Source of the DNA: Bacteroidota bacterium
Lineage (GTDB): Bacteria; Bacteroidota; Bacteroidia; B-17B0; Aurantibacillaceae
Length of the DNA stretch: 59,238 bases
Assembly (NCBI GenBank): GCA_018267475.1
Contig: JAFDYI010000029.1
Coordinates: 1-59,238, forward strand
Direction of reading: 5' to 3'
The position numbers were made by a program, and so were the translations under genes. Positions 1-59,238 of the stretch are shown one piece after another. The stretch's first letter is position 1, and each line of letters opens with the position of its first letter. Below the pieces are notes generated by a model. It searched no databases and was not told the DNA's origin. It saw only the letters and a list, made by a program, of their open reading frames with translations.

Positions 1-72
1 TGATGGAAAAACGTACAGTCAGCAGGGAACCCTATTGTTAGCTAGGTAGTTTTAGTGTGTAAGAAAAGTATA

Positions 73-1152
73 TTAGACTTTTTTTAGTATCTCGTTGAAA
101 TAGGTTACGTATTTTTCTCTTTGAGACAGTACAGAGTATTTTTCTATTACGGTCTGCCTGCCGGCTTGCCCAATACGTCGGCGCAAATCAGCATCTTCAA
201 TTAGTATAGACAGGCAGTGCACCCACTCATCAGTGGTGGAGGCTAAAAAACCATTATTACCGTGTTGTATAATTTCAGTGTTGACACCTACCGGCGACAT
301 AACAGTAGGAACCTCGCAAGCCATGTAGGATAGTCCTTTTAGTCCGCATTTACCTTTTGCCCATTCATCATTTGGTAAAGGCATAATGCCTATAGAAAAA
401 GAGTTAATAAGAGCTACTTCGGTATTTTCGCTCCATGGTACTCCTTTTATGGAGAGTGCTTTGTTGTGGTATCGTGCATCGCCTACTACGCAAAATTGTA
501 CGTGGGGGTATTTTTGCTTTATGACAGAAAGAAACCCTACCGCGTATTCAAAATGTTTAATAGTAGTGTGGCTTCCCATCCAACCAATGGTAAGCAATGT
601 ATTTTCTTTTTTTGCCGGCTTGTGAAAATCGGTATCAATAGTGGTTGGGATTATTTTTACGTTATTGTTGCAGTGTTTGGCATAATCAGCCAGGTATGCG
701 TTTCCGGCAAACACCATATCGGCATAACGAATATTACGAAGTGTTTTTTCCGGGTTTTTGAGCCATTCTAATTTTTTATTTCCAATAGAAGTATCTAATA
801 GCCAAATAGAATCGTCAAAATCAAATATAAATTTAGCCTCGCTTTTTTTTATTTGTTTTTCAAAATAAGAAGTTCCGATCATAATAGCCTCACGTTGCAC
901 AAATACAATATCAAATTGATTGTAACGGCTTTTATCGTGATAGCGTTTGTATAATGATTTTAATAAAATCCATGCTTTGCGCAATAAACTTTTTCCTGAA
1001 TAAAAAAACGCATCGTCGCTTTTTGAAATGATATGCGATAATTCTGTTTCAAAACCATTTTCTTTTAGATAGGGAATGTACTGTTCAAAGCGATACCGTT
1101 GGCTGGGCGAACGGTTGAGGCGGTGTGAGGCTATGAATAAAACGCGAGGCAT
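73..1152 (-). CDS. Glycosyltransferase family 4 (GT-B) protein
   Basis: Cytoplasmic GT-B glycosyltransferase of 359 aa, probably acting on an envelope or exopolysaccharide precursor; donor and acceptor cannot be read from the sequence. The C-terminal half has the family pattern: a GWMGSHTT strand-loop near residue 193, then CGLKGLSYMACEVPTVMSP around 267-285 (the E-containing nucleotide-sugar site and following loop), then GNNGFLA. The N-terminus (MPRVLFIASHRLNRSPSQRYR) is a normal first Rossmann strand with a substrate loop. The start lies 2 nt after the stop of the upstream UPF0316-type gene, so the two are probably co-transcribed. The family call is secure; the pathway is not. Confidence 0.85.
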   Translation of the reverse strand: MPRVLFIASHRLNRSPSQRYRFEQYIPYLKENGFETELSHIISKSDDAFFYSGKSLLRKAWILLKSLYKRYHDKSRYNQFDIVFVQREAIMIGTSYFEKQIKKSEAKFIFDFDDSIWLLDTSIGNKKLEWLKNPEKTLRNIRYADMVFAGNAYLADYAKHCNNNVKIIPTTIDTDFHKPAKKENTLLTIGWMGSHTTIKHFEYAVGFLSVIKQKYPHVQFCVVGDARYHNKALSIKGVPWSENTEVALINSFSIGIMPLPNDEWAKGKCGLKGLSYMACEVPTVMSPVGVNTEIIQHGNNGFLASTTDEWVHCLSILIEDADLRRRIGQAGRQTVIEKYSVLSQREKYVTYFNEILKKV

Positions 1153-1154
1153 AC

Positions 1155-1691
1155 CTACTTAATAGTTTTAGTAAAAACACCCATTTGCGAGTTGCGTACA
1201 TCTTCTATGCTGTAAAACGCGTCGGGCATGTATTGATGTATTAGGGCTACTACTTCGGGTTTGTTTTTTCGTTTTACTTGTAAAAAAATAAGTTTTACGG
1301 CTCCTTGCGATCCTTCTCCATCTACAATGGTATATCCCTGATTTATTTTTTTTAACTGTTCTACCAAAGCGTTGTTATCAGCTTTGCTAATGATGCGAAT
1401 AAGCTGCATACCTAAAGCGATTTTTTCTTCGATAAAAATACCCACAAAAGTTCCCATAGAAAAGCCGGCTGCCCAAGCTATAAAGCAAGCTATATTATTT
1501 AGGTTGTTAAATACTTGTTTTATAGCTACCAGCCATATCAGTACTTCAAAAAAGCCAATGAAAGGAACAATTTTTTTTAACCCTTTGGATATAAAAATAT
1601 GGCGCAGGGTAGCAAGGGTAACATCGCCCAATCTGGAAATAAATATAAGTAGTGGCAGCACTACCCAATTAAACCAATCAAAACTTGCCAT
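1155..1691 (-). CDS. UPF0316/DUF2179-type membrane protein
   Basis: Membrane protein of 178 aa with about three hydrophobic N-terminal helices (roughly 8-25, 40-60, 65-90), followed by a small soluble alpha/beta domain (about 105-175) like the DUF2179 domain of the YebE/UPF0316 family. The segment FISRLGDVTLATLRHIFISK near the start is typical of the family. Function is not established; the C-terminal domain resembles ligand-binding modules of bacterial membrane proteins. The ATG follows a strong rho-independent terminator of the upstream gene by only 12 nt, and no clear -7 box is visible, so its expression may rely on read-through. The next gene downstream is a glycosyltransferase 2 nt away. 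Confidence 0.75.
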   Translation of the reverse strand: MASFDWFNWVVLPLLIFISRLGDVTLATLRHIFISKGLKKIVPFIGFFEVLIWLVAIKQVFNNLNNIACFIAWAAGFSMGTFVGIFIEEKIALGMQLIRIISKADNNALVEQLKKINQGYTIVDGEGSQGAVKLIFLQVKRKNKPEVVALIHQYMPDAFYSIEDVRNSQMGVFTKTIK

Positions 1692-1702
1692 GTGTAATAG
1701 TA

Positions 1703-1727
1703 AAAAGCCCCCTAAAAGGGGGCTTTG
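1703..1727 (-). terminator. Rho-independent terminator after the zinc-ribbon gene
   Basis: Perfect 9-bp stem AAAGCCCCC / GGGGGCTTT (1704-1712 with 718-726 of the same kilobase) and a 5-nt loop; in the minus direction it ends in a run of U. It lies between the stop of the zinc-ribbon gene (1731) and the start of the UPF0316 gene (1691). Confidence 0.85.
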
Positions 1728-1730
1728 TTT

Positions 1731-2489
1731 TTACTCGCTTATTAGTTGAGGATCTACTAAAATACGCCCACAGTGCTCGCACACAATAATTTTTTTGTGT
1801 GTTTTAATGTCTAGTTGACGCTGAGGTGGTATTTTGCTGAAGCATCCGCCGCAGGCATCGCGCTCTACCGGTACTACAGCCAAGCCGTTAATCATATTGC
1901 TGCGCACACGTCGGTACGCGTTAAGCAAACGAGCTTCTATTTCAGTCGATTTTTTATCTGATTTTTTTAGCAGGTCTTGCTCTTCTTTTTGTGTTTCTTC
2001 TATAATTTCGTCTAACTCCGCTTTTTTAGCTTTTAGGTCTTTCTTTTTATCTTTTAAATCGCCTTCGGCGCCCGCTAAAAATTCAGCTTTTTGGGCTATA
2101 AGAGCTTTGTATTCATTCGTGCGTTTTTCGCATAATTGAATTTCTAATTTTTGAAACTCTATTTCTTTCGTAATGGCATCGTACTCGCGGTTGTTTTTTA
2201 CTTTATCCAGCTGAGCATTATATTTTTTTATGTTAGAGTTGTGGTCTTTAATGGCTTGTTGTTTTTCGGCAACTTGGTGTTCCAACTCTTCGTTTTCTTT
2301 GCTGTAATTTTCAAAGCGCGTGCTTAGTTGAGCTACTGTATCTTCAAGGTCTTGTACTTCTAGAGGTAACTCCCCACGAATGATGCGTAATTTGTCAATT
2401 TTGCTGTCGGTTAATTGCAATTCGTACAGGGTACGAAGTTTCCCTTCTACCGAGGCGTCAATTTTTTCTTTGATAGTTGCTTTGCTCAT
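1731..2489 (-). CDS. C4-type zinc-ribbon coiled-coil protein (DUF164 family)
   Basis: Protein of 252 aa: a long charged coiled coil over about residues 15-195 (many E/K/Q heptads), then a C-terminal zinc ribbon with two CxxC pairs, CGGC and CEHC, near residues 213-240. This is the CT398/YbgI-neighbour zinc-ribbon family, widely found beside Nif3-like genes. Proposed roles in the literature include nucleic-acid binding or a link to secretion and flagellar proteins; none is proven here. It starts 2 nt after the stop of the Nif3-like gene, so it is the last gene of the operon that begins with the family 2 glycosyltransferase, and it ends at a strong terminator. Confidence 0.85.
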   Translation of the reverse strand: MSKATIKEKIDASVEGKLRTLYELQLTDSKIDKLRIIRGELPLEVQDLEDTVAQLSTRFENYSKENEELEHQVAEKQQAIKDHNSNIKKYNAQLDKVKNNREYDAITKEIEFQKLEIQLCEKRTNEYKALIAQKAEFLAGAEGDLKDKKKDLKAKKAELDEIIEETQKEEQDLLKKSDKKSTEIEARLLNAYRRVRSNMINGLAVVPVERDACGGCFSKIPPQRQLDIKTHKKIIVCEHCGRILVDPQLISE

Positions 2490-2491
2490 GT

Positions 2492-3589
2492 TTAAAAATA
2501 GTTTACCGGATTTGTATTATGGTCTGATAAATGGACGGCAAATGTACTAAATTTTTTGACAATTTGACTATAAAAAATTTCAGGAGTAAAATGCTCTGTT
2601 TCGTAGTGCCCTATATCTGCTATAACAATATGATTATCAGCGTCAAAGAATTGGTGGTATTTAAAATCGGCGCTTACAAACATGTGTGCCCCTGCCTTAA
2701 TAGCTTCTTTTAGCAGGAAGCTGCCCGAGCCGCCGCAAAGGGCTACTTTTTTTACTTCTTGGTTTAAAAAGCGGGTGTATCTGATGCCCCGGGCGCCGAA
2801 GGACTGTTTAAGGTGTTGCAGGAAATCTTTTTCGGACATGGGTTGGGCAAGTTCGCCCACCATGCCGGAGCCTATCTGCGGGTGTGTATTATCAAGGGTG
2901 TAAATATCATAAGCCGCTTCTTCGTATGGGTGTGCCTGCAAAAGGGTTTGAACAACCTGATGTTCTTTATAGCTTTCAAAAATGGTTTCTATTTTAATTT
3001 CTGTTTCGGTGTGTTGCTTGTGTTTTTCTCCTACAAAGGGCTGCGCATGCTCGTTGGCTCTAAAGGTACCGTTTCCGTTTGTGCTAAAACTGCAACGGTC
3101 GTAATTACCTATGTGGCCACAACCCGCGTCAAACAAGGCGTTTTGTACGCTTGCAGCTTGTTTTTCCGGACAAAAAGTAACCAGTTTTTTTAAAATTCTT
3201 TTTTTGGGTTGTAAGATGCGTGTATTTAATAATCCTATTTTTTCAGCTATTTTTTTATTTACACCGGCTTGTATATTGTCTGCGTTGGTATGGCAGGCGT
3301 ATAAAACAATGTCGTTTTTTATGGCTTTAATAATAAGTTGTTCTACGTAGTTTTTTCCGGTAAGTTGTTTTAGAGGAGAAAAAATAAGCGGATGGTGCGC
3401 TATGATAAGGTTGCATTTTTTCTTTATGGCTTCTTTCAGCACTTCGTGTGTAATATCTAAACTAAGCAGAACGCCCGATGCGGGCATCTGGGTGTTTCCG
3501 CACTGTACGCCGCTATTGTCATACGACTCTTGCAGGGCAGGGGGCGCAAATTGTTCCACCACCGAAATAATATCCTGTATTTGTATCAT
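2492..3589 (-). CDS. Nif3-like dinuclear metal centre protein
   Basis: Member of the Nif3/YqfO/YbgI family (sometimes annotated GTP cyclohydrolase 1 type 2), 365 aa, the long form with a middle CutA/PII-like insert (about 125-235). Metal-binding residues are visible: AHHPLIFSPLKQLTG near residue 64, CHTNAD near 98 and, in the C-terminal half, DIGHYETEH near 326. The family forms toroidal hexamers with two metal ions per subunit; the cellular role is unsettled. It sits in the string GT2 - unknown envelope protein - Nif3 - zinc ribbon with gaps of 2-3 nt, so co-expression is very likely. Length and motifs are normal. Confidence 0.92.
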   Translation of the reverse strand: MIQIQDIISVVEQFAPPALQESYDNSGVQCGNTQMPASGVLLSLDITHEVLKEAIKKKCNLIIAHHPLIFSPLKQLTGKNYVEQLIIKAIKNDIVLYACHTNADNIQAGVNKKIAEKIGLLNTRILQPKKRILKKLVTFCPEKQAASVQNALFDAGCGHIGNYDRCSFSTNGNGTFRANEHAQPFVGEKHKQHTETEIKIETIFESYKEHQVVQTLLQAHPYEEAAYDIYTLDNTHPQIGSGMVGELAQPMSEKDFLQHLKQSFGARGIRYTRFLNQEVKKVALCGGSGSFLLKEAIKAGAHMFVSADFKYHQFFDADNHIVIADIGHYETEHFTPEIFYSQIVKKFSTFAVHLSDHNTNPVNYF

Positions 3590-3592
3590 AAT

Positions 3593-4381
3593 TTAGTTTG
3601 GAGTTTTTGCGCAAAGCGAATCGTTGTAAAAAACAAAATACGTGTCTTTTTCTATGCGTACATCGTTTGCTTTGCTAAAAGAAATTTCTTGATCGCTTAT
3701 TGTTTTCATGCTGTAGGCTTTAAATTTCCCGTCTAAAAAATAATAAATCATATCTTCTTTTACCTGAAAGTGTTGCAAGCCTTTTATAGGAATTGTTTTG
3801 GCATAGGTGCCGTAAATATCAAACACAAAAATACCTTCGGTAGGATTGTTTACATATAAATAGCTGTTGCTTTCTACCATAAAATTAGGTTTAAAATCAG
3901 CTTTGAGCAAGCGATTTAAATTGCCGGTGTTTACTACTGTTTGAAAATTGGCATCTAAGCGTATTAGTTCCATATTTTGTCTATTAAAAAACCAAATTCC
4001 GTTATTAAACGAGTTGCACATAACATCGCTTTGCTCTAAACTGTAATCCATTAAATTGATGGGATCTCCATTTTGACTTAATAAATCGTCTAAGATGATT
4101 ATCGTAGCAAAATCTTTATAAAACACGAGTATCCGTAAGGGGTTAGAAGCGTCTATCTGTGTTATTTTTCCGATGGTTTTATTGCTGTATATTTTTAATA
4201 AATCGCCGGTTTGATTGTATTTTTTTATTTCCTCATCATTAATTAAGTAGCTGTTGCCTATGTTGTCGGTAGTAAAAAAATCGCTGGTATTTTTTACGCT
4301 AAAAAGATTTTTAAACCCATCGTCTGCCGAAAAAGAGGCCAACACCAGCACCAAAAACAAAGCGAAAAAAGGATTTTTCAT
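3593..4381 (-). CDS. Conserved exported protein of unknown function, beta-propeller-like
   Basis: Protein of 262 aa with a short N-terminal signal peptide (MKNPFFALFLVLVLASFSA). The rest is rich in beta strands with a repeating read-out pattern (for example SNPLRILVFYKDFATIIILD, then SYLYVNNPTEGIFVFDIYG), suggesting a small beta-propeller. From memory, similar unnamed proteins occur in other Bacteroidota with the same NPL-(K/R)-I-V-F-Y motif; function unknown. The ATG overlaps the stop of the upstream glycosyltransferase (ATGA) and the next gene follows after 3 nt, so it is translationally coupled within this operon. An envelope role linked to the glycosyltransferase is an inference from position only. 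Confidence 0.75.
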   Translation of the reverse strand: MKNPFFALFLVLVLASFSADDGFKNLFSVKNTSDFFTTDNIGNSYLINDEEIKKYNQTGDLLKIYSNKTIGKITQIDASNPLRILVFYKDFATIIILDDLLSQNGDPINLMDYSLEQSDVMCNSFNNGIWFFNRQNMELIRLDANFQTVVNTGNLNRLLKADFKPNFMVESNSYLYVNNPTEGIFVFDIYGTYAKTIPIKGLQHFQVKEDMIYYFLDGKFKAYSMKTISDQEISFSKANDVRIEKDTYFVFYNDSLCAKTPN

Positions 4382-5334
4382 AAGTTTGCTTTTTTCTCAA
4401 TTAAGTATTGATTGCGTACCGACGAGTTGCGCAAAATAAGTTCGGCAATAAAGCCGCTTAAAAAAAGCATGGTACCTAAAATCATGGTAGTTAAAGCAAT
4501 AAAAAAAAGAGGATTGTTGGTTACTAAGGGGGCGCGTTGTTGGTGTGCAATACACCATAGCTTTTCAGATCCTAAATAAAAAGCCACAAAAAAACCGACT
4601 ATAAACATAAGCGTACCCAGTGTGCCAAAAAGGTGCATAGGGCGTTTACCAAATTTAGATAAAAAGGTGATGGTAAGCAGGTCTAAAAAACCATTTACAA
4701 ATCGACTCCAGCCAAACTTAGAGGTGCCGTATTTTCGTGCTTGGTGTTGTACGGGTTTTTCAGTAATTTTTTCGAAGCCGGCGCTTTTTGCCAGCACGGG
4801 TATAAAGCGGTGCATCTCGCCATATACTTCAATGCTTTTTATTACTTCTTTTTTATAGGCCTTTAGACCGCAGTTCATATCGTGCAGTTGTATGCCGCTT
4901 ATTTTTCTGTTGGTCCAGTTGTACAATTTGCTGGGCAGGTTTTTAGTAAACGTATTGTCGTAGCGTTTTTGTTTCCAGCCGCTTACCAAATCAAAACCTT
5001 GTTGGTTAATCATAGCATATAAGGCGGGTATTTCGTCCGGGCTGTCTTGCAAATCAGCATCCATGGTAATAACCACATGACCTTGTGCCGCTTCAAAACC
5101 TACGTGAAGGGCAGGCGATTTTCCGTAATTTCTGCGAAATTTTATGGCTTTTACGCAAGGGTTTTTTTGCATCAACGATTCTATAACGTGCCACGATTGG
5201 TCTCTGCTTCCATCGTCAATAAAAATAATTTCGTAGCTAAATTGATGCTGCTGCATCACACGAACAATCCATTCGTGCAGTTCGGGCAGCGACTCTTCTT
5301 CGTTTAATAAAGGTATAACCAGAGAAATATCCAT
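4378..5334 (-). CDS. Family 2 glycosyltransferase, DPM1/ArnC-like
   Basis: Membrane-anchored GT2 enzyme of 318 aa. The N-terminal GT-A domain has the start motif ISLVIPLLNEEESLPEL, FIDDGSRDQSW near 41 and the metal-binding DADLQDSPDEIP near residue 93. The C-terminus has two transmembrane helices (about 233-257 and 272-298). This is the layout of polyprenyl-phosphate sugar transferases (DPM synthase, ArnC, GtrB), which load a sugar from a nucleotide donor onto undecaprenyl phosphate for use by GT-C enzymes; two GT-C proteins are encoded elsewhere in this window (8.9-11.2 kb and 28.9-30.5 kb). It is the first gene of a four-gene operon. Confidence 0.9.
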   Translation of the reverse strand: MDISLVIPLLNEEESLPELHEWIVRVMQQHQFSYEIIFIDDGSRDQSWHVIESLMQKNPCVKAIKFRRNYGKSPALHVGFEAAQGHVVITMDADLQDSPDEIPALYAMINQQGFDLVSGWKQKRYDNTFTKNLPSKLYNWTNRKISGIQLHDMNCGLKAYKKEVIKSIEVYGEMHRFIPVLAKSAGFEKITEKPVQHQARKYGTSKFGWSRFVNGFLDLLTITFLSKFGKRPMHLFGTLGTLMFIVGFFVAFYLGSEKLWCIAHQQRAPLVTNNPLFFIALTTMILGTMLFLSGFIAELILRNSSVRNQYLIEKKANL

Positions 5335-5590
5335 AAGCTAAATATGCGAGAACAAATTGACGATTAAAAAACGAGAAAACAAAATAAAATTATTCTCTCA
5401 AAACTCAGCCATGTTTGTCGTATAAAGAGGTTGGTAGAATATCGTATTGGTCTTTAAAATAATGGGTTGCGAAACCATTTTCGGGCTATTGGTTTCCAAG
5501 TTTTTTAAAAAGTAAAAAAAGATTTAAAACACGTAAAAAACAAAATCAAAGAAAAAACACGTATCTTAGCGTTTTAAAAAACCGAATAAC
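5335..5590. other. Divergent intergenic region between the GT2 operon and pntA
   Basis: This 256-base AT-rich spacer holds no credible ORF. It contains an imperfect inverted repeat (AATGGGTT..AAACCATT, 5463-5481) and the -7-like box for pntA near its right end. Confidence 0.5.
5562..5569 (+). promoter_or_regulatory. Probable -7 box of pntA
   Basis: TATCTTAG, one base off the Bacteroidota TAnnTTTG consensus, 21 nt before the pntA ATG. Confidence 0.5.
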
Positions 5591-6715
5591 ATGATACTGG
5601 GCGTACCTAAAGAAACCAAACTAAAAGAAAATCGGGTGGCACTTACCCCCGATACAACCAAAGAATTAGTAAAAAAAGGATTTGAAGTATGGATAGAAAA
5701 CGGAGCGGGGCTTCCTTCTTTTTACAACGATGAGGCCTACCTAACCGCTGGTGCTAAAATGACAGATAAAAATACTCTATACAGCACGGCTGATGTAGTG
5801 TTAAAAGTAAATGCCCCTTTACCCGACGAGGTAGCCAAAATGAAAAAAGAAGCGATTCTTATTTCGTTTATGTGGGCTGCTACCAATACCGATTTAATAG
5901 ATGCGTGCTGCAAGGCCACTATATCCGCTTTTTCTATGGATGCGGTACCGCGCATCTCGCGTGCACAAAAAATGGACGCGCTTTCCTCGCAAGCCAATTT
6001 AGCCGGTTATAAAGCCGTAGTGCTGGCCGCCGACTCTATGGGAAAAATTTTACCGATGATGACCACCGCCGCTGGAACCATACGCCCCTGCAAAGTAGTT
6101 ATTTTTGGCGCAGGAGTAGCGGGTTTGCAAGCCATTGCCACCGCTAAACGTATGGGCGCCGTAGTTGAGGTAAGCGATATACGCCCGGAAACAAAAGAGC
6201 AGGTAGCTTCTTTAGGAGGTAAATTTATTGAAGTAACAGGCGACGATTCTATAAAAACCGAGGGAGGATACGTAAAAGGTGTTTCGGAAGAATTTTTAAA
6301 AAAACAACAAGAGTTGGTTTCTAAACATGTAAAAGAAGCCGATATTGTCATCACCACAGCCCTTATTCCCGGCAAAAAAGCACCGGTACTGGTTACGGAG
6401 GCTATGGTGCAATCTATGCGCTTTGGTTCTGTAATTGTAGATATGGCCGTAGAACAAGGCGGCAATGTGGTAGGCAGCGAGCTTAACAAAACCGTACAAA
6501 AACACGGCGTTACCATTATAGGCGAAGGTAATTTACCTTCATTATTACCTATGAATGCCAGCGATTTATACGCCAAAAATATGATTACCTTACTGCTGCA
6601 TTTGGCCGATAAAGAGGCCTTTAAATGGGAAATGGAAGAAGAGATTACGAAAGGAAGCCTTATAGTGCATAAAGGGCAAGCCGTACACGCATCGCTAAAA
6701 AAAACGCTCGCTTAA
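5591..6715 (+). CDS. pntA: NAD(P) transhydrogenase alpha subunit, domain I (PntAA-type)
   Basis: Soluble NAD(H)-binding domain I of proton-translocating transhydrogenase, 374 aa, the split form used by many Bacteroidota and alphaproteobacteria. Evidence: VPKETKLKENRVALTP at the N-terminus, RISRAQKMDALSSQ at 121-134 (the mobile-loop motif that separates PntA from alanine dehydrogenase) and the dinucleotide motif GAGVAG at 173-178. The enzyme transfers hydride between NADH and NADP+ across domains I and III, driven by the proton gradient through membrane domain II. The genes for domain II (pntAB) and the beta subunit (pntB), normally directly downstream, are absent: the next gene is a convergent protease whose stop overlaps this one. 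Confidence 0.92.
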   Translation: MILGVPKETKLKENRVALTPDTTKELVKKGFEVWIENGAGLPSFYNDEAYLTAGAKMTDKNTLYSTADVVLKVNAPLPDEVAKMKKEAILISFMWAATNTDLIDACCKATISAFSMDAVPRISRAQKMDALSSQANLAGYKAVVLAADSMGKILPMMTTAAGTIRPCKVVIFGAGVAGLQAIATAKRMGAVVEVSDIRPETKEQVASLGGKFIEVTGDDSIKTEGGYVKGVSEEFLKKQQELVSKHVKEADIVITTALIPGKKAPVLVTEAMVQSMRFGSVIVDMAVEQGGNVVGSELNKTVQKHGVTIIGEGNLPSLLPMNASDLYAKNMITLLLHLADKEAFKWEMEEEITKGSLIVHKGQAVHASLKKTLA

Positions 6716-8337
6716 TTTTTGTTTAGAACTTTTAATGCCTCTTGATATACTTTTTCCTCTTGTAATAAAGTAGGATAGTAGGCTTCGTTATCAAACAAAT
6801 TTCTTCCTATTAAAGCCTTTAGTTCGCGCAGCAGGTATTCTTTTGATTTTTTTATTTGAGCTTTATTTTCAGGCACTCCTTTTTGGGCAGCAAAATCTAC
6901 AAACTCTTGTAATAAAGCGGAAGTAGCTTGATACTTTTTTACGTATTCAGTTGCATTTTTATAGCTTGCAAATTGCGAACGGTTTTTATCGGCGTAGGCA
7001 AAAGCAAAATCGCTTACCAAGCCTTTGTAAAAAACTTTGTTGAGGTATGACGAGCGGTATGTGGTATCAATAGGTACAAATATATCGGGCATAATGCCGC
7101 CGCCGCCATATACCGTTTTGCCCGAAACGGTTTTGTATTTTAAACTATCTGCAAAGTGAATGCTGTCGGGGTGTAGCATCTCGCCGTTTTCGTAGCGATC
7201 AAATTCTTCGCTGTAGTAAGCCTCTAAGCCTTTGTTGTAGGGTTTTTGTATGCAGCGCCCGCTGGGTGTATAGTAGCGCGCCACGGTTAGACGGATGGCC
7301 GAACCGTCAGGAAATTCTTTTTGTTCTTGCACCAAGCCTTTTCCAAAAGAGCGCCGGCCAATAATCGTAGCGCGGTCGTTGTCTTGCAGTGCTCCCGAAA
7401 CTATTTCGCTGGCCGAGGCCGATCCTTCATCTATCAATATAACTAAGGGTTTGTTTTCAAAGCTTCCGGTTTCAGTAGCATAGAACTTTTGGCCTTCGCC
7501 GTTTCTTCCTTTGGTGTAAACAATGAGCATGCCTTCGCTCAAAAACTCATCGGCTATTTCGGCTGCTGTTTGCAGGTAGCCGCCACCGTTGCCGCGCAAG
7601 TCTATAATTAGTTTTTTCATGTTTTGTTTTGCCAATTTATTGAAACCTTTTCTAAACTCTTTGTAGGTAGAGGCCGAGAAACGGCTTATCTTAATATATC
7701 CTACGTCGGCAGTAGCCATAAAAGATACGTCCACACTATAAATAGGAATTTCGCCACGTGTAATAGTAAAGTCCAACAATTCTTTTTGGCTGCCTCTTTT
7801 TATCAATACATTTACTTTGGTATTTTCTTCTCCTCGCAACCATTCAAATACTTTTTTATTAGAAATTTTAATGCCGGCCGCATTTTTTCCGTCTATTTTC
7901 ACAATTCTATCCCCGGCTTTAATGCCTAATCTTTCAGAGGGGCCTCCTTCAATAGGGTGTACCACGCAAATGGTGTCGTTTACGATATTAAATTCTACTC
8001 CAATGCCATGAAAATTACCTTGCAAAGGTTCGTTTTCTTCTTTAAAGTCAGCAGCCGGAATATAGGCCGAATGAGGGTCTAACTGCTTAAGCATAGCGGT
8101 AATCGTATTCTCTTCTAACTTTTTTGGGGTGAGGCTATCCACATAGCGATCTAAGATATAATCCAACACATAATCTACTTTTCGCTGTTGCTCTTGAGAA
8201 GAGGCCATTTCCTCAGGTGTTTGTTGTTTTGCAACTAAAAAGGCACCTATCAGAATACCCATAATGAGTAAAAGGGCATAAATAAGCGGATAAAACCACT
8301 TTTTTTGCGAAGAATTGTTAATAGAAGGTTCTGTCAT
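6712..8337 (-). CDS. C-terminal processing peptidase (S41 family, CtpA/Prc-like)
   Basis: Periplasmic serine protease of 541 aa: N-terminal membrane anchor (about 15-36), PDZ domain (about 105-190) and tail-specific protease domain. The catalytic pair is intact: Ser308 in EGSASASE and Lys333 in SFGKG, 25 residues apart as in characterised CtpA enzymes. It trims or degrades envelope proteins from the C-terminus. The gene is convergent with pntA (4-nt stop overlap) and divergent from a Rieske-like lipoprotein gene, with only 31 nt between the two starts. A -7 box (TACTTTTG) ends 8 nt before the ATG, so the mRNA should have almost no leader. Confidence 0.95.
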   Translation of the reverse strand: MTEPSINNSSQKKWFYPLIYALLLIMGILIGAFLVAKQQTPEEMASSQEQQRKVDYVLDYILDRYVDSLTPKKLEENTITAMLKQLDPHSAYIPAADFKEENEPLQGNFHGIGVEFNIVNDTICVVHPIEGGPSERLGIKAGDRIVKIDGKNAAGIKISNKKVFEWLRGEENTKVNVLIKRGSQKELLDFTITRGEIPIYSVDVSFMATADVGYIKISRFSASTYKEFRKGFNKLAKQNMKKLIIDLRGNGGGYLQTAAEIADEFLSEGMLIVYTKGRNGEGQKFYATETGSFENKPLVILIDEGSASASEIVSGALQDNDRATIIGRRSFGKGLVQEQKEFPDGSAIRLTVARYYTPSGRCIQKPYNKGLEAYYSEEFDRYENGEMLHPDSIHFADSLKYKTVSGKTVYGGGGIMPDIFVPIDTTYRSSYLNKVFYKGLVSDFAFAYADKNRSQFASYKNATEYVKKYQATSALLQEFVDFAAQKGVPENKAQIKKSKEYLLRELKALIGRNLFDNEAYYPTLLQEEKVYQEALKVLNKN

Positions 8338-8345
8338 AGTGCGGA

Positions 8346-8353
8346 CAAAAGTA
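8346..8353 (-). promoter_or_regulatory. -7 box of the S41 protease gene
   Basis: TACTTTTG on the minus strand matches TAnnTTTG and ends 8 nt upstream of the ATG at 8337. Confidence 0.6.
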
Positions 8354-8359
8354 ATTGTT

Positions 8360-8367
8360 TAATTTTG
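8360..8367 (+). promoter_or_regulatory. -7 box of the Rieske-like lipoprotein gene
   Basis: TAATTTTG matches TAnnTTTG and ends 1 nt before ATGATG, so transcription should begin at or inside the start codons. It lies 6 nt from the opposing box of the S41 gene. Confidence 0.55.
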
Positions 8368-8368
8368 T

Positions 8369-8827
8369 ATGATGAATTTAAAAGCAAGTTTAGTTTTATT
8401 TTTGATTTTGCTGCTTGGTTTTGCATGCAAAAAAAACAATCCGGCGCAGTCGGCTCAAAACAATCCGGTATATATAGCGGCGGCTAATACCCCCGTAAAC
8501 GTGCAAGTATATATATCGGCACACCCGGCATTAAATACCGTAGGTGGGGTAGATACCATTGCCAATGTGGGCGTAAAAGGCCTGATTATTTATCATGCCT
8601 CCAATCAGTTTTATGCTTACGACCGGGCTTGTACGTATGATGGTACTACCAAATCAAATGCGGCTGTAAACAGCTATCAAACGTTTAATGCTAAATGCCC
8701 TGCTTGCAATTCGCAATACAGCATCTCTGATGGAGGAGGAGTGCTAAAAAATCCGGCTACTATTCCTTTAAAGCAATACACCGTTTCTTATGATGCCAGC
8801 ACGAATATCTTGCAGATAACAAATTAG
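8369..8827 (+). CDS. Rieske-like lipoprotein lacking the histidine ligands
   Basis: Small exported lipoprotein of 152 aa. The signal peptide ends in the lipobox LLGFAC with lipidated Cys20, followed by KK. The mature part has the spacing of a Rieske [2Fe-2S] fold: AYDRACTYDGTT (Cys88) and KCPACNSQYSISDGGG (Cys110, Cys113), then a strand-rich tail. In a true Rieske protein these are CxH and CPxHGSxF. Here both histidines are replaced (Tyr90 and Cys113), so a normal Rieske cluster cannot form; three cysteines remain for a disulfide or another metal. The start is ATGATG, so either 8369 or 8372 may be used; the promoter position favours the second. Function unknown. Confidence 0.8.
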   Translation: MMNLKASLVLFLILLLGFACKKNNPAQSAQNNPVYIAAANTPVNVQVYISAHPALNTVGGVDTIANVGVKGLIIYHASNQFYAYDRACTYDGTTKSNAAVNSYQTFNAKCPACNSQYSISDGGGVLKNPATIPLKQYTVSYDASTNILQITN

Positions 8828-8891
8828 TTATTGTGAGAGCCTGTTAAATCCCAAAAAAAGCACTTCCTATGTTCTTTAAATTAAACACGCT

Positions 8892-11210
8892 CTATTTAGC
8901 TGAAGTTCCTATAAATACGCCATCTTTATACACATCAATTTCAGATAATTGCCCAGAGCTGTTGTATATAAAATTTTTTCCTTCCATAAAACGATTGTTC
9001 TTAAATACTCCATCTTTTGTTTTTTGATGAGCCTGATTGTATAAAACATAATAGCCATTTAGCATCTTAGGTAGTTTTTGGGAAGTGTTTTCCATAACAT
9101 CATTGCTAGAAACGCTTAAGGTTTTAGGGGTTTCAGCAATAGCTACAGGCGGTGGTGGCATTTGTGTAACAGGTTGCTGTCCAGGTACGGTTACCGGTGT
9201 GGTGGCGGCAGCAGGCACAACGGGGCAATTGGCTAAGCCTGTTTTGGCGTTTTGGTGGTTGGGGTTTAGCTGCAAGCATTTTTCAAAGGCGGCACGCGCG
9301 CGGGCATAGTCGCCCAAAGAGAAGGCTACGCCACCCAAGTTGTACCATATTTCAGGGTCTTGCGGAAATATCTTAGAAGCTCTGTCGAACCAATACAACG
9401 AGTTTTGCATTTTTTTATCTTTAGCATCGGCAAAGGCTTGTTGTATATATACGTTGGATAGCACGCGGTAGTAACTCACCAAATACGGGTTGCTTGGGTA
9501 TAAGCGTTGTGCAATGCCCCAAATTTCTTCGGCCTTGTTGTAATCACGCAGTTTAAAATAAGATAAACCTAAATTTAAGTACCCGTTTACATATTTTGGG
9601 TGCAATTCTAAGGCGTGAGTTAGATATCCTTGTGCTTTTTTAAGGTACTCGGTTTCGTGTTTTTTATTTTCAGGTCTTTCAGAAAGGTCTATCCAACGGG
9701 CTCCTGCATTGCCTAAGCACAGCACGCTGTTGGGCATCACATCTACATCGTGTGTAAACAGGGTAATGTCGTTTTTCCAAATAGCGTTTCGGGTTATGGT
9801 GCGTATGCCAAACAAAATGGTGAGGACAATAAGCACCGACCACAAAATGGTTTTATGCACTTTTGTATCTTTTATATACTTTCTGCCCTCTTCGGTAAAA
9901 ACCCAAGCGATGCACATAGCCCAACCCAGCGAGGAGTGAAAAATAAGACGCTCGCCCATAGTAGCTCCAATATCAATAAGTAAGTTAGCTATCATTAAAA
10001 AGTTGGCAAAAAAGAAGATTAAGCCCCAGGCGGCAGGGTGCCTTTTGCGGAACAACTTAAAGGCAAGATAGGCTAAGCTGATGTAGATGAAAAGAGAAAG
10101 CCATACCTCTGGGCTGGTAAATCGGCGGTATGGAATGCTGTTGTAGGAGTAATCGGAACTTAAAATGTAAGGGAAAAATAGTAAAATGAGGTATTTGAGC
10201 CACACAAAAATTTTGGTAGCGGTTATTTCATGATGCTTTTTGTCGGCCAATAAATACGGATTGTTTAGCAATTCGGTATCAGGAACGCCCGTTTTGGCTA
10301 CTACAATAGAGAAGCGTATTTTAAAATAAACCATCAGCGCAGCCGCTAAGAAAATAAACAAAGTAGAGTATTTTTTTATGGTAAAATTATCGTCCACCAA
10401 ATACAAAGTAGCCGGTATTACCATAATAAGCGTAACGGCATACTCTTTTGACAGTAAGGCTAAAAAATAGTTGAAGGCAGCCCATATCATGTGTTTCATC
10501 TGTCGGGTTTCGGCGTATTTAAACACGTTGATAAAAGTAAGTGGTATAAATATCATCGAAAAAATCTCGTCCCTACTTTTCATGTTAGCTACTACTTCGG
10601 TATGCAGGGGGTGTATGCAAAACAGCAAGGCGGCTACAAAAGCCATATCGGGGTATTTGGTAAACAAATGGTTTTTAAACATAGCATAAATAAGCAAGAT
10701 GCTGATGAGGTAAAAAAGCATGTTGTTGAAGTGGCGCAGCATACAGCCTTTGGTAAGGCAATCGTTATCGTTATACAGGCCGTCGCCGTTAATATCTTCA
10801 TCAACATCGCCCTTACCGTTTCCGTTATCGTCCCAACAATTAGCCGGTGGCAGATGCCCATCGGGGTATTTGCCTATAAACTCTTGTTCTATAGCAAAGC
10901 TGACTACCGATAGCGGGCGATAACGTCCGCCGGCCAGTTGTGCTTTAGCATTCATCTGTTTGTAAAAGCTGTGGTACGCATCACGGCTCATAATGCTATC
11001 AATGCCCGCCACGCCTTGCATTACATATTCATTTTTATGAATAATGATGCCGTCATCTAAGGCAAACTCGTTGTATATGGTGTTTATGTAAAAAATAAAA
11101 GCCAACAAGCCTAAAATAAGGTAAGGCACAATGGGCTTATGAAATGGGAAAAGCGTATAAGGCTTTATTTCAGGAATAAATAAATCGGGGTTGTTTTTCT
11201 GTTTTGCCAT
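8892..11210 (-). CDS. GT-C-type membrane protein with C-terminal TPR domain (TMTC-like)
   Basis: Protein of 772 aa. Residues about 28-470 form a polytopic membrane part whose first external loop carries the acidic pair FALDD (52-53), as in GT-C glycosyltransferases such as eukaryotic TMTC O-mannosyltransferases. That loop also contains an EF-hand/dockerin-like acidic segment (about 125-151: DDNGNGKGDVDED then INGDGLYNDND) flanked by Cys125, Cys151 and Cys156. Residues about 505-690 are tetratricopeptide repeats, followed by a Pro-rich linker and a MORN-like tail (DGVFKNNRFMEGKNFIYNS). A lipid-linked sugar donor and protein acceptors are likely by family; neither is shown. The start has a -7 box 16 nt upstream. 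Confidence 0.8.
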   Translation of the reverse strand: MAKQKNNPDLFIPEIKPYTLFPFHKPIVPYLILGLLAFIFYINTIYNEFALDDGIIIHKNEYVMQGVAGIDSIMSRDAYHSFYKQMNAKAQLAGGRYRPLSVVSFAIEQEFIGKYPDGHLPPANCWDDNGNGKGDVDEDINGDGLYNDNDCLTKGCMLRHFNNMLFYLISILLIYAMFKNHLFTKYPDMAFVAALLFCIHPLHTEVVANMKSRDEIFSMIFIPLTFINVFKYAETRQMKHMIWAAFNYFLALLSKEYAVTLIMVIPATLYLVDDNFTIKKYSTLFIFLAAALMVYFKIRFSIVVAKTGVPDTELLNNPYLLADKKHHEITATKIFVWLKYLILLFFPYILSSDYSYNSIPYRRFTSPEVWLSLFIYISLAYLAFKLFRKRHPAAWGLIFFFANFLMIANLLIDIGATMGERLIFHSSLGWAMCIAWVFTEEGRKYIKDTKVHKTILWSVLIVLTILFGIRTITRNAIWKNDITLFTHDVDVMPNSVLCLGNAGARWIDLSERPENKKHETEYLKKAQGYLTHALELHPKYVNGYLNLGLSYFKLRDYNKAEEIWGIAQRLYPSNPYLVSYYRVLSNVYIQQAFADAKDKKMQNSLYWFDRASKIFPQDPEIWYNLGGVAFSLGDYARARAAFEKCLQLNPNHQNAKTGLANCPVVPAAATTPVTVPGQQPVTQMPPPPVAIAETPKTLSVSSNDVMENTSQKLPKMLNGYYVLYNQAHQKTKDGVFKNNRFMEGKNFIYNSSGQLSEIDVYKDGVFIGTSAK

Positions 11211-11226
11211 AATTAAATTGAACCTA

Positions 11227-11234
11227 CAAATATA
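11227..11234 (-). promoter_or_regulatory. -7 box of the GT-C/TPR gene
   Basis: TATATTTG on the minus strand, 16 nt before the ATG at 11210. A second box, TACCTTTG, lies at 11417-11410 and could give a long leader of about 200 nt. Confidence 0.5.
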
Positions 11235-11494
11235 AAAACTGTTTGCTCAATTAAAAATTTTAGCGAAGAAAAAAGAGGCTATCCAACATAAAGAGCCGCG
11301 CACCTATACAGCCCGTTTAACAAACAACAACGAAAAAAAACGAATTACATAAGTGCGCAGTTTCTTTATTACAATAATCTTTGAAAAATAATAAGTACAA
11401 AAACTATAGCAAAGGTACAAGCTAAACGCTAATAAAAAACTTAAAATTTATTAAAACGCGGTATTATTAACAATAATTAACTATAAAGGGGCTG

Positions 11495-12547
11495 TTAGCG
11501 TTTGGTATATTGCTCTTGATAGTATTTTTGGTAGGTACCCGAGGTTACATTTGTTAGCCAGTCTTCGTTTGCTAAATACCAATCTACTGTTTTTGCTAAG
11601 CCTTCTTCAAATTGCAGACTGGGTTGCCAGCCCAATTCTTTTTGTAGTTTGCTGCTATCAATAGCATAGCGTAAATCGTGCCCGGCGCGGTCTTTTACAA
11701 AGGTGATCAGTTTTTCATTAGTACCTTTTGGCCGGTTTAGTTTGGTATCCATAATGCGGCACAGCAGGCGTATTACCTCTATGTTCGTCCACTCGTTATG
11801 ACCTCCTATATTGTAGGTGCTTCCTGTTTTTGCTTGATGAAAAATAACATCGATGGCGCGTGCGTGGTCTTCTACAAAAAGCCAATCGCGCACGTTTTCG
11901 CCTTTGCCGTATATGGGCAGGGGTTTGTTGTTTTTAATGTTGTTGATACATAGCGGAATGAGTTTTTCCGGAAAGTGATAAGGCCCGTAATTATTAGAAC
12001 AGTTAGAGAGCACGCAAGGCAATTGATAGGTATCGTGATAGGCGCGTACAAAGTGGTCGGAGCTGGCTTTAGAGGCTGAGTAAGGGCTGTGGGGGTCGTA
12101 AGCGGTAGTTTCTGTAAACATGCCGGTTTCTCCTAAGGAGCCATACACCTCGTCGGTGCTTACGTGATAAAAAAGGTGGAAAGAAGCTTCTTTATTTTTG
12201 TGCTGCTCTTTGGCTGCGTTCAGTAAATTGACGGTACCTATTACATTAGTATAAACAAATTCTAAGGGGTTGCTGATGCTTCTATCCACATGGCTTTCGG
12301 CGGCTAAATGAATAACGGCCTGAATTTGATGGTCTGTAAAAACTTTTTGCACCAAAGCAGCATCTACAATATCCCCTTTAATAAAGGTGTAATTTGTTTT
12401 GTTTTCTATATCGCTTAGGTTAGCTAAGTTGCCGGCGTAGCTTAGTTTATCCAAATTAAAAATGCGATGCTGTGGGTATTTGTTTACAAACAGGCGCACC
12501 ACATGAGAACCTATAAAACCGGCCCCTCCGGTAATTAAAATATTCAT
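11495..12547 (-). CDS. rfbB: dTDP-glucose 4,6-dehydratase
   Basis: Cytoplasmic extended short-chain dehydrogenase of 350 aa that makes dTDP-4-keto-6-deoxyglucose, the second step towards dTDP-L-rhamnose and other deoxysugars. NAD-binding TGGAGFIGSHV is at residues 6-16; the catalytic region has STDEVYG and SPYSASKASSDH (Tyr-x-x-x-Lys). GENVRDWLFVEDHARAI later in the chain is typical of RmlB. Length is normal for the family. The genes rfbA, rfbC and rfbD are not next to it, so the pathway is scattered. A -7-like box (TATCTTTA, 12580-12573 minus) lies 25 nt upstream. Confidence 0.95.
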   Translation of the reverse strand: MNILITGGAGFIGSHVVRLFVNKYPQHRIFNLDKLSYAGNLANLSDIENKTNYTFIKGDIVDAALVQKVFTDHQIQAVIHLAAESHVDRSISNPLEFVYTNVIGTVNLLNAAKEQHKNKEASFHLFYHVSTDEVYGSLGETGMFTETTAYDPHSPYSASKASSDHFVRAYHDTYQLPCVLSNCSNNYGPYHFPEKLIPLCINNIKNNKPLPIYGKGENVRDWLFVEDHARAIDVIFHQAKTGSTYNIGGHNEWTNIEVIRLLCRIMDTKLNRPKGTNEKLITFVKDRAGHDLRYAIDSSKLQKELGWQPSLQFEEGLAKTVDWYLANEDWLTNVTSGTYQKYYQEQYTKR

Positions 12548-12603
12548 TTTTTATACTTTTATTTTTGCGGGATAAAGATACACTTTTATTAAAAAACAAT
12601 CTG

Positions 12604-13965
12604 CTAAAACGTTTCTTTTAGTACGCGCCACTCGGTAGGGTAGTAATTATTAACTCTATTTCCTATGTTTTTTATCCAGCCTAAAGCTTGGTTTTCAAAG
12701 GTTAGTAGGGCAAAGCCTTTTGCTTCTGTGTGCATAGTAAGCGGTTGTTTGCGTACGTATTTCATGGCCGTTTGGGTATCTGCTTCTACGCGGGCAGTGG
12801 AGGGTGCAAGCCCCTGTTGGTAAGCCAGGTGGGGGTGCGGTATAAAGTCGTTTCCTTTTACAACACCCACCTGCAAAGGCATTTTTTTTACTTTTAAGCA
12901 AGCTTCTATTTTTTGCACGTTGTGTGTTTGCTCTTTTGAAAAGCCCACTATCTCATTACGAAATAAAGAAAAATGAAATGCAGTTGCTTGCGCAAATTGT
13001 TGTGCTGCTGCCGTGCTTTCAAGCAAAGATGGTTTAGAAAAAAGAGACGTTTGTTTTTTAGGTTCCGAAAAATTTTCTGTGGTTTTTTTGCGAAAGCAGG
13101 CTAAGAAAAAACCTTCGCCTTGCAGCAGATGCGGAAAAAAGCGGTATCCGATGGCTTGATATTTTTTAGAATGGGTTGCTACAATGCCCCAGGAGGTAGG
13201 CACCTGTAAAGCTAAAGATTCTAAAGCAAAGGATTCGCATAAATAATCGCAGATGTTTTCATTTTCTTCTATAGAGTAGGAGCAGGTGCTGTATATAAGT
13301 ATCCCGTTTTCTTTTAACGAAGGCAGTAAATCGGCCACAATGCGTTGTTGCCTCAAGCTGCAATGGTGCACATTTTCTTCGCTCCAATGTGCGGCGGCAT
13401 CGGCTTGTTTTCTAAACAGCCCGGAGCCGCTGCAAGGGGCATCAACCAGTATCGCGTCAAAAAAGGAAGGCAGGCGAGCAAAATCTTTAGGGTCGTTGTG
13501 GGTAACGATGCTATTAGCCGAACCCCATTTAGCCATGTTGTGCACTAGGGGGGCTACGCGGGTAGCAATAGCCTCGTTGCTTAGCAATAAGCTGTTTGCT
13601 CCCAACAGCGAAGCCAGTAAAGTGCTTTTTCCACCTGGAGAGGCGCAGGCATCAAGCACCGTTAGCTCTTTTGATACATCAAGTGTTTGAAGCAGGGCTT
13701 GTTCTACAAACATAGAAGAGGCTTCTTGCACGTAGTAACAGCCTGCATGAAATAAAAGGTCCGCTGTAAAAATGGGGCGCTTAGGCAGGTAATAAGCGGC
13801 GCTTGCCCAAGGTACTTTTTCACCTAAGGTAAAAGAGCAAAAGGCTTTTGCCGGATTTAAGCGTATGGAGGTGGGGGCGGGTTGTGCTTGTGCCGCTTGC
13901 AAGGCAAGGCTATCTACCTGCCCTTGTTGGTGCAAGGATTGGGCTAAGCTATCGGGTATTTGCAT
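12604..13965 (-). CDS. rRNA (cytosine-5) methyltransferase, RsmB/RsmF type
   Basis: SAM-dependent m5C methyltransferase of the Nol1/Nop2/Sun family, 453 aa. Motifs: DACASPGGKSTLLASLLG (SAM binding, about 105-122), DAPCSGSG (first catalytic-region Cys) and IYSTCSYSIEENE (the nucleophile TC motif). A C-terminal PUA/RsmF-like region (about 320-450, including GWIKNIGNRVNNYYP) fits RsmF, which methylates 16S rRNA, better than RsmB; no N-terminal NusB domain is present. The start overlaps the stop of a small upstream gene by 17 nt, so translation is probably coupled. Confidence 0.88.
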   Translation of the reverse strand: MQIPDSLAQSLHQQGQVDSLALQAAQAQPAPTSIRLNPAKAFCSFTLGEKVPWASAAYYLPKRPIFTADLLFHAGCYYVQEASSMFVEQALLQTLDVSKELTVLDACASPGGKSTLLASLLGANSLLLSNEAIATRVAPLVHNMAKWGSANSIVTHNDPKDFARLPSFFDAILVDAPCSGSGLFRKQADAAAHWSEENVHHCSLRQQRIVADLLPSLKENGILIYSTCSYSIEENENICDYLCESFALESLALQVPTSWGIVATHSKKYQAIGYRFFPHLLQGEGFFLACFRKKTTENFSEPKKQTSLFSKPSLLESTAAAQQFAQATAFHFSLFRNEIVGFSKEQTHNVQKIEACLKVKKMPLQVGVVKGNDFIPHPHLAYQQGLAPSTARVEADTQTAMKYVRKQPLTMHTEAKGFALLTFENQALGWIKNIGNRVNNYYPTEWRVLKETF

Positions 13966-14212
13966 GACTAAAAATTAAAAAATCGGCTTCGCTTATTTCT
14001 TCGGCAAAATGATGGTATGCAAATACTAAATCGTGAATAAACACCCGTTCCGGGTATTGTGTAGCCTCTATAAAAAAAGACAAACGCTTGCTGCCTACCG
14101 CCTTTACTTCTTGTGCTTGCGTAGGCGAAAGAATTTTAAAACAGCTTAAACCATTTTTATATTTTCTATACTGTGGGTATGTTGTGTTTTTAGTCAAGCT
14201 AATATATTCCAC
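13949..14212 (-). CDS. Small conserved-looking protein of unknown function
   Basis: Predicted protein of 87 aa, GTG start, overlapping the methyltransferase start by 17 nt. The composition is that of a real soluble protein (YRKYKNGLSCFKILSPTQ, then VGSKRLSFFIEATQYPERVF), and I recall similar short proteins in Bacteroidota, though I cannot verify it. A near-consensus -7 box (CACTTTTG, 14219-14212 minus) ends on the GTG itself, so either this mRNA is leaderless or the true start is a little downstream, for example a TTG at codon 6. No function can be assigned. Confidence 0.6.
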   Translation of the reverse strand: MEYISLTKNTTYPQYRKYKNGLSCFKILSPTQAQEVKAVGSKRLSFFIEATQYPERVFIHDLVFAYHHFAEEISEADFLIFSHANTR

Positions 14213-14299
14213 AAAAGTGCTTTATTTTTTTATAATAGGCTATTTTTATGGTAAACTAAATTATACGCAAAGGTCAAAAAATATAGTATATTCTTGCTG

Positions 14300-15280
14300 T
14301 TAATAGTGATATACCATTTTCACAATTAACATGCTTTTATTGATGTAGTCGCGTGTTACAAACGAAGTGGGGACTTGTGTTTCCGCATCGTATATATAGC
14401 CGGTTTCGGTTTGTAACACGTTGTTTTTGTATTTTTTTTCAGTGTTTAGCAAGTGTCTGCTGTCGTATTCATACGTTTCTTTTAGCTCCATATTTTCGCT
14501 GGCGTTCGAGGTGTATTTTTTTTCTATCAGTTGTTTTGCTTCGTTGTACACAAAATAGGTGCTTTGGTTTATCCAGGTAGCAATATAGTTTTCGTTATAT
14601 CGTATGGGTTGTTTGTCGGCATTAAAACTTACAATAAGCTCTTTAAAAATTCGGTTTTCGTCGTTTAAGAATTGTTGTTTGTATTGTAAAGGTGAGGCGT
14701 TGATGTATTGGTATTTTTCTTCAAAATTGATGTGCTGCATACCTAAGGTAAAGGTGCTTTTATCAATACTGGCATTGGTTTCTTTGCACGAAAGCAGGCT
14801 CACTACTCTGTTTAAGCTATCGTATTTATAGTAGGTAGCGTTGTAAAAAGAGCCATCGTTGTAGCGCTTTCCTATAAGGTTTCCTTTGTTGTCGTAAAAA
14901 TAACGCGTAAACAAGGTGTCAAATTCGTAGGTTTCTTTGGTATAAACGCCGCCGCTACTCACTAAGCGGTTATGCCTATACACCGGTGCGGCATGGTACT
15001 CTTTTTCTATAATTTTTTTTACCACCGTATAGTAGCTGCGTGTTAGGCGTCCTAAGCTGTCAAACTCGTAATGGCGCGATAAATCTTTGTTTTCGGCTAT
15101 TTTAAAATCTTGTTTATCTACCAGTTCAAAAACAATGCTTTTTATTTTTCTTTTTTTTATTTCTTTTGCATTAAAGGAGAAAGAGTTTTGAGTATTGTTG
15201 TCGGCTCCCGCTAACAACAATTGGGCTTGCATTTTTAAAGAAAACCATAGTCCTAAAAAAAGAAAAAAACGCAGCATCAC
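14300..15280 (-). CDS. Exported YD-repeat-like protein
   Basis: Protein of 326 aa with a signal peptide ([19 protein letters not shown]) and a mature part built of RHS/YD-like repeats: [38 protein letters not shown] and a C-terminal [10 protein letters not shown]. Such repeats form beta-hairpin shells in wall-associated and toxin proteins, but here there are only a few and no toxin domain, so a small periplasmic or outer-membrane protein is likely. The start reads GTGATG: the ATG at 15277 shares a base with the stop of the upstream YyaL-type gene (TGATG), a classic coupling arrangement, so 15277 is the more likely start. It is the last gene of a four-gene operon. Confidence 0.78.
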
Positions 15281-17301
15281 TTTATTTGCTTTATAGCTTC
15301 TTCTATGCTGCTAAGTGGAGCCTTACATACCCGGTTGTGGCAAACATATACTTGCGTTTCTCCTTCTTTGTAGCGCCCCTTTAGCAAAGCAGTATCCGAA
15401 GCTGTTTTACTAAAAACAAAGATGGCATTTGGTTGGTAATGCGCTTGTAGTTGCTGCATAAATTCATCAACAGACTTACCAACAATGCACACCTCGTAAA
15501 ACGGAAAAGTGTGCTGTAACAGAGCAAGTGCCCAGTTGGAATAGCCCGATGGATATTGAGGTATTTCGTGAAGTATTTGTTTGGTCATTTTTACAGCGAG
15601 ATCTTCGTACGAGGTAGTTCCTGTAATTTTTGCCAGCAAAAATAAGTTGCGTGCCATCTGCGAGTTAGAGGCAGGCAATACGTTGTCGTGTATTTCTATT
15701 TTTTTTGAAAGTGTATCTACTGTTTCTTTTCCGGAAAAATAAAACATGTTTTTTTGTTTATCCAAAAAAACAAGCCTCATGGTTTCGGTAAGTTGTTCTG
15801 CTTGCGCAAGCCAGTGTGGCTGAGCAGTAAGGCCATATAATTTTATGCAGGCTTCTATCACAAAGGCATAATCATCGGCAAAGGCTTGAATGTATGTTGT
15901 TTCTTTATGGCATCGATACAAAAAGCCTTGCGCATCTATCATGTTTTGTTGTATAAACTGTGCGTTTTGCACAGCCAACTGCAAAAAATCGGGCTCCAAA
16001 AAAGTTTGGTAGGCATCGCACAGGGCGCTGCACATAAGCCCATTCCACGAAGCTACTATTTTGTCATCTAAACCTGGGCGCACCCTTTTGTTGCGCACCG
16101 CCATCAATTTTTCTTTTGAGCAAGCAATCGTTTTTTGTAAAGTTTCTAAAGGTATTTGATGTTTTATAGCGATTTCATTTTCTGTTTTTTCGCGTAATAA
16201 AATATAGTAATCCTGTTCCCAATATCCTTTTTCGTTTACCGAAAAATAATCTGAAAAGACAGCAAAATCATTTCCTAAAATGGATTGCAACTCTTCTTTC
16301 GTCCAAATGTAATACAAGCCCTCTTTCCCTTCGCTGTCGGCATCTAAAGCGCTGTAAAAACCCCCATTTATCGCGGTTAATTCTCTTTTTACAAAGGCAA
16401 TGGTGCGATATACCGCTTCTTTATACAGAGGGTTTTTGCTTTGCATGTAGGCTTCGCTGTATAAGGAAATAAGTTGCGCATTATCATACAACATTTTTTC
16501 AAAGTGAGGTACTTTCCACTTTTCATCGGTGCTGTATCGGGCAAAACCTCCGCCTAACTGGTCGTACAAGCCGCCCTGTGCCATTTTTTGTAAAGTAAGG
16601 TGTACCTGTTTTAGCAGATGGGGGTGCTGCGTTAAATGCCCGTATCGCAATAAAAATAAATAGTTGTTGGGCATCATAAATTTAGGTGCGCCCATACTTC
16701 CTCCGTTTTTAGTATCAAACCGTTTGCTGAAGTTTTCAGCATACTGTTGCAGTATTTCTTTATTCGGCGTTTCGTCTTTTTTTTCGGCAGGAATAAATGA
16801 TTCGGCTTGCTTAATGCCTTGTGCCAGCTTGTTTGCATAGCTTTCTACCTTAGCAAAATCGTTTTGGTGTACTTCGGCCAGGGTTTGCAACAGTTGCAGC
16901 CATTGTTGTTTAGGAAAGTAAGTGCCTCCGTATATAGGGCGCCCATCGGGTAAGGTAAAGCAGTTAAGAGGCCAGCCTCCTTGTTGCGTCATAAGTTGTA
17001 CGGCGGTCATGTATAGATGGTCCACATCGGGGCGTTCTTCTCTATCTACTTTTATATTGATAAAGTATTTGTTCATGAGGGCGGCCACATCTTCCGCTTC
17101 AAAACATTCGCGCTCCATTACATGGCACCAATGACAAGCCGAGTAGCCTACGCTTATCAATACTAATTTGTTTTCTTTTTTTGCCTGGGCAAAGGCTGCC
17201 TCGCTCCATGCTTGCCATTGCACCGGGTTGTGGGCGTGTTGCAGCAGGTAAGGGCTTTTTTCGGAAGCTAAGGCGTTGCGGTGTTTTTTTTGTGAGGACA
17301 T
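15277..17301 (-). CDS. YyaL/DUF255 thioredoxin-fold protein
   Basis: Protein of 674 aa of the YyaL/spermatogenesis-associated protein 20 family: an N-terminal thioredoxin-like domain with the hallmark SACHWCHVM (Cys56, Cys59) followed by an (alpha/alpha)6-barrel resembling N-acylglucosamine 2-epimerases and glycosidases (about 180-620). The [15 protein letters not shown] segment near residue 15 is invariant in the family. No signal peptide is seen, so it should be cytoplasmic. Its biochemical role remains undefined despite wide conservation. It follows the 150-aa membrane protein gene by 4 nt and is coupled to the YD-repeat gene downstream. Confidence 0.92.
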
Positions 17302-17305
17302 AATG

Positions 17306-17758
17306 TTATCCTCGTTTTAGCGCTCGCGTATTTTTGTAGTAGAGATAAATAAACAAACCATCTATCACCGCCATAAAGATATTGAACGAGATAAGGTTGG
17401 AAATAAGAAAGCAAGCGTTAGCCGCTACATACATTACAAAGCCGTTGTATTTTTTTTGCCACATTTGCCCTGCACCAAAGGCCGACAAGCCTACTATAAG
17501 CAAATACACACCGCAAATAATAATAAATTTGCCGCTACCCATTTCCATAAATTTTTTTACCTGTTCTAGTTGTTTCTCGCTAAAGTTGGCGGTAATGGTG
17601 TCGTAGTTTTCTTCTAAGGCCGAAAATATATTGCGTGCAAAAAGCATACCCATCAACGCAAAAAAGATAACCATGCCTGAGTAAATAAAGGTAAGTACGC
17701 ATAATGTTTTTAGCTGTTGCGGCTGAGTTTCTTGTTCAAAAGAGTTTGTTTCTTCCAT
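17306..17758 (-). CDS. Small integral membrane protein, unknown function
   Basis: Protein of 150 aa with four predicted transmembrane helices (about 20-42, 75-97, 103-121, 125-142) and a short acidic cytoplasmic N-terminus. A soluble stretch (about 45-72, [20 protein letters not shown]) separates the first two helices. No known domain recognised. The start lies 2 nt after the stop of the TPR/PD40 gene and the stop 4 nt before the YyaL-type gene, so it belongs to this operon. Confidence 0.7.
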
Positions 17759-17760
17759 GA

Positions 17761-19965
17761 TTATTTATACGAAATATATTCTTTTAATTCTTGTAAATTT
17801 TGATTGAATTGCGATATGTTTTTATTGTAAAAATCAACCATAATCAATTCCTCCAGTGTGTATCGTTTGCCATCAATAAAGCCTACAATCCAGGCATCTT
17901 TTTGTCCTTTGGCAATGGCTTTTTGGCGTTGTACTTCGGCTTCTTTTATTCCGTTAAAGTTGCCCTGTGTAAAACGTGTTATTTTGTCGGGATAATCTAC
18001 TATTTCGGGCGCACCAAATTCTTTTAAATGGTCGTATTTATAATTTTCCGGATGGCGGTACGCGGCTATTTGCACTTTAAAAATCATTTTATCGGCGCAT
18101 ATTTTTTCGCCTATGGCTAACAGCTTTCTATACACGTTGATGTCGTTCAAACTTTTTCCTTTTAAGGCTGAAAAATCCAAGGTTTTAAAGTCATCGCAAG
18201 GCGATTTAGCACTTGCTACAGTTGCCGTAGGTGTTGTTGTTGGGTTTTGTGCCGCTTCTAAATCTTTATAGGCTTTCATGATGCGGTTCATCGTAGCCGA
18301 ATCGGGCGCTACGGCCATCGTATCCAGTTGCGCCAGTAACTCGTTTAAACTTTTGATGTTGTGTGGGTCTATGTAACCATCTTTTGTGAGGTGAAAGTCT
18401 TTGCGAAGCTCTACAAACTTAGTTAGCTTGGCTACGTTTAGCACATCGGTAGCTTCGCCAAAATCTTTGGTACGCACATGAAAAATATATTCTTCGCCCG
18501 GGCTAAGAGCTACTAAGTATTTTCCTGTTTTTCCATTCGAGGTAAAAGGCCCGATTTTTTCTCCATTGCTTTTTTTCACAATTTCTATTTGTGCGGTTAA
18601 GGGTTGGTCGTTTCCATATATGTAGCCCAGCACCATAGCCAGCACCGGTTTCTCGCTGATGATACCCGGAGATACCGTTAGTATTTCGGCGCTGCCGTTG
18701 CCGCCGTTGCTCATACGGTTTGACGAGAAATAGCCCTTTTGCCCGCTGGCGTTTATTACGTAGTAGCGGTCGTCATCGGTAGTATTAAGGGGGTAGCCCA
18801 TGTTGATGGGGTCTATCCAGTCGTTATCTTTTTTTATGGTATAAAAAATATCGTAGTCGCCAATGCTGTTGTGGCCTTTAGAGCTAAAAAACAAGGTGAT
18901 GCCATCGGGGTGTATAAAAGGCGAGTCTTCATCTTGACTGGTGTTGATGGCGCTGCCCATATTTTTTACGTTTTTCCAGGTTCCGTCTTCGGCTTTTTCG
19001 GCTATGTACAAATCGCGCCCACCAAAGCCTCCGGGGCGTTCGCTGCTAAAGTAAAAGTATTTGCCATCGGCCGTGATGGAGCAAGCCCCTTCGTAATAGT
19101 TGGTGTTGATGTTGCCTTTCATTTTTTCGGCGCTAGTCCATTCTTCACCGTTCAAGTGGCTTTCGTAAATATCGCCGCTGTCTTTTTCGCTGGCGCGATA
19201 TACGTACAACGTTTGTCCATCGGGCGAAAGAGCTAAGGAAGCATCGTTTTGTTTGGTGTTTATAGAGGCAATGCCTTGAGGTTCGCTCCAGGTAGAATCG
19301 GCATTACGGCGCGACATAAACACGTCTTCGTAGTAGGTTCCGTTTTGTGCATCGGGTTTAAAATTTCCGTTCATTAAACCGCCGGTACTTTTGGGCCCAC
19401 GGTAGGTATATATCAACACCGATTCGTCGGTAGAAATAACGGGTGAGTATTCTTGTGCTTCGGTATTTACCGGAGGGCCGATGTTTCTAATATCCGATTG
19501 CAACATGGTTTCCGTAACGTTTTTTCCGTATTCCGAATTTTTTATCAACTTTTCCGCTTCCTCTTTATCTATTTGTGAGGGATTGGTGGCTAAAAATTCT
19601 TTAAATGTTTTTATGGCGTCATCAAAACGGTAGTTGATATGGTACGCTTTTCCTAAATTGAGCAATACCTGCGTTTCTTTAGGTTCCATTTGGCGTACGG
19701 TTTCAAACAAGGTTATAGACTCTTGCTTTTTGTCGGGAAGATGAAAGGTGCACAGGCCTTTTTGAAATTTGTAATACGCGTTAGAGGGATCTCTTTTTTC
19801 CAGTTTATCGTAGGCTTCATAGGCACGCACATAATCTTTTATATCGTCAGACATATAGAACTCCGCTGCATCGTTCAGTTTGTCGGTACTTTCTTTTTTT
19901 GTTTGGGCTTTTGTAATTACCGAAAACAAAAGGGTGCAGATGAGTATAAAAATACTTTTTTTCAT
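17761..19965 (-). CDS. Exported TPR/PD40 beta-propeller protein with SPOR-like C-terminus
   Basis: Envelope protein of 734 aa. Signal peptide 1-20 (ending TKAQ), TPR-like helices about 25-160, a PD40/WD40-like beta-propeller about 170-430 with repeated blades (ALSPDGQTLYVYRASEKDSG, SITADGKYFYFSSERPGGFG, FIHPDGITLFFSSKGHNSIG), a carboxypeptidase-regulatory-like region about 440-530, and a SPOR-like tail about 640-720 (FKVQIAAYR...). The same first three modules occur in PorE-type T9SS proteins, but PorE ends in an OmpA-like peptidoglycan domain; here a SPOR-like fold, also often a glycan binder, takes that place. A structural role at the outer membrane/peptidoglycan is therefore an inference. 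First gene of the operon ending at 14300. Confidence 0.82.
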   Translation of the reverse strand: MKKSIFILICTLLFSVITKAQTKKESTDKLNDAAEFYMSDDIKDYVRAYEAYDKLEKRDPSNAYYKFQKGLCTFHLPDKKQESITLFETVRQMEPKETQVLLNLGKAYHINYRFDDAIKTFKEFLATNPSQIDKEEAEKLIKNSEYGKNVTETMLQSDIRNIGPPVNTEAQEYSPVISTDESVLIYTYRGPKSTGGLMNGNFKPDAQNGTYYEDVFMSRRNADSTWSEPQGIASINTKQNDASLALSPDGQTLYVYRASEKDSGDIYESHLNGEEWTSAEKMKGNINTNYYEGACSITADGKYFYFSSERPGGFGGRDLYIAEKAEDGTWKNVKNMGSAINTSQDEDSPFIHPDGITLFFSSKGHNSIGDYDIFYTIKKDNDWIDPINMGYPLNTTDDDRYYVINASGQKGYFSSNRMSNGGNGSAEILTVSPGIISEKPVLAMVLGYIYGNDQPLTAQIEIVKKSNGEKIGPFTSNGKTGKYLVALSPGEEYIFHVRTKDFGEATDVLNVAKLTKFVELRKDFHLTKDGYIDPHNIKSLNELLAQLDTMAVAPDSATMNRIMKAYKDLEAAQNPTTTPTATVASAKSPCDDFKTLDFSALKGKSLNDINVYRKLLAIGEKICADKMIFKVQIAAYRHPENYKYDHLKEFGAPEIVDYPDKITRFTQGNFNGIKEAEVQRQKAIAKGQKDAWIVGFIDGKRYTLEELIMVDFYNKNISQFNQNLQELKEYISYK

Positions 19966-20355
19966 GCCTATTTTTTAAAAAATTAAACATAGCTAAGTTG
20001 AGGCTAATTTAAAAGCCTTGTACATAGCCATTCCATAAGTTATTTACAGCTTTGTGTTAATCTCTTAAAAAAAGAGAATTTTAGAAAAGAGGCATATCAT
20101 AGAGGTGCTAAGCACTAATGGCAGTTTAGTTATGCAGGGTAATTTCAGTCCTGTAAACCATACCGTAAAAATAAACGCCGCCCTGCCATCGGGCTTGTAC
20201 CTTGTAAAAATAACGCCTGCGGGCGGCAGTACCTACCTGCAAAAAGTAATGATAGAGCGGTAGTGCACCGGTAATCTAAAAAGAGGTATCGCCCTGAATG
20301 ATAGTTGTGTGCAGGAAAAGAAGTAGGTCTTTTTTAATAACTTAAAAAAAGTTCC
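19966..20355. other. 390-base spacer holding a decayed gene
   Basis: No intact gene. The centre (20069-20263, plus strand) encodes the remains of a T9SS sorting domain; the rest shows no ORF or clear terminator. Confidence 0.7.
20069..20263 (+). pseudogene. Orphan T9SS type A sorting-domain remnant
   Basis: Reading frame opened by a stop at 20066-20068 and closed by TAG at 20261-20263. From 20099 it translates to a convincing type A T9SS C-terminal domain: IEVLSTNGSLVMQGNFS, then INAALPSGLYLVKITPAGG, then YLQKVMIER at the end. This matches the IxxxxGxxV, LxxGxYxxxI and KxxxI elements of the sorting domain, including the final lysine-hydrophobic strand. The preceding YPNP-type strand and the whole mature protein are missing and there is no start codon with a ribosome site, so the 5' part of a secreted-protein gene was deleted. 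Confidence 0.8.
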
Positions 20356-21438
20356 TTAGTTTCCTTTAAAAACTTTTACATTATACACATACGATGATAT
20401 GCGTTTTAGTTGTTGGCTGCGAGCGCTTGTTTTCAGGTTGTTTTTTTTGTTTGCCTGCAATCTTGTTTTTAGCGAGTCGTTTTCTATAGAGTTTAAAAGC
20501 TGTATTATGTAGTTAGATTTTATAGCAAAGCCTGTTCCTTCGGCATTGCTGTTTTTACTTTTAATAAGCCCTATTACGTTGCCTTGCTCATCAAACAAAG
20601 GACCGCCGCTATTTCCGGGGTTTATGGGTACGCTTATTTGGTACATGGCCGTATCCGAACTTCCTTTTAGGGAAGATATGCTGCCTTCTCCATACACCAT
20701 ATCTTCGGCCGGGAACCCCATGGTGTACACTTTTTCGCCTATATCTGCCGGGGCGTTTTTAAAGCTGTAAGGCACCGCAAACGATTTGATGTTGCTGTCG
20801 TTTTCTAATTTTAATACGGCTATGTCCAAGCGGGTATCGCTAAATACAATGCCGGCTTTGTAGGAGTTTTTTTGTTCATCAATTACAAAAACCGAGTCGG
20901 CTTTACCTACCATGTGCAGGCTGGTTAAAAAATAACCGTTGTTATTAAGGGCAAAACCGGTACCTTCTATATTGGCGGTTTCAAAAGTTCGCTTTTCGCT
21001 AATGGTTTTAATGCCGTCAATAATTCCTTCTTGCACAGATTTGAGGTGGGTTATTTCTTTAGATAAGTTGGTAATAGATTCTTGATGTTGTTTAATAAGG
21101 TACCCGCCGGAGCTTAACATAGCTATGGTAGCTATTACTGCAAACAGGGCTACGGAGGCGGCTATACCTATGGTTCGTCCGTATTTTTCGTAAAAATTGT
21201 TTTTTGTGTTTAGGTTGCGGGTGTTATATTCTCCGTACTCTTCTTTATAGATGGTTTGTAAGGTGTTTTTTAAACGTTCTTGCTTTTCAAGCTCTTTTAG
21301 CAAGGTAATAAAATTTTTATGTTCTTCAAATTGAGTTTTAAATTCCGTGTCGGTTTCTAAGCGGTGTTCAAATAGTTTTTTATCGGCAGTTGGCAGGCGT
21401 TGATGTAGGTAATCGTCAAATAAATCTATGTTTCTCAT
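20356..21438 (-). CDS. Membrane protein joining an anti-sigma-like N-terminus to a trypsin-like protease
   Basis: Protein of 360 aa. Residues 1-85 are cytoplasmic: FDDYLHQRLPTADKKLFEHR and EFKTQFEEHK near the start look like the N-terminus of Bacteroidota anti-sigma proteins. One transmembrane helix spans about 88-110, then a short coiled coil (about 115-150). Residues 155-315 are a periplasmic S1C/HtrA-like protease with intact triad: His175 (LTSLHMV), Asp205 (TRLDIAVL) and Ser277 (NPGNSGGPL). No PDZ domain follows. The gene starts 13 nt after the stop of an ECF sigma factor gene, so the two form one operon. The likely job is sensing or processing in the envelope and control of that sigma factor; this is inferred from architecture and position. 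Confidence 0.82.
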   Translation of the reverse strand: MRNIDLFDDYLHQRLPTADKKLFEHRLETDTEFKTQFEEHKNFITLLKELEKQERLKNTLQTIYKEEYGEYNTRNLNTKNNFYEKYGRTIGIAASVALFAVIATIAMLSSGGYLIKQHQESITNLSKEITHLKSVQEGIIDGIKTISEKRTFETANIEGTGFALNNNGYFLTSLHMVGKADSVFVIDEQKNSYKAGIVFSDTRLDIAVLKLENDSNIKSFAVPYSFKNAPADIGEKVYTMGFPAEDMVYGEGSISSLKGSSDTAMYQISVPINPGNSGGPLFDEQGNVIGLIKSKNSNAEGTGFAIKSNYIIQLLNSIENDSLKTRLQANKKNNLKTSARSQQLKRISSYVYNVKVFKGN

Positions 21439-21451
21439 GTTCCTTTTTTGT

Positions 21452-22033
21452 TTATGAGGTTTTACCCTCTTTATCCATAAAAAATAATCTCTTTAATCGT
21501 TGCAAGCATTTGTATTTTTGGTTTTTGGCATTGTCTGCATTGGTGTAGCCAAATTTTTCGGCAATTTCATCCATACCCATGCGTAGCATATAAAAATCGG
21601 TCAGTAAGGTTTTGCAGGGTTCGCCCAACTCGTTCATGCTTTCTTGCATTTTTTCAAGGTTTTGCTCTCGTTCTTCGTAGGTATTTACTTCGGCCTGTGT
21701 TTCTACTAAAGCATCGCCTTCATAAAAACGCTCGTCTAAAGTTTGTATTCCTTCTTTTTTGCGAAGTTGTTTGAGCCATAAACGCTTGGATACACTGTAT
21801 AAATAGGTTTGCAGCGCGCAGCTTAATACAAAATGTTGTTTTTGCACACGATGATAAAGAACCAATACACTCTCTTGAAAAACGTCTTTGGCTTCTTGCT
21901 CGGTACCGCTGTTGTTAAGCACCATTCGCAGGGTTTGCGGATAGAACTTTTTGTATATCAATCGGATAACAGCATCATTGCTAATGCGTAACCCTTCTAT
22001 ATACTCGTTATCTGTCAATACAAGCGTAGCCAT
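21452..22033 (-). CDS. ECF-type RNA polymerase sigma factor
   Basis: Sigma-70 family ECF factor of 193 aa from the chosen start. Region 2 is seen in DAVIRLIYKKFYPQTLRMV and EAKDVFQESVLVLYHRVQ; region 4 (helix-turn-helix) in EIAEKFGYTNADNAKNQKYK followed by CLQRLKRLF. A longer reading from 22066 is excluded because its first codons overlap a -7 box (22071-22064); the ATG at 22033 is preceded by AAGAGGAAG, a reasonable ribosome site. It directs RNA polymerase to a specific regulon, likely released by the protease-bearing anti-sigma-like protein encoded 13 nt downstream. Confidence 0.92.
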   Translation of the reverse strand: MATLVLTDNEYIEGLRISNDAVIRLIYKKFYPQTLRMVLNNSGTEQEAKDVFQESVLVLYHRVQKQHFVLSCALQTYLYSVSKRLWLKQLRKKEGIQTLDERFYEGDALVETQAEVNTYEEREQNLEKMQESMNELGEPCKTLLTDFYMLRMGMDEIAEKFGYTNADNAKNQKYKCLQRLKRLFFMDKEGKTS

Positions 22034-22063
22034 AAACGCTTCCTCTTTAATACTACTTAAAGG

Positions 22064-22071
22064 CAAAAGTA
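22064..22071 (-). promoter_or_regulatory. -7 box of the ECF sigma operon
   Basis: TACTTTTG on the minus strand fits the housekeeping TAnnTTTG consensus, 30 nt before the ATG at 22033, and fixes that start. Confidence 0.6.
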
Positions 22072-22244
22072 ACCCATTTTTATGAGTTTTTAATAAAAAA
22101 GCAAGAAATTAGAGCTGTTTATGCCCCAAAAGCGTTTTTTTTAAAAAAATACGCTCTTTATTGGTTGTCTCTTTGTAATATAAACGAAGTTTTTTTGTTG
22201 GTTTATTACGCTCTAAGGGCTCTGTTTGGGCCTGTGAATAAATT

Positions 22245-22278
22245 TTTGAGCCTCTTTTTAATGGTTTTCATAGCTTTG
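22245..22278 (+). promoter_or_regulatory. Promoter of parC
   Basis: TTTG at 22245-22248 and TAGCTTTG at 22271-22278, separated by 22 nt, fit the Bacteroidota -33/-7 pattern. Confidence 0.6.
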
Positions 22279-22300
22279 CACCTTGCAATTTTAAGAAAAT

Positions 22301-24931
22301 ATGACCGAAAATACGGAAAATCACGATAATTTAGACAACATTACCCACGTATCGGGTATGTTCAAAAACTGGTTTATTGATTATGCCTCCTATGTAATTT
22401 TAGAACGTGCCGTGCCCGCCATGGAAGATGGTTTAAAACCCGTACAACGACGCATCTTACACAGTATGTGGGAGTTAGAAGACGGGCGCTATAACAAAGT
22501 AGCCAACCTAATAGGCAATACCATGAAATACCACCCACATGGCGATGCCAGTATTGGCGATGCCTTGGTAGCCATAGGCCAAAAAGATTTATTGATAGAT
22601 ACTCAAGGAAACTGGGGCAACATATTAACGGGAGATAGCGCCGCCGCCCCTCGTTACATAGAGGCACGACTTTCTAAATTTGCCTTAGAGGTACTTTACA
22701 ACCCCAAAACAACCAACTGGCAACTCAGCTACGACGGTCGCAATAAAGAACCCATTACCCTGCCGGTAAAATTTCCACTGCTGTTGGCACAAGGCGTAGA
22801 AGGAATTGCCGTAGGTTTGGCCTGCAAAATACTGCCTCATAACTTTAACGAGCTGATAGATGCCTCCGTACAAATTTTGCGCGGAAGAAAAACAGCTATA
22901 TACCCCGATTTTGCTACCGGAGGTATAGCCGATTGCAACGACTATAACGACGGCTTGCGCGGCGGAAAAATAAAAGTACGCGCCCGCATAAAAGAGCTTA
23001 ATAATAAAACCTTAGTCATTACCGAAATACCCTTTGGCACCACCACCGGCTCGCTCATAGATTCTATACTGGCCGCCAACGACAAAGGAAAAATAAAAAT
23101 AAAAAAAGTAGAAGACAACACCGCCGAAGCCGTAGAGATACTCATACACCTGCAACCCGGCATCTCGCCCGATAAAATCATTGATGCCTTGTACGCTTTT
23201 ACCAATTGCGAAATAAGCATATCGCCCAACGTATGCGTTATTGAAAACGATAAGCCGCGCTTTATTGGAGTAAGCGAAATGCTAAAAATAACCACCCTGC
23301 AAACCCAAGAACAGCTTCGTAAAGAATTGGAGCTGGAAAAACTGGAGTTGGAAGAAAAATGGCACTTTGCCTCCTTAGAAAAAATCTTCATAAAAGAAGA
23401 AATGTACATCGATTTTAAAAAATATTCGGATAAGGAAACTTTATACAAATACTTATATGGATGTTTTGCTCCGCATAAGAAAAAACTAATTCGCGAAATA
23501 AGCGACGAAGACCTGCAAAGGCTTACTCAAATACCCATGATACGCATCACACGCTTTGACAGCATCAAAGCCGAAGAGCACATGAAAGAACTGGACGATA
23601 AAATAGCTCAGACAAAAAATTACTTAGCCAACCTTACCGATTATACCATTGAGTATTTTAAAAATTTAAAGAAAAAATACGGGGAAGGCCGCGAGCGCAA
23701 AACCGAAATAAAACAACTGGAAATCATAGAAGCCAAACAGGTTGTGATGGCCAACGAAAAACTGTATGTAAACAAAGCAGAAGGCTTTGTAGGCATCGGC
23801 TTAAAAAAAGATGAGTTTGTATGCGATTGTTCGGATATAGATGATATTATTGCCTTTACCAAAGAAGGGAAAATGAAAGTATTTAAAGCAGCCGATAAAG
23901 TATTTGTAGGAAAAGATATTATTCATGTAGCTGTATTTAAAAAGAACGACGAGCGCACCACCTACAACATGATATACCGCGACGGCCCCAAAGGCATTAC
24001 CTTCATCAAACGTTTTAATGTAAGCGGCGTTACACGCGATAAAGAATACAACCTAAGCAAGGGAACCCCCGGCAGCGAGGTGCTGTGGTTTACCATAAAC
24101 CCACATGGCGAAGCTGAAAAAGTAACCGTAAACCTGCGCAAGGTAGCCGGCTTGCGAAAATTTGAAATGGATATTGATTTTGCCGAAGTGCAGGTAAAAG
24201 GCCGCGCATCGGTAGGAAACATTGTTACCAAATACGCTATAAATAAAGTAGTGTTTAGGGCAAAAGGAGCCTCTACCTTGGGCGCCGAAGATTACTGGTT
24301 TGACGATAGCGTACACCGCCTAAACAAAGAAGAGCGCGGTACCTACTTAGGTAAATTTAGCGGCGAAGATAAAATTGTAACCATTGCCTCAAACGGCGAG
24401 TATAAATTGTACAACTACGATTTGCTCAACCACTTTGATGAAGATTTGGTGCTGATTGATAAGTTTTACCCTAAACAAATTATCACGCTGGTTTATTTTG
24501 ATGGCGAAAGCAAAATGTACATGGCAAAACGCTTTGCCCCAGAAAACATATCGGTAAAAACCAACCTGATTACCGAACACCCCAACTCGCGCATAGAACT
24601 CGTTACCAGTCTTCCTATTCCAATAATAGATATTAGCTTTAGTAAAGAAAAAGACAAACAGCCCGAACCCGAATCCTTAAACTTAGTTGATTTTGCCCCG
24701 CTAACCAACATGAAAGCAAAGGGAAAAAAACTATCTCCTAAAAAAATAAAAGAAATAAGCTTGCGCGAAGCCGAAGAAAGCAGTGTGGAAGATGACGCGT
24801 CAAACAACGAAGGAGAACAAGGCTTATCACCTATGGAATTGCACCGCCGCGCTATGGAAAAAATAAGCCGTAAAGCCGCCCAAGATTTTATGAAAGGAAA
24901 TAAAGGCGGGCAAGCCGAGTTGGATTTTTAA
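22301..24931 (+). CDS. parC: DNA topoisomerase IV subunit A
   Basis: Type IIA topoisomerase subunit of 876 aa that cuts and rejoins DNA, decatenating daughter chromosomes with ParE. The breakage-reunion domain begins with FIDYASYVILERAVPAMEDG and GLKPVQRRIL; the catalytic Tyr119 is in AAAPRYIEARLSK. The C-terminal half has beta-pinwheel blades, and the last about 100 residues are charged (KAKGKKLSPKKIKE). ParC rather than GyrA is chosen because the N-terminal region and tail match the Bacteroidota topo IV type and no GyrA box (QRRGGKG) is present. parE is not adjacent. Confidence 0.92.
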   Translation: MTENTENHDNLDNITHVSGMFKNWFIDYASYVILERAVPAMEDGLKPVQRRILHSMWELEDGRYNKVANLIGNTMKYHPHGDASIGDALVAIGQKDLLIDTQGNWGNILTGDSAAAPRYIEARLSKFALEVLYNPKTTNWQLSYDGRNKEPITLPVKFPLLLAQGVEGIAVGLACKILPHNFNELIDASVQILRGRKTAIYPDFATGGIADCNDYNDGLRGGKIKVRARIKELNNKTLVITEIPFGTTTGSLIDSILAANDKGKIKIKKVEDNTAEAVEILIHLQPGISPDKIIDALYAFTNCEISISPNVCVIENDKPRFIGVSEMLKITTLQTQEQLRKELELEKLELEEKWHFASLEKIFIKEEMYIDFKKYSDKETLYKYLYGCFAPHKKKLIREISDEDLQRLTQIPMIRITRFDSIKAEEHMKELDDKIAQTKNYLANLTDYTIEYFKNLKKKYGEGRERKTEIKQLEIIEAKQVVMANEKLYVNKAEGFVGIGLKKDEFVCDCSDIDDIIAFTKEGKMKVFKAADKVFVGKDIIHVAVFKKNDERTTYNMIYRDGPKGITFIKRFNVSGVTRDKEYNLSKGTPGSEVLWFTINPHGEAEKVTVNLRKVAGLRKFEMDIDFAEVQVKGRASVGNIVTKYAINKVVFRAKGASTLGAEDYWFDDSVHRLNKEERGTYLGKFSGEDKIVTIASNGEYKLYNYDLLNHFDEDLVLIDKFYPKQIITLVYFDGESKMYMAKRFAPENISVKTNLITEHPNSRIELVTSLPIPIIDISFSKEKDKQPEPESLNLVDFAPLTNMKAKGKKLSPKKIKEISLREAEESSVEDDASNNEGEQGLSPMELHRRAMEKISRKAAQDFMKGNKGGQAELDF

Positions 24932-24982
24932 CGCAGCATCTCAGCAAAACAAAACCCTGCGTGCTTGTGTTTTTTTATTCGC

Positions 24983-24990
24983 TACCTTTA
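24983..24990 (+). promoter_or_regulatory. -7 box of the cytochrome c/PHM-like gene
   Basis: TACCTTTA, one base off TAnnTTTG, ends 4 nt before the GTG start at 24995. Confidence 0.5.
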
Positions 24991-24994
24991 GCAC

Positions 24995-26395
24995 GTGAAA
25001 AACAGTTTTTATAGCGCCCTTATTTTTTTTATTTGTTTGCTGCTAAGTTCATGCAACCCCTCTTCTCCTGCAACAAAAAAAGAAGACCTAACACCCACAA
25101 AAGCACTTACCTATGCCGATACCATTTCGGGTATTTTATTCAAAAATTGCAGTCCGTGCCACCGCCCCGGCCAAGCAGGTCCTTTTAATTTACTCACTTA
25201 CGCCGATGCTAAAAAAAATGCAAATAAAATAAAGTTTGTTACCCAAACACGTTACATGCCCCCCTTTCCGGCTGATGTAAGCTATGCGCATTATGTAGAT
25301 GAAAAAGTGCTAAGTCCTACCCAAATAGAAATGATAAAAACGTGGGTAGAAAAAGGCTGCCCACCGGGCGATACCAGCAAAATAAAAGCACCTGTTTTTT
25401 ATGAAGGCTCCTTGTTTGGAAAACCCGACGTAGTGGTAAAAATGCAAGAAGCCATTCCTATAAAAGGAAACGGAAGCGACCATTTTTTTATGATAAAAAT
25501 TCCGTATCAACTGCCACACGATACCTTTGCCCGTTTTTTTGAATTTGTACCCAACCAGCGCAAACTGGCGCATCATGTCAATGGGCATTTAATAAATTAC
25601 GAAGACGAAAAAAAAGCAGATGTTTTTAAAGGAAAAACCTATTCATTAGATATTCCAAAGGGAGATGGAAACGTATATACACAAATGGGTTTGCTTAACG
25701 ACGATGGTTCTTACCCCATACTTACCCCCAATACCGTATATTATTTACCCGGATACGCTCCGCCGGTATATCCTCAACACATCGGAGGGTATAAGATAAA
25801 TAAAAAAGGCGCTTTTTTCTTAAAAAATATGCACTACGGCCCCTCCAAATCCGACTGCGAAGATATATCGGCTATCAACATTTTTTACGGGCCTAAACCC
25901 ACACGCCCCATACAAGAAACGCAGTTGGGTACTTTTGGCATCGCCCCCACCGAGCCTAAATTAGATATTCCGGCTAATACCGTAAAAACATTTAGAAGTC
26001 ATTGGGTAACACCTACCGATTTGTCCATCATATCCGTAAACCCACACATGCACCTGTTAGGAAAATCGTTTTGGGCTTATGCACTTACCCCACAAGGAGA
26101 TACCATTCGCCTTATAAAAATAAACAAATGGGATTTTAAATGGCAGTACTACTACACCTTTATACATCCGCTAAAAATACCGGCCGGCTCTACGGTGTAT
26201 GCTTATGGCGTGTATGATAATACAGAGAAAAACCCGTACAACCCCTATCACCCTCCGCGCGACTGCAAAGAACGAGACGACTTTATGAGTATGGGCACTA
26301 CCGAAGAGATGTTTCAGTTTATTTTTACCTATTTACTATATCAGCCCGGCGATGAACTAATGGATTTGAGCAAAAAACCTACTTTCCATAACTAA
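24995..26395 (+). CDS. Lipoprotein with cytochrome c and PHM-like copper monooxygenase domains
   Basis: Exported lipoprotein of 466 aa, GTG start. Signal peptide with lipobox LLLSSC (Cys20). A c-type haem site NCSPCHRPG (Cys52, Cys55, His56), with YMPP at 87-90 offering an axial Met. The rest resembles the two-domain copper type II ascorbate-dependent monooxygenases: His193-His194 (KLAHHVNGH) and His280 (LKNMHYGPS) match the CuH site, and His351/His353 (NPHMHLLG) with Met439 (TTEEMFQF) match the CuM site. All six copper ligands seem present. A periplasmic oxygenase fed by its own haem domain is the natural reading; the substrate is unknown. Confidence 0.8.
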   Translation: MKNSFYSALIFFICLLLSSCNPSSPATKKEDLTPTKALTYADTISGILFKNCSPCHRPGQAGPFNLLTYADAKKNANKIKFVTQTRYMPPFPADVSYAHYVDEKVLSPTQIEMIKTWVEKGCPPGDTSKIKAPVFYEGSLFGKPDVVVKMQEAIPIKGNGSDHFFMIKIPYQLPHDTFARFFEFVPNQRKLAHHVNGHLINYEDEKKADVFKGKTYSLDIPKGDGNVYTQMGLLNDDGSYPILTPNTVYYLPGYAPPVYPQHIGGYKINKKGAFFLKNMHYGPSKSDCEDISAINIFYGPKPTRPIQETQLGTFGIAPTEPKLDIPANTVKTFRSHWVTPTDLSIISVNPHMHLLGKSFWAYALTPQGDTIRLIKINKWDFKWQYYYTFIHPLKIPAGSTVYAYGVYDNTEKNPYNPYHPPRDCKERDDFMSMGTTEEMFQFIFTYLLYQPGDELMDLSKKPTFHN

Positions 26396-26406
26396 AGGCT
26401 AATTGC

Positions 26407-26414
26407 TATCTTTG
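26407..26414 (+). promoter_or_regulatory. -7 box of pheT
   Basis: TATCTTTG, exact TAnnTTTG match, 32 nt before the pheT ATG. Confidence 0.65.
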
Positions 26415-26446
26415 CGCTTCTTATTTTTTTCAAAAAATAAAACAAT

Positions 26447-28876
26447 ATGAAAATATCCTACAACTGGTTGAAAACCCTTATTGATGTAAAAGACGTAAGC
26501 CCTCAAGAAATAGCACAGCACCTTACCGATTGCGGCTTGGAAGTAGAAAGCAGCGAAACCTTTGAAAGTATAAAAGGCATGTTGAAAGGAGTAGTAATAG
26601 GGCATGTATTGGAAAAACAAAAACATCCTAATGCCGATAAGCTAAGCCTTACCAAAGTAGATATAGGCAATCATACGGTTTTAAGTATTGTATGCGGCGC
26701 ACCTAATGTAGAAGCAGGGCAAAAAGTGTTGGTTGCCACAGTGGGTTCGGTATTGCACACTACATCAGGCGAAGTTATTGAAATAAAAAAATCAAAAATA
26801 CGAGGCGAAGCCAGCGAAGGCATGATATGCGCCGAAGACGAACTGGGCTTAGGAAACAGCCACGCCGGCATTATGGTACTGCCTGCCGATAGCATGGTAG
26901 GAACCCCTGCGGCTACCTACCTAAATTTATATACCGATACCGTTTTTGAAATAGGCCTTACTCCAAACAGGGGCGATGCCGCTTCACACCTAGGGGTAGC
27001 GCGCGACTTGGCTGCGGCGCTAAACACAAAAAATAAAACACAAACATATCAAGTAGCTTTAAAAGGAATACAAGAATTGCCTCCGGCTTCGGGTATTTTA
27101 TCTATAGAGGTACAGCTTGAAAACACCCAGCACTGCAAAAGATATAGCGGCATTACCCTTAGCGGGCTTACTGTAGCGCCCTCGCCCCAATGGCTCAAAA
27201 ACTACTTGAGTGCCATAGGCATACGCCCCATTAACAACATTGTAGATTGTACCAATTTTGTGCTGCACGAGTTAGGGCAGCCGCTGCACGCTTTTGATGC
27301 TTTTGCCATAGAAGGCAAACAAATAAAAATTCGCAGTGCTAAAGAGGGAGAAAAAATAACCACACTTGATGGAACAGCGCGTACCTTAAAAAACAGCGAT
27401 TTAGTTATCGCTCATGCGCAAGAGCCTATGTGCATTGCCGGTGTATTCGGCGGGTTGCATAGCGGCGTTACCGAAAAAACAACCGCCGTATTTTTAGAGT
27501 CGGCTTATTTTGATGCGGCTGCTATCAGAAAAACAGCGAAGCACCTAAGTTTAAAAACCGATTCTTCGTTTAGATACGAGCGCGGCACCGACCCGGAAAT
27601 AACTGTGGTAGCTTTAACCCGTGCTGCTCACCTCATTTTAGAGTTAGCAGGCGGACAAGTATCGTCTCCTTTGGTTGATATTTATCCCGAAAAAATAGAA
27701 CCGTACAAAGTAGCTTTTTCGTATGCTAATTGCGATGCGCTAATAGGGAAGGCGATAGATAGAGCGCTTATTAAAAACATCTTGCAATCGTTAGGCATAG
27801 GCATTATTACCGAAGGGGCCGACGGCTTGCTGCTGCATGTACCACGTTACAAGTACGACGTTACACGCGAAGCCGATGTGATAGAAGAAATACTTCGTAT
27901 ATACGGTATGAACAATATAGAGATGAGTGGAAAAATTAGTTTTTCTTCCATCAATTTAAAAACAGAGGTTCGTTTTAAAGTAGATGGAGAAATAGCCCGC
28001 GCACTGGTAACACAAGGTTTTTACGAAGCCATGAGCACCTCTCTTACCAAAAGTAGTTATGTGCAAAACTACACCCATGCAGTGCCTATGCTCAATCCAC
28101 TTAGCAATGATTTGTCGGCCTTGCGCCCTACCATGTTGTATGGCTTATTAGAAGCGGTAGCGCACAACCTCAATCACAAAACGGTGGATATTAAATTGTT
28201 TGAGCTTGGAAAAATATACCGCAAAAAAGAAACCGGTGATTTTCCTTATGAAGAAGAAAAACAAGTAGCTCTTGTTATAAGCGGCAAACAGCAAGCAGCC
28301 AACTACCATCAACCCAAACCCCCGTTGGTGGATTTTTATACACTAAAAGCCTATGTAGAAACTGTTTTTTTACGATTAGGCATTGCTTACAAAACACAAA
28401 ACGCCTCGCATGAGCATCTTACGGATTCCTATCAATATCTATCAGGTAAAAAAGTGCTGGCTACCATCGGGCAGGTAAATAAAGAGTTGCTAAAAAAAAT
28501 GGACATACAACAGCCCGTTTTTTATGCAGAATTATATGCAGAGCCTTTATACTCTTTAGCTTTTAAGCCCATTGTGTATAAAGAGCCTTCTAAATTTCCT
28601 TCCGTAAAGCGCGATTTAGCTCTGTTGTTAGACAAGCACATTACCTATGCTGAATTAGAAAAAATAGCTTTTGAGGCGGAACGAAACCTCTTGCAAGAAG
28701 TATCTCTTTTTGATGTATATGAAGGAGACAAAATTCCGAATAATAAAAAATCGTATGCGCTTAGTTTTACCTTACAAAACGCACAAGCTACCCTAACCGA
28801 CCAACAAATTACCAATACGATGAATAAACTTACCCGCGTGTTTGAGGAAAAACTGCAAGCGCTGATAAGAAGTTAG
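26447..28876 (+). CDS. pheT: Phenylalanyl-tRNA synthetase beta subunit
   Basis: Beta subunit of the alpha2-beta2 enzyme that charges tRNA-Phe, 809 aa, normal length. Domains in order: EMAP-like tRNA-binding domain (about 40-150, VVIGHVLEKQKHPNADKLSL), B3/B4 editing domain (about 205-395), B5 domain (about 405-475), the catalytic-like core, and a C-terminal FDX-ACB anticodon-binding domain (about 715-808, starting KFPSVKRDLALLL). The start MKISYNWLKTLIDV is typical. pheS is not adjacent, as is usual in Bacteroidota. The convergent neighbour downstream ends 1 nt away. Confidence 0.97.
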   Translation: MKISYNWLKTLIDVKDVSPQEIAQHLTDCGLEVESSETFESIKGMLKGVVIGHVLEKQKHPNADKLSLTKVDIGNHTVLSIVCGAPNVEAGQKVLVATVGSVLHTTSGEVIEIKKSKIRGEASEGMICAEDELGLGNSHAGIMVLPADSMVGTPAATYLNLYTDTVFEIGLTPNRGDAASHLGVARDLAAALNTKNKTQTYQVALKGIQELPPASGILSIEVQLENTQHCKRYSGITLSGLTVAPSPQWLKNYLSAIGIRPINNIVDCTNFVLHELGQPLHAFDAFAIEGKQIKIRSAKEGEKITTLDGTARTLKNSDLVIAHAQEPMCIAGVFGGLHSGVTEKTTAVFLESAYFDAAAIRKTAKHLSLKTDSSFRYERGTDPEITVVALTRAAHLILELAGGQVSSPLVDIYPEKIEPYKVAFSYANCDALIGKAIDRALIKNILQSLGIGIITEGADGLLLHVPRYKYDVTREADVIEEILRIYGMNNIEMSGKISFSSINLKTEVRFKVDGEIARALVTQGFYEAMSTSLTKSSYVQNYTHAVPMLNPLSNDLSALRPTMLYGLLEAVAHNLNHKTVDIKLFELGKIYRKKETGDFPYEEEKQVALVISGKQQAANYHQPKPPLVDFYTLKAYVETVFLRLGIAYKTQNASHEHLTDSYQYLSGKKVLATIGQVNKELLKKMDIQQPVFYAELYAEPLYSLAFKPIVYKEPSKFPSVKRDLALLLDKHITYAELEKIAFEAERNLLQEVSLFDVYEGDKIPNNKKSYALSFTLQNAQATLTDQQITNTMNKLTRVFEEKLQALIRS

Positions 28877-28877
28877 T

Positions 28878-30524
28878 TTATGGATTCATTTTTTCAAGCA
28901 CTACTACCTGAAAACGATTATCGGTAGAGATGCGGCTTTGAAGCAAGGAGTATTGCTGAGGTCGGCGCTCGAAATAATCGGTGTTGATAGCGTTTTTATT
29001 TAATTTTGGGCGGTATCCATAATGGCTTTCCCAAATAACGACAGAGCCTACGGGGGCTTTTTCCATCGTTAAACTATCAATAAAAAACTGATTTTTATAC
29101 ACTCCGTTTTTCTTCTTATCATAAAAGTATTTAAACAATACGTGGTTTACGTAGATAGGCGCTCCTCTATCGGTATAGCCTTTTGTTAGCACTAAATCAG
29201 ATGCGCGTTCCATCACCACATCTTCGGGTGTTTGTTTAAAGGGGCGCACACTAAATAGTACAAACAACACAGCAGAAAGACTTAGCAGGGCGCTTAGCTG
29301 CTTTTGTTTAGATACCATAAAGAAACATACAAGCGGTATTAGAGTGAACAAAAGAGGAGCGTAATTATGAATGGGCTTTTCTCCTTGTTCGTTTATTTCG
29401 TCTAATAAGCGCACGTTGTTGTTGGGATACGATAAAAATACAGCAACCCATATTACATATAAAATACCCAAAACATACAAAATCGTTTTTTTAGAAAGGT
29501 ATTTATATCTATCGCAAGCAAAAGCAGCCAGTAAGGATACCAGAGGAGCTACCGCCGTCATGTAGCGCAAGTTGCCTCCGGTGGCGGCGCCAATTTTTAC
29601 GCTTTCCCAATTAAATAAACAATGAATAAAAAAGTATATCAACACGGGCAGCGAGATAAACCAAACGGCGCCATTTGCTTCTTTTTGTTGAGGATACTCC
29701 TTGTTGTAAGCTTCCTGCTGAAATAATTTTAATCGTTTTGCCAACGCGCTGCCCAGGAACATCACTAATAAAAACATTTGTGTGGAGCCCCAAATGGTAA
29801 GGCTCATTTTAAAGTAATGGTCGAAGCCTTGGCGGGGCCATTCATCGGCATATTTAGCGGCTGTTTTAGCACTTGAGGTAAGTAAATACAAAGGCTCACC
29901 GGTAACTAAAAAGCCCCACACATCATTTAGCAAAGGAAAAATACCCAGTAAAAAAAAGCACAACCAGCGCTTGTTGAGGGCGTGCCAAATACCGTACAGC
30001 GGAATGAGCAATAAAAATTCCTGACGAATAATACCGGCAAAAGATAAAATAAGAGACGATGCCACGTATTTTTTTTCGGTGTGAACGTACAAAGCAACAA
30101 GCAGTACAAAGCCGCTAAAGGTATCTGCGTAGTTGCGAAACGAAAGCTGTATCCAGTAGGGTTGCAGAGCTAACATAAAAAAAGCCAGCCACGCAAATTT
30201 GCTTCCCCACTTTTGGGCTGTTTTGTAGGTAATAAAGCAGGCAACAGCAGCCAAGGCCGCATTAAAATAGACTAAAAAGGTATTCCCAAAAAGAGCCGGA
30301 ACGACATAGATTAGTTTGTACCCCGTTTTAGGGGAGTTGCCTAAAATAGCATTGGGATTACTCCAAAATTCGCGCATATTAAAGTAGTGCGCAATTTCAT
30401 CGTGTTGATAAAATCCGGTGGAAAAAAAAGAATACAACACGTAAAATAAAAACGCTACAAAGGTAAGAGCCCATGCTTTTTTATCATCGGAAGACATGTT
30501 TTTTAGTGAAAAGGTAGTAGTCAT
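28878..30524 (-). CDS. GT-C membrane glycosyltransferase (ArnT/GT39-GT83-like)
   Basis: Polytopic membrane protein of 548 aa with about 10-12 helices. The first external loop has the acidic pattern FYQHDEIAHYF, as in GT-C enzymes that use polyprenyl-phosphate sugars (ArnT, PMT and related families). The last 130 residues form a soluble periplasmic domain. Acceptor and sugar are unknown. The reading frame is open to 30533, but the first TTG there overlaps a TAGTTTTG -7 box (30538-30531 minus); the ATG at 30524, 6 nt after the box, is the supported start and would make the message leaderless. Confidence 0.8.
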   Translation of the reverse strand: MTTTFSLKNMSSDDKKAWALTFVAFLFYVLYSFFSTGFYQHDEIAHYFNMREFWSNPNAILGNSPKTGYKLIYVVPALFGNTFLVYFNAALAAVACFITYKTAQKWGSKFAWLAFFMLALQPYWIQLSFRNYADTFSGFVLLVALYVHTEKKYVASSLILSFAGIIRQEFLLLIPLYGIWHALNKRWLCFFLLGIFPLLNDVWGFLVTGEPLYLLTSSAKTAAKYADEWPRQGFDHYFKMSLTIWGSTQMFLLVMFLGSALAKRLKLFQQEAYNKEYPQQKEANGAVWFISLPVLIYFFIHCLFNWESVKIGAATGGNLRYMTAVAPLVSLLAAFACDRYKYLSKKTILYVLGILYVIWVAVFLSYPNNNVRLLDEINEQGEKPIHNYAPLLFTLIPLVCFFMVSKQKQLSALLSLSAVLFVLFSVRPFKQTPEDVVMERASDLVLTKGYTDRGAPIYVNHVLFKYFYDKKKNGVYKNQFFIDSLTMEKAPVGSVVIWESHYGYRPKLNKNAINTDYFERRPQQYSLLQSRISTDNRFQVVVLEKMNP

Positions 30525-30530
30525 ATTGAG

Positions 30531-30538
30531 CAAAACTA
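30531..30538 (-). promoter_or_regulatory. -7 box of the GT-C gene
   Basis: TAGTTTTG (minus) fits TAnnTTTG and ends 6 nt before the ATG at 30524. Confidence 0.55.
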
Positions 30539-30543
30539 TATTT

Positions 30544-31047
30544 TTATTCTATACAAACGGTTTCTTTTCCTTGAATGGAAAAATCGGCTATAATATGTTC
30601 TTGTAAGGTAGTAGATAAAGAAAGGCCTACAAAATCGGCTTTTACCGGGTAGTGCGTATGGCTTCTATCAACCAGTACTACGGTATGCAGTTTTTTTACC
30701 GGCTGGTTTAAAAACAGCTGTACGGCATAAATAAGTGTTTTTCCGCTATTAAGCACGTCATCTACTACAAATATGGCTTTATTTTTATAGTCTTGTTCCG
30801 CTATATTTACTGAAGTTTTTTTTGTTAGCGGCGACTGTTTATCTATGGTTATTTCCCCTAAAATAATAGAATAAGGAGCTATCTTTTTTAAAATAGCAGC
30901 CAATTTTTTTGCCACAAAAAACCCATTTCCTTCAATGCCGGCTAATACAATTTCTTTTTCGGAAGCGCTGTGTTCGTATATTTCGTAAGCCAGCCGGTTT
31001 AGTTTCTGCTTAATTTGATCGGGAGTTAAAATTTGTACTTTTTTCAT
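30544..31047 (-). CDS. PyrR-like phosphoribosyltransferase
   Basis: Type I phosphoribosyltransferase of 167 aa from the chosen ATG. The PRPP-binding loop is VVDDVLNSGKTLIYA, and the C-terminal VVLVDRSHTHYPVKADFVG is the PyrR/uracil phosphoribosyltransferase signature. Bacillus PyrR both regulates pyr mRNA and converts uracil to UMP; which job applies here is unknown, and no pyr genes are nearby. The frame is open to 31074, but that first codon lies inside a TATATTTG -7 box (31079-31072 minus), so the ATG at 31047 is used. Divergent from cysD. Confidence 0.85.
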   Translation of the reverse strand: MKKVQILTPDQIKQKLNRLAYEIYEHSASEKEIVLAGIEGNGFFVAKKLAAILKKIAPYSIILGEITIDKQSPLTKKTSVNIAEQDYKNKAIFVVDDVLNSGKTLIYAVQLFLNQPVKKLHTVVLVDRSHTHYPVKADFVGLSLSTTLQEHIIADFSIQGKETVCIE

Positions 31048-31071
31048 AGGTGTTTGTAGTAAATGAGAGGG

Positions 31072-31079
31072 CAAATATA
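31072..31079 (-). promoter_or_regulatory. -7 box of the PyrR-like gene
   Basis: TATATTTG (minus), exact consensus, 24 nt before the ATG at 31047. Confidence 0.6.
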
Positions 31080-31151
31080 AACATCAGATTGGTTGGTTCA
31101 AGAGTTCAAAATAAGACCGTATAAAGATACGTATTTTGTGTTAAAAAAGGG

Positions 31152-31159
31152 TATCTTTA
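31152..31159 (+). promoter_or_regulatory. -7 box of cysDN
   Basis: TATCTTTA, one base off consensus, 20 nt before the cysD ATG at 31180. It lies inside the upstream extension of the frame and so rules that extension out. Confidence 0.55.
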
Positions 31160-31179
31160 CAAAAGTTTCGAACTTGTAT

Positions 31180-32091
31180 ATGAGTGTACATTCGCAAGAT
31201 TATTTAGATTACCTGGAATCGGAGGCTATACATATTTTACGTGAGGTAGCCGGACAGTTTAAACGCCCCGCCCTTTTGTTTAGCGGCGGTAAAGACAGCA
31301 TTTGCTTAGTACACTTGGCATTAAAAGCATTTAGACCGGGTGCCTTTCCCTTTCCTTTGGTGCACATTGATACCGGACATAATTTTATTGAAACACTTGA
31401 ATATAGAGATAAGTTAGTAGCCTCTATCAACGAAAAACTGGTTGTAAGAAAAGTAGAAGATACTATAAAAGCAAAAAACATATCCGACGCACAAGGTAAA
31501 TTTCCCAGTCGTAATGCACTACAAACATATACCTTATTAGATACTATAAAAGAATTTAACTTTGATGCCTGTATAGGAGGTGCGCGACGCGATGAAGAAA
31601 AAGCACGTGCCAAAGAACGCATCTTTTCTATACGCGATGTTTTTGGGCAATGGGACCCGGAAGCGCAGCACCCCGAAATTTGGGATATATACAACGGCTT
31701 GCTCAATAAAGGAGAAAATATGCGCGTATTTCCTATTAGCAATTGGACTGAATTAGACGTTTGGCATTATATACAAAGAGAAAAAATAACACTACCTTCT
31801 CTATATTTTTCGCATACACGAAGTTGCGTCGTTACAGAAACCGGACAACTAATGGCACAATCGCCTTTCTTGCAGTTAGATGAAAAGGATAAAATAATAA
31901 CTAAAAACGTACGCTATCGTACTATTGGTGATATGACTTGTACCGCCGCCATAGAGAGCACTGCCACTACGGTAGATGCTATTATTAGCGAGCTTAGCTG
32001 CACCAAAATAAGCGAACGCGGAGCCACCCGCATGGACGACCGCATAAGCGAAGCCGCGATGGAAGACAGAAAAAAAAGAGGATATTTTTAA
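31180..32091 (+). CDS. cysD: Sulfate adenylyltransferase subunit 2
   Basis: Small subunit of ATP sulfurylase, 303 aa from the ATG chosen here, the usual length. It adenylates sulfate to APS using ATP. The PP-loop is LFSGGKDSICLVHLAL; GGARRDEEKARAKERIFS and the C-terminal ISERGATRMDDR are strongly conserved. The frame stays open upstream to a TTG at 31093, but those 29 codons contain the promoter and resemble no CysD. cysN starts 1 nt after the stop, so the two are coupled as expected for the heterodimer. Confidence 0.95.
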   Translation: MSVHSQDYLDYLESEAIHILREVAGQFKRPALLFSGGKDSICLVHLALKAFRPGAFPFPLVHIDTGHNFIETLEYRDKLVASINEKLVVRKVEDTIKAKNISDAQGKFPSRNALQTYTLLDTIKEFNFDACIGGARRDEEKARAKERIFSIRDVFGQWDPEAQHPEIWDIYNGLLNKGENMRVFPISNWTELDVWHYIQREKITLPSLYFSHTRSCVVTETGQLMAQSPFLQLDEKDKIITKNVRYRTIGDMTCTAAIESTATTVDAIISELSCTKISERGATRMDDRISEAAMEDRKKRGYF

Positions 32092-32092
32092 A

Positions 32093-33325
32093 ATGGAATT
32101 ACTGCGTTTTTTTACAGCCGGCGAAATAGATGATGGTAAAAGCACCCTTATAGGTCGCTTGCTGTACGATAGCCATTCTATCTCTACCGATATTGTAGAA
32201 GCACTTACCCAACAAAGTAAAACAGAGGGTGCAAGCGGCGAAATAAATCTAGCCTTAATAACAGATGGCTTACGCGCCGAGCGCAAGCAAGGCATCACAA
32301 TTGATGTGGCCTATAAATTTTTTAGTACCCCAAAAAGAAAATTTATTATTGCCGATACACCCGGACACGCTCGCTATACACGCAATATGTTTACGGGCGC
32401 TTCTACAGCGCATGTAGCTATTGTTTTAATTGACGTGCAGCGCGGCATTACCGAACAAACCCGAAGGCATTCCGTTATTTTATCGATATTGCAAACACCT
32501 CATGTATTAGTATGCGTTAATAAAATGGATTTGGTTGATTATGCCGAAGAAAAATTTAATCAATTAAAAAAGGCATATACCGCCTTTACACAGTCTTTGC
32601 CGTTAAAAAACCTTCATTTTCTTCCGGTATCGGCCCTTATGGGAGAAAATATTATTACGCCCTCAGAAAAAATGCACTGGTACCAAGGCCTACCCTTATT
32701 GCCTTTTTTAGAACAAGTAGATGTAAAAAAAGAACAAAGCACAGTACCTCGTTTTCAGATACAGTGCCTATTATCAGATGCCCAAGGCCTAAAAGGTTTT
32801 GCCGGCAAAATACTGAGCGGGGTGTACAAAAAAAACCAAAAAGTAGTGGTGCTTCCGGATGGAAAAGAAACACAAATTACAAAGATAGAAACGCACCAAC
32901 AAGAGGTAGAAGAAGTTTCTATCAACATGCCGGCTGTTTTTTATGTAAAAGACACATCAAACATGGATAGAGGAAGCATGATCGTGCCCATAGAGCACCA
33001 ACCCATTATCAAAAAAGAATTTACAGCTACTATTTGTTGGTTTAGCGAACATTCTTTTACCTACGAGCAACAATTAGTATTGCGCCAAGGAAGTTTTAGT
33101 ACAAAAGCCCGTATAGATAAAGTACTGGCTAAAATAGATTGGTATAAATTAACGGATATAAAAAGCAAAGGCATTATAGATATGAATGAGATGTGCAGCG
33201 TGCGCATTAGCACCAGCCAATCGTTAAGTTACGATGCCTATACAGACAATAAAAGCACAGGGGCTTTTATTTTAATAGATGAAAACACTAAAAATACGAT
33301 AGCCGCCGGGGTAATAAGCAAGTAA
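32093..33325 (+). CDS. cysN: Sulfate adenylyltransferase subunit 1 (GTPase)
   Basis: GTPase subunit of ATP sulfurylase, 410 aa; GTP hydrolysis drives APS formation by CysD. EF-Tu-like motifs: GEIDDGKSTLIGRLL (G1), ADTPGHARYTRNM (G3) and VNKMDLVDY (G4), followed by the beta-barrel domains. There is no C-terminal APS kinase (CysC) domain, and no cysC, cysH or sulfite reductase genes follow, so the rest of sulfate assimilation is elsewhere. The convergent porV gene ends 16 nt downstream. Confidence 0.95.
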   Translation: MELLRFFTAGEIDDGKSTLIGRLLYDSHSISTDIVEALTQQSKTEGASGEINLALITDGLRAERKQGITIDVAYKFFSTPKRKFIIADTPGHARYTRNMFTGASTAHVAIVLIDVQRGITEQTRRHSVILSILQTPHVLVCVNKMDLVDYAEEKFNQLKKAYTAFTQSLPLKNLHFLPVSALMGENIITPSEKMHWYQGLPLLPFLEQVDVKKEQSTVPRFQIQCLLSDAQGLKGFAGKILSGVYKKNQKVVVLPDGKETQITKIETHQQEVEEVSINMPAVFYVKDTSNMDRGSMIVPIEHQPIIKKEFTATICWFSEHSFTYEQQLVLRQGSFSTKARIDKVLAKIDWYKLTDIKSKGIIDMNEMCSVRISTSQSLSYDAYTDNKSTGAFILIDENTKNTIAAGVISK

Positions 33326-33341
33326 ATGCTTTTGGGATAAA

Positions 33342-34598
33342 TTAGTTGGTAGTAGTACCGGAAGAAGCGTCGGTTGGGGTGTTTTGTTTTTTGAAAGCAT
33401 CAAAATCAAACAACAGGGTAAAGCGCAGTGTGTTTTGCAAAGGGTTGCGTTGTGTGGTAGGCGCCAAATAGCTTACATCAATACCAAACACGCTGTAGCG
33501 CACTCCTATACCTACTGTAAAGTACTGACGATTTCCTTGGTTTTTATTTTCGTAGTAGTAGCCCATACGTACGGCTAATAATTTATTATACCAGTATTCC
33601 ATACCACTTCCTACACGTATTAGTTGCAACTCTTCGGTAGCACCGCCGGGGGCATCGGTAAAAGAACCAAACATACCTGATATAGTGCTTCTGTATGGGT
33701 CTTTTCCGTTCGCTATAACATAGCTTCCGTTGCCATCGGGTATGCGGTTTCCTTGCGCATCTAAAGCCCATTGGGGCGGGGTAGGCACCATCAACTTAGT
33801 AGCATCAGTTAAAAAAGTAATGGTGTTGTATTCGTCCATAGTAATTTTGTAACCGAAACCGATGCGCAACTGGGTAGGTATGAAGTTTTTTGACGAGGGG
33901 TCGGCATTATCGGTATAGGCAATTTTAGTGCCTATATTGGATATATCCACCCCAAAACTAAACTCGCCTTTTTTATCTCCTATATCGTGTTTTTTTCCGT
34001 GGTAATAGCAAGCTATATCTACGCCCAATGCTCTGCCGGCGTGGGTGTATATGCCGTTGGTAAGGGGCATGCTGCCGGTAAGATTAGAGTTGATGTAGCG
34101 GGCAGCCAATCCCACCGAAAAGCGAGGACCTAATTTTAAGCTATAACCCACATCAAAAGCAAATTCGCTGGGTTTAAAAGTGCCTATGGCATTGCCGCTG
34201 TTGTCGGTAAAATTTACCGTTCCTAAGGTAAAGTAGCGCAAAGAGCCTGCTACCGCGCCCATTTTTCCTACTTTGCCATAGCCGGCCAGCGACATAAGAC
34301 TAATATCGGGTACTAACTGGCGCAGCCAAGGAGTGTAGGACATAGAAAAGCCGTATTTTTTATCAGAAAAAGCAAATTTAGAGGGATTCCAATACATGGA
34401 GTTGGCATCGGGTGTAGAAGCGGCGCCGGCTTCGCCCATACCTCCTGTGCGCGCATCGGGGGTGATTAATAAAAAAGGTACCGCGGTGGTTACGGTAGTA
34501 ATGCCGCTTTTATTATAGTTAATGCTTTGTTGCGCCTGCATAATCGAAGCTAAAAAGGTTATTCCTCCTAGAGCAAGCGTTATTTTTTTACCGTTCAT
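33342..34598 (-). CDS. porV: T9SS outer-membrane shuttle protein PorV (LptO)
   Basis: Outer-membrane beta-barrel of 418 aa with a signal peptide (ending MQAQQ) and FadL-like strands: AVPFLLITPDARTGGMGEAG near the start is the typical PorV segment, with NSMYWNPSKFAF just after. PorV carries T9SS cargo from the SprA translocon to the PorU attachment complex and is required for C-terminal signal removal of many substrates. It lies 29 nt downstream of porU in the same direction, the conserved order in this phylum. A weak -7 box (TAAATTCG, 34621-34614 minus) may give it a second promoter. Confidence 0.93.
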   Translation of the reverse strand: MNGKKITLALGGITFLASIMQAQQSINYNKSGITTVTTAVPFLLITPDARTGGMGEAGAASTPDANSMYWNPSKFAFSDKKYGFSMSYTPWLRQLVPDISLMSLAGYGKVGKMGAVAGSLRYFTLGTVNFTDNSGNAIGTFKPSEFAFDVGYSLKLGPRFSVGLAARYINSNLTGSMPLTNGIYTHAGRALGVDIACYYHGKKHDIGDKKGEFSFGVDISNIGTKIAYTDNADPSSKNFIPTQLRIGFGYKITMDEYNTITFLTDATKLMVPTPPQWALDAQGNRIPDGNGSYVIANGKDPYRSTISGMFGSFTDAPGGATEELQLIRVGSGMEYWYNKLLAVRMGYYYENKNQGNRQYFTVGIGVRYSVFGIDVSYLAPTTQRNPLQNTLRFTLLFDFDAFKKQNTPTDASSGTTTN

Positions 34599-34627
34599 TT
34601 TTTTAAAAGAATGCGAATTTAGAGTAT

Positions 34628-37600
34628 TTAATTTAATATCACCAACTTTTCTATCTGATAAGCTTGGTTTCCTTCACTATTTTTAACAATTACCTTGTAA
34701 ATATATACGCCTCGGGCTAGCTTATCGCCAAAATCATCGCGCCCATCCCAGTGAATACCGGCTGTTCTAAAACCTTCGTTTTCTACATTTTGTAAAATGG
34801 TTTTTACTACTTTTCCGCTAATGGTATATATCTGTATTTCTACATTCAAATTGCTGCAGGCTTGGTTGTGTTCTATAAAAAAGTTGGTAGAAGTGGTAAA
34901 AGGGTTGGGGTAATTAAGCACGTGTGTAAGGGCTACCTGCGCGTTTTGGGCTACCACAAAATCGGTGGTGGCGGTGCTGGCATTATCTAGCACGTCCCAA
35001 GCTTTTAGGGTTAAGGTGTGAAAGCCGTTGGATAAGTTTTGCATTTGGTATAATATCTTACCGGTTTGATATTTGTTAAGGTCGGCCTGGTAGTAATCGT
35101 TTAAAATAATTTCTTGCTGGGTGTTGGCATCTAAAATAGCGGTAATGTTGTGTCCAATTCCGCTCCCGCTGGTATTGATACCCGAAGAGTCGGCCATTAA
35201 AGCATATATAAAAGGGTTTTGGTTGGTGGTGCCTCCCATTACAAAATGATTGTCGTTCATGTATAAGTTGATGGTAGGGCCTTGTGTATCTATTACCGGG
35301 TGGTTTGAGGTACCACCTACTATCAAACTGGTATCGTAGCCGGCGGCATCGGTGGTATCGTTTTGAAAGTAATAGCTTATTTTTCCTTTGCCGTAGTTGT
35401 ACATAATGTCTTTTGGTACAATAAAAGTAAAATTAAAATCACCATTAGTTACGGTTGATTTTCCTCGGTACAAGGTATTTTGTTGTTGATTAAAATTGAT
35501 GATGTACGCAGCAGGGCTGGGGCTTTGATTTTGCCCGTTGTTTAAGGTAGTAAGTACCGAAGGCTTGTCGTACACGCTCATATACATGGTGCCGTTTAGG
35601 TTACTGAGTTTGTTTCCTAAAGAATCGGACACGTAACCATATACGGTATATTTTCCTAGGGCGCTCAAGGTATCGCTGGAGGGAGGCGTATAAAGGTGGC
35701 TGTTTATTTTGTAATTAGTGGTGTAGTGTTTGGGGTACGATAGGGTAAGAGCCGGGTCTCCTAATAAAGCAAAATGCAAGTAATTGGGGAAGCCTTGCTT
35801 AATGGTGCGGGTAATATCGCCTAAGGTAGGGCGTTTGTTGCCGGGAAGTGTTTTTACTACTGCCGAGTAAAAAGGAACCCCTAAGGTACTTCCATCAAGA
35901 ATAAAAGCCAGGCGGGTAGTGCTCAGTAAGGCTATGCCGGCTCCATTGGGGTTCAGCAGAACATCTTCTCCGGCCGATTCCAAAGTGGGGTCGTCAAAGC
36001 GGCTAAACTCGCAGGTGGCTGTAAAAAACAAGGGCATGTTGGTGATGTTGGTCCAGCTAAAAATTTGGTTTATATCAATAATATCGCTGTGCGAAAGGTT
36101 GAGTACCCCGCCGTGCCCCGAATAGCCTACTACCAAAGCGCCTTTTGCCATGCGGTTGTTGATGGCGGCAACAGCGGTAGGAAAGCGCAAGCCGCCCGGC
36201 ATGGTTTGCCCCGGGTAGGCATCTATATATATTTTATCGATATTATAGCGCGGGTCGTAGGATTGCACAAAGGCCATATTGGTTTCTTGTTGTTGTAAAA
36301 AAGCGGTTTCTCCTGATGAGGCTGGAGTAGGGTTGTCTGCAATGGCACATATCCAGTTGCGCCAGTCGGGGGTGTTTTGCGAAGATTGATCGCAGCAGGT
36401 AGAAAGGGGCTCTACGCGGTTGTAGTATTGCACAATTTTGTTGGATACCGCATTGGCTTCTTGCAGGTTTTTTACGGTAATACGCCCGATGCCTATATCT
36501 ACTAATTCGCCCCCGGTGGTGTTTCCGTTTAAATCAATAATTCCTTCGTTGTCATCTAAAAATCCGTAAAAATCATCTCCTGTTTTGGAGTTGGTGTAGC
36601 TCCATGAATTATAGGTTTCAAAAGCCGGAACAAAAACGGTATTGGTGGGATTGTAGCGGTCTTTTAACCGATAGGAGCCGGTGCCATACAACAGCAAGTA
36701 GCGAGGTGGTACGGCTGAGTTTTTATACAACATACGCATAAATTGCCGTATGGCGGTTATATCTTGCACACCTGATGAAAACTCGTTGTATATTTGGTCG
36801 GGGGTAACAATTTTGTAGTTTAAATTTTCGTATTTGGCTTGGGCGTGCAAGTTACCCACCACTTGCGCTGCCTGAGTAAAAATAGGAGGGGCTACAATAA
36901 CAAATTCTACATTTTGCAAAGCATGCAAATTTTGGTTGGGTACTACTCCTACAAAATTAGGAGTTAGGTATTGCGTTCCGTCAAAAGCAATAAACTGCTG
37001 CAAGCTATCGGTGGCGGCGCTAAAGGTGTAGGTGCCGGTGCTGGTAGCGGTGGGTTGCTGCTCGCTAATAGAAAGAGGGGTGGTAACATTCCATACGCGT
37101 ATGGGGTTGGTGCTTTGTATATTGTATTGAGCCACATGCCCGGCCCCCATGCAACGATAATCTCTAAACGTCATCTGGCTGCCTACCATAGTAAGCGCCC
37201 TGCGGGCATTGGCGTATAAGTAGTTAAGCCATCCCGATTGACTGGAAGCATTGTTAAGGGTAACGCTAAGCGGCAACAAGCCGGCCGAGTTGTTGGGGTC
37301 GGCCGTGCTGTTTATAAAAAAGGCGCCCCCTGTTTGATTTATAGGTTGGGCTACATCACAATCGTAATCTGCGCAGGTGGCATTAAAAGTAACTTGATAA
37401 TTGCTGCCGGGGTACCCGATAGAAAAACTGCCTCCGCCCGATGTGCTGCGCCCAATGGCATCTACTTTTAGCCACACGCTGTCTTGCTGCGAATACGGAA
37501 ACGGAAAGTTAAACGAGTAAGAAGCGGTGTTTTCAAAACTTTCGCCGTATAACTCTCTACCTGAGGTAACGGGGTTGGTTAAGTCTATTTCATGACAAAA

Positions 37601-38608
37601 AAAGTCATCAAAGGTGTTTACTACATTAGTAACCGGATTGGCCGAGTTTGCCATAGGGTTAATGCGTTTGCCGAAAGAGGAGTTGTCAATCGTTAAAAAA
37701 TAAAAGGTAGAGTCGGAGTAATAGTTTCTATTGTAAAAATAGCGGGTAACGGCCGTGGAGCCCGGCGTGTAATTCCATTTATGGGGCGATTGCCCGTAAA
37801 ACAAAATATAATCTCCGTTATCAAAAGAGCCGTCGGCGCCGCCTTGTACAAAAATAGCATTTTCGTTTAGGTCGTCGTAATGAAAAGCGGCGTTGCTTTC
37901 CGAAAGCATTTCGCCTCCGTTGCCGTATATTTTTATATAGCGAGGGTCTATAGAGCTTATGTTGGTGTTTCCTACCAATTGCTGCATCATGTTGCGGTCT
38001 ATCTTATACACTCCGTTGTATTGCACGCCTATTTTGTACCAGGTGCCATTAGCCAATACGGAAGAAGAGGCATACGATTGCACACGATGGGTACTATTTT
38101 TAGCAGTAGGAATAGCTATTTGGTTGGTATTTTGCCACTGCAAAGTGTAAGATACCAGCTTTTCTACCTGCCCTTCGGCATTGAGGCGCAGCGGTACTAC
38201 TTTACAACTGATGTAGGTTTGTTTTTGGGCAATACCGGCCGAAGTTTCTATAATGTCAAAATTTTGAGTAAGATACTGTTTGTTTACCGCCACGGCCTCG
38301 TCGGGTGTAAGGCTTTGGGTACTAATAACGGTGAGCACCGGCTTTAGCATTGTGTTTTGTTTGCTGGGCTCTTGCAGCGGCAGGGTAGGCAAGTAGCCTT
38401 TGCTTTCTATATAAGATACTCCTCCAAAATTAAGAACGTTTAGGGTTTGCCCCTGTTTTACAAAAGAAAGGGGTTTGGCCCAAGCAATGGTTTTGAGGTT
38501 CGGAATGGATAAGGCGGTGTTTTGCACTTTTTTTAACACTTGCGAAAAAGCAGAAAAAGCTCCTGAAAGCCCTAAAATCAACAAAAAAACCGGTTTTATA
38601 TACTTCAT
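34628..38608 (-). CDS. porU: T9SS C-terminal signal peptidase/sortase PorU
   Basis: Gingipain-like (C25) cysteine protease of 1326 aa on the cell surface that cuts off T9SS sorting domains and joins cargo to anionic lipopolysaccharide or similar anchors. Signal peptide 1-22; catalytic His832 (GYSGHGGVLN) and Cys866 (FTATCEFSRFDD), spaced as in Porphyromonas PorU. An immunoglobulin-like region follows, and the protein ends in its own sorting-type domain (LNYPNPFTTST, then HWDGRDDFGDKLARGVYIYK). Its own tail is expected to remain uncut, as in characterised PorU. The gene leads the porU-porV operon and is divergent from a porP/sprF gene. Confidence 0.95.
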   Translation of the reverse strand: MKYIKPVFLLILGLSGAFSAFSQVLKKVQNTALSIPNLKTIAWAKPLSFVKQGQTLNVLNFGGVSYIESKGYLPTLPLQEPSKQNTMLKPVLTVISTQSLTPDEAVAVNKQYLTQNFDIIETSAGIAQKQTYISCKVVPLRLNAEGQVEKLVSYTLQWQNTNQIAIPTAKNSTHRVQSYASSSVLANGTWYKIGVQYNGVYKIDRNMMQQLVGNTNISSIDPRYIKIYGNGGEMLSESNAAFHYDDLNENAIFVQGGADGSFDNGDYILFYGQSPHKWNYTPGSTAVTRYFYNRNYYSDSTFYFLTIDNSSFGKRINPMANSANPVTNVVNTFDDFFCHEIDLTNPVTSGRELYGESFENTASYSFNFPFPYSQQDSVWLKVDAIGRSTSGGGSFSIGYPGSNYQVTFNATCADYDCDVAQPINQTGGAFFINSTADPNNSAGLLPLSVTLNNASSQSGWLNYLYANARRALTMVGSQMTFRDYRCMGAGHVAQYNIQSTNPIRVWNVTTPLSISEQQPTATSTGTYTFSAATDSLQQFIAFDGTQYLTPNFVGVVPNQNLHALQNVEFVIVAPPIFTQAAQVVGNLHAQAKYENLNYKIVTPDQIYNEFSSGVQDITAIRQFMRMLYKNSAVPPRYLLLYGTGSYRLKDRYNPTNTVFVPAFETYNSWSYTNSKTGDDFYGFLDDNEGIIDLNGNTTGGELVDIGIGRITVKNLQEANAVSNKIVQYYNRVEPLSTCCDQSSQNTPDWRNWICAIADNPTPASSGETAFLQQQETNMAFVQSYDPRYNIDKIYIDAYPGQTMPGGLRFPTAVAAINNRMAKGALVVGYSGHGGVLNLSHSDIIDINQIFSWTNITNMPLFFTATCEFSRFDDPTLESAGEDVLLNPNGAGIALLSTTRLAFILDGSTLGVPFYSAVVKTLPGNKRPTLGDITRTIKQGFPNYLHFALLGDPALTLSYPKHYTTNYKINSHLYTPPSSDTLSALGKYTVYGYVSDSLGNKLSNLNGTMYMSVYDKPSVLTTLNNGQNQSPSPAAYIINFNQQQNTLYRGKSTVTNGDFNFTFIVPKDIMYNYGKGKISYYFQNDTTDAAGYDTSLIVGGTSNHPVIDTQGPTINLYMNDNHFVMGGTTNQNPFIYALMADSSGINTSGSGIGHNITAILDANTQQEIILNDYYQADLNKYQTGKILYQMQNLSNGFHTLTLKAWDVLDNASTATTDFVVAQNAQVALTHVLNYPNPFTTSTNFFIEHNQACSNLNVEIQIYTISGKVVKTILQNVENEGFRTAGIHWDGRDDFGDKLARGVYIYKVIVKNSEGNQAYQIEKLVILN

Positions 38609-38646
38609 GCTAAAAAAATAAATTCTTTTATAGGCCTATCAACGCA

Positions 38647-38654
38647 CAAACTTA
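38647..38654 (-). promoter_or_regulatory. -7 box of porU-porV
   Basis: TAAGTTTG (minus) fits TAnnTTTG, 38 nt before the porU ATG. It is back to back with the porP/sprF promoter. Confidence 0.55.
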
Positions 38655-38678
38655 AACATTATTGTTTTTTTATTTTTT

Positions 38679-38709
38679 TTTGTGTTTCAAAAAAATAATT
38701 CTATATTTG
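38679..38709 (+). promoter_or_regulatory. Canonical Bacteroidota promoter of the porP/sprF gene
   Basis: TTTG (38679-38682), 19-nt spacer, TATATTTG (38702-38709): the cleanest full match to the -33/-7 consensus in the window. The ATG follows 29 nt later. Confidence 0.75.
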
Positions 38710-38738
38710 TAGATGAAACTTGAACAGGAATTTTAAGT

Positions 38739-39701
38739 ATGAAGAAAAATATACTAGTTGCGTTGTTGCTTTTTAGCACCATGTTTAGCGAAAAAATGTT
38801 TGCGCAGGATCCGCAGTTTACGCAGTTCTATGCCAACCCCTTGTATCTCAATCCGGCTTTTGCAGGCTCTGCACGGTGCCCTCGTTTTTGTTTTAATTAC
38901 CGAAACGAATGGCCGGGTTTAAATAAAACGTACATTACTTATAGTGCGTCGTACGATCAACACATCGATGCCATATCGGGTGGTATTGGCCTGTTGTTTA
39001 CCGATGATATTGCCGGTAACGGAACGCTCAGCACATTAAACGCCAGTTTTATGTATTCCTACCTATTAAAAGTAACGCGTGAATTTTCGCTGCGCTTTGG
39101 CTTGCAGGCAGGGTATCATCAAAAAACATTAGACTGGACTAAACTAACTTTTGGCGATATGATTGACCGCCGCCGCGGCTTTGTATGGAATACCAACGAA
39201 AACCCCGGTAGCTTTCCTAACCAAACCTCGCGCAACGTAGATGTTTCGGCCGGTATGTTGGGTTATACCAAACGTTACTTTTTTGGTGTAGCTGTAAACC
39301 ACATCAACCAACCCGACGAACACTTTATTGGAATACACAGTCCACTGCCTTTTAAACTTACGGTGCATGCCGGAGCTACTATCCCCTTATCAAAAGATGG
39401 AGAAACGTATATCAGTCCTAATATATTATATCAATACCAAGGGCAGTTTCAACAACTTAATATAGGTATGTATTTTGTAAAAGGAAAAATTGTGGCCGGC
39501 TTGTGGTACCGCAACCAAGATGCTATGATTGTATTGGTAGGCTTTCAAACGCCTTACTTTAAGGTGGGATATAGTTACGACGTAACGGTATCTAAATTAG
39601 CCAGCGTATCAGCCGGATCGCATGAAATATCCCTGCAGTTTCAATTGGCTTGCAAACCCAAAAAACGCAAATTCCGTACTATAAGCTGCCCTTCTTTCTA
39701 A
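38739..39701 (+). CDS. PorP/SprF-family T9SS outer-membrane protein
   Basis: Beta-barrel of 320 aa with signal peptide (ending MFAQ) and the family opening DPQFTQFYANPLYLNPAFAGS followed by CPRFCFNYRNEWPGL. Members help the T9SS export and attach specific partners; SprF does so for SprB adhesin and PorP is a core subunit. The genome usually holds many copies, so which one this is cannot be said. Its place between porU and gldJ suggests a core or motility role, but porK-L-M-N are not next to it. Confidence 0.88.
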   Translation: MKKNILVALLLFSTMFSEKMFAQDPQFTQFYANPLYLNPAFAGSARCPRFCFNYRNEWPGLNKTYITYSASYDQHIDAISGGIGLLFTDDIAGNGTLSTLNASFMYSYLLKVTREFSLRFGLQAGYHQKTLDWTKLTFGDMIDRRRGFVWNTNENPGSFPNQTSRNVDVSAGMLGYTKRYFFGVAVNHINQPDEHFIGIHSPLPFKLTVHAGATIPLSKDGETYISPNILYQYQGQFQQLNIGMYFVKGKIVAGLWYRNQDAMIVLVGFQTPYFKVGYSYDVTVSKLASVSAGSHEISLQFQLACKPKKRKFRTISCPSF

Positions 39702-39729
39702 TAAAAAAGCATAAAAACAAAAAAAAATG

Positions 39730-39737
39730 TAACTTTG
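39730..39737 (+). promoter_or_regulatory. -7 box of gldJ
   Basis: TAACTTTG, exact TAnnTTTG match, 43 nt before the gldJ ATG. Confidence 0.6.
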
Positions 39738-39780
39738 GCAACGTTTTTACGTAATAAAGGAATTATACATCACAAATAAC

Positions 39781-41391
39781 ATGGCAAAAACAAGCAAAAT
39801 ATTAAAAACTTTAGCGGTTTATACCGTAGGAGGATTGCTGATTTACTCTTGCAGCCAGGAGCGCTCACCTATAACAGGTTGGGCATACAACACCCCCGAA
39901 AACGGAGGCTTTGAAAAAGTACCCTATGAAGAGCAAGAAACCGGACCGGGTTTGGTATTGATAGAAGGAGGTACCTTTACTATGGGGCGTACCGAAAACG
40001 ACGTGCTATACGATTGGAACAATACCCCACGCCGCGTAACCGTGTCTTCTTTTTATATGGACGAAACGGAAGTAACCAACTTTAGCTACTTAGAATACTT
40101 GTATTGGACTAACCGCGTGTTTGGCCCCAGCTACCCCGAAGTATTTGTAAAAGCCCTACCCGATACCTTGGTGTGGCGCGAAAAATTAGCCTATAACGAA
40201 CCTTATGTGGAGTACTACCTACGCCACCCCTCATTCCGCGACTACCCGGTGGTGGGCGTAAACTGGTTGCAAGCCAATGACTTTTGCACTTGGAGAACCG
40301 ACCGTACCAACGAGTTTATTTTAATTCGCGAAGGTTTGTTGGAACATACACCAACCCCTACCGACCAAGACTATTTTAGCACACAAGCCTACATGGCCGG
40401 CAAATGGCAAGGGCAGCTAAAACAAAAATTACCCTCTTTTGACGACCAACAGCCTGAGCGCGATGTGCGTATGGAAGATGGTATCTTTTTACCCAATTAC
40501 CGCCTTCCAACAGAGGCAGAGTGGGAATACGCAGCTTATGGCTTAATAGGAAATACAATAGGAGAACGTATCACCGACCGCCGCGTTTACCCATGGAACG
40601 GACACGGTGTGCGCAACCCCGACGAAAAATACATAGGACAAATGATGGGCAACTTTGTGCGTGGTGCCGGAGATTATATGGGTACAGCAGGTTGGTTAAA
40701 CGATAACGCCGATGTAACCGCCCCTGTATATTCATATTGGCCTAATGATTACGGCTTATATAATATGGCCGGAAACGTATCGGAGTGGGTAATGGATATC
40801 TACCGCCCGCTTACCTCAACCGATGCCGATGAGTTTCGCCCATTCCGTGGTAATGTATTTAAAACACAAGTAAAAGACTCTACCGATAATACGATTGCTA
40901 CCAATACAGATGCTGCTTACCGCGATTCGGTGGATCACAAACAAAAATTAGTAACCATACCCACAGCACACGGGGTAAGCGGTGGCGAAAACACCGACTC
41001 GCAAGACTCTTCTGTGTTGGCCTCTATACCCGGCCAAGTACTATGGCGCGATGTTACCATTGGAAAACCCGAAGACCGCTTAGATGAAAGAAGAAACTAC
41101 AAAACTTCAGACTACCGTAACTACTTAGATGGCGATGTAAATTCCAGCGTGTTTTACAGCGAAGGCGAAGACGCCTATGGAAACCGATCCAACACCATGA
41201 TGTATGAGTACGGAAGAACATCGTTAGTAAATAATTGGAGCCGCGTATATAAAGGAGGCAGCTGGCGCGACCGTGCCTACTGGATGAACCCCGGCAGCCG
41301 TCGTTTCTTAGATGAAAAACAAGCTACCGCCACCATTGGATTCCGCTGCGCTATGACGCGTGTGGGAAGTCCTACCGGTTTAGGAAAATAA
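39781..41391 (+). CDS. gldJ: Gliding motility/T9SS lipoprotein GldJ
   Basis: Lipoprotein of 536 aa with lipobox LIYSC (Cys24) and a formylglycine-generating-enzyme/sulfatase-modifying-factor fold: LVLIEGGTFTMGRTENDVLY near 58, MDETEVTNFSYLEYLYWTNR, LPTEAEWEYAAYG and the C-terminal YKGGSWRDRAYWMNPGSRR. In gliding Bacteroidota GldJ lies in the periplasm, stabilises GldK and is needed for both secretion and movement. Its position next to porU-porV and upstream of murF matches the order known from Flavobacterium. Length is slightly shorter than Flavobacterium GldJ. Catalytic FGE activity is not expected. Confidence 0.95.
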   Translation: MAKTSKILKTLAVYTVGGLLIYSCSQERSPITGWAYNTPENGGFEKVPYEEQETGPGLVLIEGGTFTMGRTENDVLYDWNNTPRRVTVSSFYMDETEVTNFSYLEYLYWTNRVFGPSYPEVFVKALPDTLVWREKLAYNEPYVEYYLRHPSFRDYPVVGVNWLQANDFCTWRTDRTNEFILIREGLLEHTPTPTDQDYFSTQAYMAGKWQGQLKQKLPSFDDQQPERDVRMEDGIFLPNYRLPTEAEWEYAAYGLIGNTIGERITDRRVYPWNGHGVRNPDEKYIGQMMGNFVRGAGDYMGTAGWLNDNADVTAPVYSYWPNDYGLYNMAGNVSEWVMDIYRPLTSTDADEFRPFRGNVFKTQVKDSTDNTIATNTDAAYRDSVDHKQKLVTIPTAHGVSGGENTDSQDSSVLASIPGQVLWRDVTIGKPEDRLDERRNYKTSDYRNYLDGDVNSSVFYSEGEDAYGNRSNTMMYEYGRTSLVNNWSRVYKGGSWRDRAYWMNPGSRRFLDEKQATATIGFRCAMTRVGSPTGLGK

Positions 41392-41416
41392 ATTCTTTTT
41401 GTTAATAAAAAAGCAC

Positions 41417-41449
41417 AAAGCCCTAAGTAATCACACTTAGGGCTTTTTA
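41417..41449 (+). terminator. Rho-independent terminator after gldJ
   Basis: Perfect 12-bp stem AAAGCCCTAAGT / ACTTAGGGCTTT with a 6-nt loop and a T run, only 11 nt before the murF ATG. murF must then rely on read-through or a promoter overlapping it. Confidence 0.88.
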
Positions 41450-41459
41450 TTTTCGTAGC

Positions 41460-42755
41460 ATGGAAACACTGTATCAAAAATTTATCGAGTGTAAACAAAA
41501 CGTAAGCACCGATACCCGAAAAATAACACAAGGCTGTATGTTCTTTGCTTTAAAGGGAGATAACTTTGATGGGAACCATTTCGCTCAACAAGCGATAGAA
41601 CAGGGCGCTTCTTATGCGGTGATAGATGATGCTTCCTTAGCGCCAAACCCCTCTTTTATTTTAGTAGAAGATGGGCTGGCAGCACTACAACAATTGGCAA
41701 GATACCATCGCAGAAGGTTAAACACACCCATTATTGGCATCACCGGAAGCAACGGCAAAACAACCACCAAAGAATTGATACATGCCGTATTGGCTAAAAA
41801 ATACCATACCCAATATACACAAGGAAACTTAAACAACCACATAGGCGTGCCCCTTACTCTTTTGTCTATTACTACGAAACACCAAATGGCTGTGGTAGAA
41901 ATGGGAGCCAATCACCAAAAAGAAATTGATTTTTTATGCCGCATAGCCGAACCCAATTTCGGTATTATTACCAACATAGGAAAAGCCCACTTAGAAGGAT
42001 TTGGCGGTATAGAGGGAGTAAAAAAAGGCAAAGGCGAAATGTATCAATACCTACAAGAAACCCATGGGATTGTTTTTTTGCATGGAGATGATGACACCCT
42101 TGCCGAACTGGCTCAAAAAAACAAAAAAATAACCTACGGCACCCGCAAACTATACGATATAGTAGGCCTATGCGATACCAATAGTTTGTTCGTAGCCTTT
42201 GCATGGCGTACCCGCTATACGGCCTCTGAAATAAAAAAAGCCCCTTTTATACAAACTCATTTGGTAGGTTTGTACAACTATCACAATGCTTTGTGTGCTG
42301 CTTGTGTAGGCGCTTATTTTAAAATAGAAAACAATCTCATCGACGAAGCCATAGCGCAATACGAACCCACTAATAATAGGTCGCAATTAAAAAAAACAAC
42401 GCATAATAGTTTAATTTTGGATTATTACAACGCCAATCCCAGCAGCATGCAAGCCGCTATTGAAAATTTTAGTGCTATGAATGCGCAACACAAAATGCTG
42501 ATATTAGGCGATATGTTAGAGCTGGGAGAAACCTCGGTGCAAGAGCATCAACAGGTTGTGAGCTTGTTACATCAAAAAAAACTACACGACTATATTTTGG
42601 TTGGCCCTATTTTTTCGGAAATAGAAAAAGAAAAAAGTTTTTTAAATGCAAAAGAAGCTGCCTCGTTTTTACAACAACAAGAAATAAAAAATAAAACCAT
42701 TTTAATAAAAGGATCGCGCGGTATTGCGTTGGAACAAGTGCTGCATACGCTTTAA
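41460..42755 (+). CDS. murF: UDP-N-acetylmuramoyl-tripeptide--D-alanyl-D-alanine ligase
   Basis: Mur ligase of 431 aa that adds D-Ala-D-Ala to the UDP-MurNAc-tripeptide, the last cytoplasmic step in peptidoglycan precursor synthesis. N-terminal substrate-binding domain with STDTRKITQGCMFFALKGDN, ATP loop GITGSNGKTTTKE (93-105), central motif VEMGANHQKEIDFL and C-terminal domain LDYYNANPSSMQAA and LILGDMLELG. Length is normal. The murF-gldJ pairing is conserved in the phylum. Confidence 0.95.
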   Translation: METLYQKFIECKQNVSTDTRKITQGCMFFALKGDNFDGNHFAQQAIEQGASYAVIDDASLAPNPSFILVEDGLAALQQLARYHRRRLNTPIIGITGSNGKTTTKELIHAVLAKKYHTQYTQGNLNNHIGVPLTLLSITTKHQMAVVEMGANHQKEIDFLCRIAEPNFGIITNIGKAHLEGFGGIEGVKKGKGEMYQYLQETHGIVFLHGDDDTLAELAQKNKKITYGTRKLYDIVGLCDTNSLFVAFAWRTRYTASEIKKAPFIQTHLVGLYNYHNALCAACVGAYFKIENNLIDEAIAQYEPTNNRSQLKKTTHNSLILDYYNANPSSMQAAIENFSAMNAQHKMLILGDMLELGETSVQEHQQVVSLLHQKKLHDYILVGPIFSEIEKEKSFLNAKEAASFLQQQEIKNKTILIKGSRGIALEQVLHTL

Positions 42756-42792
42756 TTAAAATACGCACACAAGTACTATCAAAATATTTTTT

Positions 42793-42800
42793 TACCTTTG
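42793..42800 (+). promoter_or_regulatory. -7 box of the HMA lipoprotein gene
   Basis: TACCTTTG, exact TAnnTTTG match, 25 nt before the ATG at 42826. Confidence 0.6.
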
Positions 42801-42825
42801 TTACATACGTAAATTAGAATAAAAA

Positions 42826-43218
42826 ATGAAAAAAATAATTTTTATAAGTTTGGTTATTGCGTGCGCTTCGTGCAACCAAAACAACGAAAGCAAAGCTTTA
42901 GCTCAGGAGGGCGCTGTAATTGAGTCGCATGCGGTGCACGGAGCCATTACACAGGCTAGTTTTAAGGTGCGGGGTAACTGCGGCACCTGCAAAAAAACAA
43001 TAGAACAAGCTGCGAAATTTAAAGGAGTTACTTTTTGCGCTTGGGATACCCTCTCTAAACTTTGTATCGTTACCTTCGATTCGCGTGCAACCAATGTAGG
43101 CGCTATTCAAAAAGCCATTGCCGATGCCGGCTATGATAATGACGGGTATCTTTCAGGAGAAAAAGCATACAGCCAATTACCCGAATGCTGCCAGTACGAA
43201 CGTTCCTCTTCTAAATAG
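42826..43218 (+). CDS. Heavy-metal-associated (HMA) domain lipoprotein
   Basis: Exported lipoprotein of 130 aa: lipobox ACASC (Cys16), then an HMA-like ferredoxin fold (about 44-110) with the metal-binding GNCGTCKKTIE (Cys52, Cys55) and the usual second half AIQKAIADAGYD. Further cysteines at the end (PECCQYE) could add a second site. The domain normally binds Cu(I) or another soft metal; here it is tethered in the envelope and might pass metal to, or remove it from, envelope proteins. No transporter or regulator gene is next to it. Single-gene unit with its own promoter. Confidence 0.85.
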   Translation: MKKIIFISLVIACASCNQNNESKALAQEGAVIESHAVHGAITQASFKVRGNCGTCKKTIEQAAKFKGVTFCAWDTLSKLCIVTFDSRATNVGAIQKAIADAGYDNDGYLSGEKAYSQLPECCQYERSSSK

Positions 43219-43458
43219 TCATTTAGTGCTAAAAAATAAGTATTGTCTTTACAGTACTTATGATGGTTGCGCCACAGCACGCTTCTTACTCTTGTTAGAA
43301 AAAAACGGAATATCCTTTTACAACTAAACACTTGTAAATAAATCTCTTGTAGCTACCTTAAAAAATGCGTTGATTTTAGCGTTTTTTGTTGCGTATTTTC
43401 AAAAAAAACTGTTCCTTAGCAACCGCTAAAAAGTCCTTTAAAAAAGAGAGCAATCAGT
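43219..43458. other. Spacer upstream of nuoF with a hairpin
   Basis: 240 bases without a gene. An 11-bp stem with one G-U pair (ATAAGTATTGT / ACAGTACTTAT, 43236-43261) lacks a U tract. It may stabilise the 3' end of the HMA lipoprotein mRNA. No clear nuoF promoter found. Confidence 0.4.
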
Positions 43459-44799
43459 ATGGGCAAAAAACTTTTATTACATAACGATCACGTCCCCAAT
43501 ATTCATACCTACGAGGTATATAGGGCGCACGGCGGATACGCATCGGTTGAAAAAGCATTAAAAACAATGACCCCCGACCAAGTTACCGACGAGGTAAAAA
43601 AATCGGGTTTGCGCGGCAGAGGAGGCGCTGGTTTCCCTACCGGTTTAAAGTGGAGTTTTTTGGCAAAGCCCGAAGGCGTACCCCGCTACTTGGTATGCAA
43701 CGCCGACGAATCGGAGCCGGGTACTTTTAAAGACCGTTATTTGATGGAGCGCCACCCGCACGCTTTAGTAGAAGGTATGATTACGTCTTCTTACGCCTTG
43801 GGTGCACACACCAGTTATATATACATACGCGGCGAATACTTTTATGTGGCCCGCATTTTAGAACAGGCCATACGCGAAGCTTATGCTGCGGGTATGTTGG
43901 GCAAAAATATTTTAGGCACTAATTACTCACTGGATTTATACGTACAAGTAGGCGGCGGTGCTTACATCTGCGGCGAAGAAACCGCCCTTCTAGAATCTTT
44001 AGAAGGAAAGCGCGGCAACCCACGCATCAAACCCCCGTTTCCGGCAGTAGCCGGTTTATACGGTTGCCCTACCGTAGTTAACAACGTAGAAACCATTGCA
44101 GCGGTAGCCCCTATTGTTAATATGGGTGGCGAAGAATATGCCAAAATTGGAATTGGGAAATCTACCGGAACCAAACTCATTTCGGCTTCAGGTCATATCA
44201 ACAAGCCGGGCGTATATGAAATAGAATTAGGAGTACCCGTAGAAGAATTTATATACAGCGAAGCCTATTGCGGCGGCATTCGCAATGGAAAAAAAATGAA
44301 AGCCGTGGTAGCAGGCGGATCTTCAGTGCCTATCCTGCCTACTGAACTTATTTTGAAAACAGCAAAAGGAGAACCCCGCCTTATGACCTACGAAAGCCTT
44401 GCCGATGGCGGATTTCAAACCGGAACCATGTTAGGATCAGGAGGTTTTATTGTGATGGACGAAGATACCAGTGTAGTAAAAAACCTCTTCACCTTTACTC
44501 GTTTTTATCATCACGAAAGCTGCGGACAATGTTCGCCTTGCCGTGAAGGAACCGGCTGGATGGAAAAAGTAATGCAAAAATTTATAGATGGTACCGCCAA
44601 CGAAAGCGATATTGATTTGCTATGGGATATTCAAGGAAAAATAGAAGGAAAAACCATTTGTCCGTTAGGCGATGCAGCCGCTTGGCCGGTAGCAGCTGCT
44701 ATCAGGCACTTTAAACAAGAATTTATAGATATTGCTAAACAAAAAAAGTTTAACGATGTAAAACACTATTACCGCTTAAATAATTTAACGGAAGCTTAA
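43459..44799 (+). CDS. nuoF: NADH-quinone oxidoreductase subunit F
   Basis: Complex I subunit of 446 aa that oxidises NADH: FMN/NADH-binding motif GLRGRGGAGFPTGLKW near 50-65, NADESEPGTFKDR, GGGAYICGEETALLESLEG, and the [4Fe-4S] N3 ligands ESCGQCSPCREG and GKTICPLGDAAAWP. Length is normal. nuoE, which normally precedes it, is not here, and only a short nuoG-like gene follows 27 nt downstream. The remaining complex I genes must lie elsewhere, or these two serve another NAD-linked enzyme. Confidence 0.93.
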   Translation: MGKKLLLHNDHVPNIHTYEVYRAHGGYASVEKALKTMTPDQVTDEVKKSGLRGRGGAGFPTGLKWSFLAKPEGVPRYLVCNADESEPGTFKDRYLMERHPHALVEGMITSSYALGAHTSYIYIRGEYFYVARILEQAIREAYAAGMLGKNILGTNYSLDLYVQVGGGAYICGEETALLESLEGKRGNPRIKPPFPAVAGLYGCPTVVNNVETIAAVAPIVNMGGEEYAKIGIGKSTGTKLISASGHINKPGVYEIELGVPVEEFIYSEAYCGGIRNGKKMKAVVAGGSSVPILPTELILKTAKGEPRLMTYESLADGGFQTGTMLGSGGFIVMDEDTSVVKNLFTFTRFYHHESCGQCSPCREGTGWMEKVMQKFIDGTANESDIDLLWDIQGKIEGKTICPLGDAAAWPVAAAIRHFKQEFIDIAKQKKFNDVKHYYRLNNLTEA

Positions 44800-44826
44800 T
44801 TTAGGTAATACTAAGCACACACTCAC

Positions 44827-45810
44827 ATGAAAGTAACGATTGACGGAAAAGAGATAGAGGTACCCAAAGGTACTACTATATTAGAGGCCGCCCGCATGAT
44901 TGGCCCCGAAGTAGCCCCTCCTACTATGTGCTACTATTCAAACTTAAAAACCAGTGGCGGCTACTGCCGTACCTGCATTGTAAAAGTAACAAAAGGCTCT
45001 GCGCAAAACCCAAACCCCATGCCCAAGCCGGTAGTCTCGTGTCGCACCGAAGTAATGGACGGTATGGAAGTACAAAACTATACCTCTCCTGATTTGTTGG
45101 AGGCCCGCAGAGGCGTAGTAGAGTTTTTACTGATAAATCACCCGCTTGATTGCCCTATATGCGACCAAGCCGGTGAGTGTTTTTTGCAAGACCTCAGCTA
45201 CAATAACGGCACCGAAAAAACACGCTACGAGTTTAAACGCCGCGAGTTTGAAATGATTGATATTGGCGATAAAATAAAACTACACATGACGCGTTGTATC
45301 TTATGCTACCGCTGTGTAAAAGTAGCCGAACAATTAACCAACGGAAGGGTGCACGGCGTGATCAATCGTGGCGATGTAGCAGAAATATCTACTTACATCA
45401 CACAAGCGGTGGATAACGATTTTTCGGGTAATATGATTGATGTATGCCCCGTAGGGGCTCTTACGGATAAAACATTCCGTTTTAAACAACGGGTATGGTT
45501 TACCAAACCCATGGATGCCCATCGCAATTGCGACAAATGCTGCGGTAAAGTACGCCTTTGGTACAAAGGAGAAGAAGTGCTGCGCGTTACCGCTCGCAAA
45601 AATAAGTGGGACGAATCGGAAGAATTTATCTGCAATGCTTGCCGTTTTGACCATAAAAAAACCGCCGACTGGGTAATAGAAGGACCTACACCTATTTCGC
45701 ATCACTCGGTAATATCTCAAAACCATTACGAGCATTTAAACGCATTGAAGGTAGATACCTTAAAACGCCAAAAAGCATTAGGCTTTATGAATATCGATAA
45801 ACGCCCGTAG
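44827..45810 (+). CDS. nuoG: Short NuoG-type iron-sulfur subunit
   Basis: Iron-sulfur protein of 327 aa equal to the N-terminal part of complex I subunit G. Ligands in order: [2Fe-2S] in CYYSNLKTSGGYCRTC plus SCRTEV; the His-Cys3 [4Fe-4S] in HPLDCPICDQAGEC; a second [4Fe-4S] in CILCYRC and DVCPVGAL; then the start of a Mo/W-bis-MGD-type domain with extra cysteines (NCDKCCGK, FICNAC), after which the chain ends. The large molybdopterin-like domain of canonical NuoG is missing. No frameshift is seen and the stop is clean, and I recall short forms in other Bacteroidota, so it is likely functional. Confidence 0.85.
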   Translation: MKVTIDGKEIEVPKGTTILEAARMIGPEVAPPTMCYYSNLKTSGGYCRTCIVKVTKGSAQNPNPMPKPVVSCRTEVMDGMEVQNYTSPDLLEARRGVVEFLLINHPLDCPICDQAGECFLQDLSYNNGTEKTRYEFKRREFEMIDIGDKIKLHMTRCILCYRCVKVAEQLTNGRVHGVINRGDVAEISTYITQAVDNDFSGNMIDVCPVGALTDKTFRFKQRVWFTKPMDAHRNCDKCCGKVRLWYKGEEVLRVTARKNKWDESEEFICNACRFDHKKTADWVIEGPTPISHHSVISQNHYEHLNALKVDTLKRQKALGFMNIDKRP

Positions 45811-45848
45811 CAACCTTACTACGCTGTGCTTTTCAATGTGAATTTAAT

Positions 45849-47678
45849 TTAACTGGCAAACTCAAATTGCAGGCGCGATAGGCTTTTGTATAAGCCATCT
45901 GTAAGGGCGCTTAACTCGGCGTGCGTACCGCTTTCTTTTACCAAGCCTTGCTCCAGTACAATAATTTTATCGGCATTGCGTATGGTTGCCAAGCGATGTG
46001 CTATCACAATGCTGGTGCGGCCTTTCATAAGTTTATCTAGTGCTTCTTGCACCAAGCGTTCGCTTTCGCTGTCTAAGCTGCTGGTGGCCTCGTCTAAAAT
46101 AAGGATAGAAGGGTTTTTTAAGATAGCACGGGCAATAGCTATCCGCTGTCTTTGTCCACCCGAAAGCTGCACACCGCGCTCGCCTACTTTAGTTTCAAAC
46201 TTATCCGGAAAACTTTGTATAAAATCCCAAGCATTGGCTTGCTTAGCGGCCTCTGCAATTTCGTTATCCGTAGCATGAGCCTTGCCGTAAGCGATGTTTT
46301 CTTTAATGGTTCCGCCAAACAAAAGCACATCTTGCGGCACTACCGCTATATTACTGCGGTAGTCTGTTAAGTCGTAGGAACGAATATCTTTTCCATCAAT
46401 TAAAATAGTACCGTTTTGTGGTTCATAAAAACGCAGTAGTAAAGAGGCTATAGTTGATTTTCCGGAGCCGCTGGGGCCTACCAAGGCCAACATGTTCCCG
46501 CTTTCTATATTAAAGGTTACCTTTTTTAGTACGGTAAAGTCGGCGCGAGAGGGGTATGAAAAACCTACCTCGCAAAACTCTATTTTTCCTTTTAAGCGTT
46601 CAGATGGTTGCGGCAATAAGTTTATTTTTTCTGCCTCTCCGTCAATAATATCCATAACACGCTCGGTAGCACCAATGGCACGCTGTATGGCGGCTACCTG
46701 TTCGGCAATACCTCCGATAGAAGCGGCTACAAATACCGTGTAAAACAAAAACGACATCATTTTGGCAGCAGGAAGTTCGCCTTGCAAGGTCATTGTAATG
46801 CCTATATACACGATAAAAATAATGGCACCTAACAAGCAAAAAATAATAAAAGAAAAAAAGGCACCGCGCGCCAAACCGCCTTTCATAGCTAAGCGCATAA
46901 TATCTTGCGTGATTTTATTGTAACGGCTTATCTCGAAGTACTCGTTGGTAAAGGTTTTTACATTGCTTATGCCCTGCAGGCCTTCGCCGGTAACAATGTT
47001 GCTTTCTGCTATTTTATCTTGCACCTGCTTGGATATGTTACGTATGTAACGAGCAAAAAACAAAGTAAGAATCGCTATAACCGGAATAACCGAAAGCATA
47101 ACCAAAGCCATTTTCCAACTCATTAGACAAATAATAATAGTGCCGCCTATAATGACAGCCGATTGCCTAAAAAATTCTGCAATGTTGGTCGTAAACGATT
47201 CGGATATTTGAGTAATGTCTGATGCTAAACGCGAATTAAGTTCGGCCACTTGTCTTTCCGAAAAAAAACGCATAGGCATTTGTATTAACTTGCTGTATGC
47301 AGCTTGCCTGATAGAAACCAACATGTTTTCGGTAAAGCTGGTAAAGGTAATTACTCTAAAAAAAGAAAAGATAGCCTGAAAGGCAAATAAAATCAATAAC
47401 TCTACCCCTATGTGATAGGCTGTGTTTAGCTTTTCTGTTTGATGTATGTTTTCGCCATTGCTCCCGATTAAGCCCATTAAATCACCAATTAGTTTGGGAA
47501 AGGTAAGCGCTGTATAAGCGGTGCCTGCCAGAAAAAGCAAGCCCAAGAAAAATTTCCACTTGTGTTTCCCAACGTAATTAAAAAGCCGAAACGTTTTTTT
47601 TATGTTCGTCCAGTTAAGCTTTGCTTTTACAATGCTATCGGAATCATTAGCTTTAATACGACCTCTTACATTTGGCAT
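45849..47678 (-). CDS. ABC exporter, MsbA-like (fused permease and ATPase)
   Basis: Half-transporter of 609 aa: six transmembrane helices in residues about 35-330, then a nucleotide-binding domain with Walker A GPSGSGKST, signature VQLSGGQRQRIA, Walker B ILILDEATSSLDSES and the switch IVIAHRL. It should work as a homodimer exporting a lipid, peptide or drug; substrate unknown. It begins 39 nt downstream of the citrate synthase stop with no terminator visible between, so the two may share a transcript. Confidence 0.92.
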   Translation of the reverse strand: MPNVRGRIKANDSDSIVKAKLNWTNIKKTFRLFNYVGKHKWKFFLGLLFLAGTAYTALTFPKLIGDLMGLIGSNGENIHQTEKLNTAYHIGVELLILFAFQAIFSFFRVITFTSFTENMLVSIRQAAYSKLIQMPMRFFSERQVAELNSRLASDITQISESFTTNIAEFFRQSAVIIGGTIIICLMSWKMALVMLSVIPVIAILTLFFARYIRNISKQVQDKIAESNIVTGEGLQGISNVKTFTNEYFEISRYNKITQDIMRLAMKGGLARGAFFSFIIFCLLGAIIFIVYIGITMTLQGELPAAKMMSFLFYTVFVAASIGGIAEQVAAIQRAIGATERVMDIIDGEAEKINLLPQPSERLKGKIEFCEVGFSYPSRADFTVLKKVTFNIESGNMLALVGPSGSGKSTIASLLLRFYEPQNGTILIDGKDIRSYDLTDYRSNIAVVPQDVLLFGGTIKENIAYGKAHATDNEIAEAAKQANAWDFIQSFPDKFETKVGERGVQLSGGQRQRIAIARAILKNPSILILDEATSSLDSESERLVQEALDKLMKGRTSIVIAHRLATIRNADKIIVLEQGLVKESGTHAELSALTDGLYKSLSRLQFEFAS

Positions 47679-47717
47679 AGCGCAATGTTTAGTCTTTTTT
47701 TGTGTAAGAAAAACACC

Positions 47718-49037
47718 TTATGCTTTTTTAGAAGCAGCTGCTATTTTTGCTTTTACATTTTCGGTAGTGAGCGAATCGGGGCGCTCAATGGGATGCCCTA
47801 ATGCGCGATCCCAAACCAAGCTGGCCATTACTCCTAAAGCACGCGATACGCCAAACAAAACAGTATAAAAATCGTATTCGTGTATGCCGTAGTGTGCTAA
47901 AAGTGCGCCGGAGTGTGCATCTACATTAGGCCAAGGGTTTTTTATTTTACCTGTTGATTCTAAAATAGGAGGAGCCACTTTGTAGATCATTTGTACGATT
48001 TCACAAATGTCGTCATGCTTAATGTGGTTTTTGTAAAAATCTTGCTGTGCAATAAAGCGTGGATCGGTTTTGCGCAGCACGGCGTGCCCATAACCGGGTA
48101 CTACTTTCCCTTCGGCTAAGGTTTTTTTAATGTAATCTGAAATTTGTGTTTCGGTGGGTAGGCCGCCGCCCAAGTTTTCTTTCAGTTCCATAATCCAATT
48201 TAGTACTTCTTGATTGGCTAAGCCGTGCAGAGGGCCTGCTAAGCCCGTCATACCGGAGCAGAAAGATAAATAAGGGTCGCTTAAGGCGCTGCCTACTAAG
48301 TGTGTAGCGTGTGCCGATACGTTTCCGCCTTCGTGGTCGGCATGAATAGTCATGTATAAACGGAACAAGCGTTTTACATCAAAATCTTCAAAGCCCATCA
48401 TGTGTGCTAAGTTAGCAGCCCAATCTAGCTTGTGGTCGGGCTCTATATGTACGTTGTTTTTATATTTACGGCGGTAGATATAAGCTGCAATACGAGGGAG
48501 ACGCGCAATAAGGTTCATGGCATCTTCGTACACATAATTCCAGTACTCTTTTTTATTGATGCCTTTTGCGTATGCCTTAGTAAAAACCGATTCGGTTTGC
48601 AGGGCTAAAATAGCCGAGCAAAACTGAGTCATAGGGTGTGTATCAACGGGCAATGAGTCAATAACATCAAATACGTGCTTGGGCACTACGCTGCGTTTTT
48701 GCCATTCGTTGGTGATAAAAGTAACCTCTTCGTTGGTGGGCAGTTCGCCTACTAACATCAAGTGAAAAATACCTTCCGGAAGGGGTTCGGTGCCACCGGG
48801 TGCTTTGGGCAATTCTTTACGCAACTCAGGTATTGAATAGCCTCTAAAACGAATGCCTTCTTCGGGGTCTAGTTTAGAGGTTTCGGTAACCATACCCTTC
48901 ATACCCTTCATACCTTGATATACCTGTGCTACGGTATATTCGCCCAACACTAAATCGCCATGGGCTTTTATAAGTTCTTTAATTTCTGCCGCCAATGGGG
49001 TGGCTTTTTCTTGAAATTTTTCTTTTAATTTATCCAT
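47718..49037 (-). CDS. gltA: Citrate synthase (eukaryote-like type)
   Basis: Enzyme of 439 aa condensing acetyl-CoA and oxaloacetate. It is closer to the mitochondrial form than to E. coli GltA: HADHEGGNVSAHATHLVG (catalytic His), PGYGHAVLRKTDPRF (catalytic His) and LDPEEGIRFRGYSIPEL. The catalytic Asp is expected in NVDAHSG. This mitochondrial-like type is known in Bacteroidota. A -7 box (TACCTTTG) lies 23 nt upstream. Confidence 0.94.
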   Translation of the reverse strand: MDKLKEKFQEKATPLAAEIKELIKAHGDLVLGEYTVAQVYQGMKGMKGMVTETSKLDPEEGIRFRGYSIPELRKELPKAPGGTEPLPEGIFHLMLVGELPTNEEVTFITNEWQKRSVVPKHVFDVIDSLPVDTHPMTQFCSAILALQTESVFTKAYAKGINKKEYWNYVYEDAMNLIARLPRIAAYIYRRKYKNNVHIEPDHKLDWAANLAHMMGFEDFDVKRLFRLYMTIHADHEGGNVSAHATHLVGSALSDPYLSFCSGMTGLAGPLHGLANQEVLNWIMELKENLGGGLPTETQISDYIKKTLAEGKVVPGYGHAVLRKTDPRFIAQQDFYKNHIKHDDICEIVQMIYKVAPPILESTGKIKNPWPNVDAHSGALLAHYGIHEYDFYTVLFGVSRALGVMASLVWDRALGHPIERPDSLTTENVKAKIAAASKKA

Positions 49038-49060
49038 CGTAATGCCATTTAAAAGGCGAC

Positions 49061-49068
49061 CAAAGGTA
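49061..49068 (-). promoter_or_regulatory. -7 box of citrate synthase
   Basis: TACCTTTG (minus), exact consensus, 23 nt before the ATG at 49037. Confidence 0.6.
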
Positions 49069-49131
49069 GTGGGTTTTTGTTTACGCTGTATTTTTTATTC
49101 TAAATTTATTTTGTGAAGAATTGTGAAAAGC

Positions 49132-49161
49132 AAAAAACCCACCCTAATTAGGGTGGGTTTT
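49132..49161 (-). terminator. Rho-independent terminator of the M43 protease gene
   Basis: Perfect palindrome AAAACCCACCCTAA / TTAGGGTGGGTTTT (49134-49161) followed by a U run in the minus direction, 21 nt after the protease stop. Confidence 0.88.
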
Positions 49162-49182
49162 GGAATATGAACGTATTAAGTG

Positions 49183-51669
49183 CTATTCTATCACTATTTT
49201 TTTAACGGTGCGCGTTCCGTTCCCATCGGTAATGTTGGCATAATACACACCACGGGCTAAGCTGCTTAGGTCGCAATTTAGTACGGCGTTGCTTATGTTG
49301 TTTTCGCTACGGGTATAAACGGTTTGTCCAAGTGTATTGATGATGATAAGGTTTAGGTTGGTAGCCTCAGGCAAGGTTACGGCAATGCTAAACACACCGC
49401 TATTGGGGTTAGGGAATAAGTTGATGTTATTACCCAACTCATTATGCTCAATGCCGGTAGAAGCGCTGCAAGCAATAGGCACAATACCAAAGCTAATAGG
49501 GATATTAAACGCAGTTTGTACGTTATACCAGGTAAGAGCGCCGGTGCTTGGTTTTAGTTGCACGCAGCCGGTACCTACCGCTGGTGAGTTGGAGGTATAT
49601 TCGCTATTAGACCAAATAGCTAAGGTGTCGCCGTTGGTTGGTAACGATACGGTTAAGCCGAACTTAGTAGGCATGGTGATAGGAGTGGGGAACATAACAG
49701 GATAGGCTTTCATATAGCCGTTGAAGTTGTACACGTTGTTTCCGGCGTAATCTACTCCGGCTACGTTTGGCGCCGCTACGATAGAAGAAAGGCTTACCGG
49801 AGCAGAACCTAACACGGTAGTGCCGGGTATGGTATTACTTCCGGCATCGGTACCGGTGTTGGTCATACTTACCGTTAAATTGCTGGTACCCTTGGTGCCC
49901 ACATTATTAGCTGATTCGCGGTAGCATATCAGCATGACTCCTTTTACTTGTGTGATATTAACAGGGAAACTAGATGATTTATATACCTCGCCAATCATTT
50001 TATTGGTGTATGTGGTAGAAGTAGTGGTGGTAATAACTCCACTACCCGATAAATACCCGTGATTTACGGTATAATACGTTAAAGTATCGGCAGGATTTAT
50101 GTTAGAAAGGGTATCGCAGCCGGCTGATGAGGTACAAGAGCCTACTGTTACTACGTGCGAAATAGAGCTGTTGCCGGCGCTGTTAGTAACGGTTAAAGAT
50201 ACCGTATAGGTGCCGGCGCTAGGAAATTTAATGCTGGGGTTTTGAGTAGAAGCGGTGGTAATGGTTGAGGTTGCCGGCGCGGTGCTCCATGCCCAAGAGG
50301 CAGGCCCTCCTTGCGAATGGTCTGTAAAGGCAGTTGCTTGATTGGCGCAGATAGTAGAGGGGTAGCTGAAAGCAGCGGTAGGTGTAGAGGCTGTTACGCC
50401 CGAACATACGTTGGCAGCATTGGCCGCAGGGCCGCTTCGGTATGGAGAAGAGGCTAAGGAAGCCAGCATGCGGTTTTTTTGGTCGGTGGTAAACATCCAC
50501 AAAGCATCGTCGTTACTATAATCCATAAAATCCATAAACATCTCGCCGTTGGTTGAGTTGCTGGGAGAGTTGCCGGTACAAGTACCTACATTATAAGGGT
50601 AGCTTGTTGTAGATATGTCCACGTAATTAGCTTGAGCCGCAGGAGGGGTATCGTTGCAATAGTCGTCAAGGCAATTGCCATCACCCCATATATGGCGCAA
50701 GCCAAAATAGTGTCCTGACTCGTGAGTTAGGGTTCTTCCATACTGATATGGAGCAGCCACGTTTCCTGTATTACCCAAAGAAGTATAAGATACCCACACC
50801 CCATCGGTACTGGTTACGTTGCTTACGTTTTCTCCAAAATCACCATTGCTGGTACCCCCATCTTGGCTGCTTATTACAGCGCCTGTGCCACTGGTAGCGG
50901 CAGGTGGAAAGGTTGCGTAACCTAGCAAACCTGAAGAGCCGCCATCGCTTACCCATACATTAAAGTATTTGGTAGGATCCCAAATAGTGGCTGGTTTTAT
51001 GGTACCGTCCATCAAACCTTGTACGTTTGATGAAGCAGATGGTTTGGTGGTATTGCCTCCTACCGTATATGGCTGGCGGTCTATGCCGGGTTCAGCCAAG
51101 GTAGCCCCACTGGGGTCTTTGCCGGCCAAGCAAAAATAGATACCGCAGTTAGCAATAGCAATGCTTCCATTAGAAGCCAAGCTGGCTGCTTCTACTGCAT
51201 TAGTGCCGCCTGCATGAGCAAACTGATAAAAGGCCGGTTGCCCGCCTGATGTCATGCCGGCATACAGGGTATAGTTATATCCTACACCTTGGTAATCTTG
51301 GTTTAATACCGTAATTTGCGAGTTTACCTGAGCTTGAGAAAGGTTATGACCTACTCCTACGGCTTCCCCTTCGTTTATGATGTGAAAGATAATAGGTATG
51401 GTATAGCTGGTAGCCGTGGTTCTGCTCATAAGCATATCGGCTTTGTGCTGTGCCACCATTTTATTAAAGGCTTCGTTCCATTCTTTTGACGGTACGGGGG
51501 TACCGCAAGTGCGTTTTTGAGAGGTTCTTTTAATGGCAGGCGCCGGGTTTGCCGGTTTTACTTTGTTTAGTGTTGCCTTGGTAGGGGTTGCCAAACCAAG
51601 ATTGCTTTGAGCCACGGCACTTGTACCTAATAAGGCAAGAACGGCGGCGGCGAGTACTGTTTTTTTCAT
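49183..51669 (-). CDS. Secreted M43 (pappalysin-like) metalloprotease with PKD and T9SS sorting domains
   Basis: Protein of 828 aa: signal peptide 1-20, propeptide-like region, zinc protease domain with LTHESGHYFGLRHIWG (His316, Glu317, His320, His326) and Met-turn FMDYSNDD near 381, a PKD domain about 430-510 (PTAAFSYPSTICANQ; SLTVTNSAGNSS), a further beta domain and a type A T9SS sorting domain from about 750 (NLFPNPNSGVFSI, then LSSLARGVYYANI, ending VKKIVIE). It should be exported by the T9SS, trimmed by PorU and anchored or released. Cysteines near the active site (CLDDYCND) match the family. Single-gene unit with a strong terminator. Confidence 0.92.
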   Translation of the reverse strand: MKKTVLAAAVLALLGTSAVAQSNLGLATPTKATLNKVKPANPAPAIKRTSQKRTCGTPVPSKEWNEAFNKMVAQHKADMLMSRTTATSYTIPIIFHIINEGEAVGVGHNLSQAQVNSQITVLNQDYQGVGYNYTLYAGMTSGGQPAFYQFAHAGGTNAVEAASLASNGSIAIANCGIYFCLAGKDPSGATLAEPGIDRQPYTVGGNTTKPSASSNVQGLMDGTIKPATIWDPTKYFNVWVSDGGSSGLLGYATFPPAATSGTGAVISSQDGGTSNGDFGENVSNVTSTDGVWVSYTSLGNTGNVAAPYQYGRTLTHESGHYFGLRHIWGDGNCLDDYCNDTPPAAQANYVDISTTSYPYNVGTCTGNSPSNSTNGEMFMDFMDYSNDDALWMFTTDQKNRMLASLASSPYRSGPAANAANVCSGVTASTPTAAFSYPSTICANQATAFTDHSQGGPASWAWSTAPATSTITTASTQNPSIKFPSAGTYTVSLTVTNSAGNSSISHVVTVGSCTSSAGCDTLSNINPADTLTYYTVNHGYLSGSGVITTTTSTTYTNKMIGEVYKSSSFPVNITQVKGVMLICYRESANNVGTKGTSNLTVSMTNTGTDAGSNTIPGTTVLGSAPVSLSSIVAAPNVAGVDYAGNNVYNFNGYMKAYPVMFPTPITMPTKFGLTVSLPTNGDTLAIWSNSEYTSNSPAVGTGCVQLKPSTGALTWYNVQTAFNIPISFGIVPIACSASTGIEHNELGNNINLFPNPNSGVFSIAVTLPEATNLNLIIINTLGQTVYTRSENNISNAVLNCDLSSLARGVYYANITDGNGTRTVKKIVIE

Positions 51670-51993
51670 TTGTATTTATTTGTTTTTGTTTCGTTATACA
51701 TTCCATAATCTTACGATTCTTCCTTGCTTTACAGTGTAAGAACGGTGATTATTTTATGTTTACATATATTAGTTGGGGCAATTTTAGAGTATTTTTTTTT
51801 CAGAACCAATTTTTTTTAATAAAATGAGGCGAATAGCTTTGATTTTTAACTAAAAATTCAGGTTTTTTGAAATTTTATTGAAAGGAACGATTTTTGATAG
51901 AGCTTGTTTCGCTTCTCATTCTCCTTCTTTTTCGTGAACGATAAAATTGTACTACTTTTGATTTTTTAAAAACATTTCTTTTTACATCATATT
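51670..51993. other. 324-base divergent spacer, AT-rich
   Basis: No ORF that looks coding. It should hold the promoter of the M43 protease (not recognised) and that of rbfA (TACTTTTG at 51953-51960). Confidence 0.5.
51953..51960 (+). promoter_or_regulatory. -7 box of rbfA
   Basis: TACTTTTG, exact TAnnTTTG match, 33 nt before the ATG at 51994. Confidence 0.55.
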
Positions 51994-52326
51994 ATGGAAA
52001 GCATTAGGCAAAATAAAGTAGGCAAACTGATTCAGAAAGAGCTGGCCGAAATTTTTAGGAGCGAAGCACGCAACTTGTTTGGCGGCGCTTTTATTACGGT
52101 TACGGTAGTACGCTTAGCGCCTGATATGAGTTTTGCTCGAGTATATCTAAGCATCATGAACAAAGAAAGAGAGGGTATTTTGCAAAAAATAACCCTGCAA
52201 ACAAAAGAAATTAGGAAGCGGCTAGGCTTGCAAGTAGGTAAGCAACTACGTATTGTTCCTGATTTGGCTTTTTTTATAGACGATTCGTTGGATTATGCCA
52301 TGCGCATTAACGAATTGCTAAAATAA
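51994..52326 (+). CDS. rbfA: 30S ribosome-binding factor A
   Basis: Small KH-fold protein of 110 aa that binds the immature 30S subunit and aids 16S rRNA maturation, important in the cold. MESIRQNKVGKLIQKELAEIF at the N-terminus, the ITVTVVRLAPDMSFARVYLS strand pair and the C-terminal PDLAFFIDDSLDYAMRINELL are diagnostic. The permease gene follows 15 nt downstream, probably in the same transcript. Confidence 0.95.
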   Translation: MESIRQNKVGKLIQKELAEIFRSEARNLFGGAFITVTVVRLAPDMSFARVYLSIMNKEREGILQKITLQTKEIRKRLGLQVGKQLRIVPDLAFFIDDSLDYAMRINELLK

Positions 52327-52341
52327 CGTTGGCTTTTTGTT

Positions 52342-53562
52342 TTGAACGTTGCTTTATACATAGCTAAGAGGTACTTTGTAGCTAAAAAATCTACGCAAGC
52401 CATCACCATTATTAGTTGGATTTCGGTACTATCCATTGCCGTGGGCACTGCTGCTTTAGTTATTATCCTTTCGGGTATGAATGGACTTACCTCTTTGGTA
52501 AAAACACTATACAACTCTTTTAACCCGGATATAAAAATAACAGCCACTACCGGGAAGATTTTTTTAGCCGATGAAAAATTATTGTCGCAACTACAGCATA
52601 TAAACGGCGTAACTTTTGTGTGCAAAACGGTAGAAGACAATATGCTGTTAAAATACCGCGACCAATTACAAATTACAAAAGTAAAAGGAGTAGATACCCA
52701 CTTTAAAGCCGCTACCCATTTTGATACGCTTATTACAAACGGAAGCTATTTTTTAGAAAAAAACAATCAATTGCTTATGGGGCGTGGCGTGGCGTACAGA
52801 CTGGGCGTGGCGTTGGAAGATATGTTTACACCCATTAGCGTATATTGCCCCAAGCGAGGCGCAAACTCAAGCATAAACCCCGAAGATGCTTTTAATGAAG
52901 AGAAATGCTATCCCAGCGGTTTTTTTTCTATCAACGATGATTTTGATTTTTCGTATGTGCTTACCAGTTATCAAACAGCCCTCAGCTTATTAGAATACCC
53001 CGATGGCAGCGTTTCGGCCTTAGAGGTTTCTTTGAAACCCGGAACAGATGCGGCTTTTGTAATGCAAAAAATAAAAGAAAACACGCAAAACAAGTTTGTC
53101 ATAAAAAATAAATACCAGCAAAACGATGTGCTATTTAAAACTTTACAAACCGAAAAATTATGGACGTTCATCATCTTAGCTTTTGTATTGCTTATTGCTA
53201 CTTTTAATATCATAGGAGCCCTTACCATGCTTATTTTAGAAAAGAAAAACGATATACAAACCTTGTCGGCTTTAGGGGCCGATACGATGCTGATACGGAA
53301 GATATTTATGGCCGAGGGCCTGATGATTATTTTTATAGGAGCCGCCATCGGCCTTTTTTTAGGGTACCTATTATGCTTATTGCAGCAACAATATGGCTTT
53401 GTTACTTTTGAAGAAGGTTTTGCCGTAAGCTCTTATCCTATAAAAATGTATGCAAGCGATTTTGCCTTAATTATAACGACCGTATTGCTTATTGGGTTTA
53501 TAGCCGCTTTTTATCCTATAAAAGTATTTACTAAAAAAAAGGAAGCATTAAACAAAGTTTAA
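52342..53562 (+). CDS. FtsX-like/LolC-LolE-type ABC permease
   Basis: Inner-membrane protein of 406 aa with four transmembrane helices (about 22-45, 275-300, 325-345, 370-392) and a large periplasmic MacB-like domain between the first two. MNVALYIAKRYFVAKKSTQA with the following ISWISVLSIAVGTAAL is the usual LolE start; here the codon is TTG, chosen because the sequence alignment begins there. In the Lol system such permeases extract lipoproteins for transfer to the outer membrane, which fits the many lipoproteins in this window. The ATPase (lolD) is not adjacent. The stop overlaps that of the convergent MFS gene by 4 nt. Confidence 0.87.
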   Translation: MNVALYIAKRYFVAKKSTQAITIISWISVLSIAVGTAALVIILSGMNGLTSLVKTLYNSFNPDIKITATTGKIFLADEKLLSQLQHINGVTFVCKTVEDNMLLKYRDQLQITKVKGVDTHFKAATHFDTLITNGSYFLEKNNQLLMGRGVAYRLGVALEDMFTPISVYCPKRGANSSINPEDAFNEEKCYPSGFFSINDDFDFSYVLTSYQTALSLLEYPDGSVSALEVSLKPGTDAAFVMQKIKENTQNKFVIKNKYQQNDVLFKTLQTEKLWTFIILAFVLLIATFNIIGALTMLILEKKNDIQTLSALGADTMLIRKIFMAEGLMIIFIGAAIGLFLGYLLCLLQQQYGFVTFEEGFAVSSYPIKMYASDFALIITTVLLIGFIAAFYPIKVFTKKKEALNKV

Positions 53563-54848
53563 ACCAACTCTTCCACATCGGTTGTTTTAGCAACAGCCGA
53601 GGGCGCTATGTTGTGTTGGTTTGGTCCCTTTTTAGCTACGTATTGATTGATAAGATACATTAAAACAACCGTAACCAAAACCGAACCCACCACTACGTAT
53701 CCCACTACAGGGTACCGTTCTAAAAAACCATCGGGGCGTTGCAGTACAATAAGTCCGGCTACATAAGCTGCCACTCCTCCCGATATTTGTTGAACCGATG
53801 AGGTAATGCTCATAAAAGCGCCTCTATCTTGCTGATCGGGCACGGCCGACATGAGTGCTTGAGCCGAAATCATACGAGAAGAAATGCCAATAAATAAAAT
53901 CACATTTAACAAGATAACCAACCAAAGCGGCGTGATAGAAAGTTGAGTGTAAATAAGTATCATAGCAGAAGCCAGCACCGAGCCTATTACAAACATTTTG
54001 TATTTCCCAAAAGTATCACTCAGCTTTCCGGTAATGGGGCCAAATATCATCGAAAAAATACCGGTAATTAAATACAACATAGGCAGCTGTTCTAAACTGA
54101 TGCCCAAATTGTGTGTACTAAAAGCACTGGCAAAAGGCATCAACATAAAGCCTCCGGTAGCTAAAAAAACCGTAGCCAAAAATCCTTTTATATACACCGG
54201 CTTGGATATGGTTTGGGTTAAATGCCGAAAAGCACTTGTATCGCTTTTTATTTTTAAATGTTCGTTTACGGGTTTCATATACAGTACAATAAAAACACCC
54301 ACTACCAAGCTAACACCTACTATAAGCATAAAAGGCGAATGCCAGCCATAATGATTGGCTAAATAAAGGCCGATAGGAATACCCAAAATTTGACTGGCAG
54401 CAAAAGCCATTTGCACAAAACCCATAACCCGTCCACGCATGCTTAACGAAAACAAATCGGTAACAATGGCCATGGTAATAGAGCCAATAACGCCACCAAA
54501 AATACCGGTAACAATGCGTGCCACAAGCAGTAAATGATAATTAGGAGCCAAACCGCAAAACAACGTGCCTATTAAAAAACCGGTATAAAAAAACAGCAAC
54601 AATTTTTTTCTGTCAAACTTATCGGCGAAACCCGCCGCCAATATCCCCGATAGGCCGGCACTAAAAGCATACGCCGAAACAACTAAGCCAAACTGCTGGG
54701 TATTTATATGTAAGGTATCCAACAAAATAACTCCTAAGGGAGAGAGTACCATAAAATCTAAAATAATGGTAAACTGCAAAAAAGCCAATAGGGCAATAAT
54801 AAAAACTTGGTAGCGGCTAAACGTTTCTTTTGGTACATTTGATTTCAT
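53559..54848 (-). CDS. MFS transporter
   Basis: Major facilitator of 429 aa with twelve predicted helices. The loop 2-3 motif is GFADKFDRKKLLLF and helix 5 region has GIPIGLYLANHYGWHSPF, typical of drug:H+ antiporter-like transporters (AraJ/YdhP type); substrate unknown. The frame is open two codons further to a GTG at 54854, but that codon abuts a TACTTTCG -7-like box (54861-54854 minus); the ATG at 54848 is preferred, leaving 5 nt between box and start and thus a leaderless message. Confidence 0.88.
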   Translation of the reverse strand: MKSNVPKETFSRYQVFIIALLAFLQFTIILDFMVLSPLGVILLDTLHINTQQFGLVVSAYAFSAGLSGILAAGFADKFDRKKLLLFFYTGFLIGTLFCGLAPNYHLLLVARIVTGIFGGVIGSITMAIVTDLFSLSMRGRVMGFVQMAFAASQILGIPIGLYLANHYGWHSPFMLIVGVSLVVGVFIVLYMKPVNEHLKIKSDTSAFRHLTQTISKPVYIKGFLATVFLATGGFMLMPFASAFSTHNLGISLEQLPMLYLITGIFSMIFGPITGKLSDTFGKYKMFVIGSVLASAMILIYTQLSITPLWLVILLNVILFIGISSRMISAQALMSAVPDQQDRGAFMSITSSVQQISGGVAAYVAGLIVLQRPDGFLERYPVVGYVVVGSVLVTVVLMYLINQYVAKKGPNQHNIAPSAVAKTTDVEELV

Positions 54849-54853
54849 GAGCA

Positions 54854-54861
54854 CGAAAGTA
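54854..54861 (-). promoter_or_regulatory. -7 box of the MFS gene
   Basis: TACTTTCG (minus), one base off TAnnTTTG, 5 nt before the ATG at 54848. Confidence 0.45.
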
Positions 54862-55163
54862 GGCTACGTATCTTACATAGCCAAATACAGTTAGGTAAGC
54901 GGCCCCTTAACAGCAGGTGAAATGCCTTTATTAGAGGGTAAACCTTTATGGTAAAAAAATAAGCTGGTACGGCAGGTGTGTTTACCTAGGAAATAAAAAA
55001 CTATTTTTTATACTGACATAAGGGCTGATTTATTCAGTTTTTTATGTCATAAAAGAGTACAAAAAAAGTAAAAATAGCTTTGCTTCAATTGGCATATTGT
55101 TTGATATATTTAAAAGTAGTTAAAAAAAAGTATCTTTGTACTCACTAAAAAACAAAATAAAAA
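54862..55163. other. Divergent spacer with an inverted repeat
   Basis: About 300 bases without a gene. It holds TGACATAA / TTATGTCA (55014-55021 and 55042-55049) around a small nested stem CTGA..TCAG (55025-55037), about 80 nt upstream of the Bax-inhibitor promoter. Confidence 0.5.
55131..55138 (+). promoter_or_regulatory. -7 box of the Bax-inhibitor-1 family gene
   Basis: TATCTTTG, exact TAnnTTTG match, 25 nt before the ATG. Confidence 0.65.
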
Positions 55164-55904
55164 ATGGAAAATTTCAGAAAAACCGATGTAAATGATTTTA
55201 TTGATGCAACCAATCAAACAAAGTCCAGAACGCTTATAAACGCTGCTTTTGGTTGGATGTTTGCTGCCTTGGGCATCTCGGCCGTATTTGCTGTATTGTT
55301 CGGCTTTAACGAATCGCTGCTGGCTAATTTATACAGCGTAAACCCCGAAACCAACCGCGCTAGTCTTTCTGTGTTGGGCTGGGTAGTTATGTTGGCGCCT
55401 ATTGGCTTTGTATTGGCTATGGGTTTGGGCTGGCAAAAATTTTCAATGCCGGTATTGCTCACCTTGTTTGTAGCCTATAGTGCGGTAAACGGCATTAGCT
55501 TAAGCTTTATTTTCTTGGCATACAGCTTAGGCACTATTTACAAAGTGTTTATATCTACCTCTTTGTTGTTTGGTTTTATGGCTTTTTTAGGTGCCACCAC
55601 CAAAACCGACTTAACTAAAATGGGTTCGTTTTTAATGATGGCTTTGTTGGGCATGATTATAGCTTCGCTGATAAATATGTTTACCAAAAGCCCCGCTATG
55701 GATTATATCATCAGCATTATCGGTGTTATTGTATTTACCGGATTAACCGCTTATGATGTGCAAAAAATAAAAAATTTAGAACATGAATTTGAAGGCGAAT
55801 CAAGAGCCAAAATGGGTTTGATGGGCGCCCTTACTTTATATTTAGATTTCATCAACTTATTTTTGTTTTTATTACGCTTGTTTGGAGCCGGAAAAAGAGA
55901 TTAA
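55164..55904 (+). CDS. Bax inhibitor-1/YccA family membrane protein
   Basis: Polytopic inner-membrane protein of 246 aa with seven hydrophobic helices and the family signature in the last third: ITALTAYDVQKIK-like FTGLTAYDVQKIKNL, then LYLDFINLFLFLLRLFG at the C-terminus. BI-1 homologues act as pH-sensitive calcium leak channels (YetJ) or bind FtsH (YccA); which applies here is unknown. Single gene with its own promoter and terminator. Confidence 0.93.
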   Translation: MENFRKTDVNDFIDATNQTKSRTLINAAFGWMFAALGISAVFAVLFGFNESLLANLYSVNPETNRASLSVLGWVVMLAPIGFVLAMGLGWQKFSMPVLLTLFVAYSAVNGISLSFIFLAYSLGTIYKVFISTSLLFGFMAFLGATTKTDLTKMGSFLMMALLGMIIASLINMFTKSPAMDYIISIIGVIVFTGLTAYDVQKIKNLEHEFEGESRAKMGLMGALTLYLDFINLFLFLLRLFGAGKRD

Positions 55905-55923
55905 AAACGCCTCCTTTTTACAC

Positions 55924-55958
55924 AAAGCTCTTTAACCGAAATGTTAAAGGGCTTTTTT
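55924..55958 (+). terminator. Rho-independent terminator of the Bax-inhibitor-1 family gene
   Basis: Stem AAAGCTCTTTAAC / GTTAAAGGGCTTT with one G-T pair, 6-nt loop and a T run. Confidence 0.85.
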
Positions 55959-55974
55959 GTTGCAGAAGTTTGTC

Positions 55975-55982
55975 TATCTTTG
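55975..55982 (+). promoter_or_regulatory. -7 box of the unknown membrane protein gene
   Basis: TATCTTTG, exact consensus, 8 nt before the TTG at 55991. Confidence 0.6.
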
Positions 55983-55990
55983 TTGTTCCT

Positions 55991-56659
55991 TTGCATTTTA
56001 AAGAAAAAATACAGATTTTTATTTTTGGCTTATCGGTTGGTTTATTGGCCGGCTGTTTGTTTTTTATTTTTAAGTTAGATTCTTTTGTGCGCAGGTTGGA
56101 CATTAATTTATTAAGTCAAAAAACAAAAATAACAGAGCAAGTAATAGAACATGCTGCCGAAAAAGAATCACTGCAAACACCAGAAAAAAAAATACCTAAG
56201 GCAGCCCCCGATAAAAAAGAAATTAAAAGCAATTCTGTTTTTTCTTTTAATAATATAAACGACAGCGCCTATACTGGAAGCGAAAAATACGAAGTACTAA
56301 AAGAAGAACTGATAAGCGTAAAAAATTTATATGTAAAAACACTGGTTCCCAACCCTAAAACAAGCGAAGCCGATTCCTTAGCAGCCTCTTTAGCCGAAGT
56401 AAAAACACCCGAAGCAGACGATTTTTTTATGATAGAATTTTGGAAAACGCCACTTAACTCAAAAGGCTATAAAATGACGCGCAGCCGCTTACTGATATAT
56501 GGCTATTTAGAAAAACCCGACTTAGCTTTAGTAAAAAAAGACGACCTGTATTACCTGCGCAACAACAATATGGTGTATAAACTCAGCTACTCTGCCGAGT
56601 TTAAACCCCTTGAACGCAGCACCGATAGCGGGGCCGACCATTTTTTCTCTAAAAATTAA
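55991..56659 (+). CDS. Single-pass membrane protein of unknown function
   Basis: Predicted protein of 222 aa: short cytoplasmic start (HFKEKIQ), one transmembrane helix (about 8-28), then a charged, low-complexity stretch rich in K/E (about 45-85) and a small periplasmic domain (about 140-205, DDFFMIEFWKTPLNSKGYKM and YYLRNNNMVYKLSYSAEFKP). No known domain recognised. The frame is open to 55970, but those codons contain the -7 box, so the TTG at 55991 is the first usable start and the transcript would be leaderless. The Bax-inhibitor terminator lies directly upstream, so it is an independent unit. Confidence 0.72.
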   Translation: MHFKEKIQIFIFGLSVGLLAGCLFFIFKLDSFVRRLDINLLSQKTKITEQVIEHAAEKESLQTPEKKIPKAAPDKKEIKSNSVFSFNNINDSAYTGSEKYEVLKEELISVKNLYVKTLVPNPKTSEADSLAASLAEVKTPEADDFFMIEFWKTPLNSKGYKMTRSRLLIYGYLEKPDLALVKKDDLYYLRNNNMVYKLSYSAEFKPLERSTDSGADHFFSKN

Positions 56660-56666
56660 ATTCGTT

Positions 56667-57044
56667 TTACATTTTATTAAGAGTAGAGGCAAGGCCTTTC
56701 TCTAACGATTCTTGTATGTTTTTGTATAGAGCAGGCTGCGCCCCTACATACACAATATACAGGTGCAATTGCTTGTTTTTTTGTTCCAACTGTTGGTACC
56801 ACGCAGGCTTATACAAGCGGTATGCCTCACGCATCTGCCTTTTCAATTTGTTTCTATCTACTGCTTTTTTGCACCGTTTTTTAGGAACCGAAAACACTAC
56901 ACGACAAGGAGGTTCGTTTGGGTTTTGTACCCATGTGTAAATAAATTTTAAACAAGAATAATGGGTTTGTTTTCCGTGTTTATATAAAAATTCAAGTGCT
57001 GAGTGCCCCCACAAGCGCTCTTCTTTTTTTAGCGTAAAACGCAT
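56667..57044 (-). CDS. rnpA: Ribonuclease P protein component
   Basis: Basic protein of 125 aa that binds the catalytic RNA of RNase P and helps trim the 5' ends of tRNA precursors. Signature features: MRFTLKKEERLWG at the start and the RNR motif in DRNKLKRQMREAYRL. It is not beside rpmH as in many bacteria but is the third gene of an operon after hemD (4-nt gap) and DUF4271. Confidence 0.94.
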   Translation of the reverse strand: MRFTLKKEERLWGHSALEFLYKHGKQTHYSCLKFIYTWVQNPNEPPCRVVFSVPKKRCKKAVDRNKLKRQMREAYRLYKPAWYQQLEQKNKQLHLYIVYVGAQPALYKNIQESLEKGLASTLNKM

Positions 57045-57048
57045 GCTC

Positions 57049-58143
57049 TTAGCGTTTGTTAGCCTCTTTTATATAACCGTCTAAAGCAATGGCCATGTTA
57101 AGGTTTTGTGGATTGGGCGCTGCAATATCAATTCGCAAATTATGTTCGCGCGCTCTCTTCGCTACCGAAGCGCCAAAAACAGCAATACGGGTATTGCCTT
57201 GTTTAAAATTAGGAAAATTTTTAAGTAAGGAATCTATACCGGCAGGGGTAAAAAACACCAACACATCATAAGGTAAAACGCCTTTATAATCGCTTAAATC
57301 AGCGCTTACGGTTCGGTATATAATAGCTTTTTTATATTGCAGTTTTAGCAAGTCAAGCACATCAATTATTTTTTCTCCGCGATGCACATCGGCTACCGGA
57401 AGCAAAAAGTGTTCGTTTTTATTTTTACGCAACGACTCGGCTAAATCGGTTATCGTTCCGTTTCCAAAAAAAATCTTACGCTTGCGATACTGAATGTATC
57501 GTTGCAAGTAGTACGCTATAGAATCGTTTAGACAAAAGTATTTAATCATCTCCGGCACTTTGTAGCGCATCTCTTTGCATACCCTAAAATAATGATCTAC
57601 TGCGTTGCGGCTGGTTAAAATTACAGCACGATGGTCGGTTAAGTTTATTCGTTGTTCTCTAAATTCGCGCGAGGTAACGCCTTCTACTTTTATAAAATGC
57701 CTAAAATCTACTTTTATATTGTGTTTGCGCGATAACTCTACGTATGGGTTTTTATCATCAACGGGCTTGGGTTGCGAAATTAAAAGTGTTTTCACTTTTT
57801 GTTTCACTACTTGCGCATCGGGAAAAGCAGTTTGCGGTGGGCTTGGAGGAATAATAATGGCGGGTTCTTTTTTTACACGAATAACGGTAGAGCCGGCCGG
57901 TATATCCGCCTTTTTTATTTTAGTACTTTTTTTTATGTATTTTTTTGTCGCGGTTTTTTTTGTTGCCGCTTTTTTTACGGGTGCTTTTTTAGTGGTTGTT
58001 TTTTTTACAACCGGCTTTGCCTTTTTTACAACCTTTTTGGCTGCTTTTTTAGTGCTGTTTTTTTTAGATGGTCTGGGTGCAACTTTCTTCCCCTTTTTAA
58101 GAATGCCTTTTTTTGCTTTATGTGCTTTCTTCTTTGTTGCCAT
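57049..58143 (-). CDS. hemD: Uroporphyrinogen-III synthase with a lysine-rich N-terminal extension
   Basis: Protein of 364 aa. Residues about 110-360 are a HemD fold (LLISQPKPVDDKNPYVELS; AVILTSRNAVDHYF; YDVLVFFTPAGIDSLLKNFP; RIAVFGASVAKRA), which closes hydroxymethylbilane to uroporphyrinogen III in haem synthesis. Residues about 1-80 are a histone-H1-like tail of lysine, alanine and threonine (KKAPVKKAATKKTATKK). A GTG near codon 112 would give a HemD of ordinary length, but the ATG at 58143 lies 12 nt after the upstream stop, where an operon start would be expected. Gene order DUF4271-hemD-rnpA is tight. Confidence 0.85.
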   Translation of the reverse strand: MATKKKAHKAKKGILKKGKKVAPRPSKKNSTKKAAKKVVKKAKPVVKKTTTKKAPVKKAATKKTATKKYIKKSTKIKKADIPAGSTVIRVKKEPAIIIPPSPPQTAFPDAQVVKQKVKTLLISQPKPVDDKNPYVELSRKHNIKVDFRHFIKVEGVTSREFREQRINLTDHRAVILTSRNAVDHYFRVCKEMRYKVPEMIKYFCLNDSIAYYLQRYIQYRKRKIFFGNGTITDLAESLRKNKNEHFLLPVADVHRGEKIIDVLDLLKLQYKKAIIYRTVSADLSDYKGVLPYDVLVFFTPAGIDSLLKNFPNFKQGNTRIAVFGASVAKRAREHNLRIDIAAPNPQNLNMAIALDGYIKEANKR

Positions 58144-58155
58144 ACAAATTACGTT

Positions 58156-58887
58156 TTAGTTATGTGTCAATACTTTAATAAAAATAGCCAAGGGTATAAT
58201 TTCAAAAGCGCAAAGGTACAAAATTAAATGGAATATAGAAAATTGATACCGCAGGTAGCCATGCCCCACTATTTTTGCCATGCGCAGCACGTATAAAAAA
58301 GAAAAAAACACGAATGCGCTATAAAAAAGATATTCGCTTGGAATGCGAGTGTAGTGCAAGAGCAAACAAACCACAAGTAAAAAAAAAGCACCGGCGTACG
58401 TATTAAAAGCAAATTGAAAAATACCATCTTCTGAGGCTGTTTTTTCTTTTAATAACAACCCCAACACACGGGTAAAAAAGGTGCGCAGTAAAATAAGAAT
58501 ACCTATGCTGCTGATACAAAGAGGCATGAGCAAGTTGCTTGGTATTTTTTTAAACCAACCTTGATGCACGGCAACTTGACTAAAAAAAATACCGCCACAA
58601 ATCATATAAATTAAAAACAGAGTGATAGAAAACGACCTAAAGAGCGTATGCCCATCGCGCTTGGCTTGCTGCAAAGTGCCGTAGCTTAGTACTACACTCC
58701 ACAACTGAATGTTTTTTTTAGGATACAGCAAGTAAATCCGTACAGCTAAAGTACAGCAAACAAAAAGAAGTATAAAAACAGGAAGGTTGTATTGCACGGT
58801 GCGCATTACGGCTCCCGCTTCAAAAAAACGAGAATTTAGTTCGTTTTCTCTGAAAATACTGGGGTTTATTGTCTGCAATAAAAACAT
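58156..58887 (-). CDS. DUF4271 integral membrane protein
   Basis: Bacteroidota-specific membrane protein of 243 aa with about seven helices; the segment YLFYSAFVFFSFLYVLRMAK and the C-terminal FHLILYLCAFEIIPLAIFIK are typical of DUF4271, a family found next to hemD. Function unknown. The first ATG (58887) or the one at codon 28 (MRTVQYNLPV) could be the start; the longer is kept because a -7 box lies 81 nt further upstream. First gene of the hemD-rnpA operon. Confidence 0.85.
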   Translation of the reverse strand: MFLLQTINPSIFRENELNSRFFEAGAVMRTVQYNLPVFILLFVCCTLAVRIYLLYPKKNIQLWSVVLSYGTLQQAKRDGHTLFRSFSITLFLIYMICGGIFFSQVAVHQGWFKKIPSNLLMPLCISSIGILILLRTFFTRVLGLLLKEKTASEDGIFQFAFNTYAGAFFLLVVCLLLHYTRIPSEYLFYSAFVFFSFLYVLRMAKIVGHGYLRYQFSIFHLILYLCAFEIIPLAIFIKVLTHN

Positions 58888-59238
58888 GAGGGGTAAAGCC
58901 GTGTATGGGTTATTTCATTAGGGGTGTGTTCAAGCTATAAAGGCAACTTGTTTGTTGTTAATCGACTACAAATATACTGGATTTGAACTTAAAAAAACCA
59001 ATCCTGTCTTAAACGTTTTATTAGGATATAGGTATTGTTGATACTACTTGCTTTTTTTTAAGCCTGTGCAGCGAACCTTATGCGCAGTAGGCTGGCAAGG
59101 AGATTTTCTCTTTCATACTTTTTTCTGCCGCAAAAAAGTATGCAAAAAGCCACCACGAAAAACAACGATTATCCTTTTACAAAGGACGCTGAGCGGAGCC
59201 GAAGCGCCCAATTTTTTTTCTTTATACTTTCTTTAAAA
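58888..59238. other. Terminal spacer with promoter and inverted repeat
   Basis: No credible gene. TATATTTG (58976-58969 minus) is a likely -7 box for the DUF4271 operon. To its right an 11-bp inverted repeat at 59114-59142 begins a stretch that looks like a dispersed intergenic repeat cut off by the window edge. Confidence 0.5.
59114..59142. repeat. Perfect inverted repeat, possible dispersed element
   Basis: CATACTTTTTT - CTGCCGC - AAAAAAGTATG: 11-bp arms and a 7-nt loop. The flanking bases (CAAAAAGCCACC..., GGAGCCGAAGCGCCC) look like a noncoding repeat family of Bacteroidota, but only one copy is seen here. Confidence 0.5.

Follow-up and report, generated by a model that had tools for sequence, protein, structure and literature searches.

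A conserved gene pair of Bacteroidota encoding an ECF sigma factor and a putative anti-sigma factor fused to a trypsin-like domain

The two-gene operon and its distribution

The window, that is the whole stretch of 59,238 nucleotides analyzed, carries on its minus strand a gene for an ECF sigma factor of 193 residues (P0002, 21452–22033), followed after an intergenic gap of 13 nt (21439–21451) by a gene for a fusion protein of 360 residues (P0001, 20356–21438), which was delimited from its open reading frame, Pfam matches and an alignment of relatives and combines an anti-sigma-like part with a protease domain. The sigma factor contains a Sigma70_r2 region and matches the NCBIfam sigma70-ECF model TIGR02937 with 52.4 bits (cut-off 42.9). 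Both the coordinates and this match agree with a preliminary description of the DNA, which had reported an ECF sigma gene and, 13 nt further on, a membrane-protease gene, and had given no strand for either. The sigma gene starts at the ATG at 22033 (minus strand). A longer reading frame with a TTG start, reaching to 22066, is unlikely because the –10 element of the promoter (22047–22053) would fall inside it. In many relatives the sigma and fusion genes overlap in an ATGA sequence, which suggests translational coupling, and in two others (L070 and L110) 89–97 nt with apparent inverted repeats lie between them.

Two features were observed beyond the operon. The minus-strand gene downstream of it (17761–19965) encodes a PorE-like TPR/PD40 protein of the type IX secretion kind that scores below the model cut-off. 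Between this gene and the operon, on the plus strand, a short startless reading frame (20093–20263) resembles a type IX secretion C-terminal sorting domain and is likely a gene remnant.

Full-length or nearly full-length homologues of the fusion protein were found in 80 of the 87 genomes of the order, and 72 of the 396 genomes sampled from the class contain a homologue at an E-value of 6e-60 or better. The records comprise metagenome-assembled genomes together with Daejeonella, Olivibacter, Mucilaginibacter, Pedobacter and Adhaeribacter, the last three including the cultured species Mucilaginibacter agri, Pedobacter caeni and Adhaeribacter aquaticus. No full-length homologue was seen outside the class in the phylum sample, where the matches cover the protease domain only. 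The preliminary description had held that homologues of the protease occurring mostly without a sigma gene would speak against its reading; this search was run, and the two genes stand together in nearly every locus. More than 130 strong homologous loci were examined, and in all but one (L055) the fusion gene is immediately preceded by the sigma gene in the same orientation. Conversely, among 149 genomes of the class, all sigma matches above 190 bits belong to genomes that also contain the protease, the next matches scoring 165 bits or below. The pairing is therefore far from a chance arrangement.

Related arrangements were also noted. In other Bacteroidia a sister lineage (L178–L180) comprises secreted proteins in which this protease domain and its C-terminal tail occur without an adjoining sigma gene. 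Elsewhere in the genome from which the window derives, a paralogous ECF sigma gene of the same type (L189; G000 contig 4, 19248–19724) is followed by a gene whose product spans the membrane once; the two may be a second sigma/anti-sigma pair.

The cytoplasmic domain and the membrane helix

The first 70 residues of the fusion protein (21229–21438, minus strand) form a putative cytoplasmic, helical, anti-sigma-like domain, as judged from NCBIfam matches in relatives and from AF2 models. Among the N-termini of 34 diverse relatives, seven match the anti-sigma family NF052375 (best E 2.9e-5) and six match PRK13920, also an anti-sigma family (best E 2.6e-4); these two outnumber any other family. The N-terminus encoded in the window (residues 1–85) gave no significant match to an anti-sigma profile, and a PDB sequence search with it returned only PPAR helices, which were taken as a chance result.

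The AF2 prediction for the sigma factor joined to the N-terminus of a same-genus relative (L061) reached a pLDDT of 86.6 and a pTM of 0.79, with values of about 90–96 in the N-terminal helices. The stops were read as glycine to give one joined chain, a modelling device that implies no natural fusion. The solved chains nearest to this model include ECF sigma factors in AlgU-MucA (6in7) and sigmaE-RseA (1or7). Superposition of the modelled sigma domains 2 and 4 on AlgU/sigmaE gave an rmsd of about 12 Å over 150 residues, and the geometry therefore differs from that of RseA-type complexes. A mirror-tree comparison yielded r = 0.87 between the sigma factor and the N-terminus and 0.89 for the trypsin domain (partial correlations 0.44 and 0.55); it was discarded as proof of co-variation, since the signal is inseparable from common descent and equally high for the trypsin domain.

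The earlier reading of residues 1–85 as anti-sigma-like thus draws some support from the profile matches of relatives, the AF2 model and the RseA-like motif described below, while the stretch of the window itself matches no profile. These observations are consistent with a domain that would bind the sigma factor. It might instead activate the sigma factor, serve as its co-factor or not bind it at all, the pairing then reflecting co-transcription only. The N-terminus indeed resembles anti-sigma domains weakly and in some relatives only, but the pTM of the joined chain, the RseA-like membrane motif, an operon that appears autoregulated and the one-to-one co-occurrence of the genes leave this explanation with very little probability, the smallest given to any reading considered here. 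In one family, the putative anti-sigma domain of three members (L142, L143 and L148) is shorter by about 35 residues at its N-terminus, and these members nonetheless keep the sigma gene, the promoter and the catalytic triad.

A single transmembrane helix follows. The best hydrophobic window spans residues 90–108 (21115–21171, minus strand), within the helix first placed at residues 88–110. Its flanks carry net charges of +3 on the N-terminal and 0 on the C-terminal side, and an N-in topology is predicted because of this positive charge. Inside the helix, the sequence IAAS (residues 92–95, 21154–21165, minus strand) aligns with E. coli RseA, which reads MGVAACVSLAVI at the position where the window protein has TIGIAASVALFAVI. 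The pair Ala93-Ala94 is invariant in all 128 alignment rows, across which most other positions of the helix vary. It is nearly always preceded by Val, Ile, Met or Leu and mostly followed by Ser, so that most relatives have (V/I)AA-S where E. coli RseA has VAA-C. RseP cuts E. coli RseA between Ala108 and Cys109, and the resulting VAA end is a ClpXP degron. IAAS is therefore the predicted RseP cut site and ClpXP degron of the fusion protein, and the RseA-like motif makes a regulated-proteolysis (RseP/ClpXP) route to sigma release likely. A gene for RseP is found elsewhere in the genome, above the cut-off of the family. The invariant motif also supports the N-in topology, although the alanine pair could serve helix packing instead of cleavage. 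A similar logic of XAA motifs, with recognition by ClpXP, has been reported for RsgI proteins (PMC12203970).

The periplasmic protease domain

Residues 155–322 (20473–20976, minus strand) form a trypsin-like domain of the S1C type with the HtrA/DegS fold. The Pfam model Trypsin_2 matches residues 159–291 (E 1.4e-24), and structural alignment with DegS-deltaPDZ (2qf0; VIA-align) gave a Z-score of 20.5 and an rmsd of 2.9 over 170 residues. Alignment of relatives places the catalytic residues at His175 (20914–20916), Asp205 (20824–20826) and Ser277 of the GNSGGP motif (20608–20610), all on the minus strand. The three are invariant in 19 aligned relatives, and the triad is intact in the alignment of 130 of 130 distinct homologues, over a domain of about 50% mean identity, and in all 127 distinct sigma/fusion pairs. 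A strict GNSGGP pattern search had hinted at degenerate triads in distant members; the alignment gave His, Asp and Ser in every one of them. No PDZ domain was found in Pfam or NCBIfam scans of the fusion protein, whose chain stops about 35 residues past the protease domain. Alignments and scans thus bear out the intact triad without a PDZ domain that had been read from the sequence.

For the first AF2 model, the sigma factor and the protease encoded in the window were joined into a single chain by reading the sigma stop as a four-letter step (TAAA = G). Where a PDZ domain would stand, a conserved tail (residues 334–360, 20359–20439, minus strand) follows the pattern R-x-x-Q-[IL]-K ... V-[FY]-x-V-x-V-[YF]-K and is modelled as a helix plus a strand, with Arg340, Gln343 and Val356 conserved at 90% or more. 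The periplasmic linker that precedes the protease domain (residues 117–145, 21004–21090, minus strand) is a possible short coiled coil, modelled as a helix with pLDDT below 50 in places. It is the weakest-conserved part of the protein (28% mean identity), and no invariant P1 residue or cut site is seen in it among relatives. The proposal that the coiled coil acts as sensor gains little from these values, and the C-terminal tail is the better conserved candidate for a control element.

Two other S1C matches occur in the genome, one a DegP type with two PDZ domains and the other a secreted copy lacking a normal triad; a separate DegS-like gene was not apparent. The secreted copy (L002:1498-2802, G000 contig 16, minus strand) is a paralogue of the protease domain with a C-terminal tail of the same type, in which the His and Ser positions are changed.

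Because a tether of about 40 residues or less joins it to the membrane helix, the active site would lie at the position where site-1 cleavage takes place. HtrA domains frequently depend on a further domain for activation, and besides its C-terminal tail the fusion protein has no candidate for one. Self-cleavage is proposed here from the architecture and the conservation of the triad, and the poorly conserved linker without an invariant P1 residue counts against it. The same lack of an invariant cut site would suit a protein in which the anti-sigma function is real and the protease serves in envelope quality control, like DegP or MucD, its amount being set by the feedback loop while another protease makes the site-1 cut as in RseA/DegS. 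An HtrA fold with 130 intact triads would fit any substrate, and HtrA proteases are encoded as separate genes in the sigma operons of Pseudomonas (algU-mucA-mucB-mucC-mucD) and Mycobacterium (sigE-rseA-htrA). Such a division of labor is nevertheless rather unlikely, given the tether, which places the active site at the site-1 position, and the absence of a separate DegS-like gene that would stand out in the genome.

The closest precedent for the fusion protein is RsgI9 of Clostridium thermocellum (PDB 7sjy), which likewise combines an anti-sigma part (putative in the window protein), one membrane helix with an XAA motif and an extracytoplasmic S1C domain. It differs in being an RsgI-type protein of a Gram-positive organism, an orphan without a sigma gene whose partner class is SigI, and in having an NTF2 domain and, as a distinct unit, a periplasmic domain that cleaves itself. 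No RsgI model was among the Pfam and NCBIfam matches of the window proteins, and the partner here is an ECF sigma factor. The S1C ectodomain of RsgI9 is protease-like and reported to bind cellulose or polysaccharide (PMC12203970; PDB 7sjy), which raises the question whether the domain in the window could likewise be a ligand-binding sensor and not a protease. This is highly improbable: a pure binding domain would have no need of the His, Asp and Ser that are invariant in 130 homologues, and the triad is gone from the secreted relative encoded in this genome, so that loss is possible in this lineage.

With RseA-DegS-RseP of E. coli and MucA-AlgW-MucP of Pseudomonas the system of the window shares an ECF sigma factor, a single-span anti-sigma factor (putative here) with a VAA/IAA motif, a protease of the DegS fold and an RseP gene in the genome. 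In those systems, in contrast, site-1 cleavage is carried out by a distinct protein with a PDZ domain, RseA-DegS and MucA-AlgW being the known separate-gene versions. Self-cleaving anti-sigma factors are known from the RsgI and FecR/FoxR types, where self-cleavage precedes RseP; there the periplasmic domain is cut by a reaction intrinsic to it and no protease domain is present, whereas for the window protein self-cleavage is a proposal. No FecR domain was matched in the fusion protein by Pfam or NCBIfam. Also within the Bacteroidota, the Dma1/Dma2 proteins of Bacteroides, which belong to an anti-sigma class particular to this phylum and pair with Das1/Das2 (ECF21), have an N-terminal sigma-binding part, a membrane helix, a large extracytoplasmic domain and an adjacent ECF sigma gene, but their C-terminal domain is a beta-barrel on a long tether and not trypsin-like (PMC13088901). 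In the literature searched, no description of an ECF anti-sigma factor fused to a trypsin-like domain was found, and an earlier mention may exist. To call the system undescribed, as had been done at first, is too strong a statement when an S1C anti-sigma factor (RsgI9; PMC12203970) and self-cleaving anti-sigma factors are already known.

Promoter, lipoprotein genes and a proposed switch

Just 5' of the ATG at 22033 stands a perfect copy of an ECF-type promoter consensus, GGTTACNTTT-N11-GTATTAA (22047–22074, minus strand), with the –35 element GGTTACTTTT at 22074–22065, a spacer and the –10 element GTATTAA at 22053–22047. It was recognized by conservation, both in an alignment of the genus and in more distant relatives. 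At up to two mismatches the chance value for the motif in the window is 0.41; the copy of the window is the sole perfect one in the whole genome. The motif precedes the sigma gene in 61 of 69 upstream regions from the same family and in 41 of 58 from other families, where shuffled sequences led to an expectation of about 0.05 in all. It is present in 64 of 87 family genomes, mostly once each and at the sigma operon, with one or two perfect copies in most relatives; a reversed control gave one match in 87 genomes. Across the class, exact matches to a somewhat relaxed version of the motif occur in 8 of 22 genomes with the sigma factor versus 1 of 127 without it (Fisher p 5e-7). Transcription may thus be expected to start from these sites, as far as can be judged from sequence.

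Among 28 further copies of the motif that were looked at in the family, 23 stand before lipoprotein genes, namely 12 of the DUF4349 type, eight of the Cbp1 family with a coiled coil and three small ones; DUF4349-type and Cbp1-family genes with the motif were noted in other genomes of the family at L262–L269 and L276–L290. At the operon itself, 64 of 126 distinct loci, in several families, contain a divergent gene for a small Ala- and Thr-rich lipoprotein of 56–93 residues, preceded by a correctly placed motif of its own. Tandem arrays of two or three such genes occur in some genomes, with a separate motif for every gene. Small Ala/Thr-rich lipoprotein loci with the sigma promoter include L270, L271 and L304–L306. 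The divergently encoded lipoproteins show similarity to the PG1828 family, with E-values as low as 8e-13; the score of 48.9 bits narrowly misses the curated cut-off of 50 bits. For this family, no link to a sigma factor was found in the literature searched.

In the genome of the window the divergent neighbour of the operon is a topoisomerase IV/gyrase A-type gene. The small lipoprotein gene lies instead on contig 36 of the genome (G000), with the motif 25 nt 5' of its ATG (C36:9995-10022, one mismatch). It is the only one of nine one-mismatch copies that fits; the other eight are intragenic or lack a suitable downstream gene. The Cbp1 lipoprotein gene of this genome was considered as a target and set aside, there being no motif upstream of it.

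The gene pairing, the triad, the membrane motif, the promoter and its association with lipoprotein genes rest on solid evidence. Together they lend somewhat better than even support to an anti-sigma factor with a built-in site-1 protease that regulates its own operon and envelope lipoproteins. In the resting state, residues 1–85 would keep the ECF sigma factor bound at the inner membrane. Once switched on, the periplasmic HtrA-like domain would cut the linker of 40 residues, either in its own chain or in a neighbouring one, after which RseP would cleave the invariant (I/V)AA-S motif in the membrane helix and ClpXP would degrade the freed fragment and release the sigma factor, these last two steps being modelled on RseA. 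The sigma factor would then transcribe from GGTTACNTTT-N11-GTATTAA promoters its own operon and the genes for small or coiled-coil envelope lipoproteins. Expression of the operon would restore the inhibitor and thereby exert negative feedback, the new fusion protein resetting the switch. The lipoproteins, more speculatively, might be the effectors, or else feedback ligands or substrates of the protease.

In its fullest form the proposal, which we hold tentatively and at slightly less than even confidence, describes a two-gene envelope switch in which the anti-sigma factor itself performs the site-1 cleavage. Signal detection, the first cut and sigma release would then require one chain plus RseP and ClpXP, and in several families of Bacteroidota the switch would use a promoter of its own to govern a narrow regulon of lipoprotein genes.

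Bacteroidota encode many ECF sigma factors, only about 6% of which have a recognizable class I anti-sigma domain adjacent (PMC7406223). The present locus offers a widespread, usually single-copy case in which a putative inhibitor, a protease, a promoter and predicted targets are found together, and its link to small lipoproteins suggests a role in lipoprotein or outer-membrane homeostasis. If self-cleavage is true, no separate site-1 protease is needed to initiate regulated intramembrane proteolysis, and these proteins would offer a compact model of HtrA switching without a PDZ domain.
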